Shown one piece after another: positions 1-64,000 of a DNA stretch of 64,000 nucleotides; position 1 is the first letter of the stretch, and the number at the start of each line of letters is the position of its first letter. The stretch is from Paenibacillus phyllosphaerae (lineage in GTDB: Bacteria > Bacillota > Bacilli > Paenibacillales > Paenibacillaceae). Under the pieces are notes generated by a model. It was not told the origin of the DNA. It saw nothing but the letters and a program-made list of their open reading frames with translations, and searched no databases. The stretch lies in NCBI RefSeq assembly GCF_014192105.1, contig NZ_JACHXK010000004.1, positions 1-64,000 of the forward strand, in the 5' to 3' direction. A program made the translations under genes and the position numbers.

Positions 1-85
1 AAGAAGATCGCCTTCCACCTGGATAGGAAGGCGAAGGAGGCGTGAGCCTTCCTAAACCACCTCAAAAACAACTCGAGAAAGCAAA

Positions 86-123
86 AGAGAAACCCGACGT
101 TTGAAAAAACGTGGGGTTTCTCT
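86..123 (-). terminator. Probable terminator downstream of hemY
   Basis: A 17-bp stem with one G.G mismatch closes on a GAAA loop. Read on the minus strand the stem is followed by a T-rich run (TTTTGCTTTC). It lies about 70 bp past the hemY stop and is the better of two hairpins there. Confidence 0.6.
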
Positions 124-130
124 ACAATCT

Positions 131-156
131 GAAGGGCTGCCAGCCGGCAGCCCTTC
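131..156 (-). terminator. GC-rich hairpin after hemY
   Basis: A perfect 11-bp stem (GAAGGGCTGCC) with a 4-nt loop sits 36 bp past the hemY stop. No long T run follows on the minus strand, so it may work together with the adjacent hairpin at 86-123. The leftmost 85 bases hold only a small 8-bp stem and no gene I can support. Confidence 0.4.
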
Positions 157-191
157 TTCGTGTCTCCATATCTCGTTCTCGCTTCCAACCG

Positions 192-1589
192 CTACAATGC
201 TTCCGCAATCTTCGCCGCCGTCCGCTCCCCGTTCAAGATGCAATCCGGAATACCGACCCCGTAATACGAACACCCTGCCAACAAAACGTTCGGATAACGT
301 TCGGCCAACTGGCTTTCGAGCGACCGGACGAGCTGCGGATGCTTCAGATGGTAGTTCGGCATCGTCTCATGCCATTTGGTCACCTCGCAGCTGACAGGCG
401 TACTATCAATGCCGAGACTTAAGCGCATATCCTGCAGCGCAACCTGCTGCAGTTCTTCGTCCGACAGCTTGAGCAGACGGTCATACTGCTTGCCGGAGCT
501 CTTGTAGAACATGCGCACGAGCAGACGCTGATGCTTCGACGTATGCGACCACTTGCGGCTGCTCCACGTGCATGCGTTGCATACGAGGTCTCCCTCGTCC
601 GCATTGATGAAGCCTGTCCCATCCTTAGGCAGCTGTTCGTCCGGAATGTCGAAGCCAAGATAGACGCTGATTAACGAATTGTTCCGCATCTGGGCGAATT
701 CGTCATGCAGCCGCTCATCGTGAAGAAGCCGATCCGTCACGGGATGAAGCGTGCTGAGCACGACGACGTCCGCTTCCAGCTCCTCGCCATTCGACAGCGA
801 CAGCTGATAGCGTACCGACCCGTCCTTCTCTGTACGTTCGAGCCGTTCAGCGGCGACCCCTTTGTAGATATCCGTCTGTTGCAGCCGTTCTTCCATCCGA
901 TCGACCAGCGCGGACATGCCGCCGCGGAACGAGAGGAACTTGCGATCGCCTCCGCGCTGCAGCCGTTCGCGGTTCGCTTCGAGTCCGCGGATCAGGCTCC
1001 CGTGTTCATTCTTGTAATCGAGCAAGTACGGCAGCGTCGAAGCAAGCGTCAGCTCGTTCAAGTCGCCGGAGTAGACCCCGGAGAGCACGGGCGCAATCTG
1101 CTTCTCGACCAGCTCTTGTCCGAGGAAATGCGTCAGGAACGCCCCGATGGAATCCTCCCGCGTGAACGTAGTATTCGGCGTGTACAAATCCTTCAGCGCC
1201 TCGACCTTCCCATCCGCCGAGACCAGCTCGGAGGTAGCCAACGACTCGATGCTAAGCGGGATGCCGAACAAGGCGTCTCTTGGAATCGGCTTCAGCTGAC
1301 CGTCCGAGTAGATATACGAGATGCCCGTTGCATTATAGGCCACCTCCTCCTGAAGCCCCAGTTCCTCGATGAGCGGAGCCACATTCGTCTTGCGGGCCAC
1401 GATCGAATCCGCTCCGGTCTCCATCGCGAACTCGCCCTCATGCACCGTGCGGATCTTGCCGCCCAGGGCATCCGTTGCTTCGATAAGCACCAAGCGTGCC
1501 GATTTCTGCCGTTCCCGCAGCGCTTTCTCCAAATAATAGACCGTCGATAAACCCGTAATACCCCCGCCAATGACCACGACTGTCTTCAT
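192..1589 (-). CDS. hemY: Protoporphyrinogen/coproporphyrinogen oxidase (HemY/CgoX type)
   Basis: This is an oxygen-dependent FAD enzyme of haem synthesis; in Gram-positives the family oxidises coproporphyrinogen III to coproporphyrin III. The 465-aa product starts with a Rossmann dinucleotide-binding motif (GGGITG, residues 8-13) and ends with the family's C-terminal FAD motif (YYGVGIPDC followed by an amphipathic helix). I chose ATG 1589 because GGGAGG stands 7 nt upstream and because an in-frame start 15 nt further out lacks a site. No hemE or hemH is adjacent, unlike the usual Bacillus cluster. An intrinsic-terminator-like hairpin lies only about 30 nt upstream of the start codon, which could be an attenuator or the end of the preceding operon. 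Confidence 0.92.
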   Translation of the reverse strand: MKTVVVIGGGITGLSTVYYLEKALRERQKSARLVLIEATDALGGKIRTVHEGEFAMETGADSIVARKTNVAPLIEELGLQEEVAYNATGISYIYSDGQLKPIPRDALFGIPLSIESLATSELVSADGKVEALKDLYTPNTTFTREDSIGAFLTHFLGQELVEKQIAPVLSGVYSGDLNELTLASTLPYLLDYKNEHGSLIRGLEANRERLQRGGDRKFLSFRGGMSALVDRMEERLQQTDIYKGVAAERLERTEKDGSVRYQLSLSNGEELEADVVVLSTLHPVTDRLLHDERLHDEFAQMRNNSLISVYLGFDIPDEQLPKDGTGFINADEGDLVCNACTWSSRKWSHTSKHQRLLVRMFYKSSGKQYDRLLKLSDEELQQVALQDMRLSLGIDSTPVSCEVTKWHETMPNYHLKHPQLVRSLESQLAERYPNVLLAGCSYYGVGIPDCILNGERTAAKIAEAL

Positions 1590-1622
1590 CTGTCTTCCTC
1601 CCATCCTGACTTGCTCTCAAAA

Positions 1623-1674
1623 AAAGACCTTCGATCCTTAAGGCCGCTAGCCCGCCTGAAGGATTTCGGTCTTT
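1623..1674 (-). terminator. Intrinsic terminator just upstream of hemY (operon end or attenuator)
   Basis: An outer 7-bp stem (AAAGACC/GGTCTTT) and an inner 11-bp stem with one mismatch are followed on the minus strand by seven Ts (1619-1625). The hairpin ends about 30 nt before the hemY ATG and about 115 nt after the end of the preceding gene, so it may end the mmg operon or attenuate hemY. Confidence 0.65.
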
Positions 1675-1739
1675 GCCCTACGCGTTCATTCGTTATTGCG
1701 TGAACCGAGCAGTTTCATCTGTGAACATCAACTATGCCC

Positions 1740-1769
1740 ATTGTAACGTACAACCCTTGCCGCGTGCAA
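1740..1769 (-). promoter_or_regulatory. Weak sigma-A-like promoter candidate for hemY
   Basis: TTGCAC, an 18-bp spacer and TACAAT on the minus strand would start a leader of about 140 nt containing the 1623-1674 hairpin. The -35 is poor (3/6), so this is tentative. Confidence 0.25.
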
Positions 1770-1791
1770 AAGAATACCCGATCGCCTCGCC

Positions 1792-2409
1792 TCAATACAG
1801 CAAGGTCTTCGGTCCTATTCGTTCCACGTGCTGCTTCACAAGGGATACAAACCGGCTGCACGCATCCTCATTCTGAACCCGTGCGTCTGCCTTCAAGTGT
1901 AAACCGATCAGATGGCGGACGGCTATGACATTGCTCACAGCCGCTGGCCTTGCCGGCAGCATCTCGAAGGTGAGCATCGGCGCCAGCGTCTTCGGCAGCT
2001 CCGGCTCATGGATCGCATAGCTGAACGCAGCGGCTGCGCGAACGGTGAAGCTTCCCGCTTCCGCATCCGATGCCCGGGCTTGCCCGTCCTTGGCGGGCTG
2101 GAACAGCCGATCGAGCTCGATCGCGAATCCCGCGATGCTGCGCCGATCCGCATGCCTGACCACCGGCCAATCCCCATTCGGGGCCGCGATGGCCAGATGG
2201 ATATTTTTGCTGACGACCAACTGGCCGTTCTTCATGCCCGCATTCATCTCGGGACATTCTTTCAGACTGTTCACGACCGCATGCAAGAAGAACGGCATAT
2301 AGGTCAGACGGATCCCTTCCTTGCGGCAGAACGCTTCCTTCACCTGTTCATGCAAGCTGACAATGCCGTTCATCTCTGCCTCTGTCCTGATCGTAATCGT
2401 CACGGTCAT
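1792..2409 (-). CDS. Stand-alone 2-oxoacid dehydrogenase E2-like acyltransferase domain, active site degenerate
   Basis: The 205-aa product matches only the C-terminal catalytic domain of dihydrolipoamide acyltransferases (E2); there is no lipoyl or E1/E3-binding domain. The segment that normally reads DHRxxDG, with the catalytic His, reads DARVQNE here (about residues 175-181), so the His, the second Asp and the Gly are all lost. I infer a non-catalytic or repurposed protein. It is the last gene of the mmg-type operon, 32 bp after mmgE. ATG 2409 has AAAGG upstream, and the GTG directly before it is an alternative. In B. subtilis a bkd operon follows the mmg genes, so a relic of such a neighbour is conceivable, but I cannot show it. 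Confidence 0.75.
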   Translation of the reverse strand: MTVTITIRTEAEMNGIVSLHEQVKEAFCRKEGIRLTYMPFFLHAVVNSLKECPEMNAGMKNGQLVVSKNIHLAIAAPNGDWPVVRHADRRSIAGFAIELDRLFQPAKDGQARASDAEAGSFTVRAAAAFSYAIHEPELPKTLAPMLTFEMLPARPAAVSNVIAVRHLIGLHLKADARVQNEDACSRFVSLVKQHVERIGPKTLLY

Positions 2410-2441
2410 CACCGCCTTTACGTCAACGAGCCACGCTTGTG

Positions 2442-3884
2442 TCAGATGACGAAAAACTCGACGAACTGCTGCACCGGCATCGCCAGCAACCGTTCGCGGT
2501 CTGCGAACAAATCATGGATGGCCTGCGCTTGCTTGCGCGGGAATCGGGTGGCCACGTTCTGTTCGAATTTGCGCACCAATAGCGGAATGCCTTCCTCGCG
2601 CCGGCGGCGATGACCGATCGGGTACTCGATCTCGATCTTCTCTGTCGCCGTTCCATCTTTGAACATAATCTGAACGGAATTGGCGATGGAACGTTTGGCC
2701 GGATCGAGATAGTCCGCCGAATACCGCTTGTCTTCGCTAACCTGCATGAGCGCGCGGAGCGCATCGATTCGCGGATCGGCTGCCGCTTCATCCTCGTAAT
2801 GGTCCGCCGTGAGCGTACCATGCAGCAACCCGGCAGCGACCATATACTGCAAGCAATGATCCCGGTCCGCGGGATTATGCAGCGGTCCCGTCTTGTCGAT
2901 AATGCGGATCGCCGACTCGTGGGTGGTCAGCTTGATCGCGGCGATGTCATCCAGCCTGCCCGCCGCTTGCGGATGGAGCGCAATGGCGCATTCCACGGCC
3001 GTCTGGGCGTGAAATTCGGCCGGGAACGAGATTTTGAACAGAATATTCTCCATCACGTACGAGCCATACGGACGCGAGACCGAGAAGGGCTTGCCGCCGA
3101 AACTTGTATCGTAGAATCCCCATCTGGATGCCGTGAGCGCCGATGGATAACCCATTTCGCCGCGTAATGCCATGAGCGATAACCGGACGGCGCGGCTTGT
3201 CGCGTCGCCTGCCGCCCAGGACTTCCGTGAGCCGGTATTCGGCATATGGCGGTAAGTACGGAGCGATTGGCCGTCGACCCAAGCTAGGGACAACGCGTTC
3301 ACGATCTCGTCCTCCGTCCCGCCGAGCAGCTGCGTCACGACTGCCGTCGAGGCGACCTTCACGAGCACGACATGATCCAGTCCGACGCGGTTGAAACTAT
3401 TCTCCAGCGCTAGAACGCCTTGGATTTCGTGCGCCTTAATCATCGCCGTAAGCACATCGTGCATCGTTAATGGCGCTTGACCCGCCGCGGCAAGTTGACG
3501 GCTGCGGTAATCCGCCGCGGCCAGGATGCCGCCGAGGTTATCCGAAGGATGGCCCCACTCGGCCGCCAGCCACGTATCGTTGTAATCCAGCCACCGAATC
3601 ATGCATCCGATATTGAAGGCGGCCGTCACCGGATCGGTCTCGAATGACGTGCCAGGCACCCTCGCCCCGTTGGGAACGACGGTTCCCGGCACGATCGGCC
3701 CGAGCAGCTTCGCGCATTCCGGATAGCGCAAAGCCAGGAAACCGCAGCCAAGGGTGTCCATCAGGCAATAGAGGGCCGTATCGTAAGCGAGCGGACTGTC
3801 GATGGCAGCCGAAGCCGCGTAACGAGCCATGTCAACGATGATCTGATCCGGCTCCGGACGTTCATTCGTCAAATAGGTGGACAT
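2442..3884 (-). CDS. mmgE: 2-methylcitrate dehydratase (MmgE/PrpD family)
   Basis: A cytosolic iron-sulfur-independent dehydratase that converts 2-methylcitrate to 2-methylaconitate in the methylcitrate cycle; B. subtilis MmgE also dehydrates citrate and hydrates aconitate. The 480-aa length is normal, and family blocks are visible ([10 protein letters not shown] near residue 43, then a WLDYNDTW segment near residue 98 and [13 protein letters not shown] near residue 290). GGAGGTG precedes ATG 3884. It follows the methylcitrate synthase gene with a gap of about 70 bp, in the same order as in B. subtilis (mmgD-mmgE). Confidence 0.92.
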
Positions 3885-3953
3885 GATTTCTTCACCTCCG
3901 CTGAGGTTGAAAGCCCTGACGCAACAAGGTTCTCCCTCATTCTTCCGCAGTAG

Positions 3954-5075
3954 CTAATCACGCTGTTCCATCGCTAACCAAGTCTGCGGCTCCGAACCGG
4001 TATATGCGGCAGTCGGCCGGATGATGCGGTTATTCTGCCGCTGCTCCATCACATGCGCGCACCAGCCGCTAAGCCGCGACATCACGAAGACCGGCGTGAA
4101 CAAGGACGTCGGAATTCCCATCAGACGGTATGCCGACGCACTGTAGAAATCGAGATTCGGGAACAGCTTCTTCTCCCGCCGCATGATCTGCTCGATCCGT
4201 TCCGAGACGTCGTATAGCCGCCGATTGCCGGCTGCCTCGGACAACTTCAGCGACCAAGACTTGATGATATCGCTTCTCGGGTCGGATACGGTATAGACGC
4301 GGTGGCCGAAACCCATGATAAGCTCCCGGGCAGCCAGCAGATGCATGATGCCTTGTTCCGCTTCGTCCGGCGTCCCGTAGCGCTCGATCAGCTCCATCGC
4401 CGCTTCGTTGGCCCCGCCATGCAGCGGTCCGCGCAGCGTCCCGATGCCGGTAGTCACCGAAGCGTACAGATCCGAGCGCGTCGAGGCCGTTACCCGTGCC
4501 GCGAAGGTCGAGGCATTGAATTCGTGTTCGGCATAGAGGATGAGGGAGACATCCATGGCCCGCTCGTGGAGCGCGTCTGGCGTCTTGCCGTGCAGCAAGC
4601 GAAGAAAATGCGCAGCCGTGCCAAGGGCATCCTTTTCAACGTCAATGCGGGATCCATCGGCGTGGAAGCGATACCAATACAGCAGAATCGAAGCGCAGCA
4701 GGCCAGTAGACGATCGGCCAGATCGAGCGGATTGCCGCCGTCCGTCTCCGGTTCGTATGCCGCTAGAGCGGAGTATCCCGTGCGCAGAACGTCCATCGGA
4801 TGCGTGCTCGACGGAAGCTGTTCGAGAATGCGGCGAAGCCGATCCGGCAAGCCTCGAAGACCGGCGAGCTTCAAGCGATAGGCTGCCAGTTCCTCCGCAT
4901 TCGGGAGCTTGCCGTACAACAACAGGTAAGCCGTCTCCTCGAACGAAGCATGTGCGGCCAGATCATGGATCGAGTACCCCCGATAGGTCAGCCCCTTGCC
5001 TTCCTTGCCTACAGTGGAGATTGCCGTCTCTCCCGCGATGACATCCGCCAGCCCGCCGCTCTTCTTCGCCGTCAT
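3954..5075 (-). CDS. mmgD: 2-methylcitrate synthase / citrate synthase (MmgD type)
   Basis: A citrate synthase family member expected to condense oxaloacetate with propionyl-CoA (and acetyl-CoA). The 373-aa product has the short bacterial type I architecture with the substrate-binding histidine blocks (LHGGANEA near residue 219 and GFGHRVY near residue 255) and the EHEFNAST block near residue 190. Its ATG overlaps the stop of the lyase gene in an ATGA, which implies translational coupling. The operon context (lyase before, dehydratase after) favours methylcitrate over citrate synthase as the main role. Confidence 0.92.
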
Positions 5076-5977
5076 GAGGACTCCTCCCCTTCATCTCTTG
5101 CCTCGAACAACCGATCCAGCTTCTGTTCATAGGCCAAATATTGCAGCACCTCGTACAATTCCATGCGAGTCTGCATCTGCCCGATCACCTGTTGTTGCGT
5201 GCCATCCGCCCGTATCGCCCGATAGACGCTCAGGGCAGCCGCGCTCATCGCCCGGAATGCCGACAACGGATACAAGGCCATGGCCACGTTCGCTGATCCC
5301 AGCTCCTCCAGCGTGAACAGCGGCGTCCGGCCGAACTCGGTAATGTTCGCCAGAATCGGCACCTTGACCGCCTCCGCGAACCGCTTGTAGTCGGCCAGCG
5401 TCGTAACCGCCTCGGGAAAAATCATATCCGCACCCGCATCCACGCAAGCACAGGCGCGTTCAATCGCCGCATCCAGCCCTTCAACCGCAAGCGCGTCGGT
5501 GCGGGCCATGATGACGAACTGCGCATCTTCCCGCGCATCCACCGCCGCCTTTATTCGGTCCTTCATCTCGGACTGCGCCACGATTTGCTTGTTCGGCCGA
5601 TGCCCGCACCGCTTCGCGGCGACCTGGTCCTCGATATGGATGCCCGCTGCCCCGGCGCGGTTCATCTCCTTCACCGTCCGTCCGATCTGGAACGCGCCGC
5701 CGAATCCGGTATCCGCATCGACGAGGAGCGGCAGCGCGGTTGCTCCGGTTATGCGCCGGACGTCATCGAGCACATCTTCCCGCGACGTGATGCCTAGATC
5801 CGGCAAGCCGAAAGAAGCGTTTGCGACGCCGGCTCCCGACAGATAGACGGCGCGGTAGCCGACCTGCTCGGCAAGCATGGCCGCGTAGGCATTGACCGTA
5901 CCGACGACTTGGAGCGGCCGTTCTGCTGCGACCGCTTCCCGAAAGAGCTTGCCCGGTGATGGTCTCATGGGAATCAT
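5072..5977 (-). CDS. mmgF: 2-methylisocitrate lyase (MmgF/PrpB family)
   Basis: Cleaves 2-methylisocitrate to pyruvate and succinate, the last step of the methylcitrate cycle. The 301-aa protein belongs to the isocitrate lyase/PEP mutase superfamily: the Mg-binding DADTGFGG block is near residue 85 and the catalytic loop reads KRCGH near residue 123, the short-form variant of KKCGH. GAGGAGG precedes the start region; ATG 5977 is very close to it, and the in-frame ATG 5968 has better spacing, so the true start may be 9 nt shorter. B. subtilis calls this gene yqiQ (mmgF). Confidence 0.92.
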
Positions 5978-5994
5978 CGCCTCCTCGCGTAAGC

Positions 5995-7137
5995 TTAGGA
6001 CTTCAGCAGCTGATTGCCGATGACGATCCGGTGAATTTCATTCGTTCCTTCATAGATTTGGGTGACCTTCGCATCGCGGAACAGCCGTTCAGCCTGCGCG
6101 CTGCTTTGACCGCTGCGGCTCAGAAGCCGTACTGCTTCCCCCGCGGTTAACATCGCCGTATCGGAAGCGTACATCTTCGCCATCGAAGCTTCTTTCGTAC
6201 ATGGGATGCCGGATTGTCTCAAGTAGGCGGCATGATAGACGAGCAGGCGGGCGGCCTCGACTTGGGCGGTCAGATTCGCCAACGTCACGAACTCATGGGC
6301 GACCTTCCCCCGCTTAATCGCGATTTCGCCCTTAGCGGTCAAGAGCCGCTCCTGCATCAGCTGCAGTGCGGCCTCGGCAATTCCCAACGCTTGGGCACCT
6401 ATCCCGATCCGCCCGCCGTCGAGCGTCCCTTTAGCAATGGCGAACCCTTCTCCTTCGGCGCCTAACCGCTTGCTCTCGTGAACGCGGACGCCATCGAGAA
6501 CGAGCTCGCATGTGCTCGAGCCATGCAGCCCCATCTTCTTCTCCTTCCGCCCGATCTGAAATCCGGTCAATCCTCGCTCGACGAGGAATGCCGTTATGCC
6601 TCGAGCGCCTTTGGACCGGTCCGTGACGGCGAACAGCACGAAGAGTTCCGCCGCCTCCGCATTCGTAATGAACAGCTTCGAGCCGTTCACGACGTAATGA
6701 TCGCCCTGCTTCACTGCGGTCGTGCGGATCGCGCCTGCATCCGAACCCGCATGCGGCTCGGTCAGCGCGAATGCGCCGATCCATTCCCCTGTCGCCAGCT
6801 TCTTCACGAAGCGTTCGCGTTGCTCGGTCGAACCGTACGTCTGAATCGGAAGCGTGCCGACGGAAGTGTGGACGGACAGGATGACGCCGACTGCGGCGCT
6901 TACACGGGAAAGCTCGTTAATGGCGAGGATGTACGAGATAAAGTCTCCCCCTCTGCCTCCCTGTTCCTTCGGGATCGGGATGCCCATCAGTCCGCTGGCG
7001 GCCATCTTCCGGACCAGCGCGTAGGGGAAAGCATCCGCCGCTTCCATCTCGCCGACGGCCGGCGCAACCTCATCTCTGGCGAACTGCCTGACGATTCGCT
7101 GAAGCTCAAGCTGCTCCTCGGTAAACCTAAGCTCCAT
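5995..7137 (-). CDS. mmgC: Acyl-CoA dehydrogenase (MmgC type)
   Basis: An FAD-dependent alpha,beta-dehydrogenase of acyl-CoAs. The 380-aa product has the typical N-terminal helical domain (MELRFTEEQ start), the middle beta domain with the GxxALTEPxAGSD FAD/substrate block, and the C-terminal YEGTNEIHR segment that holds the catalytic Glu. I start at ATG 7137, with AAAGGAG 10 nt upstream; the longer in-frame start would overlap the previous gene. Nearly all of its length aligns with short-chain/butyryl-type enzymes. It is the third gene of the operon after mmgB. Confidence 0.9.
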
Positions 7138-7156
7138 GCTCGCCACGCTCCTTTCT

Positions 7157-8023
7157 TTATCGCTCCTGCTCCTCGTAGACATAGAAGCCGCGCCCTGTTT
7201 TTCTCCCCAACCAACCGGCGGCCACGTAGGATCTTAGCAGCGGGCAAGGGCGGTATTTCGGATCGCCGAATCCTTGATGAAGCGTTTCCATAATCGATAG
7301 GCAAGTATCGAGCCCGATGAAATCGGCCAGCGTTATTGGCCCCATCGGATGGCGCATGCCGAGCATCATGACCTGATCGACCGCAGCAGGCGAAGCAACG
7401 CCCTCATACACGGTATAGATCGCCTCGTTGATCATCGGCATCAGAATACGGTTGGCCGCGAAGCCCGGCACGTCCCGGACTTCAACTGGTGTTTTGCCCA
7501 TTGCCTGCGCAAGGCTCATGATTCGGCCCGCTGCCTCATCCGAAGTCGCCAGCCCGCGAATCACCTCTACCAGAGGCATGACGGGAACCGGATTCATAAA
7601 ATGCATGCCGATCACGCGGTCATCGTGCTTCGCTGCCGCGGCAATCTCCGTAATCGGAATGGACGATGTGTTGGAGGCCAGAACGGCCTTCCGATCGCAG
7701 ATCTGATCCAGCTCGCGGAACAGTTGAAGCTTCAATGCTTTATGCTCCGGCGCAGCTTCGATGACGACTGCCGCATCGCCGGCCTCCTTCAGACCGGCAG
7801 CAGGCCGAAGTTTACCTAGGGTTTCGAGCCGCTGCTCTTCGTTTATGCGTCCTTTCGCGGCCAGCCGAGATAATTGCCCGTCGATCTTGGCAATTCCCTT
7901 CACAGCCGCCTCAAGGTCAACGTCAATCATGATGACGGCGTATCCGCTGCTCGCCGCCGTCTGCGCAATCCCGAGGCCCATCTGGCCCGCTCCGATGACG
8001 GCTATCGATTGGTCAAGTTCGAT
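7157..8023 (-). CDS. mmgB: 3-hydroxybutyryl-CoA dehydrogenase (MmgB type), apparently without a normal start codon
   Basis: NAD-dependent 3-hydroxyacyl-CoA dehydrogenase: the N-terminal Rossmann motif is GAGQMG, the catalytic block is HFMNPVPVM near residue 153, and the C-terminal dimerisation domain has the expected GPITLADFIGLD. The first ATG (7981) falls inside the Rossmann motif, so it cannot be the real start. Extending upstream gives 14 more sensible residues back to an ATC at 8023, 5 nt after GGAGG, which yields the usual length (288 aa). No ATG, GTG or TTG exists in frame before the upstream stop. Either ATC initiates, or a point change or sequencing error hit the start. The 5' end overlaps the preceding dehydrogenase gene by 22 bp. 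Confidence 0.85.
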   Translation of the reverse strand: MELDQSIAVIGAGQMGLGIAQTAASSGYAVIMIDVDLEAAVKGIAKIDGQLSRLAAKGRINEEQRLETLGKLRPAAGLKEAGDAAVVIEAAPEHKALKLQLFRELDQICDRKAVLASNTSSIPITEIAAAAKHDDRVIGMHFMNPVPVMPLVEVIRGLATSDEAAGRIMSLAQAMGKTPVEVRDVPGFAANRILMPMINEAIYTVYEGVASPAAVDQVMMLGMRHPMGPITLADFIGLDTCLSIMETLHQGFGDPKYRPCPLLRSYVAAGWLGRKTGRGFYVYEEQER

Positions 8024-9174
8024 TGTCTCCTCCCCCTTCCCCCGAGGATGCGAAGGATAATGTCCTTACGTTCACTTCCCGCTCCGAGCTGGGCCTGCAA
8101 ATATTTGGCGTCTCGCATATATCGCTCCACGTCAAACTCGCGCATGTAGCCGTAGCCGCCGAACACCTGAACGGCTTCGACCGTCACTGCCGCAGCTGCG
8201 TCCGCCGCGAAAATGCCGGCGATTGACGCTTCCCGGCTTCCGGGCAATCCCGCATCGAGCCGCCACGCAGCCTGATAGAGGAGCAGCCGCGCAGCCTCGA
8301 TCCGGGCAGCCATATCCGCGAGCTTGAACGAAATCGCCTGCTGCCTGCCGATAAGCTGGCCGAACTGGTAACGTTGTTTGGCATACGCAGTCGCTGCTTC
8401 TAACGCCCCCTGCGCAATCCCGACGGCCTGCGCCGCAAGTCCGATATTCGCGATCGACACGGCGGATTCCGTCTTCTCCGCGCCTTCGCCTAGAGGATGA
8501 ATCACATTGGAAGCCGGTATAAAACAATCGGCGAAGACCATCTTGCCAGGCTGCGAAGCCCGTAGCCCTAATGGCATCGACTCGGGATGGTATGCCGTTC
8601 CCGCAGTTCCAGCATCGATCAGGAACGCGGCCAGCTCCGGCTTCCTCCTTCCAGGGAGCTCAGCGTATATGAGATACAGTTCCGCCGCGCCGGCATTCGC
8701 GTCGAGTCGGCAGACGCCATTCAATCGGTAGCCTCCTGCCTCTGCGACGACCGTAAGCGAATTCGCAGGCTTGCCGGATAGTTCCTCGCTAGTCATTGAC
8801 TTGCCGCTACCGCCGAGTTTCGTCCCGGTCGCCAGCTGCTGCAGCAACTGCCGCTGTTGCACCGGGCTTCCATAGCTATAAACCGTCCAAGCGACTTGGC
8901 CCGTATGCGCGGCCGCGCTTCGGGCCGTCGACCCGCACGCGCGCGCGAGTTCCTCGAGGAAGACCGCATAAGTGACCCAATCGCTGCCGCCCCCGCCCCA
9001 TTGTTCCGGCAGGGGCACGCCCAGCAAGCCGAGCTCCCCTATCTTCCGCAGCAGTTCGCGATCCAGCCGCCCCTCTTCGTCACGTCGATTCGCCCCCGAA
9101 CGAACCTCTCGCTCGGCAAAATCACGAACGACATCCCTGGTCATTTGCATTTCGTCTGTTAACTGAAATCGCAC
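8002..9174 (-). CDS. Acyl-CoA dehydrogenase homologue lacking the usual catalytic Glu
   Basis: A 390-aa acyl-CoA dehydrogenase-fold protein, first gene of the operon. The C-terminal FGGYGYMREF block is normal, but the segment that is YEGTNE in its neighbour MmgC reads QLGAGS, so Leu stands at the catalytic Glu. The alternative Glu used by isovaleryl-CoA-type enzymes also appears absent (Ala at the aligned site in the helix with SIANIGLAAQAVG). The FAD-domain block is also altered (GGSGKSMTSEELSG). I infer a changed or lost dehydrogenase activity. I chose GTG 9174 because GGGGGTGG lies 6 nt upstream and the family begins there; an ATG at 9216 has no site. Confidence 0.82.
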   Translation of the reverse strand: MRFQLTDEMQMTRDVVRDFAEREVRSGANRRDEEGRLDRELLRKIGELGLLGVPLPEQWGGGGSDWVTYAVFLEELARACGSTARSAAAHTGQVAWTVYSYGSPVQQRQLLQQLATGTKLGGSGKSMTSEELSGKPANSLTVVAEAGGYRLNGVCRLDANAGAAELYLIYAELPGRRKPELAAFLIDAGTAGTAYHPESMPLGLRASQPGKMVFADCFIPASNVIHPLGEGAEKTESAVSIANIGLAAQAVGIAQGALEAATAYAKQRYQFGQLIGRQQAISFKLADMAARIEAARLLLYQAAWRLDAGLPGSREASIAGIFAADAAAAVTVEAVQVFGGYGYMREFDVERYMRDAKYLQAQLGAGSERKDIILRILGGRGRRQSNLTNR

Positions 9175-9261
9175 CGGCGTCCACCCCCGTTCAAGCTCTT
9201 GATGGCCAACTTCCATGCAGGCGGTTAAGGGACAACATTCGACGATAGGTGTGTGTCTGGC

Positions 9262-9291
9262 ATTATATGAAGGGACGGCTTGAACTTATTC
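9262..9291 (-). promoter_or_regulatory. Sigma-E-like sporulation promoter of the mmg operon
   Basis: On the minus strand, CATATAAT (9262-9269) matches the B. subtilis sigma-E -10 consensus CATACAAT in 7 of 8 positions, with GAATAAGT about 14 bp upstream as a plausible -35. It lies about 85 bp before the first gene. The B. subtilis mmg operon is sigma-E controlled, which supports the reading. Confidence 0.5.
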
Positions 9292-9301
9292 GAATGACAA
9301 A

Positions 9302-9328
9302 CACCCCCAGTACCAAGTACTGGGGGTG
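9302..9328 (-). terminator. Terminator of the amino-acid ABC operon
   Basis: A perfect 12-bp stem (CACCCCCAGTAC) with a 3-nt loop lies 20 bp past the ATPase gene stop and is followed on the minus strand by TTTGTCATT. Confidence 0.75.
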
Positions 9329-9347
9329 CGTCTGCCATACTATGCGC

Positions 9348-10073
9348 TTATTTTAGAACCTTGCTCAGGAAAGCCTGCGTGCGCTCATGCTTGGGATGAT
9401 CGAAAATCTCGCTCGGTACGCCTTCTTCCACGATGTAGCCGCCGTCCATGAACAAGACGCGATCGGCTACCTCGCGGGCGAAGCCCATCTCATGCGTGAC
9501 GACGATCATCGTAATGCCTTCGCTCGCCAGATCCTTCATGACCTGCAGCACTTCGCCGACCATCTCAGGGTCGAGCGCTGAGGTCGGCTCATCGAACAGC
9601 ATCACGCGCGGATTCATGGCAAGCGCGCGCGCGATCGCGACGCGCTGCTGCTGACCGCCGGATAAGCGGTCCGGATACTCGTCTCTTTTGTCCGCCAGAC
9701 CGACCTTGGCAAGCAGCTCCATTGCCTTCTTCTCGTTCGCGAGCTTATCCAGCTTCTTGATGAATTTCGGCGCGAGCATGATATTCTGCAGCACGGTCAA
9801 ATGCGGGAACAGGTTGAAGCGTTGGAACACCATGCCCACATTCTCCCGCAGCTTGTCGATGTTCGTCTTAGGCGAAGTGACCTCGACGTCGCCGATAACG
9901 ACCGTACCGCTCGTTACGTCCTCCAGCAGATTGAGGCAGCGCAAGAAGGTGCTTTTGCCCGAGCCGGAAGGCCCGATGACGCAGACGACCTCCTTCTCGC
10001 GAATCGTGGTCGAAATATCCTTCAGCACCTCATTGGCACCGAATTTCTTCTTCAAATTCTGGACGACGATCAT
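9348..10073 (-). CDS. Polar amino-acid ABC transporter ATPase (GlnQ family)
   Basis: The energising subunit of a polar amino-acid importer. The 241-aa product has Walker [10 protein letters not shown], signature LSGGQQQR, Walker [13 protein letters not shown] and the switch His in VVTHEMGF. I start at ATG 10073, which overlaps the permease stop in an ATGA; the longer in-frame extension upstream lies inside the permease gene. It is the last gene of a three-gene operon (binding protein, permease, ATPase). The glutamine/cystine/arginine specificity cannot be read from the sequence. Confidence 0.93.
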
Positions 10074-10726
10074 CGTGCAGTCAGCCTCCTCTCGTATAGA
10101 CGTGACAATCGGGTAAGCGCGAAGATGATGACGAAGTAGAAGACGCCGACCATCCCCCAAATTTCGAACGAACGGAAATTGGTCGAGATGATAATTTCCC
10201 CGCTCTGCGTCAGCTCCCGGATCCCGATAACCGACAGCAGCGACGTATCTTTGATGCTGATGATGAACTGATTGACGAAGGCCGGAATCATCCGGCGCAG
10301 CGCCTGCGGCAGCACGATCAGCCGCATCGTGTAATAGCGACTCATTCCCAGAGAGCGCGCCGCTTCCACCTGGCCTTTGTCGACCGAGTTGATGCCTGCT
10401 CGCACCACCTCGGCGATATAGGCGCCTGCGTTCAAGCTGACTGCGGCAATGCCCGCCACTTCAGGTCCGATCCGAATATCGAGGAAGGCCGGCAAGCCGA
10501 AGTAGATAAAGAACACTTGGACGAGCAGCGGCGTTCCGCGGATAATGTCCACATAGAGGCCTGCGATCCCGCGCACGATCTTACTGCTGGCGGTGCTCAT
10601 CAACCCTGCGATCAGTCCGATCACGAAGGCGATCGCCAGCGAGATGACGACGATCTTAAGCGTGATGAGCAAACCTTGGAAGAGTACCGGCAGCGCATCC
10701 GCTATGATTTGAAACGTAGACGGCAT
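10070..10726 (-). CDS. Polar amino-acid ABC transporter permease (HisM/GlnP family)
   Basis: A 218-aa integral membrane protein with about five helices and the His/Glu/Gln/Arg/opine permease family layout. The EAA loop is [24 protein letters not shown] around residues 121-144, which docks on the ATPase. One permease gene is present, so a homodimer is likely. Its stop overlaps the ATPase start. It lies 26 bp downstream of the binding-protein gene. Confidence 0.93.
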
Positions 10727-10752
10727 GAATTCCCAACTCCTTACACGGTCAA

Positions 10753-11550
10753 TTACTCAGCTGTTGTTCCTAGGTAGGTGCCCACGATTTCATCGTACTT
10801 GCCGTTTTCCTTCAGCGTCTTTAAGCCGTCGTTCAGCTTCTGGACCAGCTCACTGTTCCCTTTGTCCACGGCAATGCCGTAGAAGTCGCCGTTCAGACGG
10901 TCGCCGACGATTTTCAGATTAGCATTCGGATCTACGGCGATTTTGTAGGAGATAACCGGGAAGTCCTCGATCGTCACATCCGCGTTCTTGTTCGCTACTT
11001 CTTGGTACATGGCCGGGCTGTCATCGAAGTACTTCACTTCCGCGCCGTATTGCTTCGCAAGCTCCTCGGCCTTCACCGCTCCGGAGGTACCCTTCTTAAT
11101 TGCGATGACCTTGCCTGCCAGATCTTCCGGGCTGTCAATCTCGGTATTGTCCTTATGGACGATCAAGGAAAGGCCTGCTTCATAATAAGCCTCCGAGAAA
11201 TCAACGACCTGCTTGCGCTCGTCCGTAATGCTGATGCCCGCGATCGCGCCGTCCAGCTGGCCGGCTGTAATGGCAGGAATAATGCCTTTGAAGTCCATCG
11301 GCTTAATTTCGACCTCGAAACCTTGAACCTCGCCGATCGCATTCAGCAAGTCGATATCGATGCCGACATATTTGCCGTCCTTCTCGAACTCGAACGGCGG
11401 GTACGTTGCGTCCGTACCGAACACGTACTTCTTCACCGCTTCGCCGCCGTTACCCGACGCCGCTTCGTCACCAGTATTGTTGCTGCCGCAAGCGCTCAGC
11501 GTGAATGCCATCATCGCAGCCGCTGCGATCATTCCGATTTTCTTCTTCAC
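10753..11550 (-). CDS. Polar amino-acid ABC transporter substrate-binding lipoprotein
   Basis: A 265-aa lipoprotein: N-terminal KKK, a hydrophobic stretch, then lipobox LSAC with Cys at residue 21, followed by a Ser/Asn/Gly-rich linker. The mature part is a family 3 periplasmic-type binding protein (FGTDATYPPFEF ... YVGIDIDLLNAI ... AGISITDERKQVVDFSE), anchored outside the membrane. First gene of the operon. The 280 bp upstream is AT-rich and should hold the promoter, but I found no convincing -35/-10 pair. Confidence 0.93.
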   Translation of the reverse strand: MKKKIGMIAAAAMMAFTLSACGSNNTGDEAASGNGGEAVKKYVFGTDATYPPFEFEKDGKYVGIDIDLLNAIGEVQGFEVEIKPMDFKGIIPAITAGQLDGAIAGISITDERKQVVDFSEAYYEAGLSLIVHKDNTEIDSPEDLAGKVIAIKKGTSGAVKAEELAKQYGAEVKYFDDSPAMYQEVANKNADVTIEDFPVISYKIAVDPNANLKIVGDRLNGDFYGIAVDKGNSELVQKLNDGLKTLKENGKYDEIVGTYLGTTAE

Positions 11551-11784
11551 GATAAAACCCCACCTTTGTTCGAATATTGAAGCCGCATGTGCTTTCTTGA
11601 TTTGCCTTGTTGATTATGTTAATTCGTCCCCTACGAAAACCTACTCAATCCTACAGATTAAATAACAGGAGATGATATTAAAGGTCACATTTAATTTGAA
11701 ATCAACGTATTTTTAAATAGAATCATAATGGATTCGTTAATATTTGCTGATTTCGGTTTAGCGAAGGTTATATAACCTAACACA

Positions 11785-11832
11785 AAAGAACCGTCCAACG
11801 AAGGTGATTCACCTTACATCGAACGGCTCTTT
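11785..11832 (-). terminator. Terminator of the GlnL-like regulator gene
   Basis: An imperfect outer stem AAAGAACCGT/ACGGCTCTTT surrounds an inner 6-bp hairpin (AAGGTG/CACCTT) and lies directly after the regulator stop. TTTT follows on the minus strand. Confidence 0.6.
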
Positions 11833-11833
11833 G

Positions 11834-12727
11834 CTAAATCTTTAATTTTTCCAGCATCTCGGCATGCATCACCTGCAGGAACTTCTTGACGTTCACTTTA
11901 CCTTTGTCGGCAGGCAGCTCTTCCTCGATCGCCTTCATCTTAAGGCGCACATCCTGAAAATCGAAGTAGAGCGGCGCGTAATGTTCGAACTTGGGATTGC
12001 TGTAATCGGTTAATCCGATGGAAGCCATGTGCGACAGAGCCGCCATCACCGTGCGTCTCAGGCGCTGCTCGATTGCTTTGCTTTCCTTGTCGATCTCCTG
12101 ATCTCCCTTGTTGTTCGTCCGTGCCGCCGCTTCATATAACTCTTTGAGCGCCGGGAAAGCAGTCGGATCGGGTTGTCTGGATAGCAGCTCCATAATCGTC
12201 ATGATATCTTTGCTGCCGCTCTCCCCCATGATGCCCAGTTCCATCAGAATGGGCTTCACGACATCGCGCGGATGGCGTTCCTTCGGTGCCGGGGTCGACT
12301 CGAACAGATCGATTTTGGCAAGCGATCGCTTGATCTCCTGAATATGGCGCTCGTAGGCGAGCCGGTCCCTCACCTTCGATAGGACCGCTTCGACTTCAAC
12401 CCGGTTAATCGGTTTATGAATGAAGAATTCAACGCCGGAATGGTAAGCCGAGCCGACCATGTCCTTATTCACGACCTGCGAGATCATCACGAACTGGCCC
12501 GCGAATCCTTGATTCCGAAGCTGACTGATCGTCTCTATCCCGTCTTGATCCGGCATAAGCAGATCAATGAGCACGATATCCGGCTTAAGCGAGAGCACGG
12601 TCTGTTCCCCTTGGATGCCGCCATCGGCCGTGCCCGCGACTTCGCCCAGACCGCATTGTTCAATAATACCTTCCAGCATCCTCCTGCTGACTGCATCGTC
12701 ATCGACGATTACGAACGATAATGCCAT
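11834..12727 (-). CDS. GlnL (YcbB)-like response regulator
   Basis: A 297-aa cytoplasmic response regulator. Residues 1-120 form a receiver domain with acidic pocket DDD near residue 9, phospho-acceptor Asp in IVLIDLLMPD near residue 55 and Lys in FIHKP near residue 105. The rest is the YcbB-type C-terminal domain seen in B. subtilis GlnL, which binds DNA and controls glutamine utilisation genes. The gene follows the sensor kinase gene by 14 bp, and the amino-acid transporter operon lies just downstream, so that operon is a reasonable target. This link is inferred from position only. Confidence 0.85.
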   Translation of the reverse strand: MALSFVIVDDDAVSRRMLEGIIEQCGLGEVAGTADGGIQGEQTVLSLKPDIVLIDLLMPDQDGIETISQLRNQGFAGQFVMISQVVNKDMVGSAYHSGVEFFIHKPINRVEVEAVLSKVRDRLAYERHIQEIKRSLAKIDLFESTPAPKERHPRDVVKPILMELGIMGESGSKDIMTIMELLSRQPDPTAFPALKELYEAAARTNNKGDQEIDKESKAIEQRLRRTVMAALSHMASIGLTDYSNPKFEHYAPLYFDFQDVRLKMKAIEEELPADKGKVNVKKFLQVMHAEMLEKLKI

Positions 12728-12741
12728 CTGACTCCCCCTTG

Positions 12742-14013
12742 CTAGACTAGTGCATCCTTCGGTACCTGCAGAATGAAATTGCTCCCCATGCCGCCTTGGC
12801 CTCCCTCGACATGAATCCTGCCGCCGAACGAAAGGATAATATCGCGTACGTGAGACAGGCCGATCCCCGTTGCAGCCATACCTGCCTCATCGAATTTGGT
12901 CGTATATCCCGGTTCGAAAATAATGTCCCAATCGGCTTCCGGTATGCCTTGTCCCGTGTCGACCACCGAAAAGACGATCATCTTGCCCGATTCGTATGCA
13001 TGAATCGTTACCGATCCGCTGCGCCCGATCGCCTCCACCGCGTTCGCCGTCAGATTATTCAGCACCGTCAGCAGCGGCACATAATAAGGCGTCACGAGGC
13101 GGACGTTCAGCTGCTGGTGGATGTCGATCGTCTTCCCGAGCATCTCCCCGTACTTCTGATTCGCCTTCGCGACGTGAGACAGCAGCTCCTGAATGCTCAT
13201 ATCGACGGCGATCTCGCTGTCATAGAGTTTGGTCAGTCCAGCCAATATCCGCTGCGAATCCTTCTTCACCTCATGAATCTGCTGCGCGATGCCAAGCGCC
13301 TGCCGGCTGAAGCCGACTTCATCGGCCTCCTTCAGCCCGCGGTACAATTGGAAGCTGCTGGCCGTGATCTGCTCGATCTCCTCCATCGATTTTTTCAAAT
13401 AGAAGGTTTCCCCGTAGAGTCCAGAGCCGATATGAAGCATCTGCTCCATCCGTTTCTCCTGCTCGGCATGCAGCGCCCGGATCTGGCTGAACGAGATGCT
13501 GCTGTATAAGCCGATCACGAAGTAACTTCGCACGAAGGCGATCGCTAGCAGATTGAACCATTCCTCCAAGTAAAAGGCTTCGGCGCCGATGAACAATCCC
13601 CGCAGCAGCAGCTCGGCCTCGTTCGAGACGAAATCCACGATCGTTATGAAACCGCCGAGCAGAAGCGGATGCACCTTCTCCGTTCGCCGTAAAATATGCA
13701 TCATACCATAGGCATACACCACGTAGTAGATGCCCGCTGGAATATTGTGCTGCAGCGCGTCCGTTACCGACCATGAGCCGGTCCGGATCATCCATTCCAC
13801 GCCCTGGAAGAGAATGCTGACAAGTCCGGTCGCTATGCCCGTCCACCAATAGTTCAGCTGGCGCATGAACAACAGGAAGAGCAGGAAGACGCTGACGCCA
13901 AGACCGATGCGGAAGGAATCGCCGGTGAACGGGTAGATTTTGATTTCGGATCCGATCCCGGCGGCAAGCGCGATGACCGCAATCTGCAGACGCCCATTCT
14001 TGAATTGATTCAC
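12742..14013 (-). CDS. Membrane sensor histidine kinase (GlnK/YcbA-like)
   Basis: A 423-aa sensor with about six N-terminal membrane helices (residues 10-190), a coiled dimerisation helix, and a C-terminal GHKL ATPase with N-box NNLTANAVEAI, G1 VVDTGQGIPE and G2 GIGLSHV. There is no separate extracellular sensor domain, so the membrane part probably senses. GTG 14013 has GGAGGGG 7 nt upstream and was chosen over a weaker ATG further out. It forms an operon with the GlnL-like regulator. Confidence 0.87.
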   Translation of the reverse strand: MNQFKNGRLQIAVIALAAGIGSEIKIYPFTGDSFRIGLGVSVFLLFLLFMRQLNYWWTGIATGLVSILFQGVEWMIRTGSWSVTDALQHNIPAGIYYVVYAYGMMHILRRTEKVHPLLLGGFITIVDFVSNEAELLLRGLFIGAEAFYLEEWFNLLAIAFVRSYFVIGLYSSISFSQIRALHAEQEKRMEQMLHIGSGLYGETFYLKKSMEEIEQITASSFQLYRGLKEADEVGFSRQALGIAQQIHEVKKDSQRILAGLTKLYDSEIAVDMSIQELLSHVAKANQKYGEMLGKTIDIHQQLNVRLVTPYYVPLLTVLNNLTANAVEAIGRSGSVTIHAYESGKMIVFSVVDTGQGIPEADWDIIFEPGYTTKFDEAGMAATGIGLSHVRDIILSFGGRIHVEGGQGGMGSNFILQVPKDALV

Positions 14014-14150
14014 AACGTGCCCCCTCCTCGTCATTGATCGTATTATAAACATTTTCCCACGGCGTGGATAGATTCCTCGAATAAGGTGTATGCCGCAGGT
14101 AACGCCAAGAGCCCCGCCACGTATGGCGGAGCCCAGGTCAACCGTTCTGC

Positions 14151-14810
14151 TTATTCTTCGACTTGGATCACGTTCTGAATGAATCGCTCCAGGTTCGCAA
14201 CATCCGTCAGCTGACGGTTGCAGCTAACCGAATCCTTGCACATATAGTTGCCGACTGCCTTGTAATAGTCAGAGGATGCGTGCGCAGGCCGCGACTTGGA
14301 GATCGCGGAGAACAGGCCGACTTCGCTTTGCTTGTTGCAGACGAAACAATAGCCCTTCTTATAAGAAGGCGTAAATCTGCCTTCGATCCCGACCAACTGC
14401 CCGTTTAAGTTGTAGACGAGGAACATTTTGCCCGCGCCGATATCGTTCCATCCGATATAGGTGACATGCCTCAGATCCATCAATGCCAGGTTCGGCACCT
14501 TCAGCTTCTTCGCCTTCGGGAACAGCTTCTTCATCTGCTGTTCCGTCACGGGGCCGAATTCCGAGCGGTATAGTTCCAAGGAACGCAGATAGGCCTGGAA
14601 CTCTTCGGCCGTCTTGGCGTACGCCAACTGTTCGAGAAGCTGCTTCCGCGGCTCGGTTGTTTCCGGGAACTGCTCGGCGATCTTGGCAAGCGAACTGGAT
14701 CTGACCGTATCGACGACCTTCAAGTCCGCGACTGTCCGGCAGGCCTGCTGCAGCAGTTCGGTTTGTCTCGCGATAAAATTATAATGGTGGTTCCTAATGA
14801 ATGGTTGCAT
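14151..14810 (-). CDS. FusB/FusC-family EF-G-binding protein
   Basis: A 219-aa homologue of FusB, which binds elongation factor G and rescues it from fusidic acid. The C-terminal treble-clef zinc finger is visible: CFVC followed about 40 residues later by CKDSVSC, in the family context YMCKDSVSCNRQLTD. ATG 14810 (MQPFIRNHHYNF) matches the FusB N-terminus; a GTG at 14822 is an alternative but sits only 1 nt after AAGGAG. A small leader ORF and a long-range inverted repeat precede the gene. Paenibacillus and Bacillus chromosomes often carry such genes without acquired resistance. Confidence 0.87.
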   Translation of the reverse strand: MQPFIRNHHYNFIARQTELLQQACRTVADLKVVDTVRSSSLAKIAEQFPETTEPRKQLLEQLAYAKTAEEFQAYLRSLELYRSEFGPVTEQQMKKLFPKAKKLKVPNLALMDLRHVTYIGWNDIGAGKMFLVYNLNGQLVGIEGRFTPSYKKGYCFVCNKQSEVGLFSAISKSRPAHASSDYYKAVGNYMCKDSVSCNRQLTDVANLERFIQNVIQVEE

Positions 14811-14864
14811 TTGCTCATGCACGCTCCTTAATTGGGTTGTAGTTGCTTCATTCCGCCAATTAGG

Positions 14865-14960
14865 TGCAAAGCCATTATTAGAAACGATAGTTTAAGTTAG
14901 GCGAAAAATGATATCCGATAAACCCCACGCAAAGTATCGCCTTCTTCAAATGGCTTTGCA
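14865..14960 (-). promoter_or_regulatory. Long-range inverted repeat in the FusB-like gene leader
   Basis: An exact 11-bp inverted repeat (TGCAAAGCCAT at 14865-14875 and its complement at 14950-14960) encloses 74 nt. One arm lies inside the leader ORF at 14897-14995, so translation of that ORF would open the stem. The gene's AAGGAG lies about 35 nt after the second arm. Confidence 0.4.
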
Positions 14961-14995
14961 TGAGTTGATGTAACCAGGCAATCCCGTATTGCCAC
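14897..14995 (-). CDS. Possible 32-aa leader peptide upstream of the FusB-like gene
   Basis: A GTG start at 14995 has a strong GGGAGG 8 nt upstream, and the frame stays open for 32 codons (VAIRDC... to ...ISFFA). A TATAAA lies just upstream of the ribosome-binding site and may be the -10 element. The product resembles nothing I know. The idea that it is a leader comes from the known translational attenuation of fusB. The rest of the 330-bp gap up to 15139 holds no other gene I can support. Confidence 0.4.
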   Translation of the reverse strand: MAIRDCLVTSTHAKPFEEGDTLRGVYRISFFA

Positions 14996-15139
14996 CAGTA
15001 CCACCTCCCAGACCTTTTATACCACAAATTCCGCTTCTTCTGCTATGCATTTTCTATTCCTGGGTAATATAAAGCGTAGCCTAACAAGCACCATTCTCCA
15101 TATTAAATTCCAATGTAAGCAGGAAAGGAGCGGTACAAG

Positions 15140-15565
15140 ATGTTAGTCATCGAAAAACAACAGCTGGAATCCAAAATAACAGAGGCGCTGAGCAAGCACC
15201 GGACAGCGGCGTTCGCGACGGTTGAGGATAACAAGCCGAAGGTCAGATACATGGCGGTCTTCCATGACGGGATGAACATCTATCTCGCCACTGACCGGAA
15301 GACGCACAAGATCGAAGAACTCAAGCGCAATCCGAATATCTCCCTGCTGCTTGGTTATGAGCCTTCCTCCCCGCTTCAAGTCGTAGAAGTCGAGGGACAA
15401 GCCGACATTACGAAGGACGATTCGCTGCGCAGCAAACTGTGGAACGACGAGATGAAGCGCTGGTTCGACGGGCCGGAAGATCCGAATTACGTCATTCTCG
15501 ACATTAAGGCATCCGAAATTCGTTACATCGACGGACAGGACAAGCCTCAAGTGTGGACGCCTTGA
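15140..15565 (+). CDS. Pyridoxamine 5'-phosphate oxidase-like flavin-binding protein
   Basis: A 141-aa split-barrel protein of the PNPOx-like family (FMN or F420-type flavin binding). The N-terminal TAAFATVEDNKPKVRYMAVFHDG and the central IYLATDRKTHKIEELKRNPNISLLLGYE blocks are typical. The exact substrate is unknown, and general-stress proteins of this family are common in Firmicutes. AAAGGAG lies 10 nt before ATG 15140. It is one of few plus-strand genes here and shares a bidirectional terminator with the GH43 gene. Confidence 0.85.
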   Translation: MLVIEKQQLESKITEALSKHRTAAFATVEDNKPKVRYMAVFHDGMNIYLATDRKTHKIEELKRNPNISLLLGYEPSSPLQVVEVEGQADITKDDSLRSKLWNDEMKRWFDGPEDPNYVILDIKASEIRYIDGQDKPQVWTP

Positions 15566-15620
15566 TCGAACGTTAAACGTTAACTCGTCACAAGGTCAGT
15601 TAAATCGCTCTTGGAGCGTA

Positions 15621-15664
15621 AACAAGCCTCAAGCATGCCTTTGCCAAGGCGCTTGAGGCTTGTT
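15621..15664. terminator. Bidirectional terminator between PNPOx-like and GH43 genes
   Basis: A perfect 14-bp stem (AACAAGCCTCAAGC) lies between two convergent genes, with T/A runs on both sides. Confidence 0.8.
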
Positions 15665-15666
15665 TA

Positions 15667-17151
15667 TTAATTCACGCGTTCGAACTTCCACTGCTGAATC
15701 GTGTTGTTCAGATCCGACCACTGACCGATGTTCACGCCATCCGTCAGACCTCCGTTCGTCACATCCAGCAGCTTGCCGCTGTTGCGGTTCTTAATCTCGA
15801 AGTATTGATTTCCCGTCGGGATGAAGCTCCACATTTGATTAAGGCCGCCGTTATCTGCCCATTGCACGACATTGCCGCCATCCAATAGCGACTTCTCGTA
15901 CACTTCGGCGAGCTTCCCGCTGTGGCTTGCGCGAAGCTTGAAATACCCGCCGGAGACCGGATCGAGCGCCCACCGTTGATCGCCGGAACCGTCATAGGTC
16001 CACTGCAGAATGTTGGCGCCATCGGCCGTGGATGCCGTATCGATGGCCATTACTTTACCGCTGTTCCGATTCACGATTCGGTAGTAGATATCCCCCGTTC
16101 CTTCGCCGGAAGGTCGGGTAATGGCTGTCGCCGGATTGACCGGCGTGCCGAACACCGGCGTATCTCCGCTCCATGTAATCTTCTGAATACGAGTCGTCCG
16201 CTGATCCGCGCAGCCCTGCCCCGATCCGTCATTGGCATGATAGACGATCCAATCCTCCGTCCCGTCCGGCGACTTCACGAAGCTGTTATGACCCGGACCG
16301 AAGACAGTGCTCGTCTTCTGGAATACAGGCGAGGCGTTCTTCGTCCAGTTGCCGGCTACTGTCAGATCCGCCGTAATATTGGCGCTCAAGAGGCCCAGCT
16401 TATAGTCGTCCGTCCAACAACCGCTTGCCGAGAAAGCCAGGTGGACCTTGGAGCCATGCGTAATGAAGGCAGGCGCTTCATTAACAGGCGATCCCGACGT
16501 TTCCCACGAATTCGTCGGCGTCGAGATAACCGTCCCGCGGCCGGAGATGGCCGTTGGGCTGCTCATCTTCGCGATCATGATCCGCTGCGGCTGATTCGGC
16601 GCAATCTCCGACCAGGCAATATAGAGCTGGCCGTTAATCGTCGCCACCGTATGGTCGATCGACCAATAGTCCGCGGTATCCTTCAATTTAACCGGAGCCG
16701 ACCAACTTCCCTCGAGCGGGTTCGCGCTCGTATTCTTGGTCACCCACATCCGCTGATTCGGCGTGTTCGCCTCGTTGCTGCCAGCGCTGAAATACAGATA
16801 CCATGCGCCGCTGATATAATGCAGCTCCGGCGCCCATACGTTATCGGAGTAACAATTCGAGCCGGTGCAAGCGGTGGACGATTGCGTGAAGACGGTCTTC
16901 CTCGTGCCGTTGCCAATCCCTGTAAGCGAAGAGGCGCGCGAGATATCGATTTTATCCCAATTCTGCGATGTGTGAACGAAATAGTAATAGCCGTCGGTAT
17001 GCTTCATAACGAAGGGATCGGCCGATGAATAAGGCGCAACCGGGTTAATAAACGTTGTCGATGCTGCGTTGGCGTACATCGGAATAGCCGTCAACATAAG
17101 CGTGATGGCAAGCATCATGGATAGGAACCGAGAACGACGGTTTTTCATCAT
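15667..17151 (-). CDS. Secreted GH43 arabinanase/arabinofuranosidase with ricin-type lectin domain
   Basis: A 494-aa secreted hydrolase. Residues 1-29 are a signal peptide ending ANAA. Residues 30-345 form a GH43 five-blade propeller with the three expected acids: Asp in YSSADPFV (near 45), Asp in YWSIDHTV (near 168) and Glu in PVNEAPAF (near 226). Residues 353-494 form a beta-trefoil carbohydrate-binding domain with three QxW repeats (QRW, QMW, QQW). The substrate is probably arabinan or arabinoxylan side chains, but it cannot be fixed from sequence. GGAGG precedes the double ATG at 17151. Confidence 0.9.
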   Translation of the reverse strand: MMKNRRSRFLSMMLAITLMLTAIPMYANAASTTFINPVAPYSSADPFVMKHTDGYYYFVHTSQNWDKIDISRASSLTGIGNGTRKTVFTQSSTACTGSNCYSDNVWAPELHYISGAWYLYFSAGSNEANTPNQRMWVTKNTSANPLEGSWSAPVKLKDTADYWSIDHTVATINGQLYIAWSEIAPNQPQRIMIAKMSSPTAISGRGTVISTPTNSWETSGSPVNEAPAFITHGSKVHLAFSASGCWTDDYKLGLLSANITADLTVAGNWTKNASPVFQKTSTVFGPGHNSFVKSPDGTEDWIVYHANDGSGQGCADQRTTRIQKITWSGDTPVFGTPVNPATAITRPSGEGTGDIYYRIVNRNSGKVMAIDTASTADGANILQWTYDGSGDQRWALDPVSGGYFKLRASHSGKLAEVYEKSLLDGGNVVQWADNGGLNQMWSFIPTGNQYFEIKNRNSGKLLDVTNGGLTDGVNIGQWSDLNNTIQQWKFERVN

Positions 17152-17265
17152 TATAACCTCCTTGGCGATCTATCGATCATATTGGCAATAATCGGGCTTG
17201 CTGGACTGACCATGACGCCCTTTGACCTAGAGTTAACTTACACCTCCTTCGCGAAATGGATGCGC

Positions 17266-17297
17266 TTACATTTAACTGCCAGCTAAGTGTAACTCAA
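17266..17297 (-). promoter_or_regulatory. Promoter overlapped by an inverted repeat, upstream of GH43
   Basis: On the minus strand TTGAGT (17292-17297), a 17-bp spacer and TAAATG (17269-17274) form a sigma-A-like promoter. The imperfect inverted repeat TTACATTTAACT-GCC-AGCTAAGTGTAA (17266-17292; 10 of 12 bp pair) covers the spacer and -10 and looks like a repressor operator. A half-matching cre-like TGTAAGCGCATCCA overlaps its downstream side (17258-17271). Confidence 0.5.
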
Positions 17298-17371
17298 ATT
17301 GACCAGGAACACATTGGAATTTGTTATTATTTTTGTTTAATAATTTATTCGAATGTTAATCTAATGACCAA

Positions 17372-17395
17372 AAGACCTTGCCGCTGCAAGGTCTT
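17372..17395 (-). terminator. Terminator of the DUF4184 gene
   Basis: A perfect 10-bp stem AAGACCTTGC with a CGCT loop lies 19 bp past the stop, with TTTTGG following on the minus strand. Confidence 0.7.
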
Positions 17396-17413
17396 CTTCC
17401 TATCTGGCATCGA

Positions 17414-18154
17414 TTATGGCGCACGCCAAATGAGTGAAGCGATCAACAAGCCTGCGCAAAACCCTGTTAGTGTCGCTACCACCGTAATACCGATGTAATT
17501 TCCGCTATCGTTAACAAGTATCTTAATACCCATTACGAATAGCGCAAAGAGAAACGAAAAGCACCAGAACAACCATTTGCGACGTCCTGCAATATGCGGC
17601 ATCCTCTTCGCGGATGGTTCGCTTTGCCACAGCGCCGCCGCTAGCGTAATCAGGATGGCAGACAGGCCAAGGAGAGACAGGCCGTGCTGCATTAGTTTAT
17701 ACACGGGCAGATCGAAGATCGCGTTCGATTGAAGCCACGGCAGCTGCTTCACCATATATCCCCCTTCATGCGTGAAGGAATCCAACCCGACATGGGTGAG
17801 GAAGCCGATGATCACGGACATGAGGAAGATGAGCCATTCACGAGCGGTGCCAAGTCCCCAGCCAGACAACAGACCGTACGCTCTTCGGTTCAAGTCTAAA
17901 ACCGAAGGCAGATGAAGCACCATCGTTCTCTTCACGACAACATGAAAAAGGAACGCGAATAAGATGCTTAGCGGAATCGCTTGGATCAGCAGGCCTGAGA
18001 ACGAGTGGCCGATCGTCTGATGAGGCTCCAGAGCAAGAAAATACTCAAAGTCGGGCGACATGCTTCCCAGAACAAGGCCGGTCACGCTGAACCATCGAGG
18101 CCGGATGAATTTCAAGGGGAATGCGAAGGCGGGATGTGCGAACGTAAACGGCAT
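17414..18154 (-). CDS. DUF4184 family membrane protein
   Basis: A 246-aa integral membrane protein starting with the family signature MPFTFAHPAFAFPL and a GSMSPDFEY motif, followed by about five hydrophobic helices. The conserved His and Asp residues near the N-terminus recall membrane-bound metal-dependent hydrolases, but function is unknown. A TTG 30 nt upstream is the only other start in frame; I chose ATG 18154 by family alignment, with AGGAG rather far (14 nt) upstream. Confidence 0.8.
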   Translation of the reverse strand: MPFTFAHPAFAFPLKFIRPRWFSVTGLVLGSMSPDFEYFLALEPHQTIGHSFSGLLIQAIPLSILFAFLFHVVVKRTMVLHLPSVLDLNRRAYGLLSGWGLGTAREWLIFLMSVIIGFLTHVGLDSFTHEGGYMVKQLPWLQSNAIFDLPVYKLMQHGLSLLGLSAILITLAAALWQSEPSAKRMPHIAGRRKWLFWCFSFLFALFVMGIKILVNDSGNYIGITVVATLTGFCAGLLIASLIWRAP

Positions 18155-18254
18155 CGGACTGGTTTCAACTCCTGTTTTTACCAATTAGACGAGCCTATTG
18201 GTTAAAAGGTTGCCTATCCAAGCGTTTAGTAATGACTTTGGGCGTAAACATTTC

Positions 18255-18283
18255 TTGACAATTCAACTTAATTCGACTACTTT
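18255..18283 (+). promoter_or_regulatory. Sigma-A-like promoter for the small DUF2087 gene
   Basis: A consensus TTGACA, a 17-bp spacer and TACTTT stand about 40 bp upstream of the start codon. The -10 is weak. Confidence 0.4.
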
Positions 18284-18324
18284 CTAATTAGATATTCATC
18301 AAATTAATTTTTAGGAGGTATACC

Positions 18325-18651
18325 ATGACTGAACAGGAACCACTTGCTCGCACCAAAAATGAAAAGCTAAAGAACGCAGTTCTGCGGAATTTCATCACCG
18401 AGCAAGGTCTCATCAAGCAGCTTCCTTCGCAGTTGAAGAAACGGTTAATCGTCCTCGAGCATCTGGCTTCGCAGCTCGACCCTTGCCGAACATATACCGA
18501 AATCGAGATGAATGCCTTCATCAAGCCGTTGAATGAAGACTTTGCAACCATTCGCAGGGAGCTGTATATCCACAGATTCGTTAATCGGCATCATGACATC
18601 TACGAACGGAATGACCCTGAGCAGTGGCGTGACTGGACTACCCTCTGCTAG
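18325..18651 (+). CDS. DUF2087 domain protein
   Basis: A 108-aa protein made of one DUF2087 domain: conserved blocks LPSQLKKRLIVLEHLASQLDPCRTYTEIEMNAF and DFATIRRELYIHRFVNRHHDIYER. The fold is a winged-helix-like module seen at the C-terminus of some regulators, including the one at 28961-29737 here. On its own it could bind DNA or a partner, but no function is established. TAGGAGG lies 7 nt before ATG 18325. Confidence 0.82.
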   Translation: MTEQEPLARTKNEKLKNAVLRNFITEQGLIKQLPSQLKKRLIVLEHLASQLDPCRTYTEIEMNAFIKPLNEDFATIRRELYIHRFVNRHHDIYERNDPEQWRDWTTLC

Positions 18652-18686
18652 CGCCGAGATCCATCGATTCATTGCCACGCAAAAAA

Positions 18687-18726
18687 GGCATCTCCCCTCG
18701 CCATCGCTGATGACTTGGAAGATGCC
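18687..18726 (-). terminator. Terminator of the FMN reductase gene
   Basis: Arms GGCATCT and AGATGCC with additional CC/GG pairing are followed on the minus strand by six Ts. The DUF2087 gene converges on it. Confidence 0.65.
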
Positions 18727-18756
18727 TCATTGGAATATTCCTGAAGTTCGGTTGCC

Positions 18757-19296
18757 TTAACGCAGCGTCTTAAGCGCGCCGCTCCACGCCAGCACTTGGT
18801 CGAGCATGCCGTTCACGTTCGTCAGATGCAGATCGGCCGGCTTGAACACGCTGCCGTTCTCGAAGTCCGTGAACAACGACAGCGCCGGGTGAACCCGAAC
18901 GTCCGCAACGGACAGCTCGCCGAGGATGCCTCTCAAATGCTCAGCCGCACGCGCGCCGCCGACGGAACCGTAGCTCACGATGCCGGCTGCTTTGTTGTTC
19001 CATGCTTCACGCGCATAATCCAGCGCATTCTTCAAGGATGCGGTAATGCTGTGGTTGTACTCCTGCACGATGAAGACGAAACCGTCGAGCTCGTTCAGCT
19101 TCAAGTTCCATGCCTTCGCTTGCTCGGATGCATCCACTTCGCCGAACATCGGCAGCTTGTAATCGGCGATATCGACGATTTCATAATTGGCGTCGCCGCG
19201 GCCATCAGCGATTTTCTTCACCCATTCGCCAACCTGTGGGCTTACCCGGCCTTGGCGCGTACTGCCTAGAATAATACCGATATTCAATTTGGACAT
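18757..19296 (-). CDS. NADPH-dependent FMN reductase
   Basis: A 179-aa flavodoxin-like reductase of the NADPH_dep_FMN_red family (azoreductase/chromate reductase relatives). The FMN phosphate-binding loop is GSTRQGR (residues 11-17), and the PQNEYN-like block appears as VQEYNHSITASLKNALDYA near residue 77. It is cytosolic, and the physiological acceptor is unknown. It stands alone between a terminator and the hairpin array. Confidence 0.9.
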   Translation of the reverse strand: MSKLNIGIILGSTRQGRVSPQVGEWVKKIADGRGDANYEIVDIADYKLPMFGEVDASEQAKAWNLKLNELDGFVFIVQEYNHSITASLKNALDYAREAWNNKAAGIVSYGSVGGARAAEHLRGILGELSVADVRVHPALSLFTDFENGSVFKPADLHLTNVNGMLDQVLAWSGALKTLR

Positions 19297-19434
19297 GGGA
19301 ACAACCTCCGACTCGAGTTTTTGGATAAAGTATGCACTCTTATGTAATCAACCTGGCTGACCAACCTTCTATCCATTCTCAAATATAACACTAATTCCCA
19401 TCCGTTTGAAAGTTAACAAACGATTGCTTTGCAG

Positions 19435-19932
19435 CGCAATGCTGCGTGTCTATCTCTATACGCAAACCAATGTGTGTTGCGCAATGCTGCGTGTCTATCT
19501 CTACACGCAAACCAATGTGTGTTGCGCATTGGTTTGCATGTTCAACCTCACGGTCGAACACGCAAACCAATGCGCTGTCTTAACACAATGCTGCGTGTCT
19601 ATCACCACACGCAAACCAATGCGTTTGCGCAATGCTGCATGTTCAACCTCACGGTCGAACACGCAAACCAATGCGCCTTCTTAACACAATGCTGCGTGTC
19701 TATCACCACACGCAAACCAATGTGTGTTGCGCAATGCTGCATGTTCAACCTCACGGTCGAACACGCAAACCAATGCGCCTTCTTAACACAATGCTGCGTG
19801 TCTATCTCTACACGCAAACCAATGTGTGTTGCGCAATGCTGCATGTTCAACCTCACGGTCGAACACGCAAACCAATGCGCTGTCTTAACACAATGCTGCG
19901 TGTCTATCTCCACACGCAAACCAATGTGTTGT
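19435..19932 (-). repeat. Tandem array of ten stem-loop units (about 102-bp higher-order period)
   Basis: Two alternating unit types fill nearly 500 bp. Type A (42-45 bp) reads on the plus strand CAATGCTGC-GTGT-8-nt loop-ACAC-GCAAACCAATG; type B (57-60 bp) has the same outer arms around GTTC...GAAC and a 12-nt loop. A units start at 19437, 19482, 19586, 19687, 19789 and 19891; B units at 19527, 19630, 19732 and 19834. From 19586 on, the A-to-A spacing is 101-102 bp. The first B unit has a perfect outer arm instead, forming a stem of about 20 bp with one mismatch. Loops of A units vary (CTATCTCT, CTATCACC, CTATCTCC). All intervening sequence is repeated, so it is not a CRISPR array. It begins 18 bp past the GH30 stop and would lie in that mRNA's 3' end. 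Long ORFs across it are by-products of the 102-bp period. Confidence 0.9.
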
Positions 19933-19949
19933 AATCGATTTCAAAATAA

Positions 19950-21872
19950 TCAATTCGTAACCGCCAGCTGGAACGTTTCCCATGTCCCTACTGCCGTCTT
20001 GTTCGCTATTAAGGGACTTGCGCCCGTGTTGTCCGCGCTTACGTAATTGTTGTTCGCATCGGCTCTGATCGACACGCCTCCGCTGACGCTGCTCACCTGG
20101 AACATCTCCCATGTCCCGATACTGCTGCTTCTGGCAATCAACGGATTGGCTCCGCCGTTCTCCGCCGTCACGTACTTATTGTTTGCCAATGCTTTGAATG
20201 CCGTGCGGCCATTGCTCAACTCGACCCGATTGAACAGCTCCCATGCGCCGCCTATTGTCGTGCGATTGGCAATCAGCGCAGACTTGCCGCCATTCTCGGC
20301 TGTCACGAACAAATTGTTGGCGTTCGCCTTGATCGATACTTTATCCCATGTCGGCGTTCCGTTCCACTTGAACGTAATGACCGATTTGGCCGGGATCGTA
20401 TACGTGATTGCCTGCTTGCCCCATTGCAGCTTAACTGATTTTGACGCTGTCTGAGGATTATAGACGACGGCGACCTTAGATCCGTCAGGGTTCTTGAACG
20501 CGACGCTCTTCATATCCGAGAACGTATTCGATTCTACCCGATACGCGCCGGGGACGACGAATTTGCTGAAGTGGCCGAGCAAATAGTATTGCTTGTGATA
20601 CGTGACACCGTTCTCCGGCGTATGGCTGTTGTCGGAATTCTGAATCGTAATCATCCCGCGGTTACTGTTACCCGCTGCCAGCAGCGTCGGCCCGCTCTTC
20701 TGGTCAAGCGCCGCATTCCACAAAACAATCGATTTGGACCAGTTGCGCGTGATGGTAATGAATTCGTTCATCATATTATCGAACCCGCTGTGCGTGCCGT
20801 TCTGCGGATCGTTCCATGTCCCGAATCCGCCTTCCGTGAACCATACGTCTTTGTCCGGATGGGCGTTATGCAGGCTGGTCATCTGCGAACCGTCGCCGCT
20901 GTCATAATGATGGAAAGCGCCGCCTGCGACGTAATTGCCTTTGCCGGCATTCTTCAGACTTGTGATGACCGTGTTCGGGTAATTCCAGTCGAGATAATTA
21001 TGGTCGAAAGCGATGATTTTGGTCGCGAGCCCTGCCGACTGCAGCGTCGGTCCCAGGTAATCCCCGATAAAACCGATCTGGTCCTGTTCGTTCATCCCCA
21101 TCGACGGATAGCTGGATGTTTCGTACTTCGGCTCGTTCTGCGGCGTAATCGCGTAGATCGGAATGCCTTGCGCGGTATAGGCTTGGATATATTTTTTCAA
21201 ATAGTTCGCGAATGTCTGGTAATGCTCCGCCTTCAGTTTGCCGCCGTTCAGCGTCTGGCTCGTCGAACCGGATGGCGCATCCTTCATCCAGGCTGGCGCA
21301 CTCCAGGTTGTGGCGAACACCTTCATACTCGGATTCTTCGCGATCGCCTGCTTCACCATCGGGATGATATACGCCGAATCGCGGCTGATCGAGAAGCTGT
21401 TCAAGCTCGTGTCGTTCCACGTATCGTCGTACGTGTACGCTTCCCAGTTGAAATCCGAGGCGCCGATCGGCTGCCGCATGATGCTCATCCCGATTCCCGA
21501 CGGTCCGAACAGTTTCTCCATCACCTCTGCCCGCTTGGACGCATCCAGCTTGTAATTCATGAGCCATGCGGAAGCATCCGTCATCGATACCCCGAAACCG
21601 TCCATCTGCTGCCTCGTGACATCTTCATCCACCCGAATGCTGTAGTTAGCCGTTCCGCTATCCGCCCCGAATGCAACATCCGCCTTCCTCGACAGGCGCG
21701 ATGACGTGCTTAATCCCGAATCCGTCTGTCCCGGATCGGAAGTCGACATCCATACCTCGACCGCTTCCCCGGCTGCAGAGGCCTTCGGGAGATACGGGGT
21801 GCTGCTCGCGCCAACGACTAAGGACAAACTTACGCCGAGCATCGCCATTCTTCTTCGCATATTCACTATCAT
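19950..21872 (-). CDS. Secreted GH30 glycoside hydrolase with fascin-like C-terminal repeats
   Basis: A 640-aa secreted enzyme. A signal peptide (to about residue 34) precedes a GH30 (beta/alpha)8 barrel with beta side domain; the acid/base Glu is in TPQNEPKY and the nucleophile Glu in WFTEGGFG. Members include glucosylceramidases, endo-beta-1,6-glucanases and xylanases; the bacterial subfamily cannot be settled by eye. Residues from about 512 contain three roughly 40-residue repeats (each with KANANNxxVTAENGG or a variant, ending TWExFQ), resembling fascin-type beta-trefoil. ATG 21872 follows GGAGGAG by 5 nt; the outer ATG is worse. Confidence 0.88.
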   Translation of the reverse strand: MIVNMRRRMAMLGVSLSLVVGASSTPYLPKASAAGEAVEVWMSTSDPGQTDSGLSTSSRLSRKADVAFGADSGTANYSIRVDEDVTRQQMDGFGVSMTDASAWLMNYKLDASKRAEVMEKLFGPSGIGMSIMRQPIGASDFNWEAYTYDDTWNDTSLNSFSISRDSAYIIPMVKQAIAKNPSMKVFATTWSAPAWMKDAPSGSTSQTLNGGKLKAEHYQTFANYLKKYIQAYTAQGIPIYAITPQNEPKYETSSYPSMGMNEQDQIGFIGDYLGPTLQSAGLATKIIAFDHNYLDWNYPNTVITSLKNAGKGNYVAGGAFHHYDSGDGSQMTSLHNAHPDKDVWFTEGGFGTWNDPQNGTHSGFDNMMNEFITITRNWSKSIVLWNAALDQKSGPTLLAAGNSNRGMITIQNSDNSHTPENGVTYHKQYYLLGHFSKFVVPGAYRVESNTFSDMKSVAFKNPDGSKVAVVYNPQTASKSVKLQWGKQAITYTIPAKSVITFKWNGTPTWDKVSIKANANNLFVTAENGGKSALIANRTTIGGAWELFNRVELSNGRTAFKALANNKYVTAENGGANPLIARSSSIGTWEMFQVSSVSGGVSIRADANNNYVSADNTGASPLIANKTAVGTWETFQLAVTN

Positions 21873-21900
21873 TTTCACTCCTCCAAAGTTAATTTTGTCC

Positions 21901-21922
21901 AAAATGTAATGGATTACATTTT
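21901..21922 (-). promoter_or_regulatory. Perfect palindromic operator upstream of GH30
   Basis: Arms AAAATGTAAT and ATTACATTTT are separated by GG, a perfect 10-bp inverted repeat 29 nt before the GH30 start codon. The core TGTAAT..ATTACA resembles LacI- or GntR-family operators, though the centre lacks the CG of LacI sites. No regulator gene is adjacent. Confidence 0.6.
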
Positions 21923-21968
21923 TAGTTACTAAACATCCTCCTTCCGTTCACCACTCTATCCCTCGTCA

Positions 21969-21982
21969 TAAAAGCGCTTTCT
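21969..21982 (-). promoter_or_regulatory. Candidate cre (CcpA) site upstream of GH30
   Basis: AGAAAGCGCTTTTA on the minus strand matches 8 of 10 fixed positions of the cre consensus TGWNANCGNTNWCA. It is about 100 bp upstream of the hydrolase gene, where catabolite repression would be expected. Confidence 0.45.
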
Positions 21983-22078
21983 TCTCGGTGATGATTTTCA
22001 TTGTAGATGGATTCCCGGCAAAATACTAGAGGGTCCCTTGATAAAATTGGCAGCGAATGGCTATCTCGCCCGATAAAA

Positions 22079-22112
22079 AGAATCCATCAGAACCGTTCCT
22101 CCAATGGATTCT
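22079..22112 (-). terminator. Terminator of the GH172 gene
   Basis: A perfect 9-bp stem AGAATCCAT/ATGGATTCT with a 16-nt loop and TTTTT after it on the minus strand, about 40 bp past the stop. Confidence 0.6.
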
Positions 22113-22149
22113 CGCCGATACTTAGTCTGCCTAGCTCCTGTTCGCGACG

Positions 22150-23232
22150 CTAAATGACTTCACGCTCGTCATTCCCCGGAAGCACAGGGAACGGGGCATG
22201 CGGCTCGCTCTGGTACCAGAACGAGGTCGAAGCGATATCGCTTTGCTGCGGCAAATACCTTCCTCCTGACCGCCAGCCGAGATCTTGAATCGTCACCTTC
22301 AGATCCCGCTCGAACCGGATCGGGTCCATCACATGCCAACGATACATGCCGAAACGCTGTTGGCTGCGGTAGAGCCCGTCCGGCTTAATGAGCTGATGCA
22401 TACCGAGGAAAGCGGTCGAATACGTGCCGTATTGCCCAGCTGGCTGTTCCCAATTCCATGCGCCGCCGAAGTAATCCTCCGTCCCCGTCCCGCAGATCGT
22501 CGGGAACTCGCCATCGCCATCCAGGAAAAACTTGATTTCCCCTTCGCCCCACCAGCCGGTATTATTCACCTGCCATGCGCAATACGTCCCGACAAAATGC
22601 CCCTGTCCGCTTACGCCATCCAGCAGCGTGTGCACGTCCTTGTACGGAACCGGATTGCTTCTGCGCCACTGCGCGTGGAAATAAGCCATGTCCTCGGGCA
22701 CATCGGTCAGCGTATAGTCAACTTGGTAATACAACACCGCTTTCTCCTTGGACGTATTCTCCATCGTCATCCGCGCCCGTTCCCGGAACGGCATCATCCA
22801 ATAGCTGTTCATGCCTCCCGCAGGGTTGACCGCGATCGGGAAGGAATTCACGTTGCAGCGTTCCTGCCAGCCATTGCAGAAGAAGTCGCCTACCGGCACT
22901 TCAACCGAAGGCAGCACTTCGTCATCCCAGTAAAATCGCAATATCAGATTGCGCCACAAAGTCGGAAAACACGTGAGCCAAATATGCTGGATGGCGCCCG
23001 GCCCTGTAATGTCCGCCATCATGAAGGTTGCGCCAGGCTCGATCTCCACGGATGGAGACACTTTCCATCCAAGGCCGAGATCGCGAGCGCTGTTCGCGCC
23101 GGTCCCATTCGTCGCCATACCGCCTTTCCCCTTCTCGCCGGTGAAATTCTCCGCGCTGATCGAACGGCTCTTCGCGGCAGACAAGCGTGCCAGATTGCCA
23201 AGTCCCATATCTAGTCCATTGAATGGTTGCAT
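22150..23232 (-). CDS. DUF2961 / GH172-family glycoside hydrolase
   Basis: A 360-aa cytosolic protein of the DUF2961 family, now GH172, whose characterised members act on alpha-fructofuranosides or arabinofuranosides. Typical blocks: GPGAIQHIWLT near residue 76, the PVGDFF segment near residue 112 and GTGTEDYFGGAWN near residue 247, whose acidic residues are catalytic in the family. There is no signal peptide, so the substrate would be imported oligosaccharide. It is separated from GH30 by its own terminator. Confidence 0.85.
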   Translation of the reverse strand: MQPFNGLDMGLGNLARLSAAKSRSISAENFTGEKGKGGMATNGTGANSARDLGLGWKVSPSVEIEPGATFMMADITGPGAIQHIWLTCFPTLWRNLILRFYWDDEVLPSVEVPVGDFFCNGWQERCNVNSFPIAVNPAGGMNSYWMMPFRERARMTMENTSKEKAVLYYQVDYTLTDVPEDMAYFHAQWRRSNPVPYKDVHTLLDGVSGQGHFVGTYCAWQVNNTGWWGEGEIKFFLDGDGEFPTICGTGTEDYFGGAWNWEQPAGQYGTYSTAFLGMHQLIKPDGLYRSQQRFGMYRWHVMDPIRFERDLKVTIQDLGWRSGGRYLPQQSDIASTSFWYQSEPHAPFPVLPGNDEREVI

Positions 23233-23430
23233 CGGTTAACAGCTCCTTGTTAGAGATACTCGTAGAATACTTCCATCATCCGGAACTGTACATGACGCAT
23301 TTTTGTAATATAAGGACAAGGTGAAACGGCTGGTGCCGTCCTCTGGCAGCGTAAGCGCGTTTCATTCCAGAGAAATAGAAGATGATTTATAAGCGTAAAA
23401 CTTATAAATACTTATATTTCAAAAAGAGGA

Positions 23431-23446
23431 AGGCTGCAAACAGCCT
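23431..23446 (-). terminator. Terminator of the multidomain chitinase gene
   Basis: AGGCTG-CAAA-CAGCCT, extended by GG/CC with a bulge, is followed on the minus strand by CTCTTTTTG. It lies about 50 bp past the stop. Confidence 0.55.
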
Positions 23447-23492
23447 CCCCCTTGTCACGGTCAAACGGTATTCCGTTGTTACGCGTTCTCGT

Positions 23493-24580
23493 TTACTGCC
23501 AATCCAGAATTTTGCGAGCCAATGCGGCCAGGTCAAGGATATTAATCTCGTCATCAGCCACGAGGTCGAACGGCTGCGCCGCTTGCCAGCCTTCATCGCC
23601 TATCTTCACGCCATAGTGTTTCGCCATCAAGGCGAGATCGCCGATGCTGATGCGATCGTCGCTGTTATGGTCGCCTGGCGCTGGCTTAATGATCGCATTG
23701 CGGAATGCGGTCAAGGCTTCATTCAGCGCTGTAACCGCAGTTTCAAGCTCATCTTGCGTCGCGCCCGCTTTGCTTGCAACGGCCTCTGCCGCTTGGATTG
23801 CTGCGAGCAAAACGGCTTTGGAACCGACCGGATACTTGCCGATCGCCGTTCCTTCGACTGCTGCGTCATGCACGCCTTTGGCTTCCGCAATCAAGTTGTT
23901 CAAGGCCGTACGGTCGACCGTAGAGATCGTCACTTGGAAGCTCGCGCCATCCAGCGTTCGTTCCGTCGAATCGCCATCAGCGACGATCAAGTCCGTAACG
24001 GTAACCATTGTCGTTGCGTTGGCATCCGCCTTCACCTTGAAGGTCAGCTGCAGCAGCTGGCCATTCGGCTCGGATTGCGCGGAACCGAAGTGCGCCCCGA
24101 TAACGCGTACCTTGCCTGGCGTATCGCCGTCATAACCTGCAACTTGGAACTTGCTCTCGTCCTTCGTCTCGACACCGATGAATTCAAGCTTCTCGGCATC
24201 GTAGGTGAACGTGATATCTTCGCCAAATACATCGTCGCTCACGCCATTCAAACCATAAGTGAGGACGAGGTTCTCGCCAGGCCCAGCGAACTCAGCGCCT
24301 GTCAGCACAGCCCCCGTCGGAGCAGCCGTCGTTGCTTCTGCGTCGTCGCTGGCCGCAGATACCTCATTGATCGCATCTCCGGTCTTCGTGATGGCCAGGA
24401 CGAAGATCGTATAGCCGGTGTTTGCTTTCAAGCCATTGATCGTAAGCTCGGTGTCAGTCGTCGTTCCTCGATAGACGTTATTGGCGAAAACTTCGTAAGC
24501 GGTTGCTCCGTCCGAAGCGTTCCAGGCGACTTTCAGCTTCGAGCTGCTTACCGCCTCCGCCTCGACGTTCGTTGGAGCAG
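23493..24580 (-). CDS. Frameshifted C-terminal half of the chitinase: FN3, cohesin, FIVAR, dockerin
   Basis: This frame continues the chitinase encoded at 24478-26724. From PAPTNVEAEAV it encodes a fibronectin type III domain (about 90 aa), a cohesin domain (AVLTGAEFAGPGENLVLTY ... FQVTI), a three-helix FIVAR-like domain with repeated Ala-rich helices, and a type I dockerin with two calcium loops (DHNSDDRISIGDLALMAKHY and LVADDEINILDLAALARKIL). It lacks its own signal peptide and ribosome-binding site, so it is not an independent gene. Removing one A from the AAA at 24582-24584 (T on the coding strand) restores one frame reading ADALPAPTNVE. This could be a real mutation or a homopolymer read error. 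Confidence 0.85.
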
Positions 24581-26724
24581 GAAAGCGCGTCAGCGTTGAC
24601 ATGGCCGTCGATCGGCAGCCCTTTCGCAAGTTCCGAATTGAGCTTCAAGTTACGGTCAGCGCTAATATCCCAGGACATCGTGCCGGCAATATCGAGCTTT
24701 CTGACCATGGAAGCCATATATTTCATCGTCGTCTCATCGTTATACGTGATGAAGATTCCGTCTTCCTCGCTGTAGAGGGACGATACCTTCGCCGCTTCAT
24801 TCCAGGTATGAACATATTTCGCATCGGTGAGATAATTCTCTTCGACATCCGTGAAATCGAAGATCCCCGCTTCCCACGTGCCAATCTCTGAGCCCCGTTC
24901 GCAGGTTGCGTATTCGCCCGACGGGCAGCCTTGCCAGCCTTTGCCGTAGAACGGAACGCCGACGACCAGCTTGTAGTTCGGCACGCCGCCTTGCAGATGG
25001 CCGAGCACGCCGCCGTTGACGTTGTTGCGCGGCGCGGACGTCGCTGCTCTCGGGTGAGCCGGGTCGAAGTAAAGCGGCGCATTATGGTTGGCCAGCGTCT
25101 CCCAGCTTCCCGCATAGTCGTAGGTCATGATGTTGATGAAATCGAGATACTGGCTCGCATGGCCCAGATCCGCATTGCGGACGAAATTATCGCCTTGGCC
25201 CGAAGCGATCGTCAGCAGGTAATACTTGCCGTCGACCGAACCGGCAGCGTCAAGCGCCTCACGGACGGTCTTCATTAGTTTCGGGAAATTGACGGTATCT
25301 TCCGGATCGCGGGAATTGCTCTCTTCCCCTCCCTCGACCGGATATTCCCAGTCGATATCAATGCCGTCCATCTTGTACGTACGGATGTAATCGACAATGG
25401 AGTTGGCGAATGTACGGCGTGTCACTTCGGTTTTGGCCACATTCGAGAAGTTATTGGACCACGACCAGCCGCCAACAGACGTCAATACCTTCAGATGCGG
25501 GTTCGCATCGCGGATAGCCGTCACTTCCGCCATCGTCTTCAGATCGTTCTCCTGATCGCCGATGACGACCTCGCCGTCATAGACGTACCGGTTCTGAAGC
25601 GGCACTTGGTCGGTCTGACACGCTTTGCCGTCCGAGCCGAACTTTTTCCAGCACACATCGGCGAACGCATAGAGGATATGGGTCAGATCCGCTACCGGCA
25701 TATCCGAAGGCTGGTACTGCCGGGCACCGATCGCCCAAGACATATAGTAAGTAACGTTGTTGTAGTTCGCGCCCGGGACGACTTGCACCGATTCGCTCGC
25801 TGCCGAAGTCCACAGGTTGTTCAGCGCCACTACAGCGAAGGAATACGTTGTCCCTTCTTCCAATTCTTCGGCTACGTAATGATTCGTAACGGTATCGCCT
25901 GCTTTCTTGCCATCCCGATACACTTCGTATCCCAATGCGCCTGGCACAGGAGCCCAGCCGAGCGAAGCCGTATTCCGCGTTGCGGAGACGACCTGCAGCC
26001 CTTGCGGCGCTGGAAGTTCACCCCACGTCAGAATGACGGGGTTGCTGTTCTTGGATACGGGATTCGGGGGATTCTGCGCGCCGACTTCGAATTTATACGT
26101 TTTGCCCGCTTCGAATTTCGACTCCCCTGGAAGCGTGTACATGAATGTCGTCGAATCGTTCGACCACGTGCCGCCCATCCAGCCGCCGTTCATGTAAACG
26201 TCGTAACCGGTGGCATTCGGACTTGCGCCCCAGCTGAGAGTAACCGAGTTGTCTGAAAGAGCCGTCACCTTCAAGTAGCTTGGCGGTGCAAGCGGAGCAT
26301 CCTTATACTCGCTCGTATCTGCCGTTGTCGTAAATTCCACTACATTACTGCGGTTGTTGACATCGCTCGGCGAGGACCCGTTCCACGTAATGTAGATGCG
26401 GTAGGTCTTGTTCGGGTCGAGGCCGGTAACCGCTCTCGTCCAGCGATTGCCCCAAGCAAGCCAGCCGCCGGTGTCGGCGTTATACACTTGAATATCGTTG
26501 GCGTCTTGCGGATCGGTATCGTTGCCGATCATGTCCCAGGTGAAGGTCGCTTTGTTATGCGTGACATCGGATGGATCTGCAATTCTGAGGTTCTGAGGTG
26601 CTTGCGGCTTCGCCGGCGTGTCGGCGAATGCGGGGGCGGCGCTGATGAAGGTGCTGAGGATGAGGGAGAGAATCAGGAAGACGGCCACCCATTTCGACGT
26701 TATCTTCTGTGAATACGGTGTCAA
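24478..26724 (-). CDS. Secreted GH18 chitinase, N-terminal and catalytic part (frameshifted before C-terminal modules)
   Basis: Secreted chitinase hydrolysing beta-1,4-GlcNAc polymers. The start is TTG 26724, 7 nt after GAGGTG. Residues 1-35 are a signal peptide (ending AFA). Three fibronectin type III-like domains follow (about 38-135, 142-232 and 235-318), then a GH18 barrel with DGIDIDWEYP (DxxDxDxE motif, near residue 452) and substrate tryptophans (GWSWSNNF, GTMSWDIS). Sense protein ends near residue 714 (NADAL); the last 35 residues are out of frame. The intact product would be about 1,070 aa with the modules encoded at 23493-24580. The gene upstream is a PadR regulator over 700 bp away. 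Confidence 0.9.
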   Translation of the reverse strand: MTPYSQKITSKWVAVFLILSLILSTFISAAPAFADTPAKPQAPQNLRIADPSDVTHNKATFTWDMIGNDTDPQDANDIQVYNADTGGWLAWGNRWTRAVTGLDPNKTYRIYITWNGSSPSDVNNRSNVVEFTTTADTSEYKDAPLAPPSYLKVTALSDNSVTLSWGASPNATGYDVYMNGGWMGGTWSNDSTTFMYTLPGESKFEAGKTYKFEVGAQNPPNPVSKNSNPVILTWGELPAPQGLQVVSATRNTASLGWAPVPGALGYEVYRDGKKAGDTVTNHYVAEELEEGTTYSFAVVALNNLWTSAASESVQVVPGANYNNVTYYMSWAIGARQYQPSDMPVADLTHILYAFADVCWKKFGSDGKACQTDQVPLQNRYVYDGEVVIGDQENDLKTMAEVTAIRDANPHLKVLTSVGGWSWSNNFSNVAKTEVTRRTFANSIVDYIRTYKMDGIDIDWEYPVEGGEESNSRDPEDTVNFPKLMKTVREALDAAGSVDGKYYLLTIASGQGDNFVRNADLGHASQYLDFINIMTYDYAGSWETLANHNAPLYFDPAHPRAATSAPRNNVNGGVLGHLQGGVPNYKLVVGVPFYGKGWQGCPSGEYATCERGSEIGTWEAGIFDFTDVEENYLTDAKYVHTWNEAAKVSSLYSEEDGIFITYNDETTMKYMASMVRKLDIAGTMSWDISADRNLKLNSELAKGLPIDGHVNADALSCSNERRGGGGKQLEAESRLERFGRSNRLRSFRQ

Positions 26725-27150
26725 CGTTTTTCACCTCGTTTAGAATCATTGGATTAGGAGACGACGTGTGACTATTGTGAGGTAGACGACTGCCGTGCGA
26801 ATAACTTAGGTTGCCTGAAACGTGTCTCGCCGCCGCAAAAACGGGTCGGCCGTTTCAGTTCGCGTATTACGTATGCCTGAGCCCCTCTGCCGATATGCTT
26901 CTCTGCGTCATTTCGACTTTTTTCACCAGCCTTTACTTTTTTTACATGAAGACACTATTATCATGCGGGCTGGCCACTGAAACTTGAAGGGATAAATTTG
27001 CTCGGATATGGGATAAAATTCACCCGAATCCGCCACGCCATCGAAACGCGAAAGCGTTGCTACGACTGGGATTGCAGCATTCCTGATACTATTGACGGAT
27101 AATTGATAGAGATCAATGGTCCGCGTCGGAACTGCAAGGGACAACAAGAA

Positions 27151-27174
27151 AGCCGGCTGCGAATACAGCCGGCT
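27151..27174 (-). terminator. Orphan terminator hairpin
   Basis: A perfect 9-bp stem AGCCGGCTG/CAGCCGGCT with a 6-nt loop, followed on the minus strand by TTTCTTGTT. No annotated gene ends here except a doubtful small ORF at 27229-27327, so it may end an unseen short transcript. Confidence 0.55.
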
Positions 27175-27228
27175 CTGACGCGATACGCCATTCTTGCATG
27201 GTAGCTCGAACGAACGATGAAAGGCTGC

Positions 27229-27327
27229 TTAATCCTCCCATGCGACTAGGTTCGGGGTCGGATCCAGAATGGACTCGTATTGCGCCACCCGTGTTATTTG
27301 GACTTCGGCAAATCCGAGGGCGTCCAT
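27229..27327 (-). CDS. Doubtful 32-aa ORF before an orphan terminator
   Basis: An ATG ORF (MDALGFAEVQ to PNLVAWED) whose frame stays open upstream, 55 bp before a perfect terminator. The upstream AGAGAAG is a weak ribosome-binding site. I recognise no family; it could be the 3' remnant of a lost gene. Confidence 0.2.
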   Translation of the reverse strand: MDALGFAEVQITRVAQYESILDPTPNLVAWED

Positions 27328-27400
27328 CTTCTCTTGTGCATCAAGGATGCCATTTATCCATGCGCACCAAAAAAACGGCTGCAATTACGCTAATACACAA

Positions 27401-27437
27401 AGGCTGTCCCACTCATCCAGGATGAATGGGACAACCT
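27401..27437 (-). terminator. Terminator of the PadR-DUF4180 gene
   Basis: A long imperfect stem (AGGCTGTCCCACTCATC against GATGAATGGGACAACCT, two mismatches) about 40 bp past the stop, followed by TTTGTG on the minus strand. Confidence 0.6.
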
Positions 27438-27475
27438 ATCGGGCGCACTACATATACTTCTGTTGTCCGTTACAT

Positions 27476-28390
27476 CTATCCAAGCAGCCATTGTTCAGCC
27501 TCTGCACGCTCGGCAAAGGCGCGAATCGAAGCACCTCGGTTCAGTTCGGTGAGCATCTCGCTCGCGCGTCCTTGAATGACCAGCTCCTGCGGCAGCACGA
27601 ATGCCGTCTTGAGCCGATAGTTGATTAGCTTCTGCAAGACGGCCCCCGCCAGGCCAGTCCGCAACTTGTAGAAGTCTTCCGCCAAGCCGTCCGCGTGAAG
27701 CAACACGCGCTCCACACCATGCTCCCAGCAGACAGCTATGATATCAAGCAGATCTTGCTCGCTTCTGATCTGTAACCCTGCAGACCCTCCGTCGAGATAA
27801 GTGACCCCGTCTTTCTCCACAATGTGATTATTGTCGTTCATGTTGTTCTCCTCCTTATAGGCACTCAATTCAAGGCGCAACCGCTGCACCCACTGACGCT
27901 CTTGGATATAAAAAGACGCGACGTTCTCGTGGATCAGCTGGTGAATAACTCGGGAACGCGGGTGTAGTTCGGCCGCAATCGGCGCACGCCGCGATTTCTC
28001 TTGGTGCAGGTGCAACTCCGCTTCAAGCTCATCCTCATAACGCCGCAACAACGATTCCAGCTCGTCGTCCGATAGCTGGTCGGAGAACTGAAGCTGCAGC
28101 AGCGTGAGCTTCCGGAATGTTGGCGCTTCGCATTCACCCAGCACCCATTGCTTCAATTCGGCCAAGCCCGATACGGTAATCGTATATCGTTTCTTCGTCG
28201 GCGAGCTCTCCTGATGCTGAATCTCGCTGGTGACAAGCCCCCGGTCATGCAACTCCACCAACGACTTATAAATTTGATTGTTATTGCCCGACCAAGGCAT
28301 CAATGGGGAATCTTGCATGATTTTCTTCAGCTCATAACCCGTACAAGACTGGCCGCTCAAGACGCCGAGCAGCACATGGTTAATGGACAT
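27476..28390 (-). CDS. PadR-family regulator fused to a DUF4180 domain
   Basis: A 304-aa protein. Residues 1-80 form a PadR winged helix (HVLLGVLSGQSCTGYELKKIM ... QIYKSLVELHDRGLV), residues 85-180 a helical dimerisation tail, and residues 184-304 a DUF4180 domain (DGVTYLDGGSAGLQIRSEQDLLDIIAVCWE...). The fusion point contains an intact AAGGAGGAG followed 6 nt later by an in-frame ATG (27841), which would give a free 121-aa DUF4180 protein. This suggests two formerly separate genes whose frames merged, with the second start preserved. Two tandem palindromes upstream suggest autoregulation. DUF4180 function is unknown. Confidence 0.87.
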   Translation of the reverse strand: MSINHVLLGVLSGQSCTGYELKKIMQDSPLMPWSGNNNQIYKSLVELHDRGLVTSEIQHQESSPTKKRYTITVSGLAELKQWVLGECEAPTFRKLTLLQLQFSDQLSDDELESLLRRYEDELEAELHLHQEKSRRAPIAAELHPRSRVIHQLIHENVASFYIQERQWVQRLRLELSAYKEENNMNDNNHIVEKDGVTYLDGGSAGLQIRSEQDLLDIIAVCWEHGVERVLLHADGLAEDFYKLRTGLAGAVLQKLINYRLKTAFVLPQELVIQGRASEMLTELNRGASIRAFAERAEAEQWLLG

Positions 28391-28408
28391 TTAAGACCAC
28401 TCCTTAAG

Positions 28409-28436
28409 TAACATGTGTTAATAATAACATATGTTA
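28409..28436 (-). promoter_or_regulatory. Tandem palindromes, likely PadR autoregulatory operator
   Basis: TAACATATGTTA (28425-28436) is a perfect palindrome and TAACATGTGTTA (28409-28420) differs from one by a single pair; they are centred 16 bp apart, just upstream of the PadR ribosome-binding site. PadR sites typically carry ATGT/ACAT arms, as here. Confidence 0.6.
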
Positions 28437-28471
28437 TGATGTTTTTAAACCCATATTATATCCATGCCAAA

Positions 28472-28504
28472 AAGCCGAGAGCTCGATTTCTCAGCTCTCG
28501 GCTT
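28472..28504 (-). terminator. Terminator of the GIY-YIG/DUF2087 operon
   Basis: A perfect 12-bp stem AAGCCGAGAGCT with a 9-nt loop, followed by TTTTTGG on the minus strand, 24 bp past the GIY-YIG gene stop. Confidence 0.75.
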
Positions 28505-28527
28505 ATACCTCATCCATACCGAATAAA

Positions 28528-28941
28528 TTAGCGTTCGTTGTATCCATTCGGCGAATAGCTGTTCATCTTTTCGATCCAGATCTCCGCTTGCTTGGCGGCC
28601 GCCTTCCGGTAGCCCCGCATCTTCGCCGCGCCTTGTGCCGCAACATCGGGATGCAGGACATCATCGTACGCAAAGGTCAGCTTCTCATCGGTCTTGAACT
28701 TCTCCAGCACCTCGAATACGAAGGCGTCAGCCCCATAACGATTCCAGTCGGCCTGCAGCTCTTTGTTCTCATGCGAGCCCATCTGCAGCCCGAACTTGTC
28801 ACGGTTCCAAGAACCTTCCAGATTCGCCGAGGCGCCGATCATCTGCTTGCCGTTGATCTTATTCGTTATCGCGTATACGCCCATTTCGCGCTCCCGCTCC
28901 TGATAGCTCTGCACAAGCTGCTTCCGTTGTTGTTTATCCAT
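28528..28941 (-). CDS. GIY-YIG nuclease family protein
   Basis: A 137-aa protein with a GIY-YIG-like N-terminal core: GVYAITNKINGKQMIGAS near residues 21-38, where the second motif reads MIG instead of YIG. Family members have the conserved Arg/Glu of the nuclease fold, but the altered second motif makes catalysis uncertain. It follows the DUF2087 regulator gene by 19 bp and shares its promoter and terminator, so the two probably act together. No role is established for this pair. Confidence 0.78.
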   Translation of the reverse strand: MDKQQRKQLVQSYQEREREMGVYAITNKINGKQMIGASANLEGSWNRDKFGLQMGSHENKELQADWNRYGADAFVFEVLEKFKTDEKLTFAYDDVLHPDVAAQGAAKMRGYRKAAAKQAEIWIEKMNSYSPNGYNER

Positions 28942-28960
28942 GCCTATCCACCTCGGTCCC

Positions 28961-29737
28961 TTAAACTTTCAACCAGTACCTGCTGCCGTCGTCCGTCCGG
29001 TCCAGATAGCCGTATTCGATCAGATAACGACGAAGCGTTACATAATCTTCTTCCCAGAACACCTTCAGCCGCTCATTGATTTCCTTCTCGGAATACTCTT
29101 GCCCGACTGCGAAGAAGGAAGCGATATGACGCAGAATGACGATTTTTCGTTTCTCTTTGCGCGGGAACGAAGCGAGACGCCCTTGCGGTCCATCCGGAAA
29201 ATACTGCTCCATCAGAGCTGCATTCTCGTCCTCCGTTATCGCATAACGTTCGTCCACCTGCGTCGCCGTGCGGTGAATCGGCAGGAAGCGAGGCGCGTCG
29301 ACCGATGCGCCTCTGTCCATCAGGTCCATGATGGCGAGCATAAGCTTCGCCTGCTTGGCCTTCTCCTTCATGACGAACCGGTGGTTGCGGATCGTCGATG
29401 CGCTTCCCGATCCTGCCTTCTTCACGATCTCGGCGTCAGACAAGCCCGCGGCGAAATCCCGGATCAATTCCTTCTGCAGATCCGTGAGTCCCGTCGCTTT
29501 CTTATCCAAGCTTAATAGATAGGACAGCACCGAACCATGCGTCGAGCTGACATGATAACCCGCGAATTTACGGGCTTCGTATAACCGATCCTCCAACCCG
29601 GGAACGCGGTAAACGACACCGTCTTCGAACGATTCGCCGCAGATGAGGCAGCGGTAAGATTCCGTCTGTGCTTCGTATGCATAGCCTAGCTTCAGATCAG
29701 CAAGCTCGGCAGACCAGAACAGTTCATTTATCTCCAT
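28961..29737 (-). CDS. DUF2087 transcriptional regulator with LuxR-type helix-turn-helix
   Basis: A 258-aa cytosolic protein. Residues 27-47 hold a CxxC element (CLICGESF) that may bind metal. Residues 82-130 form a helix-turn-helix (LTDLQKELIRDFAAGLSDAEIVKKAG ... STIRNHRF), and residues 190-258 the DUF2087 domain (KRKIVILRHIASFFAVGQEYSEKEINERL ... YVTLRRYLIEYGYLDR). It leads a two-gene operon with the GIY-YIG protein. It is likely DNA-binding; targets are unknown. Confidence 0.82.
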   Translation of the reverse strand: MEINELFWSAELADLKLGYAYEAQTESYRCLICGESFEDGVVYRVPGLEDRLYEARKFAGYHVSSTHGSVLSYLLSLDKKATGLTDLQKELIRDFAAGLSDAEIVKKAGSGSASTIRNHRFVMKEKAKQAKLMLAIMDLMDRGASVDAPRFLPIHRTATQVDERYAITEDENAALMEQYFPDGPQGRLASFPRKEKRKIVILRHIASFFAVGQEYSEKEINERLKVFWEEDYVTLRRYLIEYGYLDRTDDGSRYWLKV

Positions 29738-29778
29738 GAACCAAACACTCCATTTTCACGTTTGTCATTAATATAAAC

Positions 29779-29807
29779 AATATACAGTATCGTTTGGTTA
29801 AATTCAA
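29779..29807 (-). promoter_or_regulatory. Sigma-A promoter of the DUF2087/GIY-YIG operon
   Basis: TTGAAT (29802-29807), a 17-bp spacer and TATATT (29779-29784) on the minus strand, about 45 bp before the start codon. Confidence 0.6.
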
Positions 29808-29881
29808 CCCTCATAAGTATCATGATCATTGCGTTATGTAAGAGTGTTGCACACCTTTCGATAGCCTTAGGCGATATAAAA

Positions 29882-29906
29882 AGCCCGAACGCATAAGGTC
29901 CGGGCT
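29882..29906 (-). terminator. Terminator of the spore-surface-like gene
   Basis: AGCCCG/CGGGCT stem (6 bp, extended with a bulge) followed on the minus strand by TTTTTATA, about 35 bp past the stop. Confidence 0.55.
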
Positions 29907-29941
29907 AACGAAATTATTATACTGCTGTCGTATTCTTACGC

Positions 29942-30376
29942 TTATACTTCGGAAACCGCAATGAAGTTAAAGCTTTCCGGGCCAACGCGTACGGTTCCAA
30001 GTGCGGATACGGTTACGAATACCGTGTACGCTTGGTTCGCGATGTTCGGTGCGTTGAAGTCCGAACCCGAGAACGAAATGATCTGAGGGCCGAGCAAGTT
30101 GACGTTCAAGTTTTCGCTTGCAGTGAACACCGAGACGCCGGACGTATCCAATCCTCGATATACCGACAATGTTACGTTCGTGAGCACTGGCAGCAAGCCG
30201 AGCTGAAGGGCGATTGTCCCGGAGAAAGAAACACGCGTCAGTCCAGCCGTGCCTCCGGACAAGTTCAAGGTTTGTTGCGCGACCAACTCAGGTGCGTTGA
30301 TCGCATTGATTGGAATTGCAATCGAGTTGGCGTAACTAGCATTCTGAGATGTCTTGGAATCCAAGAATATGGCCAT
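29942..30376 (-). CDS. Small beta-rich protein, possibly spore-surface
   Basis: A 144-aa protein rich in Ser, Thr, Asn and Val, with no cysteine, no signal peptide and alternating hydrophobic strands (TLNLSGGTAGLTRVSFSGTI ... NLLGPQIISFSGSDFNAPN). It recalls the beta-sandwich of exosporium or spore-coat proteins, but I cannot name the family. A sigma-K/sigma-E-like promoter upstream supports expression in the sporulating mother cell. ATG 30376 has GGGAGG 11 nt upstream. A distantly similar small protein is at 57519-57884. Confidence 0.7.
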   Translation of the reverse strand: MAIFLDSKTSQNASYANSIAIPINAINAPELVAQQTLNLSGGTAGLTRVSFSGTIALQLGLLPVLTNVTLSVYRGLDTSGVSVFTASENLNVNLLGPQIISFSGSDFNAPNIANQAYTVFVTVSALGTVRVGPESFNFIAVSEV

Positions 30377-30401
30377 GATTCTCTTACCTCCCATTTTTTA
30401 A

Positions 30402-30429
30402 TATACTATGCTGCTAGACGGATAGCGGT
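30402..30429 (-). promoter_or_regulatory. Sigma-K/sigma-E-like sporulation promoter
   Basis: CATAGTATA (30402-30410) fits the -10 consensus CATANNNTA, with the AC of a sigma-K -35 17 bp upstream (30428-30429). The predicted start lies about 20 nt before the start codon, which still leaves GGGAGG in the leader. Confidence 0.45.
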
Positions 30430-30464
30430 TTGGACGGACACCTGCTCGGGCCGATTATTGCGAC

Positions 30465-30557
30465 AAAAAAGAAGGATCGAACCGAAGCGTCTTTGCATGC
30501 GCCATTGCCTGAAATGTTGCCAAGGCACGCTTGCCTAACGCTACCGGTTGATCCTTC
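30465..30557 (-). ncRNA. Unassigned structured RNA element ending in an intrinsic terminator
   Basis: The minus-strand RNA closes with GAAGGATC-AACCG against CGGTT-CGATCCTTC (13 bp with one bulged C) and AGCGT/ACGCT inside. The 48-nt interior can form further short helices (GGCAAGCGTGCC, GCC...GGC). Six Ts follow. It could be a terminator of unusual size, a small RNA or a riboswitch-like element; it matches no class I know. It ends about 35 bp upstream of the sporulation promoter for the next gene. Confidence 0.4.
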
Positions 30558-30588
30558 CTGATTACTTTGCCTACCCTGTCTTACAGAC

Positions 30589-30626
30589 AGAAGACCACTG
30601 TCCCGTAACTGGGATAGTGGTCTTCT
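30589..30626 (-). terminator. Terminator of the histidine phosphatase gene
   Basis: A perfect 11-bp stem AGAAGACCACT with further pairing toward a 6-nt loop, about 45 bp past the stop; TCTGTCTGT follows on the minus strand. Confidence 0.6.
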
Positions 30627-30670
30627 CGTCTAACGGTCAACGATCTCCATGACCGGTTGCTGCTATTCCT

Positions 30671-31206
30671 CTACGGCCTCTCGAACAGATACAGCTCCCC
30701 GTTCTTCAGGCGCCATAGACCCTCTCCGCCGCGAAAACCTCTACGGATGAGCTCTTTCTTCAATTCCAACATGATCCAGCCGTGGCTTACGATAAGGAGA
30801 TTGCCTTCGCTCGCTTCTAATAACTCATCCAGCAGACGCTTAATGCGCTGTTCGATGTCCGCCTTGCTTTCCGGCTGGCTCCGGGGTCTCATCGTCTTCG
30901 ATAATTGGACGAGCACCGCCCACATAAAGAAAGGCAGAACAATTCTCCCGCCGTAGAGCCGCGGCGAGACTTCGCGAAGCTCCGCTCTTGTCGTGACTTC
31001 GACTTCATGCAGAGATACGGCCGTCTTCCATGCTCGGGGCAAGTCGCTGGTTATGCACCGATCCCATGTCGTGACGCCTAAGTCGACGGGTCGAATTTCG
31101 ACTTCCGCTTCATTATAGCCTGGTAACATCTACGTAATTGGTCTCCGGAGAGGAATAACGGGAATTTCATCCGGACTTTGAAATGCCTGATCAGACCGAT
31201 CTTCAT
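30671..31206 (-). pseudogene. Histidine phosphatase family protein, frameshifted
   Basis: The frame from ATG 31206 begins with the family RHG-type signature MKIGLIRH (catalytic His) but runs out of frame. The rest of the protein is read in another frame, from about 31129: GYNEAEVEIRPVDLG ... CITSDLPRAWKTA ... LLIVSHGWIM, with the second catalytic His. One missing nucleotide around 31110-31135 would join the two. Apart from that break all family blocks are present, so the lesion is recent or a sequencing error. It lies 16 bp after argC and may share its transcript. Confidence 0.75.
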
Positions 31207-31222
31207 ATCGCCATCCGCAGAG

Positions 31223-32170
31223 TTATAGCCCCAGGCCCTCGTCAAGCCCCATCATCAGGTTCATGCATTGAATAGCTGCTCCCGATGATCCTTTGCCCAG
31301 ATTGTCCAGCCTGCAGGCGACCACGACTTGATCGTCATTGCCGAAGACCAGGATCTCGGCTTGGTTCGTGCCGTTGCACCGTGTCGGATCAAGCGCATTG
31401 GAAGATAGCAGTTCCGTATCTTCTAAAGGAAGGACACGGACGAATCGCTCTCCATCGTAATAATCGGCGAGGGCAGCATGAATCTCGCTCAATTTAGGCT
31501 GATGATGAAGCAGTCGGGTAGCCATAGGGATCGTGGCGACCATCCCGTTATAAAAATCGCAGACCGTCGGCAGGAACAGGGGCTTATACGCAAGACCGGC
31601 GAATTTCGTCATCTCCGGCAAATGTTTATGGTGCAGGTCTAGCCGATAGTGGAGAGGCGGCGTCGAAATGGATTTTCCCTGCTGGCCGGATCCGTTCTCA
31701 TATTGAGCGATGAGCCCCTTGCCCCCGCCGCTGTAGCCGGTTAGCGAACTGCAATCAACGGGATAGTCACGCGGGAGGATTCCCAGTTGAATCAGCGGAT
31801 TGATCGCTAATATGAACGCAGTTGCATGGCATCCCGGCACGGACACGCGCGCAGCGCCGGCGATCTTGTCCCGCTGTCCCGCCGACAATTCCGGCAAGCC
31901 ATACGTCCACGCTTCGTCGGTTCGAAAAGCCGTGCTGCTATCAATGACGCGGGTATTAAGATTGCGGATCAGCGTTACCGCTTCTCGCGCAGCCTCGTCC
32001 GGCAGACATAAGAATACGAGGTCGGCCTCATTCATCACATTGGCCCGGATCTCGGGGTCCTTCTTCAGTTCCTCGGGAATGGATAGAAGTTGCACGTCGC
32101 TACGTGCTTGCAGTCGCTCGTGTATGAGTAATCCCGTCGTCCCATATTGGCCGTCTACGAATACGTTCAT
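31223..32170 (-). CDS. argC: N-acetyl-gamma-glutamyl-phosphate reductase, type 2
   Basis: Reduces N-acetylglutamyl phosphate to the semialdehyde in arginine synthesis. The 315-aa product is the short type 2 form: N-terminal VDGQYGTTG, nucleophilic Cys in SVPGCHATA near residue 112, and SLTGYSGGGKG near residue 136. ATG 32170 was chosen because the type 2 family begins MNVFVDG; GGGGG lies upstream. An ARG-box match overlaps the likely -10. The other arg genes are not in the window. Confidence 0.92.
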   Translation of the reverse strand: MNVFVDGQYGTTGLLIHERLQARSDVQLLSIPEELKKDPEIRANVMNEADLVFLCLPDEAAREAVTLIRNLNTRVIDSSTAFRTDEAWTYGLPELSAGQRDKIAGAARVSVPGCHATAFILAINPLIQLGILPRDYPVDCSSLTGYSGGGKGLIAQYENGSGQQGKSISTPPLHYRLDLHHKHLPEMTKFAGLAYKPLFLPTVCDFYNGMVATIPMATRLLHHQPKLSEIHAALADYYDGERFVRVLPLEDTELLSSNALDPTRCNGTNQAEILVFGNDDQVVVACRLDNLGKGSSGAAIQCMNLMMGLDEGLGL

Positions 32171-32194
32171 CCTACATGCCCCCGTAAAGTATAA

Positions 32195-32208
32195 TGAATA
32201 ATTATACA
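32195..32208 (-). promoter_or_regulatory. ARG box (ArgR/AhrC operator) at the argC promoter
   Basis: TGAATAATTATACA fits the ArgR consensus TGNATNNNNATNCA at every fixed position and is almost a perfect palindrome. The TATAAT of the likely argC -10 (minus strand, 32201-32206) lies within it, consistent with arginine repression. Confidence 0.6.
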
Positions 32209-32225
32209 ATTTAATGAAATTTTAT

Positions 32226-33299
32226 TCAATCCATTGCGGAAATTTCCCCCAACTTTATCGAGAACTGATGCATCGCCCACGGCAGTCCTCTAAAGCTCAA
32301 CTTGCTTTGATTCACTAAGCTCCATATTCGATATAATAGGAAGGAATAGCTTACGAGCTGCTGTGATCGTTCCAATACGTTGCCGACTACGCTTCCTGCC
32401 CGGATATAACCACGGTCGTCTTGTTCATTCTTCAGGTTGATAACGGACTGCATAATCCATTCGTCCATCGCGTGCTCATCGCAACTTATGACGGTATCGT
32501 TCTCCCACAGACGGAGTAGATGATTTTGCCTTGCGAGTGTACTCCATTCTTCTTCATACCGTTTTCGCTGGCTTGAATCAAGCGGATTGCCCTCGTAATT
32601 ATCGTTGACTAGCTTACGGAAATGCTCCCGATCGATAAGTCCTGCTGCGTAAAGTGCTTTCCCATATTCACCGGAGGCATGGAAGAGCTTCGTCAGATTC
32701 ACCAAATGAACCGGCGCTTCGCGACTCCGCAGCAGATGCAATGCGAAGCGCAGCCCAGTCTGGTCATGGGCGTTGTCCGCGCACCAGATTACGATCGTTT
32801 TGTCCGCAGGAATATTCTGGATCGTCTGAATCATATTCGCAAGCCGGTGTTCTTTATTCATATGCATGTCATATTTGTATTCTCCGCCGTCATATTCCAT
32901 TAGCCAAAGCATTCTTCGCTGCTGTCCCGCTTCCGTATCCAGTTCAGTTATCGGTCCGACGGAAAAGACATCATTAAAGGCCAGTACCTGGCTCTGCTCC
33001 CGTTTGCCGATATCGCCGATCGTTACTTTCATCGAACCGGCATCCGAGAGACTGAAGACGATATGAACATGGGTTTGCTGCGCTTCCCTCTGCAAGCGAT
33101 GGTCGTTCACGGTTTCCGTATGTTCATGCAATAGGCGTACTAATCCCGCTGCAAGCTGCTTCTCTTCATCGCTGCCCTCTTTATCGAGGCGTTCGATTTT
33201 TTTCAATAAACTGTAGAAGAGCATGGGAAGCTGGCGGTCTCTGGGATGTTGCAGATGCTGGTAAAGTCCATTCAATTGTTCATTTAAGCTAGGCTTCAA
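32226..33299 (-). CDS. DUF1835/DUF3658 domain protein
   Basis: A 357-aa cytosolic protein. Residues 75-205 match DUF1835 (HIVFSLSDAGSMKVTIG ... LAFNDVFSVGPITEL ... IVIWCADNAHDQTGLRFAL), and residues 235-345 match DUF3658 (EEEWSTLARQNHLLRLWEND ... YIRAGSVVGNVL). Such proteins are widespread in Bacilli without known function. It follows the gene at 33312-34133 by 12 bp, probably as an operon. Confidence 0.8.
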   Translation of the reverse strand: MKPSLNEQLNGLYQHLQHPRDRQLPMLFYSLLKKIERLDKEGSDEEKQLAAGLVRLLHEHTETVNDHRLQREAQQTHVHIVFSLSDAGSMKVTIGDIGKREQSQVLAFNDVFSVGPITELDTEAGQQRRMLWLMEYDGGEYKYDMHMNKEHRLANMIQTIQNIPADKTIVIWCADNAHDQTGLRFALHLLRSREAPVHLVNLTKLFHASGEYGKALYAAGLIDREHFRKLVNDNYEGNPLDSSQRKRYEEEWSTLARQNHLLRLWENDTVISCDEHAMDEWIMQSVINLKNEQDDRGYIRAGSVVGNVLERSQQLVSYSFLLYRIWSLVNQSKLSFRGLPWAMHQFSIKLGEISAMD

Positions 33300-33311
33300 T
33301 TCTGTGCCCCC

Positions 33312-34133
33312 CTATTGATAAGGATCCAAATGCATATGATCGAAACGGAATGAGGGCTTCCTCATGTCGTCCCAGTTCGGCGGCGTAGTGAATAAGGTTT
33401 TCAATCTGTCAAAGATCAGTTCGCGTTCAGCGAACCTATAGGTCCGAACATTAATGTCGAAACAGAGGATGAGCGAAATATCGAAGGGTTGGTGCGCCTC
33501 ATCATATGTAAATTCGCTTGTGATCGTTTGCTCATCGATTCCAAGTGAATCAAGAAATTCCTCATCGTCTTCCGTTGCTTGCGCGTATAGATCCTTGCAA
33601 CGCTTCGTGTGTTCTTCGATCATTCGTTTGGCCTCGCTCATATGGCTCTCGAACCGTGATGGATCGAAAAGCAAGGAGAAGTAACCCATCAACTCCTCGA
33701 ACATGCCTCGCTCCGTGTCCCCGATCGGCGTGCTAGTGAAACCATGGGTGAATCCGCCCCTTAACTCTTCCATATAGGCATAATTCAGCCGTGCCAAATT
33801 CGCTGCATGAACGAATCTTCCGCTGCGATAATGATAGAACGAACTGCATAACAACCATACGAGCGATGGATAGATCCACCAGAACTTCTTTTCGTGATCC
33901 CGATACAAGCTGCGATTGGTCGTACCCCATATTTCAAAATAATCGGCAAGCTTGCTGGTGTCCCCGCGCGCATAGAGCGGTTCCAGCAGTCCGCGAAACT
34001 CATAAAGTCCGAAGCTGAAATGGTTATCGACCTCCATTCCCTCCTGTATGTAATCGCGGTGATCTTCCTCCGTGCGTTGGACCTTCTCTTTGAGACCTCC
34101 ATAGAATAGTAACCGGTCCTTCATGTCGTCCAT
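33312..34133 (-). CDS. Unrecognised 273-aa protein
   Basis: I do not recognise this protein. It is largely helical and acidic, has aromatic-rich stretches (FWWIYPSLVWLLCSSFYHYR near residue 92) and no signal peptide or membrane anchor. A middle region has regularly spaced helices that recall some immunity-type or TPR-like proteins, but no motif settles this. GGGAG stands 7 nt before ATG 34133. It is paired with the DUF1835 gene downstream (12-bp gap). Confidence 0.65.
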   Translation of the reverse strand: MDDMKDRLLFYGGLKEKVQRTEEDHRDYIQEGMEVDNHFSFGLYEFRGLLEPLYARGDTSKLADYFEIWGTTNRSLYRDHEKKFWWIYPSLVWLLCSSFYHYRSGRFVHAANLARLNYAYMEELRGGFTHGFTSTPIGDTERGMFEELMGYFSLLFDPSRFESHMSEAKRMIEEHTKRCKDLYAQATEDDEEFLDSLGIDEQTITSEFTYDEAHQPFDISLILCFDINVRTYRFAERELIFDRLKTLFTTPPNWDDMRKPSFRFDHMHLDPYQ

Positions 34134-34159
34134 CTGCTAACTCCCCAGTCTATACCAAT

Positions 34160-34564
34160 TTAAGATTCCTCCGCACTTGCCCGGTTGTTAAGATTTGTCA
34201 AGTAGCCGTACAGATCAAGTTTCCAAGCATCAGGGTCTCCAATCGAGGTAAGGTAGAGATAGACCAACACCATCTCTTCCGGCGTAAAAGCTTGCAAAGG
34301 TTCGATTTCGCTATACAAGCGGAACCGATCAACGACCGCCTGCTTATCTTGCGGCAGCTGCTCTAGGTAGGAGAACCTCTCCATCGATGTTTTGTTCGAT
34401 GGCTCCGTATCCGTTGTGTACGGACGCTCGGTCACTGGCTCTGCAACCGGGGTCTCAACCAGCTTCACCGGTTGCGGAATCGGCTCAGCCGGTACATGAT
34501 TCGTGCACCCCGCTAGGAGAGCAATCGTCGTAGCCGCGATCCATATCCGATTCGACTGTTTCAC
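34160..34564 (-). CDS. Small putative lipoprotein
   Basis: A 134-aa product starting at GTG 34564, with GGAGGAG about 9 nt upstream. Residues 1-19 are a lipoprotein signal (KQSNR, hydrophobic core, lipobox LLAGC), then a Pro/Glu/Thr-rich linker to about residue 60 and a C-terminal helical part (QLPQDKQAVVDRFRLYSEIEPLQAFTPEEM). It is likely anchored outside the cell. No family is recognised. Confidence 0.7.
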   Translation of the reverse strand: MKQSNRIWIAATTIALLAGCTNHVPAEPIPQPVKLVETPVAEPVTERPYTTDTEPSNKTSMERFSYLEQLPQDKQAVVDRFRLYSEIEPLQAFTPEEMVLVYLYLTSIGDPDAWKLDLYGYLTNLNNRASAEES

Positions 34565-34699
34565 AATTTCACTCCTCCGTTCGATAGCCACCTCAATATA
34601 GATAGCAATAATAACCAATTCTACCATAGTCTATCGAATCACCGCACGTAAGAGAGTGTTGAACATCCCCCACTTGAGCGTATGGATAAAATGAAAAAT

Positions 34700-34727
34700 G
34701 CCTGCCCGGCCTTGCGGCCAAGCAGGC
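34700..34727 (-). terminator. Terminator of the ArsR-controlled operon
   Basis: GCCTGC/GCAGGC encloses a GGCC-TTGC-GGCC hairpin, followed by TTTTTCATTTT on the minus strand; about 30 bp past the last gene. Confidence 0.75.
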
Positions 34728-34755
34728 AAACTGTATAGATGAGTCCCGTTCGAAT

Positions 34756-35178
34756 TTACGCTTCCTTACGCCACCGGTCGCCTGATCTCAGCATGTACTT
34801 GTCTACGAAATAACGCCATGGCATGGCGATCGGAACAATGACGACTAACAGACAAGCGAATGTCGTCGCCCAAACGGATTCGTCCATCTGGCCGTTCGCC
34901 CATGCCGGGAGAGCGACAATCAACAACCAAAGCGACTTCCACAACAATTCCCATAGAAGAATAGGCAGCATCTGCAACGGATAGCGTACGCCCAAGAGAC
35001 ACAAGACCGCAAAAGCCGCGAGCATGCATTGCACGACGCCTTCCATGAGCTCCCATCCTTGATCCGGATGGATGGCGGTCGAGATGACTCCCGGCCATAC
35101 CTGAACACATAGGCCTACAGCGATCAACAGATAAGCGGCTCTTAGCACATACAGGCGAAACAACGATACCTCGTTCAA
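34756..35178 (-). CDS. Four-helix membrane protein
   Basis: A 140-aa protein with four hydrophobic helices and a short C-terminal basic tail (FVDKYMLRSGDRWRK). Similar small proteins of unknown function are common in Bacilli (start block MNEVSLFRLYVLRAAYLLIA). The start is TTG 35178, 4 nt after AGGTG; upstream in-frame codons extend into the leader without family likeness. It is the third gene of the ArsR-regulated operon. Confidence 0.72.
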   Translation of the reverse strand: MNEVSLFRLYVLRAAYLLIAVGLCVQVWPGVISTAIHPDQGWELMEGVVQCMLAAFAVLCLLGVRYPLQMLPILLWELLWKSLWLLIVALPAWANGQMDESVWATTFACLLVVIVPIAMPWRYFVDKYMLRSGDRWRKEA

Positions 35179-35242
35179 GGGGCACCTCCAAAGGTTGTTC
35201 TGTTTCCTGTTTGCCGGATCTGGCTGCATTGGCGACTGGCTG

Positions 35243-35500
35243 TTAATCGATTTGTTTCAGAACTTTCTCCACGGCCGTCAATCGCGTCCGGACATCCGTT
35301 AGCGCTGCGTCGATGGAAGTAAGCGCGGCGGCTGCCTCCGTCTGTGAGGCAACGGCTTTCTCCGCGATCTGGCGATAGGCTTCATCATTGGCGGAACGGT
35401 ACTTGGCCTGTTGCACGGCCGAGAAATACCGCATGCCGAAGATGATTAGAATCGTTGCAAGCGGCAGGCAGATCGTTAGAAGATACACTTTTTCGGACAT
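35243..35500 (-). CDS. Short membrane-anchored coiled-coil protein
   Basis: An 85-aa protein: one transmembrane helix (residues 5-26) and a Glu/Ala/Leu coiled coil (residues 35-85, IAEKAVASQTEAAAAL ... RLTAVEKVLKQ) facing the cytoplasm or outside. It lies 10 bp after the ArsR regulator and 64 bp before the membrane protein, so it could organise that partner. No family name. Confidence 0.7.
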   Translation of the reverse strand: MSEKVYLLTICLPLATILIIFGMRYFSAVQQAKYRSANDEAYRQIAEKAVASQTEAAAALTSIDAALTDVRTRLTAVEKVLKQID

Positions 35501-35510
35501 GATTACCTCT

Positions 35511-35843
35511 CTACTTGTCAGGATTGGTAGTCAGCGACTTCGCCGCTTCGGCGATAAGCGATGGCGTTAGTTCGAAGCCAAAGTCGGTGACTTCAAAAAA
35601 ATTAAGGGCTTTGCCGTCGTGGGAGAGCTCGAGCTGGCTGGTGACGAGGCCTGCTTCTGCTAGCTTCTGCAGGTGCAGGTGCAATAATGGACGACTGATG
35701 CCAAGCTCGCGCGAGAGTTGACTGACATAATTGCGCCCACCGGATGTCAGCGCGGCAATGATTCGCAGCCTATGAGGATTAGATAGCGCCGCCAATATTG
35801 CCAATAACTGATCTCCGTTGCTAGATACGTGTTCATGTTTCAT
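35511..35843 (-). CDS. ArsR-family transcriptional regulator
   Basis: A 110-aa winged-helix repressor: SNPHRLRIIAALTSGGRNYVSQLSRELGISRPLLHLHLQKLAEAGLVTSQLEL, with recognition helix RPLLHLHLQKL. There is no metal-type Cys pair, so the inducer is not obviously a metal. It leads a three-gene operon with a coiled-coil protein and a four-helix membrane protein and very likely represses it through the palindrome in the promoter. Confidence 0.85.
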   Translation of the reverse strand: MKHEHVSSNGDQLLAILAALSNPHRLRIIAALTSGGRNYVSQLSRELGISRPLLHLHLQKLAEAGLVTSQLELSHDGKALNFFEVTDFGFELTPSLIAEAAKSLTTNPDK

Positions 35844-35849
35844 GTGTAA

Positions 35850-35878
35850 ACAATAACTTACAGGTGTAAGTACGTCAA
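35850..35878 (-). promoter_or_regulatory. Promoter with ArsR-type operator between -35 and -10
   Basis: TTGACG (35873-35878), a 17-bp spacer and TATTGT (35850-35855) on the minus strand. The spacer is filled by a perfect palindrome, ACTTACA-GG-TGTAAGT (35856-35871), a classic position for repression by the downstream ArsR protein. Confidence 0.7.
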
Positions 35879-35910
35879 TAGATTTGTGGTCGATTTTCCC
35901 AGAAAAATAA

Positions 35911-35939
35911 GCCGGACAAAGCGTCAGCTCTGCCCGGCC
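35911..35939 (-). terminator. Terminator of the rhodanese gene
   Basis: GCCGGACAAAGC against GCTCTGCCCGGC (10 of 12 bp pair) with TTATTTTT following on the minus strand, about 45 bp past the stop. Confidence 0.65.
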
Positions 35940-35984
35940 TCATCACAGTCGAGGTTATAGGAAGTTCAACTTGGCTCAGTTCCC

Positions 35985-36422
35985 CTATCCGACAAGAGGA
36001 GCTTCATTCACCTTGGCGCCTTCCACGTCATAGCCTTCGCGGCGCCAATACTCGATCCCGCCGAGCATCTCCTTCACTTGGAAGCCAAGCGCGGACAGCT
36101 TGGCGGACGCTTTGGTCGCTCCGTTACAAGCAGGTCCCCAGCAATAAGCGACAATCATTTTATCTTTAGGCCATGAAGCCGTCACGAGCGCATCGATCTG
36201 GTTAGCCGGCAGGTTAATCGCGCCTGTAATATGGCACTCTTCATAAGCTTTGGCGCTCCTTACATCCACCAATACGAAATTGTCGGTACCGTGCTGGCGG
36301 TCGTTGTTCACGTCAGAGGCGTCCGTCTCCATGGCCAACTTAAGCATGTAGAAGCGGTGTATATCCCCCGGCGCGGCAGGTGGCGTCTCCAGGACGAGCG
36401 AGCGTTGTATCTTTTGTTCCAT
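35985..36422 (-). CDS. Rhodanese-like domain protein
   Basis: A 145-aa single-domain rhodanese (sulfurtransferase fold). Typical blocks: FVLVDVRSAKAYEECHITGAINLP near residue 49 and the active-site loop YCWGPACNGATK near residue 93, with a catalytic Cys candidate in the loop. ATG 36422 has GGAGG 8 nt upstream; a longer in-frame start is weaker. The monocistronic gene stands between its own terminator and the ger operon. Confidence 0.87.
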   Translation of the reverse strand: MEQKIQRSLVLETPPAAPGDIHRFYMLKLAMETDASDVNNDRQHGTDNFVLVDVRSAKAYEECHITGAINLPANQIDALVTASWPKDKMIVAYCWGPACNGATKASAKLSALGFQVKEMLGGIEYWRREGYDVEGAKVNEAPLVG

Positions 36423-36645
36423 TACGATTTCCTCCTTATGGATGCCTGTCATCTTGCTGCACTCAATGTAACATAGGGACAGTTCACGGAGTTATCGATC
36501 GTTTTCTATCGGAATCATCAATGTTTTTGATACTTCCATGTTACTGAGCCAACAATGTCCGGACAAAACGGTCAGAATCTCGAATAATTCAGGCAGCTTA
36601 ATGGAAAAATTGAGTAAACCCATACGATAGGAAGTTGTGACCCTA

Positions 36646-37968
36646 ATGCCGCTGCTGCACGAATTGAAGCTTCGATTCGCCTCAGATGACGATATCTTTT
36701 TTCAGCCTGATCATATTCTGCATATCCCCGTCGTGTTCATCGGCCTGACTTCCCTGCTCGACCTCATCCAGACCAAAGAAAGGCTGACGAAGGATGCGTT
36801 CGCGAAACAGGGACTGGCGGCAGATGATGCCGGCTTACTGCGTCAACTCGGGGAATCGATCGATACGGGGGATCTTCGGTCCGCCGTCACGTCCCTGCTC
36901 AGCGGAAAAATGATTGTCTTCCATAAACCGTCGGAAACTTTTATCGCCGTAGAAGCCGCATCGAAGCCATTGACCCGATCGGTCGAAGAGCCGTCGGACG
37001 AAAGCGTCATTCATGGGCCGAGAAGCGCCTTTAACGAAGATATCGATACCAATCTTGGCATGGTGAAGAGGCAGTTGAACTCGGATAAGCTTGCCGTCAA
37101 AAGCTATGCCGTAGGCGCCAATTCCCGCACGCGGATCAATCTTCTCTATCTTGAGAATCAGGTGGAACCCGCATTGCTAACCGCCATTATCGGCCGGTTC
37201 GAATCGAATAAGGAGCTCGACGTATGTAATCTTCAGCAGCTTAGCCGTATGCTGGGCTTACCTTCTTGGGCAGCCATCTCCCCTTACATCCGGACGGAGC
37301 TCCCGCAGGATACGGTTCATTACTTGATGCGCGGGAAGGCCGTTCTACTGCTAGACCGGTTCCCCTGCGCCTTGGTGCTGCCGAACGATCTGTGGAGCAT
37401 GCTGGCGGTTCAGAACGATCTCAACTACCCGCGATTGTTCACGTTGTCGTTCCGGTTGCTCCGGCTAGCCGGCGTACTCTGCCATATTCTTGCGCCAGGT
37501 TTATATGTGGCGGTCGTATCCGTGAATCCGGAGATCCTGCGCATCGAGATGGCGCTGACCGTAGCCCAGAGCCGCCTCGGCGTCCCTTACCCGGCGTTAG
37601 TGGAGACCTTAATCTTGCTCTTCGTGCTCGAGATGGTCATGGAAGCGAGCGTGCGCCTGCCCAAGAGCATCGGGCCGACTATTACGATGGTCGGGGGCAT
37701 CATTCTCGGTCAAGCGGTCGTCTCGGCTAAGCTCGTAAGCAATCTGCTTATTATCATCCTTGCCGCCGCCACGATCGCCAACTTCACCATCAGCGGATTC
37801 GTCAATTCGATCTCCATCCGATTATTCAAGTATGTCATTCTGCTCTTGGCGGCTTTCTACGGCATTCTGGGTCTGTTATCCGGAATGGTGCTGGTGTGCG
37901 CCTATGTGTCGAGCGTAACGACTTTCGGCATTCCTTATGCTCAGCTTGCCAGAAAATCACGAGGATGA
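36646..37968 (+). CDS. gerA: Spore germinant receptor subunit, GerA family
   Basis: The A subunit of a germinant receptor in the spore inner membrane. The 440-aa protein has the GerA domain: an N-terminal soluble part with FHKPSETF and RGPRSAFNEDIDTNLGMVKRQL-like blocks, and four to five C-terminal helices (LYVAVVSVNPEIL ... GPTITMVGGIILGQAVVSA). It is somewhat shorter than the usual 480-530 aa, mainly at the C-terminus. Starts: ATG 36646 (AGGAAG 11 nt upstream) or GTG 36637 (2 nt). It leads gerA-gerB-gerC. Confidence 0.88.
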   Translation: MPLLHELKLRFASDDDIFFQPDHILHIPVVFIGLTSLLDLIQTKERLTKDAFAKQGLAADDAGLLRQLGESIDTGDLRSAVTSLLSGKMIVFHKPSETFIAVEAASKPLTRSVEEPSDESVIHGPRSAFNEDIDTNLGMVKRQLNSDKLAVKSYAVGANSRTRINLLYLENQVEPALLTAIIGRFESNKELDVCNLQQLSRMLGLPSWAAISPYIRTELPQDTVHYLMRGKAVLLLDRFPCALVLPNDLWSMLAVQNDLNYPRLFTLSFRLLRLAGVLCHILAPGLYVAVVSVNPEILRIEMALTVAQSRLGVPYPALVETLILLFVLEMVMEASVRLPKSIGPTITMVGGIILGQAVVSAKLVSNLLIIILAAATIANFTISGFVNSISIRLFKYVILLLAAFYGILGLLSGMVLVCAYVSSVTTFGIPYAQLARKSRG

Positions 37969-37973
37969 TCGCG

Positions 37974-39053
37974 ATGGACAAAACGTTACAGGTTATCGTC
38001 ATGTGCATCGTCACCCATCTGGGGCTCATGTTCTTTTTGTTCCCGTCAGACGTAATGGAGACGGTCGACGTCGGACATTGGCTCCCTATTCTGGTCGGCT
38101 ATTTGCTGCATTTTGCCTTTGTTGCCTTGTATACGAAGGGACTGGCCTATTATGACCGGCACGATCTCATCGACATCTTCCTGACAGGCGGCCGAACGAT
38201 AGCGGTTCTTCTTCTGCTGCCGCTCGCGGTCTATTTCATCATGGTCAATATCATTACGGTCCGGGCCTATTCCGAAATCATCACGATCGTGTTCTTGTCC
38301 AACACGCCGTTGTGGGCGATTATGGCCTTGCTGCTCACGATTCCGACGTACATCGCCATGACGGGCATTGAATCCATTTTTCGCACGGGAATGCTGCTGG
38401 CCATCTTGTTCCTGCCGATCGTCTTGTTCGTGATCTGCGTGTCGTTCCACAACACGGACTGGCATTACCTGTTCCCGCTCCTGGAGAGGGACTCCTTCAA
38501 CTTCATAACCGAGCGTCCTTTCCTGAAAAGCCTGTTCATCTTCACCGGCAGCTTCTTGTTCCTTGGCTTCGTCAGGCCGACCGTAACCTACAACAGAAGA
38601 AGGATTCTGATCGCTAGCTGGATCCTGCTGCCGCTCGTCCTGCTCTCCGTCTACATCCCCTTGCTCACCTTCGGCCAGGATACGGCTTCCATGCTGCAGT
38701 TCCCGTTCATTCTGGCCGTCGATACGATCGATATCACATGGCTTATGTTTGACCGGATCACCGGCTTCTTCCTGCTGGGGATGGTCACCTTCGTCATGTT
38801 GTTCGTCGGGCTGGTCATGTGGGCGACGAATCGGCTTATCCACCGCTGCATGCCACGGGTCCGTCCGGAATGGATTACCCTCATGCTCGGGATGGTCATA
38901 TTCGCCGCCAGCCTGTTCGTCCGAGACTGGGGATCCGTTCATCGGTTATTCTGGTGGAATTCGATATTCCGGATCTATGCCTTTTCGGTGATCCCCCTTG
39001 CCACCTATCTATTCGGCGTCATGAAGGCCAGGAAGCTGCAGGTGTCTCCATGA
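37974..39053 (+). CDS. gerB: Spore germinant receptor subunit, GerB permease family
   Basis: A 359-aa ten-helix transporter-like subunit of the APC superfamily (GerAB family, which binds germinants). ATG 37974 follows GAGG, which overlaps the gerA stop, so the genes are coupled. The long upstream in-frame extension lies inside gerA. The helices are full of Phe and Leu (MFFLFPSDVMETVD ... HWLPILVGYLLHF). The stop overlaps the gerC start. Confidence 0.87.
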   Translation: MDKTLQVIVMCIVTHLGLMFFLFPSDVMETVDVGHWLPILVGYLLHFAFVALYTKGLAYYDRHDLIDIFLTGGRTIAVLLLLPLAVYFIMVNIITVRAYSEIITIVFLSNTPLWAIMALLLTIPTYIAMTGIESIFRTGMLLAILFLPIVLFVICVSFHNTDWHYLFPLLERDSFNFITERPFLKSLFIFTGSFLFLGFVRPTVTYNRRRILIASWILLPLVLLSVYIPLLTFGQDTASMLQFPFILAVDTIDITWLMFDRITGFFLLGMVTFVMLFVGLVMWATNRLIHRCMPRVRPEWITLMLGMVIFAASLFVRDWGSVHRLFWWNSIFRIYAFSVIPLATYLFGVMKARKLQVSP

Positions 39054-40129
39054 TCAAGGTTATGCGAAGACTGTGCCGCATCCTATTGCTTCTGGCGGCG
39101 GTTCCGCTGCTGCATGGCTGCTGGGACAATAAAGATATTAATCATCGGTCGCTTCCGCTAGTGATGGGGATTGCCAAGCAGCAAGACAAATATCGGATCT
39201 ACTTGCAAATTCCGAGCAGCGATCCGCAGAATCCGCAAATGAAAGTCGTCGCCGAGAGCGGCCGCACCGTTACGGAAGCCGTCGACCGGATCAGCATGAA
39301 TATGGAGAGCCAAGTGGATCTGTTGCACCTGAAGGTGATCCTGGTCGAGAAGCATTTCGCGCAGGAAGGGATGGCAGATATCATTGAAGGTTTTATTCGC
39401 GCCCGCGATATATCACCGAAAGCCAAGCTCGTGATTTGCAACGAGAGTCTGGAGCGTTTTTTCGAGAACATGAAAACCGCCATCGCCGGCAACCAGACCA
39501 TCCTGTGCGATTTCTTCGATAAGAACGCCGGTTGGAATCCCTCCATCGCGCAGACGCATATCTGGGAAACGTTCCGCAGTATTCATTCTTACACGCGGGA
39601 TGTCATCGCGCCGATCATCCAGACAGGCAAAGACACCATCATCGAGAACGTCGGCTCAGCCATCATCAAGAACGGGAAGATGGTCGATCGGATCAATCCG
39701 AACGAAACGCTGCTCTACTATGCGTTCAAAGGAGCGAGCACGCAAGGGAAGATCGAGGTGCTCGATCATGCCAGCGTCCTGATCGTGAACAACACCGTGT
39801 CGCATCACGGCAAGATCGTGAATAGCAAACCTCTCCTGCGAAGCACGATCCGTCTGAAAGTGTCCGTTCTGGAGACAAGGGGCGATCCGACGATGGCCTC
39901 GATTCGGCAGGAGCTCGAGGAGATAGAGGCGAAGCGCTTCGCCAAGCTGTTCAAGAAGATGCAGCTCAAGGAAGCGGATATCCTCGGGGTCGGCCAATAC
40001 TTCCGAACGGACCTGTCCCGCAGCGAGCTCTCCCATTGGAGGAGCGTGTATTTGCCCAAGGCGGAGCTGCAGCTCACGATTAAGGCCATCATCCAGAACA
40101 ACGGGAACCTTAAGACGACTGGCATGTAG
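39050..40129 (+). CDS. gerC: Spore germinant receptor lipoprotein, GerC family
   Basis: A 359-aa lipoprotein on the outer face of the spore inner membrane. The signal (MIKVMRRLCRILLLLAAVPLLHGC) ends in lipobox LHGC followed by the family WDNKDINHR block. GerC-like blocks follow (LPLVMGIAKQQDKYRIYLQIPSS ... VDLLHLKVILVEKHFA). ATG 39050 overlaps the gerB stop in an ATGA; a CAGGTG site is upstream. The C-terminus TTGM is short, as usual. Confidence 0.88.
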   Translation: MIKVMRRLCRILLLLAAVPLLHGCWDNKDINHRSLPLVMGIAKQQDKYRIYLQIPSSDPQNPQMKVVAESGRTVTEAVDRISMNMESQVDLLHLKVILVEKHFAQEGMADIIEGFIRARDISPKAKLVICNESLERFFENMKTAIAGNQTILCDFFDKNAGWNPSIAQTHIWETFRSIHSYTRDVIAPIIQTGKDTIIENVGSAIIKNGKMVDRINPNETLLYYAFKGASTQGKIEVLDHASVLIVNNTVSHHGKIVNSKPLLRSTIRLKVSVLETRGDPTMASIRQELEEIEAKRFAKLFKKMQLKEADILGVGQYFRTDLSRSELSHWRSVYLPKAELQLTIKAIIQNNGNLKTTGM

Positions 40130-40138
40130 ACGCAGAAA

Positions 40139-40180
40139 AAGCATCGGACCGACCTTACGTACAAGGTCGGTCCGATGCTT
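40139..40180. terminator. Bidirectional terminator between gerC and lysR
   Basis: A perfect 18-bp stem (AAGCATCGGACCGACCTT) with a 6-nt loop and A/T runs on both sides, between convergent genes. Confidence 0.85.
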
Positions 40181-40182
40181 CT

Positions 40183-41058
40183 TTATGTGGCCCCGGTAAT
40201 CAGCTGCCGGAAGCCCTGAAGGGCATGGGACCTCCATTTCTTCTTCGCCACGATCAGCTGCGTATAGAAGCGGCAAGCCGGGTCGTTGAACTTGGCTGCG
40301 GCAAGTTTTCCCTGGGCAAGCTCGGATTGAACGACGATCCTCGGTAATAGCGCAATGCCGAGTCCGTAGATGACGCTTTGCTTGATCGCCTCCAGATTGC
40401 CGAATTCATAGGTCAGCATGTAGTTGATCTGCTGCCGTTTCAGTTCGCGGAGCAGCATCGCCCGATACGTGCAGCCATCCTCGGTTAGAATGAGCGATTC
40501 TTCGGCGAGTTCCTCCACCGTCACTTCCTCCATCCCGCTGATGCGATGGCCGGGCGGCGCAATGATGATCAACTCTTCTTCCCGAATCCGGATCACATCC
40601 AACTCCGGATCGTCGAAAGCCGTATCGAGGATGATCCCGACGTCGAGCGCACCATCCTTGACCGCTTCGATGATAGCAGGCTCGTTCCCTGGCTGAATGA
40701 GTACCTTCATGTCCGGAAATAGTTGCCGATACCGCTGGATATACGGCGGCAAATAATACGCGGCCATCGTCTCGATCGTACCGATCGACAGCGTCCCTTT
40801 CGACTGCGAGGCGACCGCTTCCCTGGACTCGTCGTGCAGCTTGATGATGTCATTCGCGTAATGGAGCAGGGCTTCTCCCGCAACCGTCAGCCTCATCCGT
40901 CGCCCGAACCGCTCGACGAGCACGGCTCCGTACGCGTCCTCCAGCTTCTGAATCTGCGTGGTGACGCTGGATTGGGCATAACCGAGCTGTTCCGCAGCCC
41001 GTGTGAAGCTACCAGATTTGGCTACTTCGCGGAATGTCCTTAAGTAAGTAAGCTCCAT
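40183..41058 (-). CDS. LysR-family transcriptional regulator
   Basis: A 291-aa regulator. The N-terminal winged helix is typical (MELTYLRTFREVAKSGSFTRAAEQLGYAQSSVTTQIQKLEDAYGAVLVERFGRRM), and residues 90-290 form the inducer-binding domain. It lies 15 bp downstream of the gltX gene on the same strand, so it may be co-transcribed with it under the T-box. Its targets cannot be deduced. Confidence 0.88.
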   Translation of the reverse strand: MELTYLRTFREVAKSGSFTRAAEQLGYAQSSVTTQIQKLEDAYGAVLVERFGRRMRLTVAGEALLHYANDIIKLHDESREAVASQSKGTLSIGTIETMAAYYLPPYIQRYRQLFPDMKVLIQPGNEPAIIEAVKDGALDVGIILDTAFDDPELDVIRIREEELIIIAPPGHRISGMEEVTVEELAEESLILTEDGCTYRAMLLRELKRQQINYMLTYEFGNLEAIKQSVIYGLGIALLPRIVVQSELAQGKLAAAKFNDPACRFYTQLIVAKKKWRSHALQGFRQLITGAT

Positions 41059-41073
41059 CTTGTTGTCTCCTCT

Positions 41074-42740
41074 CTAGAATGCCGCCAGCCTGCGCGCTAT
41101 CCGCTCTCTTCCCATAATCTGCAGCATATCGTACAGGTCTGGCGTATGAACCTTCCCGGTCAGCGCAACCCGCAGTACGGCCGCGACATCCCCGACATGG
41201 CCGCGATAGGCGTCCGGCTGTTTCTTATACTGCTTCATCTCGGCCGCATATCCGCGCGCGGCTGCTAGCGCCTTGATTTTGCCGAACCAGGTGTCCCGAT
41301 CATCTGCAGCGTCGAAGTCATGCAGGAAGTCGTGCACAAGCGCTCTAGCTTCAGCCGCCGGAACATGCGCCGGAAGCAACTCTGCCATTGCCGTAGTCGG
41401 CACGAACAGCTCATCGAACAAGTACCCGTAACCAGGCTTGAAATCCGACCACGTCTTCACGTCCTTGCGCGGCTTGCCGCTGGCGCGGCCCAAATTCAGA
41501 ATGCTTATCGCATAGTTGTCCTGCTCCGCGAGCAGGGATGCCAACGGTTGGTCATACTGCGCGGCCCAAGCGGTCAGCTGGTCTAACGCTTCCCTGGCCT
41601 CCATGCGAGCAATGACGTCCTTGCTGATGTCGTTTAGCTTATTCAGATCGAATAATGCTCCGCTGACGCTCATTTTGCGAATATCGATCGGGAAGCTGCT
41701 GTAAAGCTCGTTCGGCTGCGCAATTCGCCACCCGTCGAAGCCGGCGTTGATCAAAGTCATGAAATATTCGCGTATCGCCTCGCTCGGATAGCCGGCCAGC
41801 TGATAGTAGCTAGCCGCCGCATCCGGGTCCTTGCGCTTGCTGAATTTGCGCTTCGATTGGCCGTCCATTTTCATGATCGGGGCGATATGGCCATACGCCG
41901 GCTTCGGAAATCCAAGCACTTCGAACAGCTGATGGTGAATCGGCACGGAAGATAGCCATTCGTCTCCGCGGATAACATGCGTCGTGCCCATCAGATAGTC
42001 GTCGATGACGTGGGCAAAATGGTATGTCGGGATCCCGTCGGACTTCATGATGACGACATCCTGCTCGTTCTCCGGCATATGGATCTCGCCCTTAACCAAG
42101 TCGGTATACGCGCATTGCCTTCCAGCTTGGCCCGGCGATTGGAAGCGGATCACATAGGGTCTGCCTTGATCAAGCGCTTCGTTCACTTGGTCAAGCGGCA
42201 TCCGACGATGAATCGCCCACTTCCCGTAGTAGCCGGTGTTCACGCCTTGCTCCTGCTGCCGATCCCGAATCCGCTGCAGTTCCTCGGCGTCGCAGAAACA
42301 GGGATAAGCAAGCCCTCTTGCAACCAGATCTTTAATGAACGTCTGATAGATCGCTACCCGCTTGCTTTGCGTGTAAGGACCGTAAGCGCCAATCTCTTCC
42401 TCAGGCGAGGAGGGACCTTCGTCGATGACGATTCCGAATTCGCGCATCGTGCGCAGCATATCCGCAAGGCTGCCCTCCACCTCGCGTTTCTTATCGGTAT
42501 CCTCGATGCGCAGGTAGAATACGCCGCCGCTCTGATGCGCCAGCCGTTCGGAGATAAAGGTCGCATACAAGGAGCCGATCGTCACGAATCCCGTCGGGCT
42601 TGGCGCGAAACGCGTGACGCAAGCGCCGCTCTGCAAGCTGCGCTCTGCAAGCTGCGCGGCGGATATTGATGAACCAGCTCATCGGGCGTGCTCGTAATGC
42701 GGGGGAACAATCTGTCAGCTAGCTCAATCCAATCTTTCAT
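41074..42740 (-). CDS. gltX: Glutamyl-tRNA synthetase-like protein, 5' end frameshifted by a 14-bp duplication
   Basis: Class Ic synthetase that charges tRNA-Glu. The catalytic part is complete: FAPSPTGFVTIGSL (HIGH-type block with Thr where His is usual), IEDTDKKREVEG, and KFSKRKDP as the KMSKS-type loop. The natural start is ATG 42740 (MKDWIELADRLFPR). A perfect 14-bp tandem duplication (CTCTGCAAGCTGCG at 42629-42642 and 42643-42656) breaks the frame after SLQS; deleting one copy restores SLQSGACVTRFAPSPTG. The intact part runs from about 42636. The long type with this N-terminus resembles extra GltX copies of Firmicutes, so a second gltX elsewhere is likely. A T-box leader precedes the gene. 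Confidence 0.85.
42627..42656. repeat. 14-bp perfect tandem duplication in gltX
   Basis: Two exact copies of a 14-mer lie head to tail within the coding region. Because 14 is not a multiple of 3, one copy keeps the frame and two break it, which could also act as a slippage switch. Confidence 0.9.
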
Positions 42741-42790
42741 ACTTCCTCATCCTCTCTCGTCGTAATGGGGCCATGCATCACTTGGAATAC

Positions 42791-43056
42791 AAAAAAACCT
42801 TTCGTCCTCCAAAAGGACGAAAGGTTAACTTCCGTGGTACCACCTTCATTGATTGCCGCAGCAATCCGCTTGTGAGCGCCGCGTTCGGCGCTTCCTCGTT
42901 AACGGGAGAACCCGGCAGATGTACTCGAACCTTTCCATCTGCTGCTCCAAGGCTTCCTTCATGAATCCCCGCTGCCCATGTTCCACCTTCATGAGCTCTC
43001 TGGAAGCGGGGTTGTTCATTACTCTTCCTTCTCATCGCACCTGTCATCTTTAATTG
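42791..43056 (-). promoter_or_regulatory. T-box riboswitch leader of gltX
   Basis: The leader holds the T-box motif GGTGGTACCACGG (42832-42844 region), the alternative terminator stem AACCTTTCGTCCT/AGGACGAAAGGTT (42796-42826) and a run of seven Ts (42791-42797). Upstream is a stem I-like region with an AGAGAG element and a GAA triplet (about 42958-42960) that is a plausible glutamate specifier. It would let uncharged tRNA-Glu prevent termination. Confidence 0.85.
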
Positions 43057-43062
43057 AGGAAG

Positions 43063-43092
43063 ATGTTAGCACGAATAGCTGGAGCGCGTCAA
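43063..43092 (-). promoter_or_regulatory. Sigma-A promoter of the T-box/gltX transcript
   Basis: TTGACG (43087-43092), an 18-bp spacer and TAACAT (43063-43068) on the minus strand, about 10 bp before the T-box region. Confidence 0.5.
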
Positions 43093-43215
43093 ATTTCTTT
43101 TTGCACGCGATGGGAAGGCCCCTACCATCCCAGACTCTTCCTTCCTGCCTGGAATTGCCCTAGAATGAGAGATATTACACGACGCGTACGAATTATTGGA
43201 AGAGGTGAAATCACC

Positions 43216-43905
43216 ATGATTGAAATTATAGTCATCCCCCCCGCCTCGTTATCGACGGCTGATGACGCTGCTTGGGTTGAGCTTATCCTCGACGAACAAG
43301 AGCGCCGCACCTATTATGCCTATAGGCCTGAGCAGAAGCGGCGGGAATTTCTTGCCGGCCGCATGCTGATCAAGCTCACATTAAGCAACAAGTATAGCGT
43401 CTCTCCTCGCAGCATCGAGCTTATTAAGGGACGTTACGGGAAGCCTTCGTATCCGGGCGCGTGGCAGTTCAACCTCTCTCATTCGCAAGGCATGGTCGCC
43501 TGCGCTTTCGCCCGCGATCGGGCCGTCGGCCTGGATATCGAATCTATGGATCCTGCCAATCTTCAGCTTGCCGGCCATATCTGCACCGGGGATGAGTTGA
43601 ATCTCATACGCCGCAACCCGGAGCGGGAAGTACGCACATTCTATGAGCTATGGACACGCAAGGAGGCTGTCATTAAGGCGGCCGGCACCGGTTTCACGCG
43701 AGAGCCCAATCAGATCGAAGTGCCGCTTCAGCCCGTGAGCTGCGCGATGAACGGCTGGACGTACTCCGAACCGACCGAGATCTGGCCCTCCGTGCTCATG
43801 TCCTGCGTAGCGGAACAGCAAGATCATGGCGAACCGGAGATATCCGTTTTTACGATGGAGTGGGAACAATTGCAAGCAGATTTGAGGCTAGCCATAGGAA
43901 ATTGA
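43216..43905 (+). CDS. sfp: 4'-phosphopantetheinyl transferase, Sfp type
   Basis: Transfers phosphopantetheine from CoA to carrier domains of nonribosomal peptide or fatty acid synthases. The 229-aa product has the Sfp motifs: GRYGKPSYPG, FNLSHSQGMVACAFA, VGLDIES and FYELWTRKEAVIKAAGTGF (WxxKEA). ATG 43216 follows AGAGGTG by 8 nt; an in-frame ATG 162 nt upstream is a less likely start. No synthetase gene lies in the window. It diverges from the gltX T-box. Confidence 0.88.
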   Translation: MIEIIVIPPASLSTADDAAWVELILDEQERRTYYAYRPEQKRREFLAGRMLIKLTLSNKYSVSPRSIELIKGRYGKPSYPGAWQFNLSHSQGMVACAFARDRAVGLDIESMDPANLQLAGHICTGDELNLIRRNPEREVRTFYELWTRKEAVIKAAGTGFTREPNQIEVPLQPVSCAMNGWTYSEPTEIWPSVLMSCVAEQQDHGEPEISVFTMEWEQLQADLRLAIGN

Positions 43906-44196
43906 CGCATTGACGAACAAGCGCAACTGGTACATGCGTATTCGTTTCTCGCCTAGTCCCGGTTGTGACTTGTCGGCGTGCGCGCTGGAATCCAAACGAA
44001 ATTCTCCCTCGATCATACGATTTTCCACTGGAGCGCCGCCGCGAATTGATCAACAATTAAGAAAGGGACAGCATCAACCCGCCCAATAAAGAGAATGATC
44101 TGGAGGTGAATAATACCTGCCCCGCTTCGACGAACAGTTGCATACCCGATGGAACGGCACATGCTTCATTCCAGTTTTGTAGAGGAGGTATTCGTT

Positions 44197-45936
44197 ATGA
44201 AACAACCTGCCAACCGCAACAGGAAGGTACATAAGGTCATCGCGCTCCTACTCATCGCGGCACTGCTCATCACCCTCATCCCCTCATTAGTCTCCGCAGC
44301 CGACAGGGGCGCTTGGACCCCCAACACGGCTTACGCCACCAACGATACCGTCACTTACAGCGGCCAAACGTACCAATGTCTGCAAGGCCATACGTCGCTC
44401 ACCGGCTGGGAGCCGCCTAATGTTCCTGCGCTGTGGAAAGCGGTAAGCGGCAGCCCTGCCGACACGGCCGCTCCATCTGCTCCGACGAATCTGCGCGTAA
44501 CCGCCACGACTTCGACCAGCATCGCGATCGCCTGGAATGCCTCGACCGACAATGTGGCCGTCACCGGCTATGATGTTTACCGCGGCGCCACCTTGCTTAC
44601 GACCGTATCCGGATCTACGCTTGCTTATACGAATACCGGACTTACTGCCTCTACTTCCTACTCGTATTCTATCAAAGCCAAAGACGCCGCCGGCAATGTT
44701 TCTGCAGCCAGCAGCACCTTAACAGCCTCCACTTCCGCCGCTACCGGCGATACGCAAGTGCCAACGACTCCGACGAATCTGGCTTTAACTGGTAAAACAT
44801 CGTCCAGCGTCTCCCTCTCCTGGAGCGGATCGACGGACAATGTCGCCGTTACCGGTTATGTCGTCTACAACGGTTCGGCCGTTGCGGCTAATGTAACGAC
44901 CACATCCGCGACAGTTACAGGTCTTGCAGCCAGTACCGCTTATTCCTTCACGGTCAAAGCCAAAGACGCCGCCGGCAATCTGTCTGCCGCAAGCGCGGCG
45001 CTGAGCGTCACCACATCGGCGACTACTGGCAGCGGCACGCTGCCGAAGCATACGCTGACCGGTTACTGGCAGAATTTCGTCAACGGCGCGACGAATCTGA
45101 AGCTGAGCGCAGTGCCGAACCAATACGATATCATCGTCGTGTCCTTCGCCGAGATGGATGCAGCCAATCCGGGCGGCGTGACGTTCGGCGTCGACTCTTC
45201 GCTTTCCACCGCGCTCGGCGGCTATACGAACGCGAATCTGATCAGCGATATCGCCGCGAAGAAGGCGCTCGGCAAGAAGGTCATCCTCTCCATCGGCGGC
45301 GAAAAGGGCAATATCAACCTGAATGCCGCTTCGCCGAACGTAACGAACTTCGTTAACAGCATGTACGGCCTCATTACGCAATTCGGTTTCGACGGCATCG
45401 ACATCGACCTGGAGAACGGCATGAATGTCGCCAACCTGACGACCGCGGTTCGCCAGCTGCAGCAGAAGGTCGGTTCGAGCTTCATCTTGACGATGGCTCC
45501 GCAGACGATCGATATGCAGAATGAGAATACCTCCTACATGCAGCTGTATAAAAACTTGAAAGACATTACATCGGTCATTAACGTGCAATACTACAATTCC
45601 GGCTGTATGCTCGGCCGCGACGGCAAATGCTATTCCCAAGGCACGATCGACTTCCTGACTGCCCTGACGGATCTGACGCTGCAATGGGTTGCGCCATCCC
45701 AGCTCGGCATCGGCGTTCCCGCGACTACGTCCGCTGCAGGCGGCGGTTATGTCAGCCCTACGGTCGTGAACAATTCGCTCGGCTGCCTGGCTTCGGGCAC
45801 GAACTGCGGCTCTTACAAACCGGTTGCCAAATATCCGGATATTCGCGGCGCGATGACCTGGTCCATCAACTGGGATGGTTCGAGCAACTTTGCGTTAGCG
45901 AATACGGTGAAGCCGTTCCTGGCGGCGCTGCCGTAA
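44197..45936 (+). CDS. Secreted GH18 chitinase with CBM5/12 and two FN3 domains
   Basis: A 579-aa secreted chitinase. The signal peptide runs to about residue 36 (VSAAD). A chitin-binding module of the CBM5/12 type (residues 38-80: GAWTPNTAYATNDTVTYSGQTYQCLQGHTSLTGWEP ... ALWK) is followed by two fibronectin type III domains (about 88-175 and 182-270), then a GH18 barrel (residues 285-579) with DGIDIDLE. ATG 44197 has GAGGAGG upstream; the outer in-frame ATG lacks a site. The 290 bp upstream holds no gene or riboswitch I recognise. It complements the broken chitinase at 23.5-26.7 kb. Confidence 0.92.
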   Translation: MKQPANRNRKVHKVIALLLIAALLITLIPSLVSAADRGAWTPNTAYATNDTVTYSGQTYQCLQGHTSLTGWEPPNVPALWKAVSGSPADTAAPSAPTNLRVTATTSTSIAIAWNASTDNVAVTGYDVYRGATLLTTVSGSTLAYTNTGLTASTSYSYSIKAKDAAGNVSAASSTLTASTSAATGDTQVPTTPTNLALTGKTSSSVSLSWSGSTDNVAVTGYVVYNGSAVAANVTTTSATVTGLAASTAYSFTVKAKDAAGNLSAASAALSVTTSATTGSGTLPKHTLTGYWQNFVNGATNLKLSAVPNQYDIIVVSFAEMDAANPGGVTFGVDSSLSTALGGYTNANLISDIAAKKALGKKVILSIGGEKGNINLNAASPNVTNFVNSMYGLITQFGFDGIDIDLENGMNVANLTTAVRQLQQKVGSSFILTMAPQTIDMQNENTSYMQLYKNLKDITSVINVQYYNSGCMLGRDGKCYSQGTIDFLTALTDLTLQWVAPSQLGIGVPATTSAAGGGYVSPTVVNNSLGCLASGTNCGSYKPVAKYPDIRGAMTWSINWDGSSNFALANTVKPFLAALP

Positions 45937-46290
45937 GGGGGTACCCCTTAGAACCCATTTTTCTTAAAGGATCACACCATTATTTCGCCTCCCCCTTCCC
46001 CCTCCGCCGAGGGGAACCAGAGGGCCACGGCCCTACTGGATACCCGTAAGGGACGAGATACGTCACGCGGCCGTCTTCGATCTGTCCTTTCGAACGTGAC
46101 TCGCTTTTGTCCGATAAATATGCTGCATGCCGGTTGGCATGCGGCATTTTTTATAACGGACAAAGCTTAACTTCGAGCTTCGTTCGCGGCTTTGATGCCT
46201 CGGGAGGAGACCTGTTACGTTCATGCAAATTTCCATAGTACGAGATGACTTTCACTTGACGTCCACTTTCGTGGACACGCTTCACGTTTT
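45937..46290. repeat. Dispersed structured element, copy 1
   Basis: Between convergent genes. The conserved core (46061-46226) is about 80 % identical in its flanks to the element at 57144-57309. In order it has CACGCGGCCGTCTTCGAT, then CTCG and TTGTCC, a variable apical hairpin, GGACAAAGC, CGAGCTTCG and AGACCTGT..TTCATGC. CTCG pairs with CGAG and TTGTCC with GGACAA. The apical hairpin (46106-46164) differs in sequence from the other copy but keeps GCAGCAT on the minus strand. A CCTCCCCC...GGAGGGG-like block lies 5' and GGACACGCTT 3'. Confidence 0.6.
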
Positions 46291-46320
46291 AGATAAGAAA
46301 ATTAAATCATTAAACAAAAA

Positions 46321-46350
46321 ATAGCGGCTTCCCTTGACGGAAGCCGCTAT
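46321..46350 (-). terminator. Terminator overlapping the FlaR-like gene stop
   Basis: A perfect 12-bp stem ATAGCGGCTTCC with a 6-nt loop, followed by TTTTTTG on the minus strand. The stop codon lies inside it. Confidence 0.8.
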
Positions 46351-47151
46351 AAGCATTGTATCTCTATGATTTCGCCATATGCTACAACGCTTGATTCATA
46401 CAATACGAACTTATTGCCAATATAGACTAAAGATCGAGGCGCCTGAACTGGGAAGAGGAACGAGAATTCGCAAATTGAAGTATGATCATCGATCCAAGAT
46501 ACTGGCTTTAATACAAGACTCCATCCTTCATTCGACGGACTGCATTCAAAAAACGCTGCAGTGGAGTAAGAATCTCGGGGCAGTTTCTTTTTACCTCCCG
46601 TTTCCGGCGTTAACCAACTGATTTTTGCAAGTATTCTCTGCGAAGCGATATGTATACCCTCCAGAAACGCCTCCGCTTCCTTCCTCGACCTGAGCACGAT
46701 TATCTTCTTGTCCGCTGGCAGCTTGCTTAATTTCTCCTTAATCGTCGGCCTTTGTTTAGCAGGGAATTCCCACACGAACTTTAAGAAGGACAGATCCAAC
46801 CGTTCGTTGCAGCCGATCGCCATATCCGAGCGGCGCTCGTTACGATATTGCGCGATACGTTTCAGGACTTGGAATAGACATACCCACCTCGGAAGATCGA
46901 GGAGCACGATCGTGTCTGCGGCTTGCAAGCGTACGTCCAGCGTGCTTTTGTAATGGCCGTCGATAATCCATCGTTCCCGAGCGACGAGTTCCTGTTGAAT
47001 GGCGATGTTCCTCCCTTGCGGTCATCACCCAGCCCGGCTTCCACATCAGCGCATCCAGATGGTACACCTCTAACGCTAATTTCTCACCTAGCTTGCGGGC
47101 AAGCGTCGACTTACCGGATCCCGGCGACCCAATCAGTATGATCTTGTTCAT
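46347..47151 (-). pseudogene. FlaR-like P-loop kinase with an extra C-terminal domain, frameshifted
   Basis: The first frame (from ATG 47151) gives MNKIILIGSPGSGKSTLARKLG (Walker A GSPGSGKST) to WKPGWVMTAREEHR. The second frame continues from IQQELVARERWIIDGHYKST to a stop at 46347. A missing GC or an extra C near 46999-47003 separates them. The kinase part ends around EAFLEGI; the last 100 residues (RILAKISWLTPETGGKKK ... VYIGNKFVLYESSVVAYGEI) look like a separate EF-Tu-C-like beta-barrel that also occurs as a stand-alone Firmicutes protein, so this may be an ORF fusion. Function of the FlaR family is uncertain (topology-modulation kinase by name). Confidence 0.7.
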
Positions 47152-47253
47152 CGATTCATCCTCCGGCGGAAAATGTACACAGGATGATTACTATACCGCA
47201 AGCTCGCTTAGATCGTAAACCCCTAATTTGGAAAACTTAGGAGGGTAAAAAAA

Positions 47254-47300
47254 TCAGCGGCCGACTTGGACCCGATAGCTTGTCCAAGCGCAGCCGCTGA
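47254..47300 (-). terminator. Terminator of the DUF4350-like gene
   Basis: TCAGCGGC/GCCGCTGA and CTTGGA/TCCAAG stems form a strong hairpin, with seven Ts on the minus strand; about 45 bp past the stop. Confidence 0.8.
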
Positions 47301-47345
47301 ATAATTGCGCGCGTACTTACTCCATTCTAGCTTACTCCATTTAGC

Positions 47346-48914
47346 TTACTCCACCGCTACGTTCGCGATCGTTACGCTTTCCGTATACTTCGCTGTGCTG
47401 TTCAGGCGAAGCCGCATGCTGGCCGCACCGGTAATGCTTGGATTAATCTTCACCGTCACTATTTTGGAAGCCTTACCGGTGGAATCCGCAGTCAACGAGA
47501 AAGTTGCGCTGTAGCCATACGCGGAAGGCCAGGTGCCGTCGCTGTTCTTGACCTTCGCCACCTGCGTGCCGGAGCTGGTGTAGATCCCCAGGCTATAGCC
47601 GCTTGTCGTCGAATTCGCGGTCAGTCCCGTAACGACAACTTCTACCGGGAACTCGTATTGGTTCGGCAATATGGATTGATGATTGAAGGCAAAGCCGGAC
47701 GATGGGTTGGTTGTCGACAAAGTTACGCCGTAGGAGCCAGCCTTAAATGTTGTTGGATCCCACCATTTGTAACCTGCCGCAGGCGTTGCCCATGGCTCGG
47801 CTGCAGGCTCTGTGGAATTGGCCGGCGTCTCCCAGCTATACAGCGCCGTTGCCGTATCCAAGGTCAGACCTGATACTTGCGAGAGGCTCGTGTAGCTTTC
47901 TTTTGTAGACAGCCAATTAATCATGTTCACCAGCAGTTTCGCATCATTGACTTCTTTGTAACCGTCATAAGTCGTTTTCGTGCCGCCTGTTTCTTCCCGT
48001 TTGTATTTCGGCGAAACATCCTCTACGGGCGATGAATCGCCGATGAAGCCTGCTTTGCCAAGACCCACCTTCGATACGGCTACGTACGCACCCTCCGCTA
48101 CGCCCCCGCCATTGTATACGCCTTGATCCACTGCGCTTGACCATTTGGCCGTCGTGGATGGCAGATAGACAATGCCTTTGGCCTTGCTCGGATTCGTGAT
48201 CGCAATCGTTGAGCCTGCATGCATGGCTACGCTGCTAACGCCGCTAGTAATATTGAATGCTTGCGCCGGTGCAACGATATTCGTTGCGTTCACGTCACCG
48301 ATCGCATTATAGCGGAACCGAACCCCGAAATTGGTCGCGAGCCAATCCGAGCTAGTCACGCCGGACATCGCTGCCGAAGCTGCTTCTTCCGTGCTCATTC
48401 CTTTGGCCGGATTCGTCCAGGCGCCGCGGCGATACCCATTGAACACCTCCGAAGCGTCCCAGCGGTTCTTATTCCGATCCGCATTGTAATGGTCGCTGAT
48501 GAAGAAGATGCTTCCGCCATTCTGCACGTATTGCAGCATCGCGGCTTGCTCGGAGGATTTGTACGGAATATTGGCTTCCGGGATGACGAATACATCATAT
48601 CCGCTCAAGTCCGATAACGTGATGGCCGTGCTCTTGCGTAGCTCTTTCACGTAATAGCCTGCGCTCGCGAGTCCGTTGCCAAAATCCGAAAAGCCCCCAT
48701 CGATGACCCAGTCCGCTGCGCCTGCCGTCTGACCATGCGTATTGTCGAACAGAACCTTCTTCCCATTGGCCGAGCTTGGCGTGATACTTGGAGCCGGATC
48801 TGCCGGACCTTCTGCTTGAATATGCTGGAACGGCACTAACAGGGCGGCTGCCAGCGTTGCGGCGATCGTAACGCTTGTCCACGTTTTACGCAGACCGAGG
48901 TAACGCAAAGTCAT
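47346..48914 (-). CDS. Secreted DUF4350/GATase-like protein
   Basis: A 522-aa secreted protein: signal peptide to about residue 35 (HIQAEG). Residues 50-340 resemble a class I glutamine amidotransferase-like (ThuA/DUF4350) fold: KKVLFDNTHGQTAGAADWVIDGGF ... LSGYDVFVIPEAN ... MLQYVQNGGSIFFISDHYN. A Cys nucleophile is not visible, so the role is probably binding rather than catalysis. The C-terminus (from about 380) is a beta-rich module. ATG 48914 has GGAGG 8 nt upstream. Related proteins are often annotated loosely as DNA-binding or endonuclease, which the sequence does not support. Confidence 0.7.
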   Translation of the reverse strand: MTLRYLGLRKTWTSVTIAATLAAALLVPFQHIQAEGPADPAPSITPSSANGKKVLFDNTHGQTAGAADWVIDGGFSDFGNGLASAGYYVKELRKSTAITLSDLSGYDVFVIPEANIPYKSSEQAAMLQYVQNGGSIFFISDHYNADRNKNRWDASEVFNGYRRGAWTNPAKGMSTEEAASAAMSGVTSSDWLATNFGVRFRYNAIGDVNATNIVAPAQAFNITSGVSSVAMHAGSTIAITNPSKAKGIVYLPSTTAKWSSAVDQGVYNGGGVAEGAYVAVSKVGLGKAGFIGDSSPVEDVSPKYKREETGGTKTTYDGYKEVNDAKLLVNMINWLSTKESYTSLSQVSGLTLDTATALYSWETPANSTEPAAEPWATPAAGYKWWDPTTFKAGSYGVTLSTTNPSSGFAFNHQSILPNQYEFPVEVVVTGLTANSTTSGYSLGIYTSSGTQVAKVKNSDGTWPSAYGYSATFSLTADSTGKASKIVTVKINPSITGAASMRLRLNSTAKYTESVTIANVAVE

Positions 48915-49067
48915 TAATGATTCCTCCACTCATCCTCTAAATTCCCCTCTTTTTCAAGGGTCTCTATTATATTAGTACATAAATTGTAATAGATTTGATT
49001 AGATTTATTGAATATTCTGTAAATTAGGCTGACATGCAATTCACATAATCTTCAATTCATAAAAAAG

Positions 49068-49101
49068 CAAGCTCTTGTCAAATGCTCAAGACAAGAACTT
49101 G
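49068..49101 (-). terminator. Terminator of the gene at 49130-49543
   Basis: CAAG-TCTTGTC against GACAAGA-CTTG with one bulge on each side, followed by CTTTTTTATG on the minus strand, about 28 bp past the stop. Confidence 0.65.
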
Positions 49102-49129
49102 GTTCTATTTATTTCACGCTATGCAATTC

Positions 49130-49543
49130 CTATTCGGCTCCGCCCATCGCTTGCTGAATGATCTTCAGCAGCTCGCGCGCCCTGGATTCGCCGATCCTAT
49201 AAATCGTTCCGCTATCCGGCAGTTTCATCAACGTTCCCGTGCGGTATTGCTCGCTTACCCATAGATAATAGTCTTTCTTGCCAAGCGTAAACCGGTAATT
49301 CGGATCGGCGATATCGACTTGCCCCGGTTGCTTGTCGGCATATCGAACCGCATAAGTGAAGGCTTGAACCGAAGCTTGGTCGTGGATAACCCGCTCCGAA
49401 TCCGGTATAGCTTCACCGAACTTCGCCATGCGAACGATGACCACCTGGTCATAAGGTATCCTTAACGCGAAGTAAGCAACGGCCGCCAGCACAACAATGA
49501 CCGATAAGCCGGTTATCAGGATGAATCGCGATCGCAATTTCAT
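49130..49543 (-). CDS. Small membrane-anchored protein of unknown function
   Basis: A 137-aa protein with one N-terminal transmembrane helix (residues 7-27) and a soluble domain outside (VVIVRMAKFGEAIPDSERVIHDQASVQAFTYAVRYAD ... DIADPNYRFTLGKKDYYLWVSEQY). The soluble part recalls small extracytoplasmic domains common in Bacilli, without a name I can give. It lies downstream of ftsW. Confidence 0.7.
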   Translation of the reverse strand: MKLRSRFILITGLSVIVVLAAVAYFALRIPYDQVVIVRMAKFGEAIPDSERVIHDQASVQAFTYAVRYADKQPGQVDIADPNYRFTLGKKDYYLWVSEQYRTGTLMKLPDSGTIYRIGESRARELLKIIQQAMGGAE

Positions 49544-49593
49544 CGCCCGCCTCCTTCACCTCAACACTCGCAACATTCTATGCCATGAAGCGC

Positions 49594-50790
49594 TTAATAA
49601 GCCCGATTGATCCGCGGTACGCGTTCAGCCGGTTGGGTCGTCTTCTTGGTGCGAGTCGTTTTCTTGGTCTCCTTCACCTCTTTGTCCCGATCTCTGGAGA
49701 TGCTGAGCAGGATGCCGAGACTGAACATGGTGATGAGCAAAGACGTACCCCCGTAGCTAATGAGGGGAAGCGTGACGCCCGTGATCGGCATTAGTCCGAC
49801 AACGCCGCCGATATTGATCACCGCCTGGACGGCGATCAAGCTAGAGATGCCGATGCCGAGCAGCATGCCGAAGTTACTCTTGCTGCGCAGCGACACTTGA
49901 ATGCCTCGTAAGATGAACGCAAAGTAAACGAGAAGGAATACCGTAATTCCGACGAAACCGAATTCTTCGCCGACGACGGCAAGAATGAAGTCGTTATACG
50001 AGAAAGGGAGCACGATCTTCTGAACGCCATCGCCGAAGCCGGTGCCGAAGACGCCGCCATGACCGAGCGCGTAATATGAGTTGAGAAGCTGATAACCCGT
50101 ATTCGTCGGATCGCCCAACGGGTTCAAGAATGCAGTGAAACGCGATGACCGGTAACCGCCTTGTCCGCCTAAGAAATACATGGCAATGGCGACGGCGCCG
50201 ATCACACCGATCCCGCCGAGCGTAATGACATGTTTGAAGCTTGCCCCGCCGACGAAAATGATGATCGCCGAAGCAAGCAGCAGAATGAGACAAGCGCCAA
50301 GATCCGGCTGCTTGTAGATCAGGAACGTGTAGAATGCGATCACGAGCAGGACAGGCAATAAGCCGACCTTGAAATTAAGGAACTTCTCTTCCTTCTTGCT
50401 GATAATATTGGCCAGATAGATCAGTACGACAATCTTAGCGAATTCCGTAGGTTGGAAACTCATCGGACCAAGATTGATCCAGCTTTGAGCGCCGTTGATC
50501 GTTGACCCGATGAACAGTACCAGTACAAGGAAGGTAATCGATAAGAGCATCAAAGGCACGATCATTTTGCGGAAGAAATGGTAATTCATCTTCATGGCCG
50601 TGAACATGACGGCAACGCCCGCGAGGATCCAGGTCATCTGCTTCTTGAAGAAGTAGAGCGAATCATAATTGTATCTGCTGTCCATAATGGTTACCTTGGA
50701 GCTCGCGCTATAGATCATAAGCAAACCGAAGAATACGAGCACGAGCGTCAGCGTAAAGAGCAGAAAGTCGGGACGCCCTTTCGTTTTCAA
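49594..50790 (-). CDS. ftsW: SEDS-family peptidoglycan polymerase (FtsW/SpoVE type)
   Basis: A 398-aa ten-helix lipid II polymerase partner of division or sporulation septum synthesis. Signature blocks: GAQSWINLGPMSFQPTEFAK (the conserved PTE), KQPDLGACL, GYQLLNSYYALGHGGVFGTGFG, NDFILAVVGEEFGFVG and LPLISYGGTSLL. The basic C-terminal tail is typical of FtsW. TTG 50790 has GAGG 8 nt upstream; GTG 50799 lies in that site. FtsW versus SpoVE cannot be told apart here. Confidence 0.9.
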   Translation of the reverse strand: MKTKGRPDFLLFTLTLVLVFFGLLMIYSASSKVTIMDSRYNYDSLYFFKKQMTWILAGVAVMFTAMKMNYHFFRKMIVPLMLLSITFLVLVLFIGSTINGAQSWINLGPMSFQPTEFAKIVVLIYLANIISKKEEKFLNFKVGLLPVLLVIAFYTFLIYKQPDLGACLILLLASAIIIFVGGASFKHVITLGGIGVIGAVAIAMYFLGGQGGYRSSRFTAFLNPLGDPTNTGYQLLNSYYALGHGGVFGTGFGDGVQKIVLPFSYNDFILAVVGEEFGFVGITVFLLVYFAFILRGIQVSLRSKSNFGMLLGIGISSLIAVQAVINIGGVVGLMPITGVTLPLISYGGTSLLITMFSLGILLSISRDRDKEVKETKKTTRTKKTTQPAERVPRINRAY

Positions 50791-50842
50791 ATCAACCACC
50801 TCATCATAGCGAATTGCGGCTTACGACTGGCTTGCAATCCGC

Positions 50843-51370
50843 TTATTGATATTCCTTCTTGAGAATCGAATGCAGATAGGAGTCGTGCCACTTGCCCTTC
50901 GCCCACAGATGCTCGCGAAGATGGCCTTCATAGGTCATCCCTAGCCGCTTCATTACATTAGCCGAGGCGGTATTCGCCGGGCGGCAGGTCGCATAGATCC
51001 GATTCAAATCAAGCGTATCGAAACCGAAGGCCAACAGCGCGCTCGCCGCTTCGGATGCAAAGCCGTTCCCCCAGTATTGCGGGTTAAAGCAATAGCCGAT
51101 CTCGCCTTGATGAGGAGCCGCAATATGAAGTCCGCACCCGCCGATCAGCGTATTCGTCGCTTTCAGGACGACCGCGAGTTCGAAGGCTTTACGCGGTGAC
51201 TCGGACTGTTGATCCGCCATTAGCTCCAAATAGCCGCGCGTGTCTGCTTCCGTATTCGGTCCCCAGAGCATATGCACGGCCACGGCCGGATCCGACGCAT
51301 AGACATGGACGTGTTGCCAGTCTTCCATCACGAAATCCCGCAGCAGCAGCCGTTCGGTCTCCAACATCAT
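50843..51370 (-). CDS. GNAT acetyltransferase (RimJ/RimL type)
   Basis: A 175-aa N-acetyltransferase of the Acetyltransf_3 type: LETERLLLRDFVMEDW start and the acetyl-CoA loop GYCFNPQYWGNGFASEA near residue 94, followed by LDLNRIYATCRPANTASANVMKRLGM. The family acetylates ribosomal protein termini or small amines; the target here is unknown. The start is ATG 51370 (GGGGG upstream) or the adjacent ATG. Confidence 0.88.
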   Translation of the reverse strand: MMLETERLLLRDFVMEDWQHVHVYASDPAVAVHMLWGPNTEADTRGYLELMADQQSESPRKAFELAVVLKATNTLIGGCGLHIAAPHQGEIGYCFNPQYWGNGFASEAASALLAFGFDTLDLNRIYATCRPANTASANVMKRLGMTYEGHLREHLWAKGKWHDSYLHSILKKEYQ

Positions 51371-51445
51371 CGCAATGCCCCCCATCTGTTGTTAATCTCG
51401 CTTTGCTAATCATTTAACGAGTTGAGGAGAGGCAAAGTTCTCTCC

Positions 51446-52249
51446 TCAACCTTCCGCCACCCCCTGTCGGACAATCTCCACGAATGCTTCCGCGTGCTCC
51501 GGATGGCAAGCAATGATGTACGGCTCCGGGCTCATGCCTTCGAACGGCTCACCTTGGAAGTCGAGGATGACGGCGCCTGCTTCGCGAGCCATCAGGAGTC
51601 CTGCGTACAGATCGTCGCCCTCGGAATTGTACAATACCATGCCGTCCAGATCGCCGCGGGCGAGCATGCACCATTGGATGGAAGGCGCCCACAACCGCAG
51701 GACGCGCTTGAATGATTGGTCCAGCCTATGCTTGAGCGCCATAGCCCCGGATTCCTTCTGCACCTGATGGCCTTGAATCCAGCCAGCGGTCATTTTGCGA
51801 AGGGTCGAACCTTTCCTCATCGACAACGGTACGCCGTTACAGGTTGCTCCGTTGCCCTTCTCCGCTACGTACAAGTTGTCCAGATGCGATTCATAGACAA
51901 CGCCGAGCACGGGCTCCTTCCGATAAATCAACGTCACCGATACGCCATAGACAGGCAGCCCAATCGCGTAATTGTTCGTACCGTCCAGCGGATCGACAAG
52001 CCACAGCCAGTCTCCTTCATCGCCGGTCCACCCCGTCTCTTCGCTGCGGATCTGGTGGTCCGGGAATCGGGACAGGATCGCTTGCAGAATAATCGCTTCC
52101 GCCTTATGATCGACGATCGTAACCAAGTCGCCGAACTCATCCTTCTCGACAATCTCTTTCTCTTGGTCAAAATATTGCTTGGCCAGCTGGCCGGCTTGCT
52201 TGACTGCGTCTATTGCGACCTCTCTTGCGGCGGATAATATCGCTTCCAA
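51446..52249 (-). CDS. Inositol monophosphatase family protein
   Basis: A 267-aa Mg-dependent phosphatase (FIG superfamily). The metal site is visible: SEETGW near residue 69 (ExE type), WLVDPLDGTNNYAIG near residue 83, and a late Asp in the EGDDLYAGLLMAREAGA block, where the usual WD is replaced by GDD. The substrate may be inositol phosphate, a nucleotide such as PAP, or a sugar phosphate. TTG 52249 follows GAGG by 8 nt; GTG 52258 overlaps that site. Confidence 0.85.
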   Translation of the reverse strand: MEAILSAAREVAIDAVKQAGQLAKQYFDQEKEIVEKDEFGDLVTIVDHKAEAIILQAILSRFPDHQIRSEETGWTGDEGDWLWLVDPLDGTNNYAIGLPVYGVSVTLIYRKEPVLGVVYESHLDNLYVAEKGNGATCNGVPLSMRKGSTLRKMTAGWIQGHQVQKESGAMALKHRLDQSFKRVLRLWAPSIQWCMLARGDLDGMVLYNSEGDDLYAGLLMAREAGAVILDFQGEPFEGMSPEPYIIACHPEHAEAFVEIVRQGVAEG

Positions 52250-52376
52250 TACGTTCACCTCTGGTACGAGTATGGGTTCGTTCCTCGAAATGCGTCTATG
52301 TACATTTCTTCATCTTTGTCGAAAACCCTTTTGAATTCCAATAAACGGGTCATTTCTCCTCTTGAAACATAAAAAA

Positions 52377-52402
52377 GACCGCCGTTCGTCGGAACAGCGG
52401 TC
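52377..52402 (-). terminator. Terminator of the DinB-like gene
   Basis: GACCGC/GCGGTC stem with GTT/AAC inside, followed by TTTTTTATG on the minus strand; about 11 bp past the stop. Confidence 0.65.
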
Positions 52403-52412
52403 AGGTGAATGC

Positions 52413-52937
52413 TTATCTATTGTTCAAAAACGAGTCAATCCGTTTCTTCTGTCTGAGATGATGCTTCACATGCATGAGGATATGGTAGTACCACTCTCGC
52501 GCATTAATATAGCCAAAATAAGGATGTTCGATCTTGCGGTCCGGCGATGCCCCCATCACGATCGGCAGCGCTTGCTCCATCTGCTGTTCGAGAACGTTCA
52601 TTTTCTTGATCAGTTCTTCTCGGCTCGACGGCGGATAAGCCGTTCCTTCCGCAGAAGGCGGAACTTTCGCTTTGATGGGCGGGATGCCGCCGATGAAGTA
52701 CACCACTTTGCCGGCGAATGTTTTCTTAAGCGCATGGTTCTCGGGCACTTCCAGGCATGCCAAGAGCGACTTCATCTGGAGATATCCCGTCTCGATGACG
52801 TGCGTGTACATTTCGCCCAGCGACCAGGACGCGGCAGATGGCTTACGGTTGAAATCTTCCCACGTATACTTCTTCATCTCTTCCATATAATGCTGGGACA
52901 GACACTGGAATTGCTTCAAAATCATCTCAGGATGCAT
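52413..52937 (-). CDS. DinB-like four-helix metal-binding protein
   Basis: A 174-aa DinB/YfiT-type four-helix bundle. The three metal-binding His of the family are plausible: LGEMYTHVIETG near residue 45, and REWYYHILMHVKHHLRQ near residue 150 carrying the other two. Such proteins are often thiol-dependent transferases (bacillithiol S-transferases). ATG 52937 has AGAGGAG about 9 nt upstream; a longer in-frame start is less likely. Confidence 0.8.
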   Translation of the reverse strand: MHPEMILKQFQCLSQHYMEEMKKYTWEDFNRKPSAASWSLGEMYTHVIETGYLQMKSLLACLEVPENHALKKTFAGKVVYFIGGIPPIKAKVPPSAEGTAYPPSSREELIKKMNVLEQQMEQALPIVMGASPDRKIEHPYFGYINAREWYYHILMHVKHHLRQKKRIDSFLNNR

Positions 52938-53089
52938 GTACCGATTCTCCTCTTTGCCAATGAAAGTGCGCTTGTGCCAAGACTTCATACTAGCAAGTTC
53001 ATCCGCAACTTTCAAGAGGATCTAGCAGCAATCGCAAGAAGGCCAGGGATTCCCCCTGACCTTGATTGACTTCCACCGCGGATGAATGC

Positions 53090-54004
53090 TTACCCTTTCA
53101 CCGAACCGATCATGACGCCTTTTTCGAAATATTTCTGGATGAACGGATACACGACCAGGATCGGCAGCGTCGAGACGATGATGACGCCGTATTTGATCTG
53201 ATCCGCGTAACGCTGCGCATAACCGCCGGAAGCGCCTGCGGATGATCCGCCCGATCCCGCGCCGCCGGAGAATACCTGGTTCGAGAGCAGGATATCGCGC
53301 AGCACGATCTGTAACGGTTGAAGATGGTTGTCGCGCACATAGACGAGCGCCGTGAAGAAGTCATTCCAATGGGCGACCAGATAATAGAGGCCGACGACGG
53401 AGATAATCGCCTTGGACAAGGGCATCACGATGCTCCAGAAGAAGCGGAAATGGCTGCAGCCGTCGATCGATGCCGCCTCGTACAGCTCCTTCGGAATGGA
53501 ATTATCGAAGAACGTGCGCGTAATGATCAAGTTGAAGACGTTCACGCAGAACGGGAAGATGAACACCCACATCGTATTCGTCATATGGAGACCTTTGATG
53601 AGCAGGTAGGTCGGAATCAGACCGCCGTTGAAGAACATCGTGATGACAAAAGCGAACATGATAAACCTTCTCGCCCTGAATTCGGGCCGCGAGAGCGCAT
53701 AGGCAGCCGGCACCGTGAATAGCAGGTTCACGAAGGTGCCGAGGAACGTATACAGAATCGTATTGCCGTATCCCGTCCAGATCCGGGAGTCGTTCAGGAT
53801 TTCTTTGTACCCGAACAAGCTGAAGCCGCGCGGGAACAGGGTCACCTTCCCCGTCGACACCAAGGTCGAGTCGCTGACCGAGGCGATAATAACGAAATAG
53901 AGCGGATACGCGACGATCAGAAAAGCGAACAAACATAAAACGATAATGACCGCATCGAATAAAAGATCATTCCAGGATTTATGCTTAACGCGGATTGCGT
54001 CCAT
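53090..54004 (-). CDS. Carbohydrate ABC transporter permease (LplC/YtcP type)
   Basis: A 304-aa inner-membrane subunit with six helices. The EAA loop is ELYEAASIDGCSHFRFFWSIVMPLS near residue 182. It belongs to the CUT1 group used with LplA/LplB-type partners in Paenibacillus, often for oligosaccharides released by extracellular hydrolases. ATG 54004 has GGGGG 8 nt upstream; the GTG within that site is unlikely. Last gene of an operon with LplB-like and LplA-like genes. Confidence 0.9.
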   Translation of the reverse strand: MDAIRVKHKSWNDLLFDAVIIVLCLFAFLIVAYPLYFVIIASVSDSTLVSTGKVTLFPRGFSLFGYKEILNDSRIWTGYGNTILYTFLGTFVNLLFTVPAAYALSRPEFRARRFIMFAFVITMFFNGGLIPTYLLIKGLHMTNTMWVFIFPFCVNVFNLIITRTFFDNSIPKELYEAASIDGCSHFRFFWSIVMPLSKAIISVVGLYYLVAHWNDFFTALVYVRDNHLQPLQIVLRDILLSNQVFSGGAGSGGSSAGASGGYAQRYADQIKYGVIIVSTLPILVVYPFIQKYFEKGVMIGSVKG

Positions 54005-54025
54005 CTTTTTCACCCCCTTATCGGC

Positions 54026-54988
54026 CTACCACAGGCTCGTGTTGGATACTCTCTTCGAGATCGCATTGGTCGCGAAGAGGAATATAAAGTTGATGACCGT
54101 GTTGAACAGACCGATCGCCGACGAGTAGCTGATCTGATTCGAGATGATGCCGATCTTGTACACATACGTCGCAATAACCTCGGACACCGGCAGGTTCAGC
54201 GTGTTCTGCATGAGGAAGATTTTCTCGAATCCGGTCCCGAGCACATTGCCCATCGTCAAAATAAACAAGATGATGATCGTAGGCACAAGCGCCGGAAGAT
54301 CAATATGTTTGATCGTCTGCCATCGGCTCGCGCCGTCGATTTTGGATGAATCATACAACTGCGGATCGACGCTGGACAAGGCCGCCAGGAAGATAATGCT
54401 GTTCCAGCCGCAATGCTGCCAGATATCAGAGAGCACATAGACAGGCACGAACGTATTCACGTCGGCCAGCAGGTTAATGTCCTCGAAGCCAAGCGAAGCC
54501 ATAATATAGCCGCCGATTCCCGTATTCGGCGACAACAGCACGTTCAGCAAGCCGACCATGACGACGATCGAGATAAAATGGGGCAAATAAACGGTCGTCT
54601 GCAGCACTTTCTTGGCCCGCTTCCAGCGCAATTGGTTGATAACCAGCGCCAGAATGATCGGAGCCGGGAATCCGATCAGGATCGTAGCCAGACTGACCGT
54701 GACCGTATTCTTCAGAATATCGACGAACATGTAGTTGTCGATGAATTGCTTGAAGTAAAACAAGCCTCGCCATTCGCCGCCGGTCAATCCCTTGGCGAAA
54801 TCATAATCCCGGAAGGCCAGCTGAATGCCGTACATCGGCACATAATTGAACAAGGCGATGACAATAATCGCCGGCAGCACCATCACCCACAGCTGATAGT
54901 CGCGCGTAAATGTATTGAACACCGTTTGCTTGCGGGCGAGCGCAAGCTCAGGACGCTTGCCGGTTCCGCTAGCGGATCGCGTAGACAT
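54026..54988 (-). CDS. Carbohydrate ABC transporter permease (LplB/YtbO type)
   Basis: A 320-aa permease with six helices; the EAA loop is LYDSSKIDGASRWQTIKHIDLPALVP near residue 215. A GTGFEKIFLMQNTLNLPVSEVIATYVYKIGI block is typical of LplB. ATG 54988 follows AGGAG by 8 nt. It lies 21 bp before the LplC-type gene. No ATPase gene is nearby; such systems usually share a global MsmK-type ATPase. Confidence 0.9.
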   Translation of the reverse strand: MSTRSASGTGKRPELALARKQTVFNTFTRDYQLWVMVLPAIIVIALFNYVPMYGIQLAFRDYDFAKGLTGGEWRGLFYFKQFIDNYMFVDILKNTVTVSLATILIGFPAPIILALVINQLRWKRAKKVLQTTVYLPHFISIVVMVGLLNVLLSPNTGIGGYIMASLGFEDINLLADVNTFVPVYVLSDIWQHCGWNSIIFLAALSSVDPQLYDSSKIDGASRWQTIKHIDLPALVPTIIILFILTMGNVLGTGFEKIFLMQNTLNLPVSEVIATYVYKIGIISNQISYSSAIGLFNTVINFIFLFATNAISKRVSNTSLW

Positions 54989-55130
54989 TCGTTTCACTCC
55001 TTTTAAGTGCAAGTTCAACAAGCCGACAATTCAGCACCAAGAAGGTTGCGAAAAGGCGAAGAAGGAGGGATGCCATGCCTGCTATGGAGAGCAGATCCAG
55101 CATCCCCGCTTGCTTCCCTTCGCTTGTTCG

Positions 55131-56792
55131 TTACTTCGTGCTAGCCTTGTAGTCGTCATAATACTTCTGCATAATTTCAAGATTCTGCGGAAGGCCCGTC
55201 TTCGTCGCGTTCTTCACATAGCCATCCCATTCTTTGTCGATGCCGCCCTTGGTGACCCACTGCGAGAATTTGGCCATCGCCAGGTTCATCAGGTTCGTAT
55301 TGTTGAGGCCCATCGTGCTGTTATCCGCAGCGCTGTATTTGATGAACATGCTTGGAAGCACGTCATTCTCTTTGTCGATCGCGTCAACCGTCGGCATCAG
55401 CGGTTCCGTTTGCTTGCCGACCGATTGCATATCCGAGCCAAGCGTCAGGTTGAGCGAATCCGAGATGTACATCGGTCCGTTATCCGCCCAAGTGGACGTC
55501 CATTTCCACGTCCCCGGATCCATTGCGGCATCCGTCGGCGGCAACACAGCGTAGCTGCCGTCGCCGTTGTCCTTAATGTTCGTGCCGAGGGAACCGAACA
55601 GCACTTGCATGCTCACATTCGGATCGTACAGCTCGTTGATGAAGCGCATCGCGGCTGATTTGTCTTTCGTCTTGGCGGACATCGTTACCATATTCACGCC
55701 GTAATTAAGCGTATCGTAGTCGTAATCCCACGATACTTGGGCCGTCGAATCTGCGGACGATTTCAGCGGCGACATCGACGCGTACTGCGGAGCGAGCGTG
55801 TTGCCGAAGCGGTCCGTAACTTCCCAGCCCCATGTGAAGCCGACCTTCGCTTTGTCCCCGGTACCGCGGGCAACGGACTGGAACTTCGTGTAGTCTTGCG
55901 TGAATACTTCCTTGCTGATCAGCCCAGCCTCGAAGCACTTGTTCAAGAAGGAGACCAGATTCTTGTACCGCTCGTCGACGAAGAAGTTCTTCACTTGGCC
56001 GTCTTCGAGGAAGTAGCCTTGCCCGCTGCTGTTCGTCAGCGTAATGCCCTCGGAACCGAGCAGCACGGTCGGATGGAAGAAGCCGAAGCCCCCTGTGCCC
56101 ACTGGCGCAAAATCCATCGGGATCTCGTCGTTCGCGTCGCCGTCGCCATTCGCGTCTTTCTCCTTGAAGGCTAGCAGCACGTCGTACAGCTCATCCCAGT
56201 TCGTCGGCATCGCAAGCCCAAGGTTGTCGAGCCATTGTTGGTTGATGTACTGCCTGGTTACGGTCGCCGGCCAGAAGCGCTGATATTTCGGCAGACCGAA
56301 GATTTTGCCGTCCGTCTGGGAAGCGATGACCTTCGTCTCCGGCTTCTCTTCGAACATCTTCCGCACATTCGGCGCATCGCTTGCGATCAGTTCGCTCATA
56401 TCTTGGAATAGTCCCTGGAATTGCGCATAATCCGCATCCGTAATCGCGTTCGGCCCGATGATAAGGTCAGGCACGTCGCCGCCTGCCAGCAGCGCCCCTT
56501 TCTTCTGATCCCAGTCCGCCGTTACTTCCTGCCATTGGATATCGACGCCGGCACGTTCTTCTGCCTGCTGCAGCCATTCCATCTTGGCCAGCTCCTGCGT
56601 AAGCGGGTGCTTCGTAATGAGGGCCGTTAATTTGACCACTTCACCACTAGGCTGGCTGGTGTTCGTGGTCGTGTTCGTGGTTGAATTCGTCCCCGTATTG
56701 CCTTCAGGCGTGTTCCCATTGTTGCTGCTGCAGCCGGCCAGAGCTGCGGCGGAGAGACTAGCGGCCAGAGCCAGCGTTAACGCTTTTTTCAT
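55131..56792 (-). CDS. Carbohydrate ABC transporter substrate-binding lipoprotein (LplA type)
   Basis: A 553-aa lipoprotein: lipobox LAGC at residue 21, then an Asn/Thr-rich spacer to about residue 50. The mature part is a large extracellular solute-binding protein of family 1 (KLTALITKHPLTQELAKMEWLQQAEERAGVDIQWQ ... EIPMDFAPVG), the type that goes with LplB/LplC. The ligand is a sugar or oligosaccharide, unidentified. It is the first gene of the operon. Its promoter carries a cre site. Confidence 0.92.
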   Translation of the reverse strand: MKKALTLALAASLSAAALAGCSSNNGNTPEGNTGTNSTTNTTTNTSQPSGEVVKLTALITKHPLTQELAKMEWLQQAEERAGVDIQWQEVTADWDQKKGALLAGGDVPDLIIGPNAITDADYAQFQGLFQDMSELIASDAPNVRKMFEEKPETKVIASQTDGKIFGLPKYQRFWPATVTRQYINQQWLDNLGLAMPTNWDELYDVLLAFKEKDANGDGDANDEIPMDFAPVGTGGFGFFHPTVLLGSEGITLTNSSGQGYFLEDGQVKNFFVDERYKNLVSFLNKCFEAGLISKEVFTQDYTKFQSVARGTGDKAKVGFTWGWEVTDRFGNTLAPQYASMSPLKSSADSTAQVSWDYDYDTLNYGVNMVTMSAKTKDKSAAMRFINELYDPNVSMQVLFGSLGTNIKDNGDGSYAVLPPTDAAMDPGTWKWTSTWADNGPMYISDSLNLTLGSDMQSVGKQTEPLMPTVDAIDKENDVLPSMFIKYSAADNSTMGLNNTNLMNLAMAKFSQWVTKGGIDKEWDGYVKNATKTGLPQNLEIMQKYYDDYKASTK

Positions 56793-56936
56793 TGGTCAAT
56801 CCCCTTTTTTTAAGGTAATGTGATCGCTTCCAATCCACGTCATTCCGTGCTATGCCGGTCGATCATGCTGTGCGTTTATTCGGATGAGTCTGTTGTCTGT
56901 CGGCTAGGCGTTACCGCTGCGCCGTTTGACACCTTC

Positions 56937-56966
56937 ATGTTAGCAAGCGCTTACAAGTTGCGGCAA
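56937..56966 (-). promoter_or_regulatory. Promoter of the sugar ABC operon with a cre site in the spacer
   Basis: TTGCCG (56961-56966), 18 bp, TAACAT (56937-56942) on the minus strand. Inside the spacer, TGTAAGCGCTTGCT (56942-56955) matches 8 of 10 fixed cre positions and is centred on a perfect 8-bp palindrome (AAGCGCTT), placing CcpA to block the polymerase. Confidence 0.55.
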
Positions 56967-57005
56967 TTCGGAAAATGATTGGATTTGGGGGAATATGATT
57001 GGATG

Positions 57006-57415
57006 AGGGGGAAAAGGGCTGCGCCCTTCTAAACCCTTTTAGTTCGCCTCCCCCACCCCTCCAACGGAGGGGATGCAAGCTTATGCTTCCGATGCCAGTT
57101 TTCCTTCGGAAAACTCTTAGCACACCCATAATTAGCGTGACTCGTGACGCGGCCGTCTTCGATGTTTCCTTTCGACGTTGGCTCGCGTTGTCCAGCGGAT
57201 TGGTTTGCAAGTCAGTTAGACTTGCAGCATTCCGCTAAGTGGGACAAAGCTCTTGTTCGAGCTTCGTACGCAACGGGTTGCCTTGGGGAGCAGACCTGTA
57301 TATTCATGCCTTCGTGCATACTGCTAGCTATTCCCCGCTTTCGTCCGCTTCCTTGATGAATGCTGTGCTTCCTATCGCAAGCACTAGCAGATCAACGTGC
57401 GGACACGCTTTACTC
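57006..57415. repeat. Dispersed structured element, copy 2
   Basis: The 57144-57309 core is the counterpart of the element at 46061-46226 and lies between a transporter promoter and a small gene. It has the same conserved flanks, the CTCG/CGAG and TTGTCC/GGACAA helices (57181-57262), and the 3' GGACACGCTT. Its apical hairpin, GGATTGGTTTGC-AAGTC-AGTTA-GACTT-GCAGCATTCC (57188-57247), has the same architecture and the same outer strands as the units of the 19.4-kb array. A CCTCCCCC...GGAGGGG block and a GGGCTGCGCCC hairpin precede it. No gene was found in this 725-bp gap. Confidence 0.65.
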
Positions 57416-57458
57416 TAAATCACAACTGTTTCTACCAAAAAAATTACCTCATAAGAAA

Positions 57459-57483
57459 AACCGCCAATTACGCATTGGCGGTT
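57459..57483 (-). terminator. Terminator of the small gene at 57519-57884
   Basis: A perfect 10-bp stem AACCGCCAAT with a 5-nt loop, followed by TTTTTCTT on the minus strand. Confidence 0.75.
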
Positions 57484-57518
57484 TAAGTAATAGTGTTATT
57501 TAATTGATTTGTATTCCG

Positions 57519-57884
57519 TTAAAACCCGTCGGATGAACCGACGAAGCTGAGCTCGGCTTGCGTCTTGCCTTGGCTGGTGACCAGGTTGCCGAACTCGTCC
57601 AGGCCGAATACGGAAAACAACACTTCCGAGGAAGACGAATTGACTTGAACCTCGTAAGCGACGTTCCCGGCAATGAAGAATTCTCTCACGTCAAACGAAT
57701 CCGTGGCGACGACATAAGAAGACGCATACGCGGTGTAGAACGTCACGCCGTCGACCGAAGCGAAGATTTGGATCGTTATCGTCGTAGGTGCCGAAGTGTT
57801 CCAATTGCGCGTATTGACCACGATCGTGGAAGCCGCCGTTCCCGTTGCCCGGGTGTTCGTAATAATGCTGGTGGAGTATCCCAT
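57519..57884 (-). CDS. Small Ser/Thr/Val-rich protein, possibly spore-surface
   Basis: A 121-aa beta-rich protein without signal or Cys (MGYSTS, then NWNTSAPTTITIQIFASVDGVTFYTAYASS ... NVAYEVQVNSSSSEVLFSVFGLDEFG). It looks like the product at 29942-30376 in composition and layout, and I place it tentatively among spore-surface or exosporium-type proteins. ATG 57884 has AAGGAGG 8 nt upstream. A CATATGGTA (57959-57967) fits the -10 of sporulation promoters, but no -35 is seen. The rest of the gap up to 58142 holds nothing I can name. Confidence 0.65.
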   Translation of the reverse strand: MGYSTSIITNTRATGTAASTIVVNTRNWNTSAPTTITIQIFASVDGVTFYTAYASSYVVATDSFDVREFFIAGNVAYEVQVNSSSSEVLFSVFGLDEFGNLVTSQGKTQAELSFVGSSDGF

Positions 57885-58142
57885 TCTTGATCCCTCCTTC
57901 ATCTGAAGCCTAACAGAAAAGATAGATGCGCAACCCGAATCTATCAAACTCTGCTAGATACCATATGTTGGATGTATCAAAGGGGAACGGCTGCATGCAG
58001 CGATGATACGTTCTCCCGGTTGATCGCCATTCTTCGCTTCCCCCACCGTTTCATAGGCATATGTACAGTCTGATTCGAATCCAAGTCCGGCGGATAGCCG
58101 TTACGTTCTGCTGCGCTGCCGATTCGCGCTTCGGAATAAAAA

Positions 58143-58179
58143 AGGCCTTGTTCACCCGCGAAACGGGATTACAAGGCCT
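58143..58179 (-). terminator. Terminator of the nitroreductase operon
   Basis: AGGCCTTGT/ACAAGGCCT with an inner CCCG/CGGG stem, followed by TTTTTTATT on the minus strand; about 40 bp past the stop. Confidence 0.8.
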
Positions 58180-58219
58180 CCGGCTGCCCGGTAGGAATGG
58201 TTGGCTGTCGTTACAAGGG

Positions 58220-58861
58220 TTACTCTTCGATACTCGGCTTCGTGGCCGGAATGGCGATTAAGCTTTCCGCCAGCGGACGGCGGGAATTCGGCTTCTCCCG
58301 CTCTTGCAGCGCTGCATCCAACTGTTCCGCTTCTCCCCTGTATCCGAGTGCGATAATGGCGTGAAGTTCGATATTGTCCGGCACTTGGAGCGTCTCGCGC
58401 GCCTTGATCCGGTCGTAGCCGCCGACGGCACGGGTCGATAATCCTAGCAGCCTGGCTTGAAGCGCCAGAATTCCCCATGCGGCCCCCGTATCGAAGGCAT
58501 GAGCGCCATTCGGATCGCCGTTTGCCCGCTCTTTGGCCGAGGCGAGGAGAACGAGCACCGGCGCATGGTCCGTCCAAAGCCGGTTATTCGGCTTGATGAA
58601 AGTGCGGAACGTCTCATGTTCTTCTTCGCTGCGGGCGACATAAAAGCGCCACGGCTGCTCATTGCTCGATGAAGGCGCCCAGCGCGCGGCTTCCAATATC
58701 GTGAATAACGCCTCGTCCGTTACGGGTTTGTTCGTGTAGGCACGCGGAGACCAGCGGTTCAGAATCAGCGGATGCACCGGGAACTCGGGGTTTCGGTTCT
58801 CCGCGACTTCTTGTTCATAGGCATCAGTGACGGATGCGACTGCATGGAAGGATTGACTCAT
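58220..58861 (-). CDS. Nitroreductase family protein
   Basis: A 213-aa FMN-dependent nitroreductase-fold protein: the RWSPRAY motif near residue 31, the EAARWAPSSSNEQPWRF FMN block near residue 52, and the second FMN part GAAWGILALQARLLGLSTRAVGGYD near residue 127. Substrate is unknown. ATG 58861 has AAGGTGG 8 nt upstream. It is the last gene of an operon with the ferredoxin and the flavoprotein, which suggests a reductive pathway fed by the ferredoxin. Confidence 0.88.
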   Translation of the reverse strand: MSQSFHAVASVTDAYEQEVAENRNPEFPVHPLILNRWSPRAYTNKPVTDEALFTILEAARWAPSSSNEQPWRFYVARSEEEHETFRTFIKPNNRLWTDHAPVLVLLASAKERANGDPNGAHAFDTGAAWGILALQARLLGLSTRAVGGYDRIKARETLQVPDNIELHAIIALGYRGEAEQLDAALQEREKPNSRRPLAESLIAIPATKPSIEE

Positions 58862-58893
58862 GGATATGACCACCTTATTTACGTAATTTGGCG

Positions 58894-59226
58894 TTAGAAA
58901 TTGGTTCGTTTCGATAATTCGACCATGAAGGCGTGGCTCGACACCGGCTTGCGCCCTTTGCCCCAGCCGACCTTCTCCCGATAACCGCCGAGCAGCCCCT
59001 GCCGCTCGGCCTCTTCCTCCGAGATCAGCGTAAGGCCTTCGGCATCCGGCGCCACATAGAGCGCATCGACCGGGCAGTACAGCTCGCACATGAAGCAAGT
59101 CTGGCAGTCGCTTTGTCTGGCAATGACCGGTATTCCGTCTTGGACACGCTCGAACACGTTCGTCGGGCAGACGTTGACGCACTGGTTGCAGCCGACGCAT
59201 TTCGTTTCACTCAAGACCTCGATCAA
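58894..59226 (-). CDS. Ferredoxin-like protein with two 4Fe-4S clusters
   Basis: A 110-aa iron-sulfur protein. Two cluster motifs are visible: CVGCNQCVNVCP (residues 10-21) and CQTCFMCELYCP (residues 41-52), typical of 2[4Fe-4S] ferredoxins and of the beta subunit of adenylylsulfate reductase-type enzymes. The C-terminal 55 residues are extra. Its start overlaps the flavoprotein stop in an ATGA, so the two proteins probably form a complex. Confidence 0.9.
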   Translation of the reverse strand: MIEVLSETKCVGCNQCVNVCPTNVFERVQDGIPVIARQSDCQTCFMCELYCPVDALYVAPDAEGLTLISEEEAERQGLLGGYREKVGWGKGRKPVSSHAFMVELSKRTNF

Positions 59227-60830
59227 TGGGTGACAACCTCCTTGCCGACGGATTCGGTCTTCACATACACGCGATCGAGTCCGCCGCTGATGAGGCGGTA
59301 ATGCTGCTCATTATCTTGCTGCGGGAAGTCCTCGCGCTTGTGCATGCCTCTTGTTTCCGTCCGCGCTAGGGCCGAGCGATACATCCAGCGCGCGGTAGCG
59401 GTCATCGCCGCCGCTTCGCGGGTTTTGACGGCATCGTGGCGATTGACGGCGTGGCTGCGCAACTCGTTCCATATATCGTCGAGACGTTCGAGTGAACCCT
59501 GCAGCCCTTTTTCGGTGCGGAAAAGGTTTTTATCGTAAGGCCGCACCTCATTTTGCACCGCGCCAACGACCTCCTGCACATGGTTCGCCGCTTTCGCATC
59601 TTGCTTGCCATGATCGTCAAGCGTCTGGGAAGACAAACCTCTCAGGAGGCGATCGGCTGCATGCGACCCCAGGCGCTGCGCATAGACTGCCGCTCCTTCT
59701 CCGGCAAAGGAGCCCGACGACATCGCCCAAGCCGCATTATGGCTTCCTCCCCCGGTGAAGCCGCCGCAAATCAACTCGCGCGTCGCCGCGTCGCCTGCCG
59801 CATAGAGACCGGGGATCATCGTAGCGCACGTCTCATCCACGATGTGAATGCCGCCCGTACCGCGAACCGTGCCTTCAAGCCGCAGCGTGATCGGAAACTT
59901 GTCTCTGAACGGGTCGATCCCGAGACGATCGAACGGCAGGAAGAAGTTCGTCTGCCCCACGCGCAGCAATGGCTCCAGATCCGCGGTCGCCTGATCCAAA
60001 ACGGCATATACCTGGCGGCCTTCCAGTAAGTTCCGCGCGATGATGGAGCGGCCGCGCTGAGAACCGGCTCCTTCAACCTCCGTACCGTCCTCATAGTAGA
60101 AGCTGGCGTACTTGTAGTAAGCCGTCTTCGTCACGGAAGAGAACGTAGGCGAAATCGCGTACGCGTTCGAGAACTCCATGCCCGATAGTTCCGCTCCCGC
60201 TTCCGCTGCGAACAAATAGCCGTCGCCGGTCAGCACGTTGCAGCCAAGCGCCTTGCTGAGGAAGGCGCATCCGCCTGTCGCGATAACGACGGCCCCTGCT
60301 TGAACGCTCCATGTCTGGCCGGTCTGCGTCCTCACCCCTGCCGCGCCTCCAACTCCGTGTTCGTCGGCTAGCAGCTCCAGCGCCGGGCTGTGATCGAGAA
60401 TGGCGACGCCCGCTTTCTGCACAAGCTTGCGCATCAGACGCATATATTCCGGCCCTTGAAGACCGCGGCGGAACGGAGTTCCGCTATCGTCGAGCGGGAA
60501 TGGATAGCCCCAAGAGCCGAGTTTGTTCATATTGTCATAGGTACGGTCGAGCACCCGGTTCATCCATCTGTCTTCCGCTAATTGGCCGCCGAGATGAAAC
60601 CGGCTTTGCTTGGCCTCCTCGCGCAGATGCTGATCCGGCTTTACATACCACACACCTGTCCCTGATGGCGCCGTCGCTCCGCTGGAGCCGCAATAGCCCT
60701 TGTCGACGAGCACCACCTTGGCCCCTTTCGCGGCAGCGCTGAGCGCCGCCCATGTTCCTGCAGGTCCCCCGCCGATGATCAGAACATCCGCCGTGAGATA
60801 GACCGCACCCGTTTTCGCAACTCCGCTCAT
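59223..60830 (-). CDS. FAD-dependent oxidoreductase, fumarate reductase/APS reductase-like flavoprotein
   Basis: A 535-aa flavoprotein of the succinate dehydrogenase/fumarate reductase/adenylylsulfate reductase alpha family. It has an N-terminal Rossmann loop (VLIIGGGPAGTWAALSAA), GSSGATAPSGTGV, and the late FAD block GLYAAGDAATRELICGGFTGGGSHNAAWAMSSG. Paenibacillus genomes often carry this gene with a ferredoxin near sulfonate uptake genes. A CymR-like box upstream agrees with a role in sulfur assimilation, but the substrate is unknown. It leads the operon. Confidence 0.85.
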   Translation of the reverse strand: MSGVAKTGAVYLTADVLIIGGGPAGTWAALSAAAKGAKVVLVDKGYCGSSGATAPSGTGVWYVKPDQHLREEAKQSRFHLGGQLAEDRWMNRVLDRTYDNMNKLGSWGYPFPLDDSGTPFRRGLQGPEYMRLMRKLVQKAGVAILDHSPALELLADEHGVGGAAGVRTQTGQTWSVQAGAVVIATGGCAFLSKALGCNVLTGDGYLFAAEAGAELSGMEFSNAYAISPTFSSVTKTAYYKYASFYYEDGTEVEGAGSQRGRSIIARNLLEGRQVYAVLDQATADLEPLLRVGQTNFFLPFDRLGIDPFRDKFPITLRLEGTVRGTGGIHIVDETCATMIPGLYAAGDAATRELICGGFTGGGSHNAAWAMSSGSFAGEGAAVYAQRLGSHAADRLLRGLSSQTLDDHGKQDAKAANHVQEVVGAVQNEVRPYDKNLFRTEKGLQGSLERLDDIWNELRSHAVNRHDAVKTREAAAMTATARWMYRSALARTETRGMHKREDFPQQDNEQHYRLISGGLDRVYVKTESVGKEVVTH

Positions 60831-60870
60831 CTCGAATCCCTCCCGATTTCGAACCTGCTTGCGCGCTTGG

Positions 60871-60948
60871 CATGCGGAAATAAAAAAGACATTCCCTTAG
60901 CACGAGAATGTCTCCGTTTGTACGGAAGCACGATTTTATTTCCACATG
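60871..60948 (-). promoter_or_regulatory. Nested leader hairpins with an intrinsic terminator
   Basis: A 15-bp inverted repeat with one mismatch (CATGCGGAAATAAAA at 60871-60885 against 60934-60948) encloses a second terminator-like hairpin, AGACATTC/GAATGTCT (60888-60912), with its T run lying partly within the outer stem. Outer and inner helices could exclude each other. It lies about 40 nt before the flavoprotein gene. Confidence 0.5.
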
Positions 60949-60981
60949 ACGAGCGCTTCGCCTTCATCACCGCATGAAAAA

Positions 60982-61011
60982 GAGGCTTCCGATATCGATA
61001 TCGAAAGCCTC
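60982..61011 (-). terminator. First leader terminator of the sulfur-type operon
   Basis: A 14-bp stem with one mismatch (GAGGCTT-CCGATAT against ATATCGA-AAGCCTC), followed by TTTTTCATG on the minus strand, about 50 nt after the predicted transcription start. No gene precedes it, so it looks like an attenuator. Confidence 0.6.
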
Positions 61012-61041
61012 CATCCAAATGGTAGACCCAACATTTAGTTT

Positions 61042-61099
61042 ACAATTCCTACCCGTTTACTGTGGTATGAATTTAACATGTTAGCCGTTTTCTTGTCAA
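61042..61099 (-). promoter_or_regulatory. Promoter with CymR-like sulfur box
   Basis: TTGACA (61094-61099), 17 bp, TTAAAT (61071-61076) on the minus strand. The segment from TAAATTCATACCAC to GGGTAGGAATTG (61042-61074) resembles the CymR-type sulfur-control sites of Bacillus (TAGGAATT half). It covers the start point, so repression by a CymR-like protein is likely. Confidence 0.5.
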
Positions 61100-61163
61100 G
61101 CAAGTATTATTACGCGTCTGTCGACGGTGATGGAATGACAGCGCAGCCTCGTGCGTCAGAGGC

Positions 61164-62531
61164 TCACGGATAAGTCCCCTTGAACACGTCATCGATCGCA
61201 TCCTCCACATCCGCGAACGCTTGCTTGACGCTTTTCTTCCCGAGGAACACCTGATCGAGCGCTGGATTCAGAATGGCATTGATGGCCTCGATATTCTTCA
61301 AATAATAGTCGTACGAGTTGACGCCGTTCAGCAGCGTCTGGCGCATGACGGCATCTTCGTAGCCTTTCGGATGTCCGGGCCGTTCTTCCGCCCATTTGGC
61401 GATCAGATCCGGCTCCGTATAATAGTCCTTTAAGAGCGGCATCCATAATCCGCTCGCATGCATCTCGATCGCATGTTCCGCATCGATCAGCCACTTGAAG
61501 AACAGCCATGCTTCCAGCGGATGCTTCGTCGTGGCGGACATGACGATCGGTTCGCCGAATTGGACGGTGGTGCTTCGCTTCAGCTTCGGCAACACGCCGA
61601 CGCCATAATTGACGTTCGCGGTGCCAAGGTCAAGCTGAATCCATTGGCCGTCGAGATCCATCGCGACCTTCTTGCTCTGCAGCGCCAGCATCGGTTGGGG
61701 CAAATTCTTCTCCTGCAATGGGGAAGGCGCCACATGGTGCACATAGATTAAGTCGGCCAGTTTCTGCACGGCTTCGATAACGGCAGGATCCTGCAGATTC
61801 ATCCGGCTCCCGTCCTTCGCGATGATGCTCGTCTCGTTGGAAGGCACGAACAGATGCCACATCCACGTGTTGAACCGGACGCCGTATTGTTCGATATGAT
61901 CAGGATCGAAGTTCGGACTTCGCGCATCGTTGCCGTTCCGGTCGATCGTCAGTTTCTTCGCCGTCTCGACGAATTCGTCCCATGTCCAGGCTTCCTCTGC
62001 CTTCACCGGCGGCGGCGCAATGCCGGCTTCCTCGAACAGATCGGCGTTGTAATAGAGGGCAAAAGCTTCTTCCGCGACTTTCACGCCGGCCACTTTGCCT
62101 TGATCCCAAGACATAATGGCATTGGGAATAAGCGAGCTTTCGTTAATGTCCGGGTCTGTCGCAAGGAACTCGTTCAGATTGTACAGCTTGCCCTGCTCCG
62201 CCCACTGAAGGGCGGTATGCTTGTATAGCATGAACACGTCAGGCGCCCGATTGCTCGCATACATGGTCGTCAGCTTCGTCACGTAATCGCCTGGCGCATA
62301 GACATACTTCACCGTAATCCATGGATATTTCTCCATGAACTTGGCGATCATGGCTTCTTGCGCTTTCCGTTCATTCACCGAGCCCCAGAACGCGTAGGTC
62401 AAGGTGACCGGCTGTTGGCTGCCGCCTGTGATGGCGTATCCGCCGTCCGTTACCGGTTCGGCCGCTTCCTGCCGGCAGCCGGCAGTTATCAGCGCAAGAG
62501 CCAATATAACTAGTGCAACTAATCGCTTCAT
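61164..62531 (-). CDS. Carbohydrate ABC transporter substrate-binding lipoprotein
   Basis: A 455-aa extracellular solute-binding lipoprotein (family 1): lipobox ITAGC with Cys near residue 19, then a short linker. The mature part has VTLTYAFWGSVNERKAQEAMIAKFMEKYPWITVKYVYAPGDY at its N-terminus. ATG 62531 (MKRLVALVIL) was chosen for the signal peptide; GGAGG is a little far (13 nt). It follows the sensor kinase gene by 32 bp, a layout in which the kinase senses the ligand or the loaded binding protein. No permease genes follow in the window. Confidence 0.88.
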   Translation of the reverse strand: MKRLVALVILALALITAGCRQEAAEPVTDGGYAITGGSQQPVTLTYAFWGSVNERKAQEAMIAKFMEKYPWITVKYVYAPGDYVTKLTTMYASNRAPDVFMLYKHTALQWAEQGKLYNLNEFLATDPDINESSLIPNAIMSWDQGKVAGVKVAEEAFALYYNADLFEEAGIAPPPVKAEEAWTWDEFVETAKKLTIDRNGNDARSPNFDPDHIEQYGVRFNTWMWHLFVPSNETSIIAKDGSRMNLQDPAVIEAVQKLADLIYVHHVAPSPLQEKNLPQPMLALQSKKVAMDLDGQWIQLDLGTANVNYGVGVLPKLKRSTTVQFGEPIVMSATTKHPLEAWLFFKWLIDAEHAIEMHASGLWMPLLKDYYTEPDLIAKWAEERPGHPKGYEDAVMRQTLLNGVNSYDYYLKNIEAINAILNPALDQVFLGKKSVKQAFADVEDAIDDVFKGTYP

Positions 62532-62563
62532 GGCGGTCTGCTCGCCTCCTCTGGCCGCTCGCT

Positions 62564-64000
62564 TCACGAGATTCGAGTCGCTTCGCCAGGACCTTGGCGG
62601 CGTCCCAGCCGTATGACGATTCTCGTTCCTTGCTCTTTGCCGGCCTGAATATCCACCCCATAACTTGCGCCGTAGAGCAGCTTAATGCGTTTCTCGACGT
62701 TCGCCATGCCGGTCGATCGTACCTCGCCTCTCCTCAGCTTCTCCAGCCGGTCCTTCGGAATGCCGCAACCGTTATCCTCCACGGTAAAATAGATCGCGTC
62801 CGGTCCGCTCCAGCCGCGGATCACGATGCTCCCGCCTTCTTCGAACTCGGCGAGCCCATGGATGATCGCATTCTCGACGAAAGGCTGCAGGAACAGCTTC
62901 GGCACGTCGAGGTCCAGCAGCTCTTCATCCACGTCGATCCGGGTCTCGATCACATTCTCGAAGCGGCTCGACATAATGTAGATATACTTGTTCAGCCAGT
63001 CCAGATCGGTCGCTAGCGGCCAGGTTTCATTCTTGTTGCGCGTCGAGGTCTGCAGCATCTCCGCCAGATTGAGCATAATCTTGCTCATCTCCTGCTGGTT
63101 GTTCTCGACCGCGATCCAGTACAGCGTCGTTAACGTGTTATAGAGAAAATGCGGGTTCAGCTGCAGGTTCAGCGCCATCAGCTCGGCTTCCTTCTCCCGC
63201 AGTCTCGAGGCGTAATTCTCCTCGATCAGCGTATGGATTTGCCCGTTCATCTGATTGAACATGCGGATCAGCTCGCCAAGCTCGTCGCGTCCATGTTCGG
63301 GGATGCGCACGCGGAAATTGCCGAGCTCCATCATCTTGATCGCTTTTTTGATCCGAATAATCGGCTTCGTGATATAGATCGACAACAGATACGCGAGCAG
63401 CACGGAGACGAATAGCATCGCGGCCAGGAATAGAATGGAGTAATACCGCAGCGACTTCAAATCCGACAGTGCGTCCTCCACGGGAATTTCGATGTAGGAC
63501 ATCCACCCGGTACTTTCCATTCGGTGGAAGCTGATCAATCGTTTACGGCCGTCGATGACCTTCTCGAAGCTGCCCGTCCCCAGCTCGAACGCTTCCTTAA
63601 TCCACGAAGGCGCCTGCCTGGTTCCCGCCAGCTGCTCATCCGAAGCGACGATGACCGAACCGTACGCATCGACGACTCCATAGGTCAGATGCTGCAGCTT
63701 GCTCTTGCGTACATAATCCGCGAACAGCTTCTCCACATATTCCGTCCTGAAGCTCAGCATGAGAACAGGTCTGCGCATATCCGCCGGGAGCGCATGAAAC
63801 ACGCCCTGCTCATCGATATAGGTGAGATTCAGCTCCTTCACCCCGGATATCAGCTTCTCGTATTCGTAAGTAAAACCTTTCATCTTCTGCTCGCCGAACG
63901 TGTCGGCGAACGAATAGGTCGGCACCCAGACGAGATCCCCCTGGTTCATGATCGACATGCGGTACAGATCGGACTGGAAGAAGCCGTCAGGCGGCACGTA
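62564..64000 (-). CDS. YesM-type sensor histidine kinase, 5' end beyond the window
   Basis: The last 478 or so residues of a membrane kinase; the N-terminus lies past 64000. An extracellular sensor of the Cache type (SIMNQGDLVWVPTYSF ... GVVDAYGSVIVASDE), a transmembrane helix (YYSILFLAAMLFVSVLLAYLL), HAMP (ITKPIIRIKKAIKMMELGNF), then the His_kinase domain with conserved LNLQLNPHFLYNTL (His in the phospho-acceptor helix) and ATPase N-box VENAIIHGL with G1 VEDNGCGIPKD. It probably pairs with a YesN-type regulator upstream and controls the adjacent sugar-binding gene. Confidence 0.9.
   Translation of the reverse strand, partial: YVPPDGFFQSDLYRMSIMNQGDLVWVPTYSFADTFGEQKMKGFTYEYEKLISGVKELNLTYIDEQGVFHALPADMRRPVLMLSFRTEYVEKLFADYVRKSKLQHLTYGVVDAYGSVIVASDEQLAGTRQAPSWIKEAFELGTGSFEKVIDGRKRLISFHRMESTGWMSYIEIPVEDALSDLKSLRYYSILFLAAMLFVSVLLAYLLSIYITKPIIRIKKAIKMMELGNFRVRIPEHGRDELGELIRMFNQMNGQIHTLIEENYASRLREKEAELMALNLQLNPHFLYNTLTTLYWIAVENNQQEMSKIMLNLAEMLQTSTRNKNETWPLATDLDWLNKYIYIMSSRFENVIETRIDVDEELLDLDVPKLFLQPFVENAIIHGLAEFEEGGSIVIRGWSGPDAIYFTVEDNGCGIPKDRLEKLRRGEVRSTGMANVEKRIKLLYGASYGVDIQAGKEQGTRIVIRLGRRQGPGEATRIS

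Follow-up and report, generated by a model that had tools for sequence, protein, structure and literature searches.

RAYT transposases are the usual explanation for REPs, most described families of which come from Proteobacteria. Integron attC sites act as folded single strands; their outer arms are constant, some bases are extrahelical and the inner part varies. The hairpins analysed here, from the genus Paenibacillus, share these three structural features with attC; however, the attC box sequences are not seen in the hairpin core, and the hairpin copies are dispersed without cassettes. When the family was compared with the REP, BIME and REPIN elements that go with a RAYT, the likeness lay in short imperfect hairpins that exceed 100 copies in some genomes, lie mainly between genes and are often clustered (available text of PMC3733652 and PMC2817692). 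The family differs in having no Y1 match in the genomes with exact cores, no GTAG tag, head-to-tail arrays, a stricter internal core and a Gram-positive host genus. In the available part of PMC3733652, in which the words Firmicutes and Paenibacillus are absent, most REPs are sorted into GTAG and CGTC classes, and the CGTC class is apparently without a dedicated transposase. Being palindromic repeats with no apparent transposase of their own is a trait shared with the present family, whereas CGTC-tagged REPs have stems of 8-9 bp and rare clusters (PMC3733652, same part) and the family here has no tag, longer stems and common clusters. The hairpin-forming repeats of mitochondria (RHE, double hairpin elements) are also mobile-looking intergenic hairpins, some of them inside rRNA genes and with an unknown mover; genomes, sequence and structure all differ, and the likeness is one of habit only (PMC2800124, available part). 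Among the literature matches listed, no fitting description of such a repeat in Paenibacillus or in Gram-positives was found.

The window analysed here is a stretch of 64,000 nucleotides of Paenibacillus phyllosphaerae (contig NZ_JACHXK010000004.1, positions 1 to 64,000). The ten hairpins that the original prediction had placed at the 3' end of a GH30 gene are real, as sequence, repeats, units and folds agree. The following features of the window are concerned:

18757-19296, minus strand: FMN reductase gene (PF03358), on the other flank of the array
19437..19926, minus strand: hairpin array, order A A B A B A B A B A
19437..19472, minus strand: short hairpin A1 (36 nt; repeat and unit scan)
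19482..19517, minus strand: short hairpin A2 (36 nt; repeat and unit scan)
19524..19575, minus strand: long hairpin B1, arms corrected into a near-perfect palindrome (repeats, folds)
19586..19621, minus strand: short hairpin A3 (36 nt; repeat and unit scan)
19630..19673, minus strand: long hairpin B2 (unit scan)
19687..19722, minus strand: short hairpin A4 (36 nt; repeat and unit scan)
19732..19775, minus strand: long hairpin B3 (unit scan)
19789..19824, minus strand: short hairpin A5 (36 nt; repeat and unit scan)
19834..19877, minus strand: long hairpin B4 (unit scan)
19891..19926, minus strand: short hairpin A6 (36 nt; repeat and unit scan)
19950-21902, minus strand: GH30 gene (PF02055), stop side facing the array
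57190..57240, plus strand: lone further hairpin of the same family (covariance model and unit scan)

The array lies between the GH30 and FMN reductase genes, about 20 bp past the GH30 stop, and consists of six short (A) and four long (B) hairpins, all imperfect. The predicted alternation of two stem types holds for most of the array, the first two units (A A) being the exception, and the loops of the A hairpins vary mainly in their last bases, as had been described. B1 is a near-perfect palindrome, as though one arm was copied from the other, and such a palindrome within a hairpin is a known mark of arm copying. When the array was folded, the minus strand gave -243.2 kcal/mol (z -10.5) and the plus strand -202.5 kcal/mol (z -11.7), with 0 of 100 shuffles as good in each case. 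A 102-bp dimer is tandemly repeated in the array with 95% matches. Two hairpin types, each with its own linker, alternate both at 19437-19926 and in an array of P. methanolicus (L318, G020:C3:215680-215997), and both arrays look like the product of dimer amplification.

Read on the minus strand, the unit runs from ATTGGYTTG through an inner stem, a loop and the second strand of the inner stem to CAGCATT, within an outer stem of 4-5 bp, and the hairpin measures about 45-60 nt. ATTGGTTTG and CAGCATT pair incompletely: there is a T.T mismatch, GT stays unpaired, and a T.G wobble comes next. The imperfect pairing of the outer strands, with one mismatch and a two-base bulge, is confirmed. The core letters are near-invariant, and the inner and outer stems both vary. 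Both sides had changed in 10 of 21 pairs among 18 units, and in 16 of 21 pairs (340 cells) among 108 distinct rows from the P. phyllosphaerae genome, an alignment that was fitted to the structure and hence leans towards it; the controls gave 100 cells (sd 11) when shuffled and 33-75 when the partner was slid. One inner pair is open in 55 rows, and an A.G mismatch was seen in the units inspected. G.T pairs are common, and GNRA is the commonest class among the loops listed, up to 40 kinds per list (44/80 in this genome, 28/76 elsewhere). When folded as single-stranded DNA, the long unit is more stable on its ATTGG strand (-16.9 vs -11.1 kcal/mol for the other strand); the short unit and the 57190 copy show little strand difference. 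Beyond the hairpin, where the terminal inverted repeats of a MITE would be sought, only weak AAG and C[GT]A edges are conserved. No known Rfam family was recognised: at E up to 1 the search returned only two miRNA models, whose 24.6 and 22.2 bits lie far below the gathering score of 90. The core (ATTGGYTTG and CAGCATT with the T.T mismatch and the GT bulge) is best explained as the recognition part, with stems that need only stay paired. GNRA loops suit RNA at least as well as DNA, and the hairpin may also have an RNA form.

For the genus-wide count, the exact core was defined as ATTGGYTTG-N8-30-CAGCATT and the same pattern read backward served as control. Exact cores are present in 16 of 22 genus genomes, including 128 in P. 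phyllosphaerae (G000), 183 in P. methanolicus (G020), 51 in P. sacheonensis (G004), 22 in G009 and 21 in P. lycopersici (G018), compared with a total of 2 for the control; the six genomes with no exact core are G001, G007, G010, G014, G017 and G021. A covariance model gave at least 130 matches at E up to 0.1 in the P. phyllosphaerae genome, where 150 of 2853 candidates were scored. In the family-wide search it matched 17 of 295 genomes, all of the same genus (17/22); none of the 273 family genomes outside the genus matched, a soft absence, as this coarse search scored just 18 candidates in each genome. With a DNA query, matches were obtained in 11 of 39 genomes, among them this one, and the named carriers are P. 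sacheonensis, P. methanolicus, P. artemisiicola, P. glycinis, P. lignilyticus, P. lycopersici and strain CF384 (28 of 29 stretches). No member of the family was matched in phages or plasmids. Twenty-two pattern matches in viral contigs were rejected as their inner stems pair poorly (best 4/7 and 5/10 scored positions), and one Bacteroidales match does not, by reading, fold as a unit. The hairpin family is thus confined, in these searches, to a single genus and dispersed among many of its genomes. The original prediction had asked for the outer strands and the fold to be sought across Paenibacillus, regarding the array as a local slippage product if no other genome shared the outer strands or if the copies had lost pairing. 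Units were found in many genomes of the genus, the same outer strands recur and pairing is kept despite divergence, which supports its view of a recognised structure rather than a simple satellite.

In the P. phyllosphaerae genome, 57 of 64 hairpin sites lie outside predicted genes, as called by a codon-usage caller that covered 77% of the same stretches and did not call rRNA; the site set comprised 92 of 111 rows, leaving out opposite-strand palindrome matches and the weakest rows. Relative to the upstream gene, 20 of 47 classifiable sites read with it and 27 against it (p 0.38). These 47 sites have genes on both sides: co-directional ones at 27 sites (12 with, 15 against), divergent ones at 12 and convergent ones at 8; ten sites had no predicted gene on one side, many of them at contig ends. 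Orientation to genes is thus random, which argues against an mRNA 3' element, and the preference of the fold for one strand together with this random direction would suit movement of the hairpin itself rather than a role in host mRNA. No partner gene was recognised among the 296 predicted proteins near these sites; the largest similarity cluster (10 members) is response-regulator-like, and others resemble transporter parts by eye. When replication strands were inspected by eye in G018 and G009, with origins not located, no consistent rule appeared.

Filled and empty sites were observed at matching loci. The htrA gene is present in all 22 genomes, and its fetched flanks carry units only in G000 (3 hairpins) and G020 (7), of which the covariance model with default filters found 2 and 4, respectively. 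A further pattern match in this search (L196) does not pair and was not counted, and the inverted hairpins around htrA at L118 were taken as chance. A hairpin of G004 precedes a gene that reads as NUDIX hydrolase-like, and none is present at the matching site in G016, G006, G009, G018 and G002; G020 and G013 also show none, although they align poorly there and were not found by anchor. In G020, four places share one hairpin sequence, and 15 kb separate two of these places; the linkers are identical in 6/6 gaps at L317 and 8/9 at L316 and mixed at L315 and L318. Since linkers differ between the four places, what the places share is the hairpin and not the linker, and this suggests a fairly recent spread. 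Filled and empty matching sites, together with the same hairpin elsewhere beside other linkers, indicate that the hairpin itself moves; the movement is read only from such patterns, and some of the presence and absence could be due to losses.

A second dispersed repeat of about 100 bp with paired arms (CAAGGTGAAACGGCT...GTTTCATTCCGGAGAAATA...GTGAAACTTATAAA...) was found in the P. phyllosphaerae genome and, in G015 (strain CF384), beside htrA; it had no Rfam match at E up to 1.

23321-23367 of the window, plus strand: second repeat, the element extending to about 23410 (also at L132, L149, L150, L163, L168, L174 and L191)

Hairpins, inside this repeat or behind it, follow its first half at the same point at L324, L329 and L330 in G020 and at L155 in P. 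phyllosphaerae, and at L329 and L330 the repeat resumes after them. Conserved sequence about 18-19 nt beyond the hairpin was also considered and rejected, as it was gone in the P. phyllosphaerae genome after removal of rRNA-leader copies. One column persisted in the other genomes after recognised leaders were left out (A at -18, 36/59), and we think that it may reflect leftover leader copies.

Hairpins abut the 5' ends of 16S genes in six genomes and of a 23S gene once, in G002, which has one hairpin before each.

L204 5474-5533 and 7727-7786, and L243-L262, against the rRNA: family hairpins directly before the start of mature 16S or, in G002, 23S

Among the P. phyllosphaerae leaders, a hairpin stands directly before 16S in C40, C5, C37 and C3 and is missing there in C38, C28, C23, C26, C29 and C17. 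Further upstream, most operons of this genome have a hairpin at a second leader site. When C40 was compared with C38, the hairpin was found between ACTT and CTTTTATGG. This clearest pair also differs by six upstream bases, and the ends of the insertion are only roughly defined; no clear target duplication was observed in this one pair compared. Across 15 genomes, 13 of 40 leaders carry a family hairpin by reading and 27 do not (G000 9/10, G020 2/7, P. artemisiicola G006 2/3, the other 12 genomes 0/20), and by coordinates further hairpins abut 16S in G004 and G015. The hairpins compared immediately ahead of a 16S or 23S start, in six genomes, all run opposite to the rRNA; this uniform direction is not random and counts against a mobile hairpin. 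Hairpins against 16S and 23S 5' ends offer a natural experiment on what rRNA leaders tolerate.

Changes in place were found between species. At one matching site the number of units is 3 in G004, 3 in G009, 2 in P. glycinis (G016) and 1 in G002, and at another it is 2 in G018 and 1 in G009, with flanks 75-87% identical. The comparison of unit number, suggested earlier between strains, was thus run between species, and the count does vary at a fixed site. At an orthologous site, G018 and G009 differ by T-A versus C-G in one pair and by G.T versus A-T in another, which could reflect selection in place and not for movement. Half units that keep the 5' arm occur at 15 3' array ends, compared with 3 on the other side, under an automatic rule (11 vs 2 and 4 vs 1, recognised rRNA leaders left out). 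The polarity is tentative, one of the 15 (L015) being a nearly complete unit.

Arrays with a half unit at the 3' end: L126, L128, L129, L131, L139, L149, L150, L158, L160 and L174

An enzyme was sought with the Y1 domain (PF01797, IS200/RAYT). No match was obtained in the P. phyllosphaerae genome or in any of the 16 genomes with exact cores, and the only match across the 22 genus genomes was a weak one in G017 (24.1 bits, cut-off 23), which has no exact core. Short imperfect palindromes in high copy, mainly intergenic, are a REP trait that this family has. The REP tags gave a different result. GTAG/CTAC occurred within 16 nt of the core at 1, 2, 4 and 6 of 66 P. phyllosphaerae sites (about 3.3 expected each) and at 3, 2, 0 and 4 of 56 sites in other genomes (2.8 expected), CTAC downstream being slightly above expectation. 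CGTC/GACG were at expectation (3, 3, 3 and 3 of 66; 2, 3, 4 and 2 of 56). BIME-style alternating orientation was not observed, 0 of 64 sites having units on both strands after opposite-strand palindrome matches had been dropped from the input. Because neither a tag nor a RAYT was found and the arrays are head-to-tail, the family was not filed as REP.

Taken together, the ten hairpins are probably a local cluster of a mobile DNA element, a non-autonomous and REP-like hairpin that would be moved as a folded single strand by an enzyme. The family lies mostly outside predicted genes in the P. phyllosphaerae genome, and its stems covary strongly in a compensatory way. Some matching sites are filled and others empty, an identical hairpin stands at separate places beside other linkers, and the number of units changes at a fixed site. 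The hairpin would move as a folded single strand recognised by an enzyme acting in trans, arrays would grow after insertion by tandem duplication through slippage at the hairpin, and occasionally one arm may be recopied from the other. Of the roles proposed earlier, a recombination target is the closest, if it is taken to mean a mobile DNA hairpin that an enzyme recognises. A more specific form is conceivable, though we hold it only tentatively: a REP-like element of Gram-positives whose mobile unit is just the folded hairpin, placed at precise sites (before 16S and 23S, inside another repeat) by an undescribed non-Y1 enzyme that acts on single strands or is linked to RNA. That the copies are true REPs which have lost their RAYT, relics of an IS200-type system, is unlikely. 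Size, copy number, intergenic place, the bulged imperfect hairpin and clustering are all REP-like; however, 21 of 22 genus genomes have no Y1 match, the hairpins are flanked by GTAG and CGTC about as often as chance predicts, and the four places in G020 point to spread that is not ancient.

Roles in the host mRNA, namely the originally proposed stabilisation, processing or decoy function and also termination of the GH30 transcript, are very unlikely. The place of the array just behind the GH30 stop, the better folding of the GH30 sense strand, the GNRA loops and the common G.T pairs speak for them. Against them stand the random orientation and the divergent gene pairs described above, and the one close GH30 relative among 21 other genus genomes (G020, 72%) has hairpin-free fetched flanks; the array gives no sign that we have seen of serving the GH30 gene. 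Just as hard to favour, at a comparably low or slightly lower level, is an element selected in place, such as a site for host protein binding or rRNA maturation. The hardly changing core letters with covarying stems, the compensatory change at an orthologous site and the hairpins abutting rRNA genes would fit it, but the distribution is patchy: 6 of 22 genus genomes are without the exact core, most leaders have no hairpin, and only two of the 22 genomes have hairpins beside htrA. A purely local satellite produced by slippage is scarcely credible, and as a full explanation it is refuted by a unit that occurs genus-wide with covariation; the tandem 102-bp dimer speaks for it to the extent that array length is a local product. 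For the mobile hairpin that we prefer, the combination of REP-like habits, a strict core, filled and empty sites and no Y1 match means that cultured Paenibacillus can be used to test directly what drives REP-like repeats in the absence of a RAYT.

We also considered retro-copying of a leader RNA. This was dropped, as loop type and truncation direction disagree on the RNA strand. The array at L153 (G000:C11:181735-182012) is in frame with a predicted protein of 891 amino acids and forms its repetitive N-terminus, more likely the result of a misplaced start than real coding.
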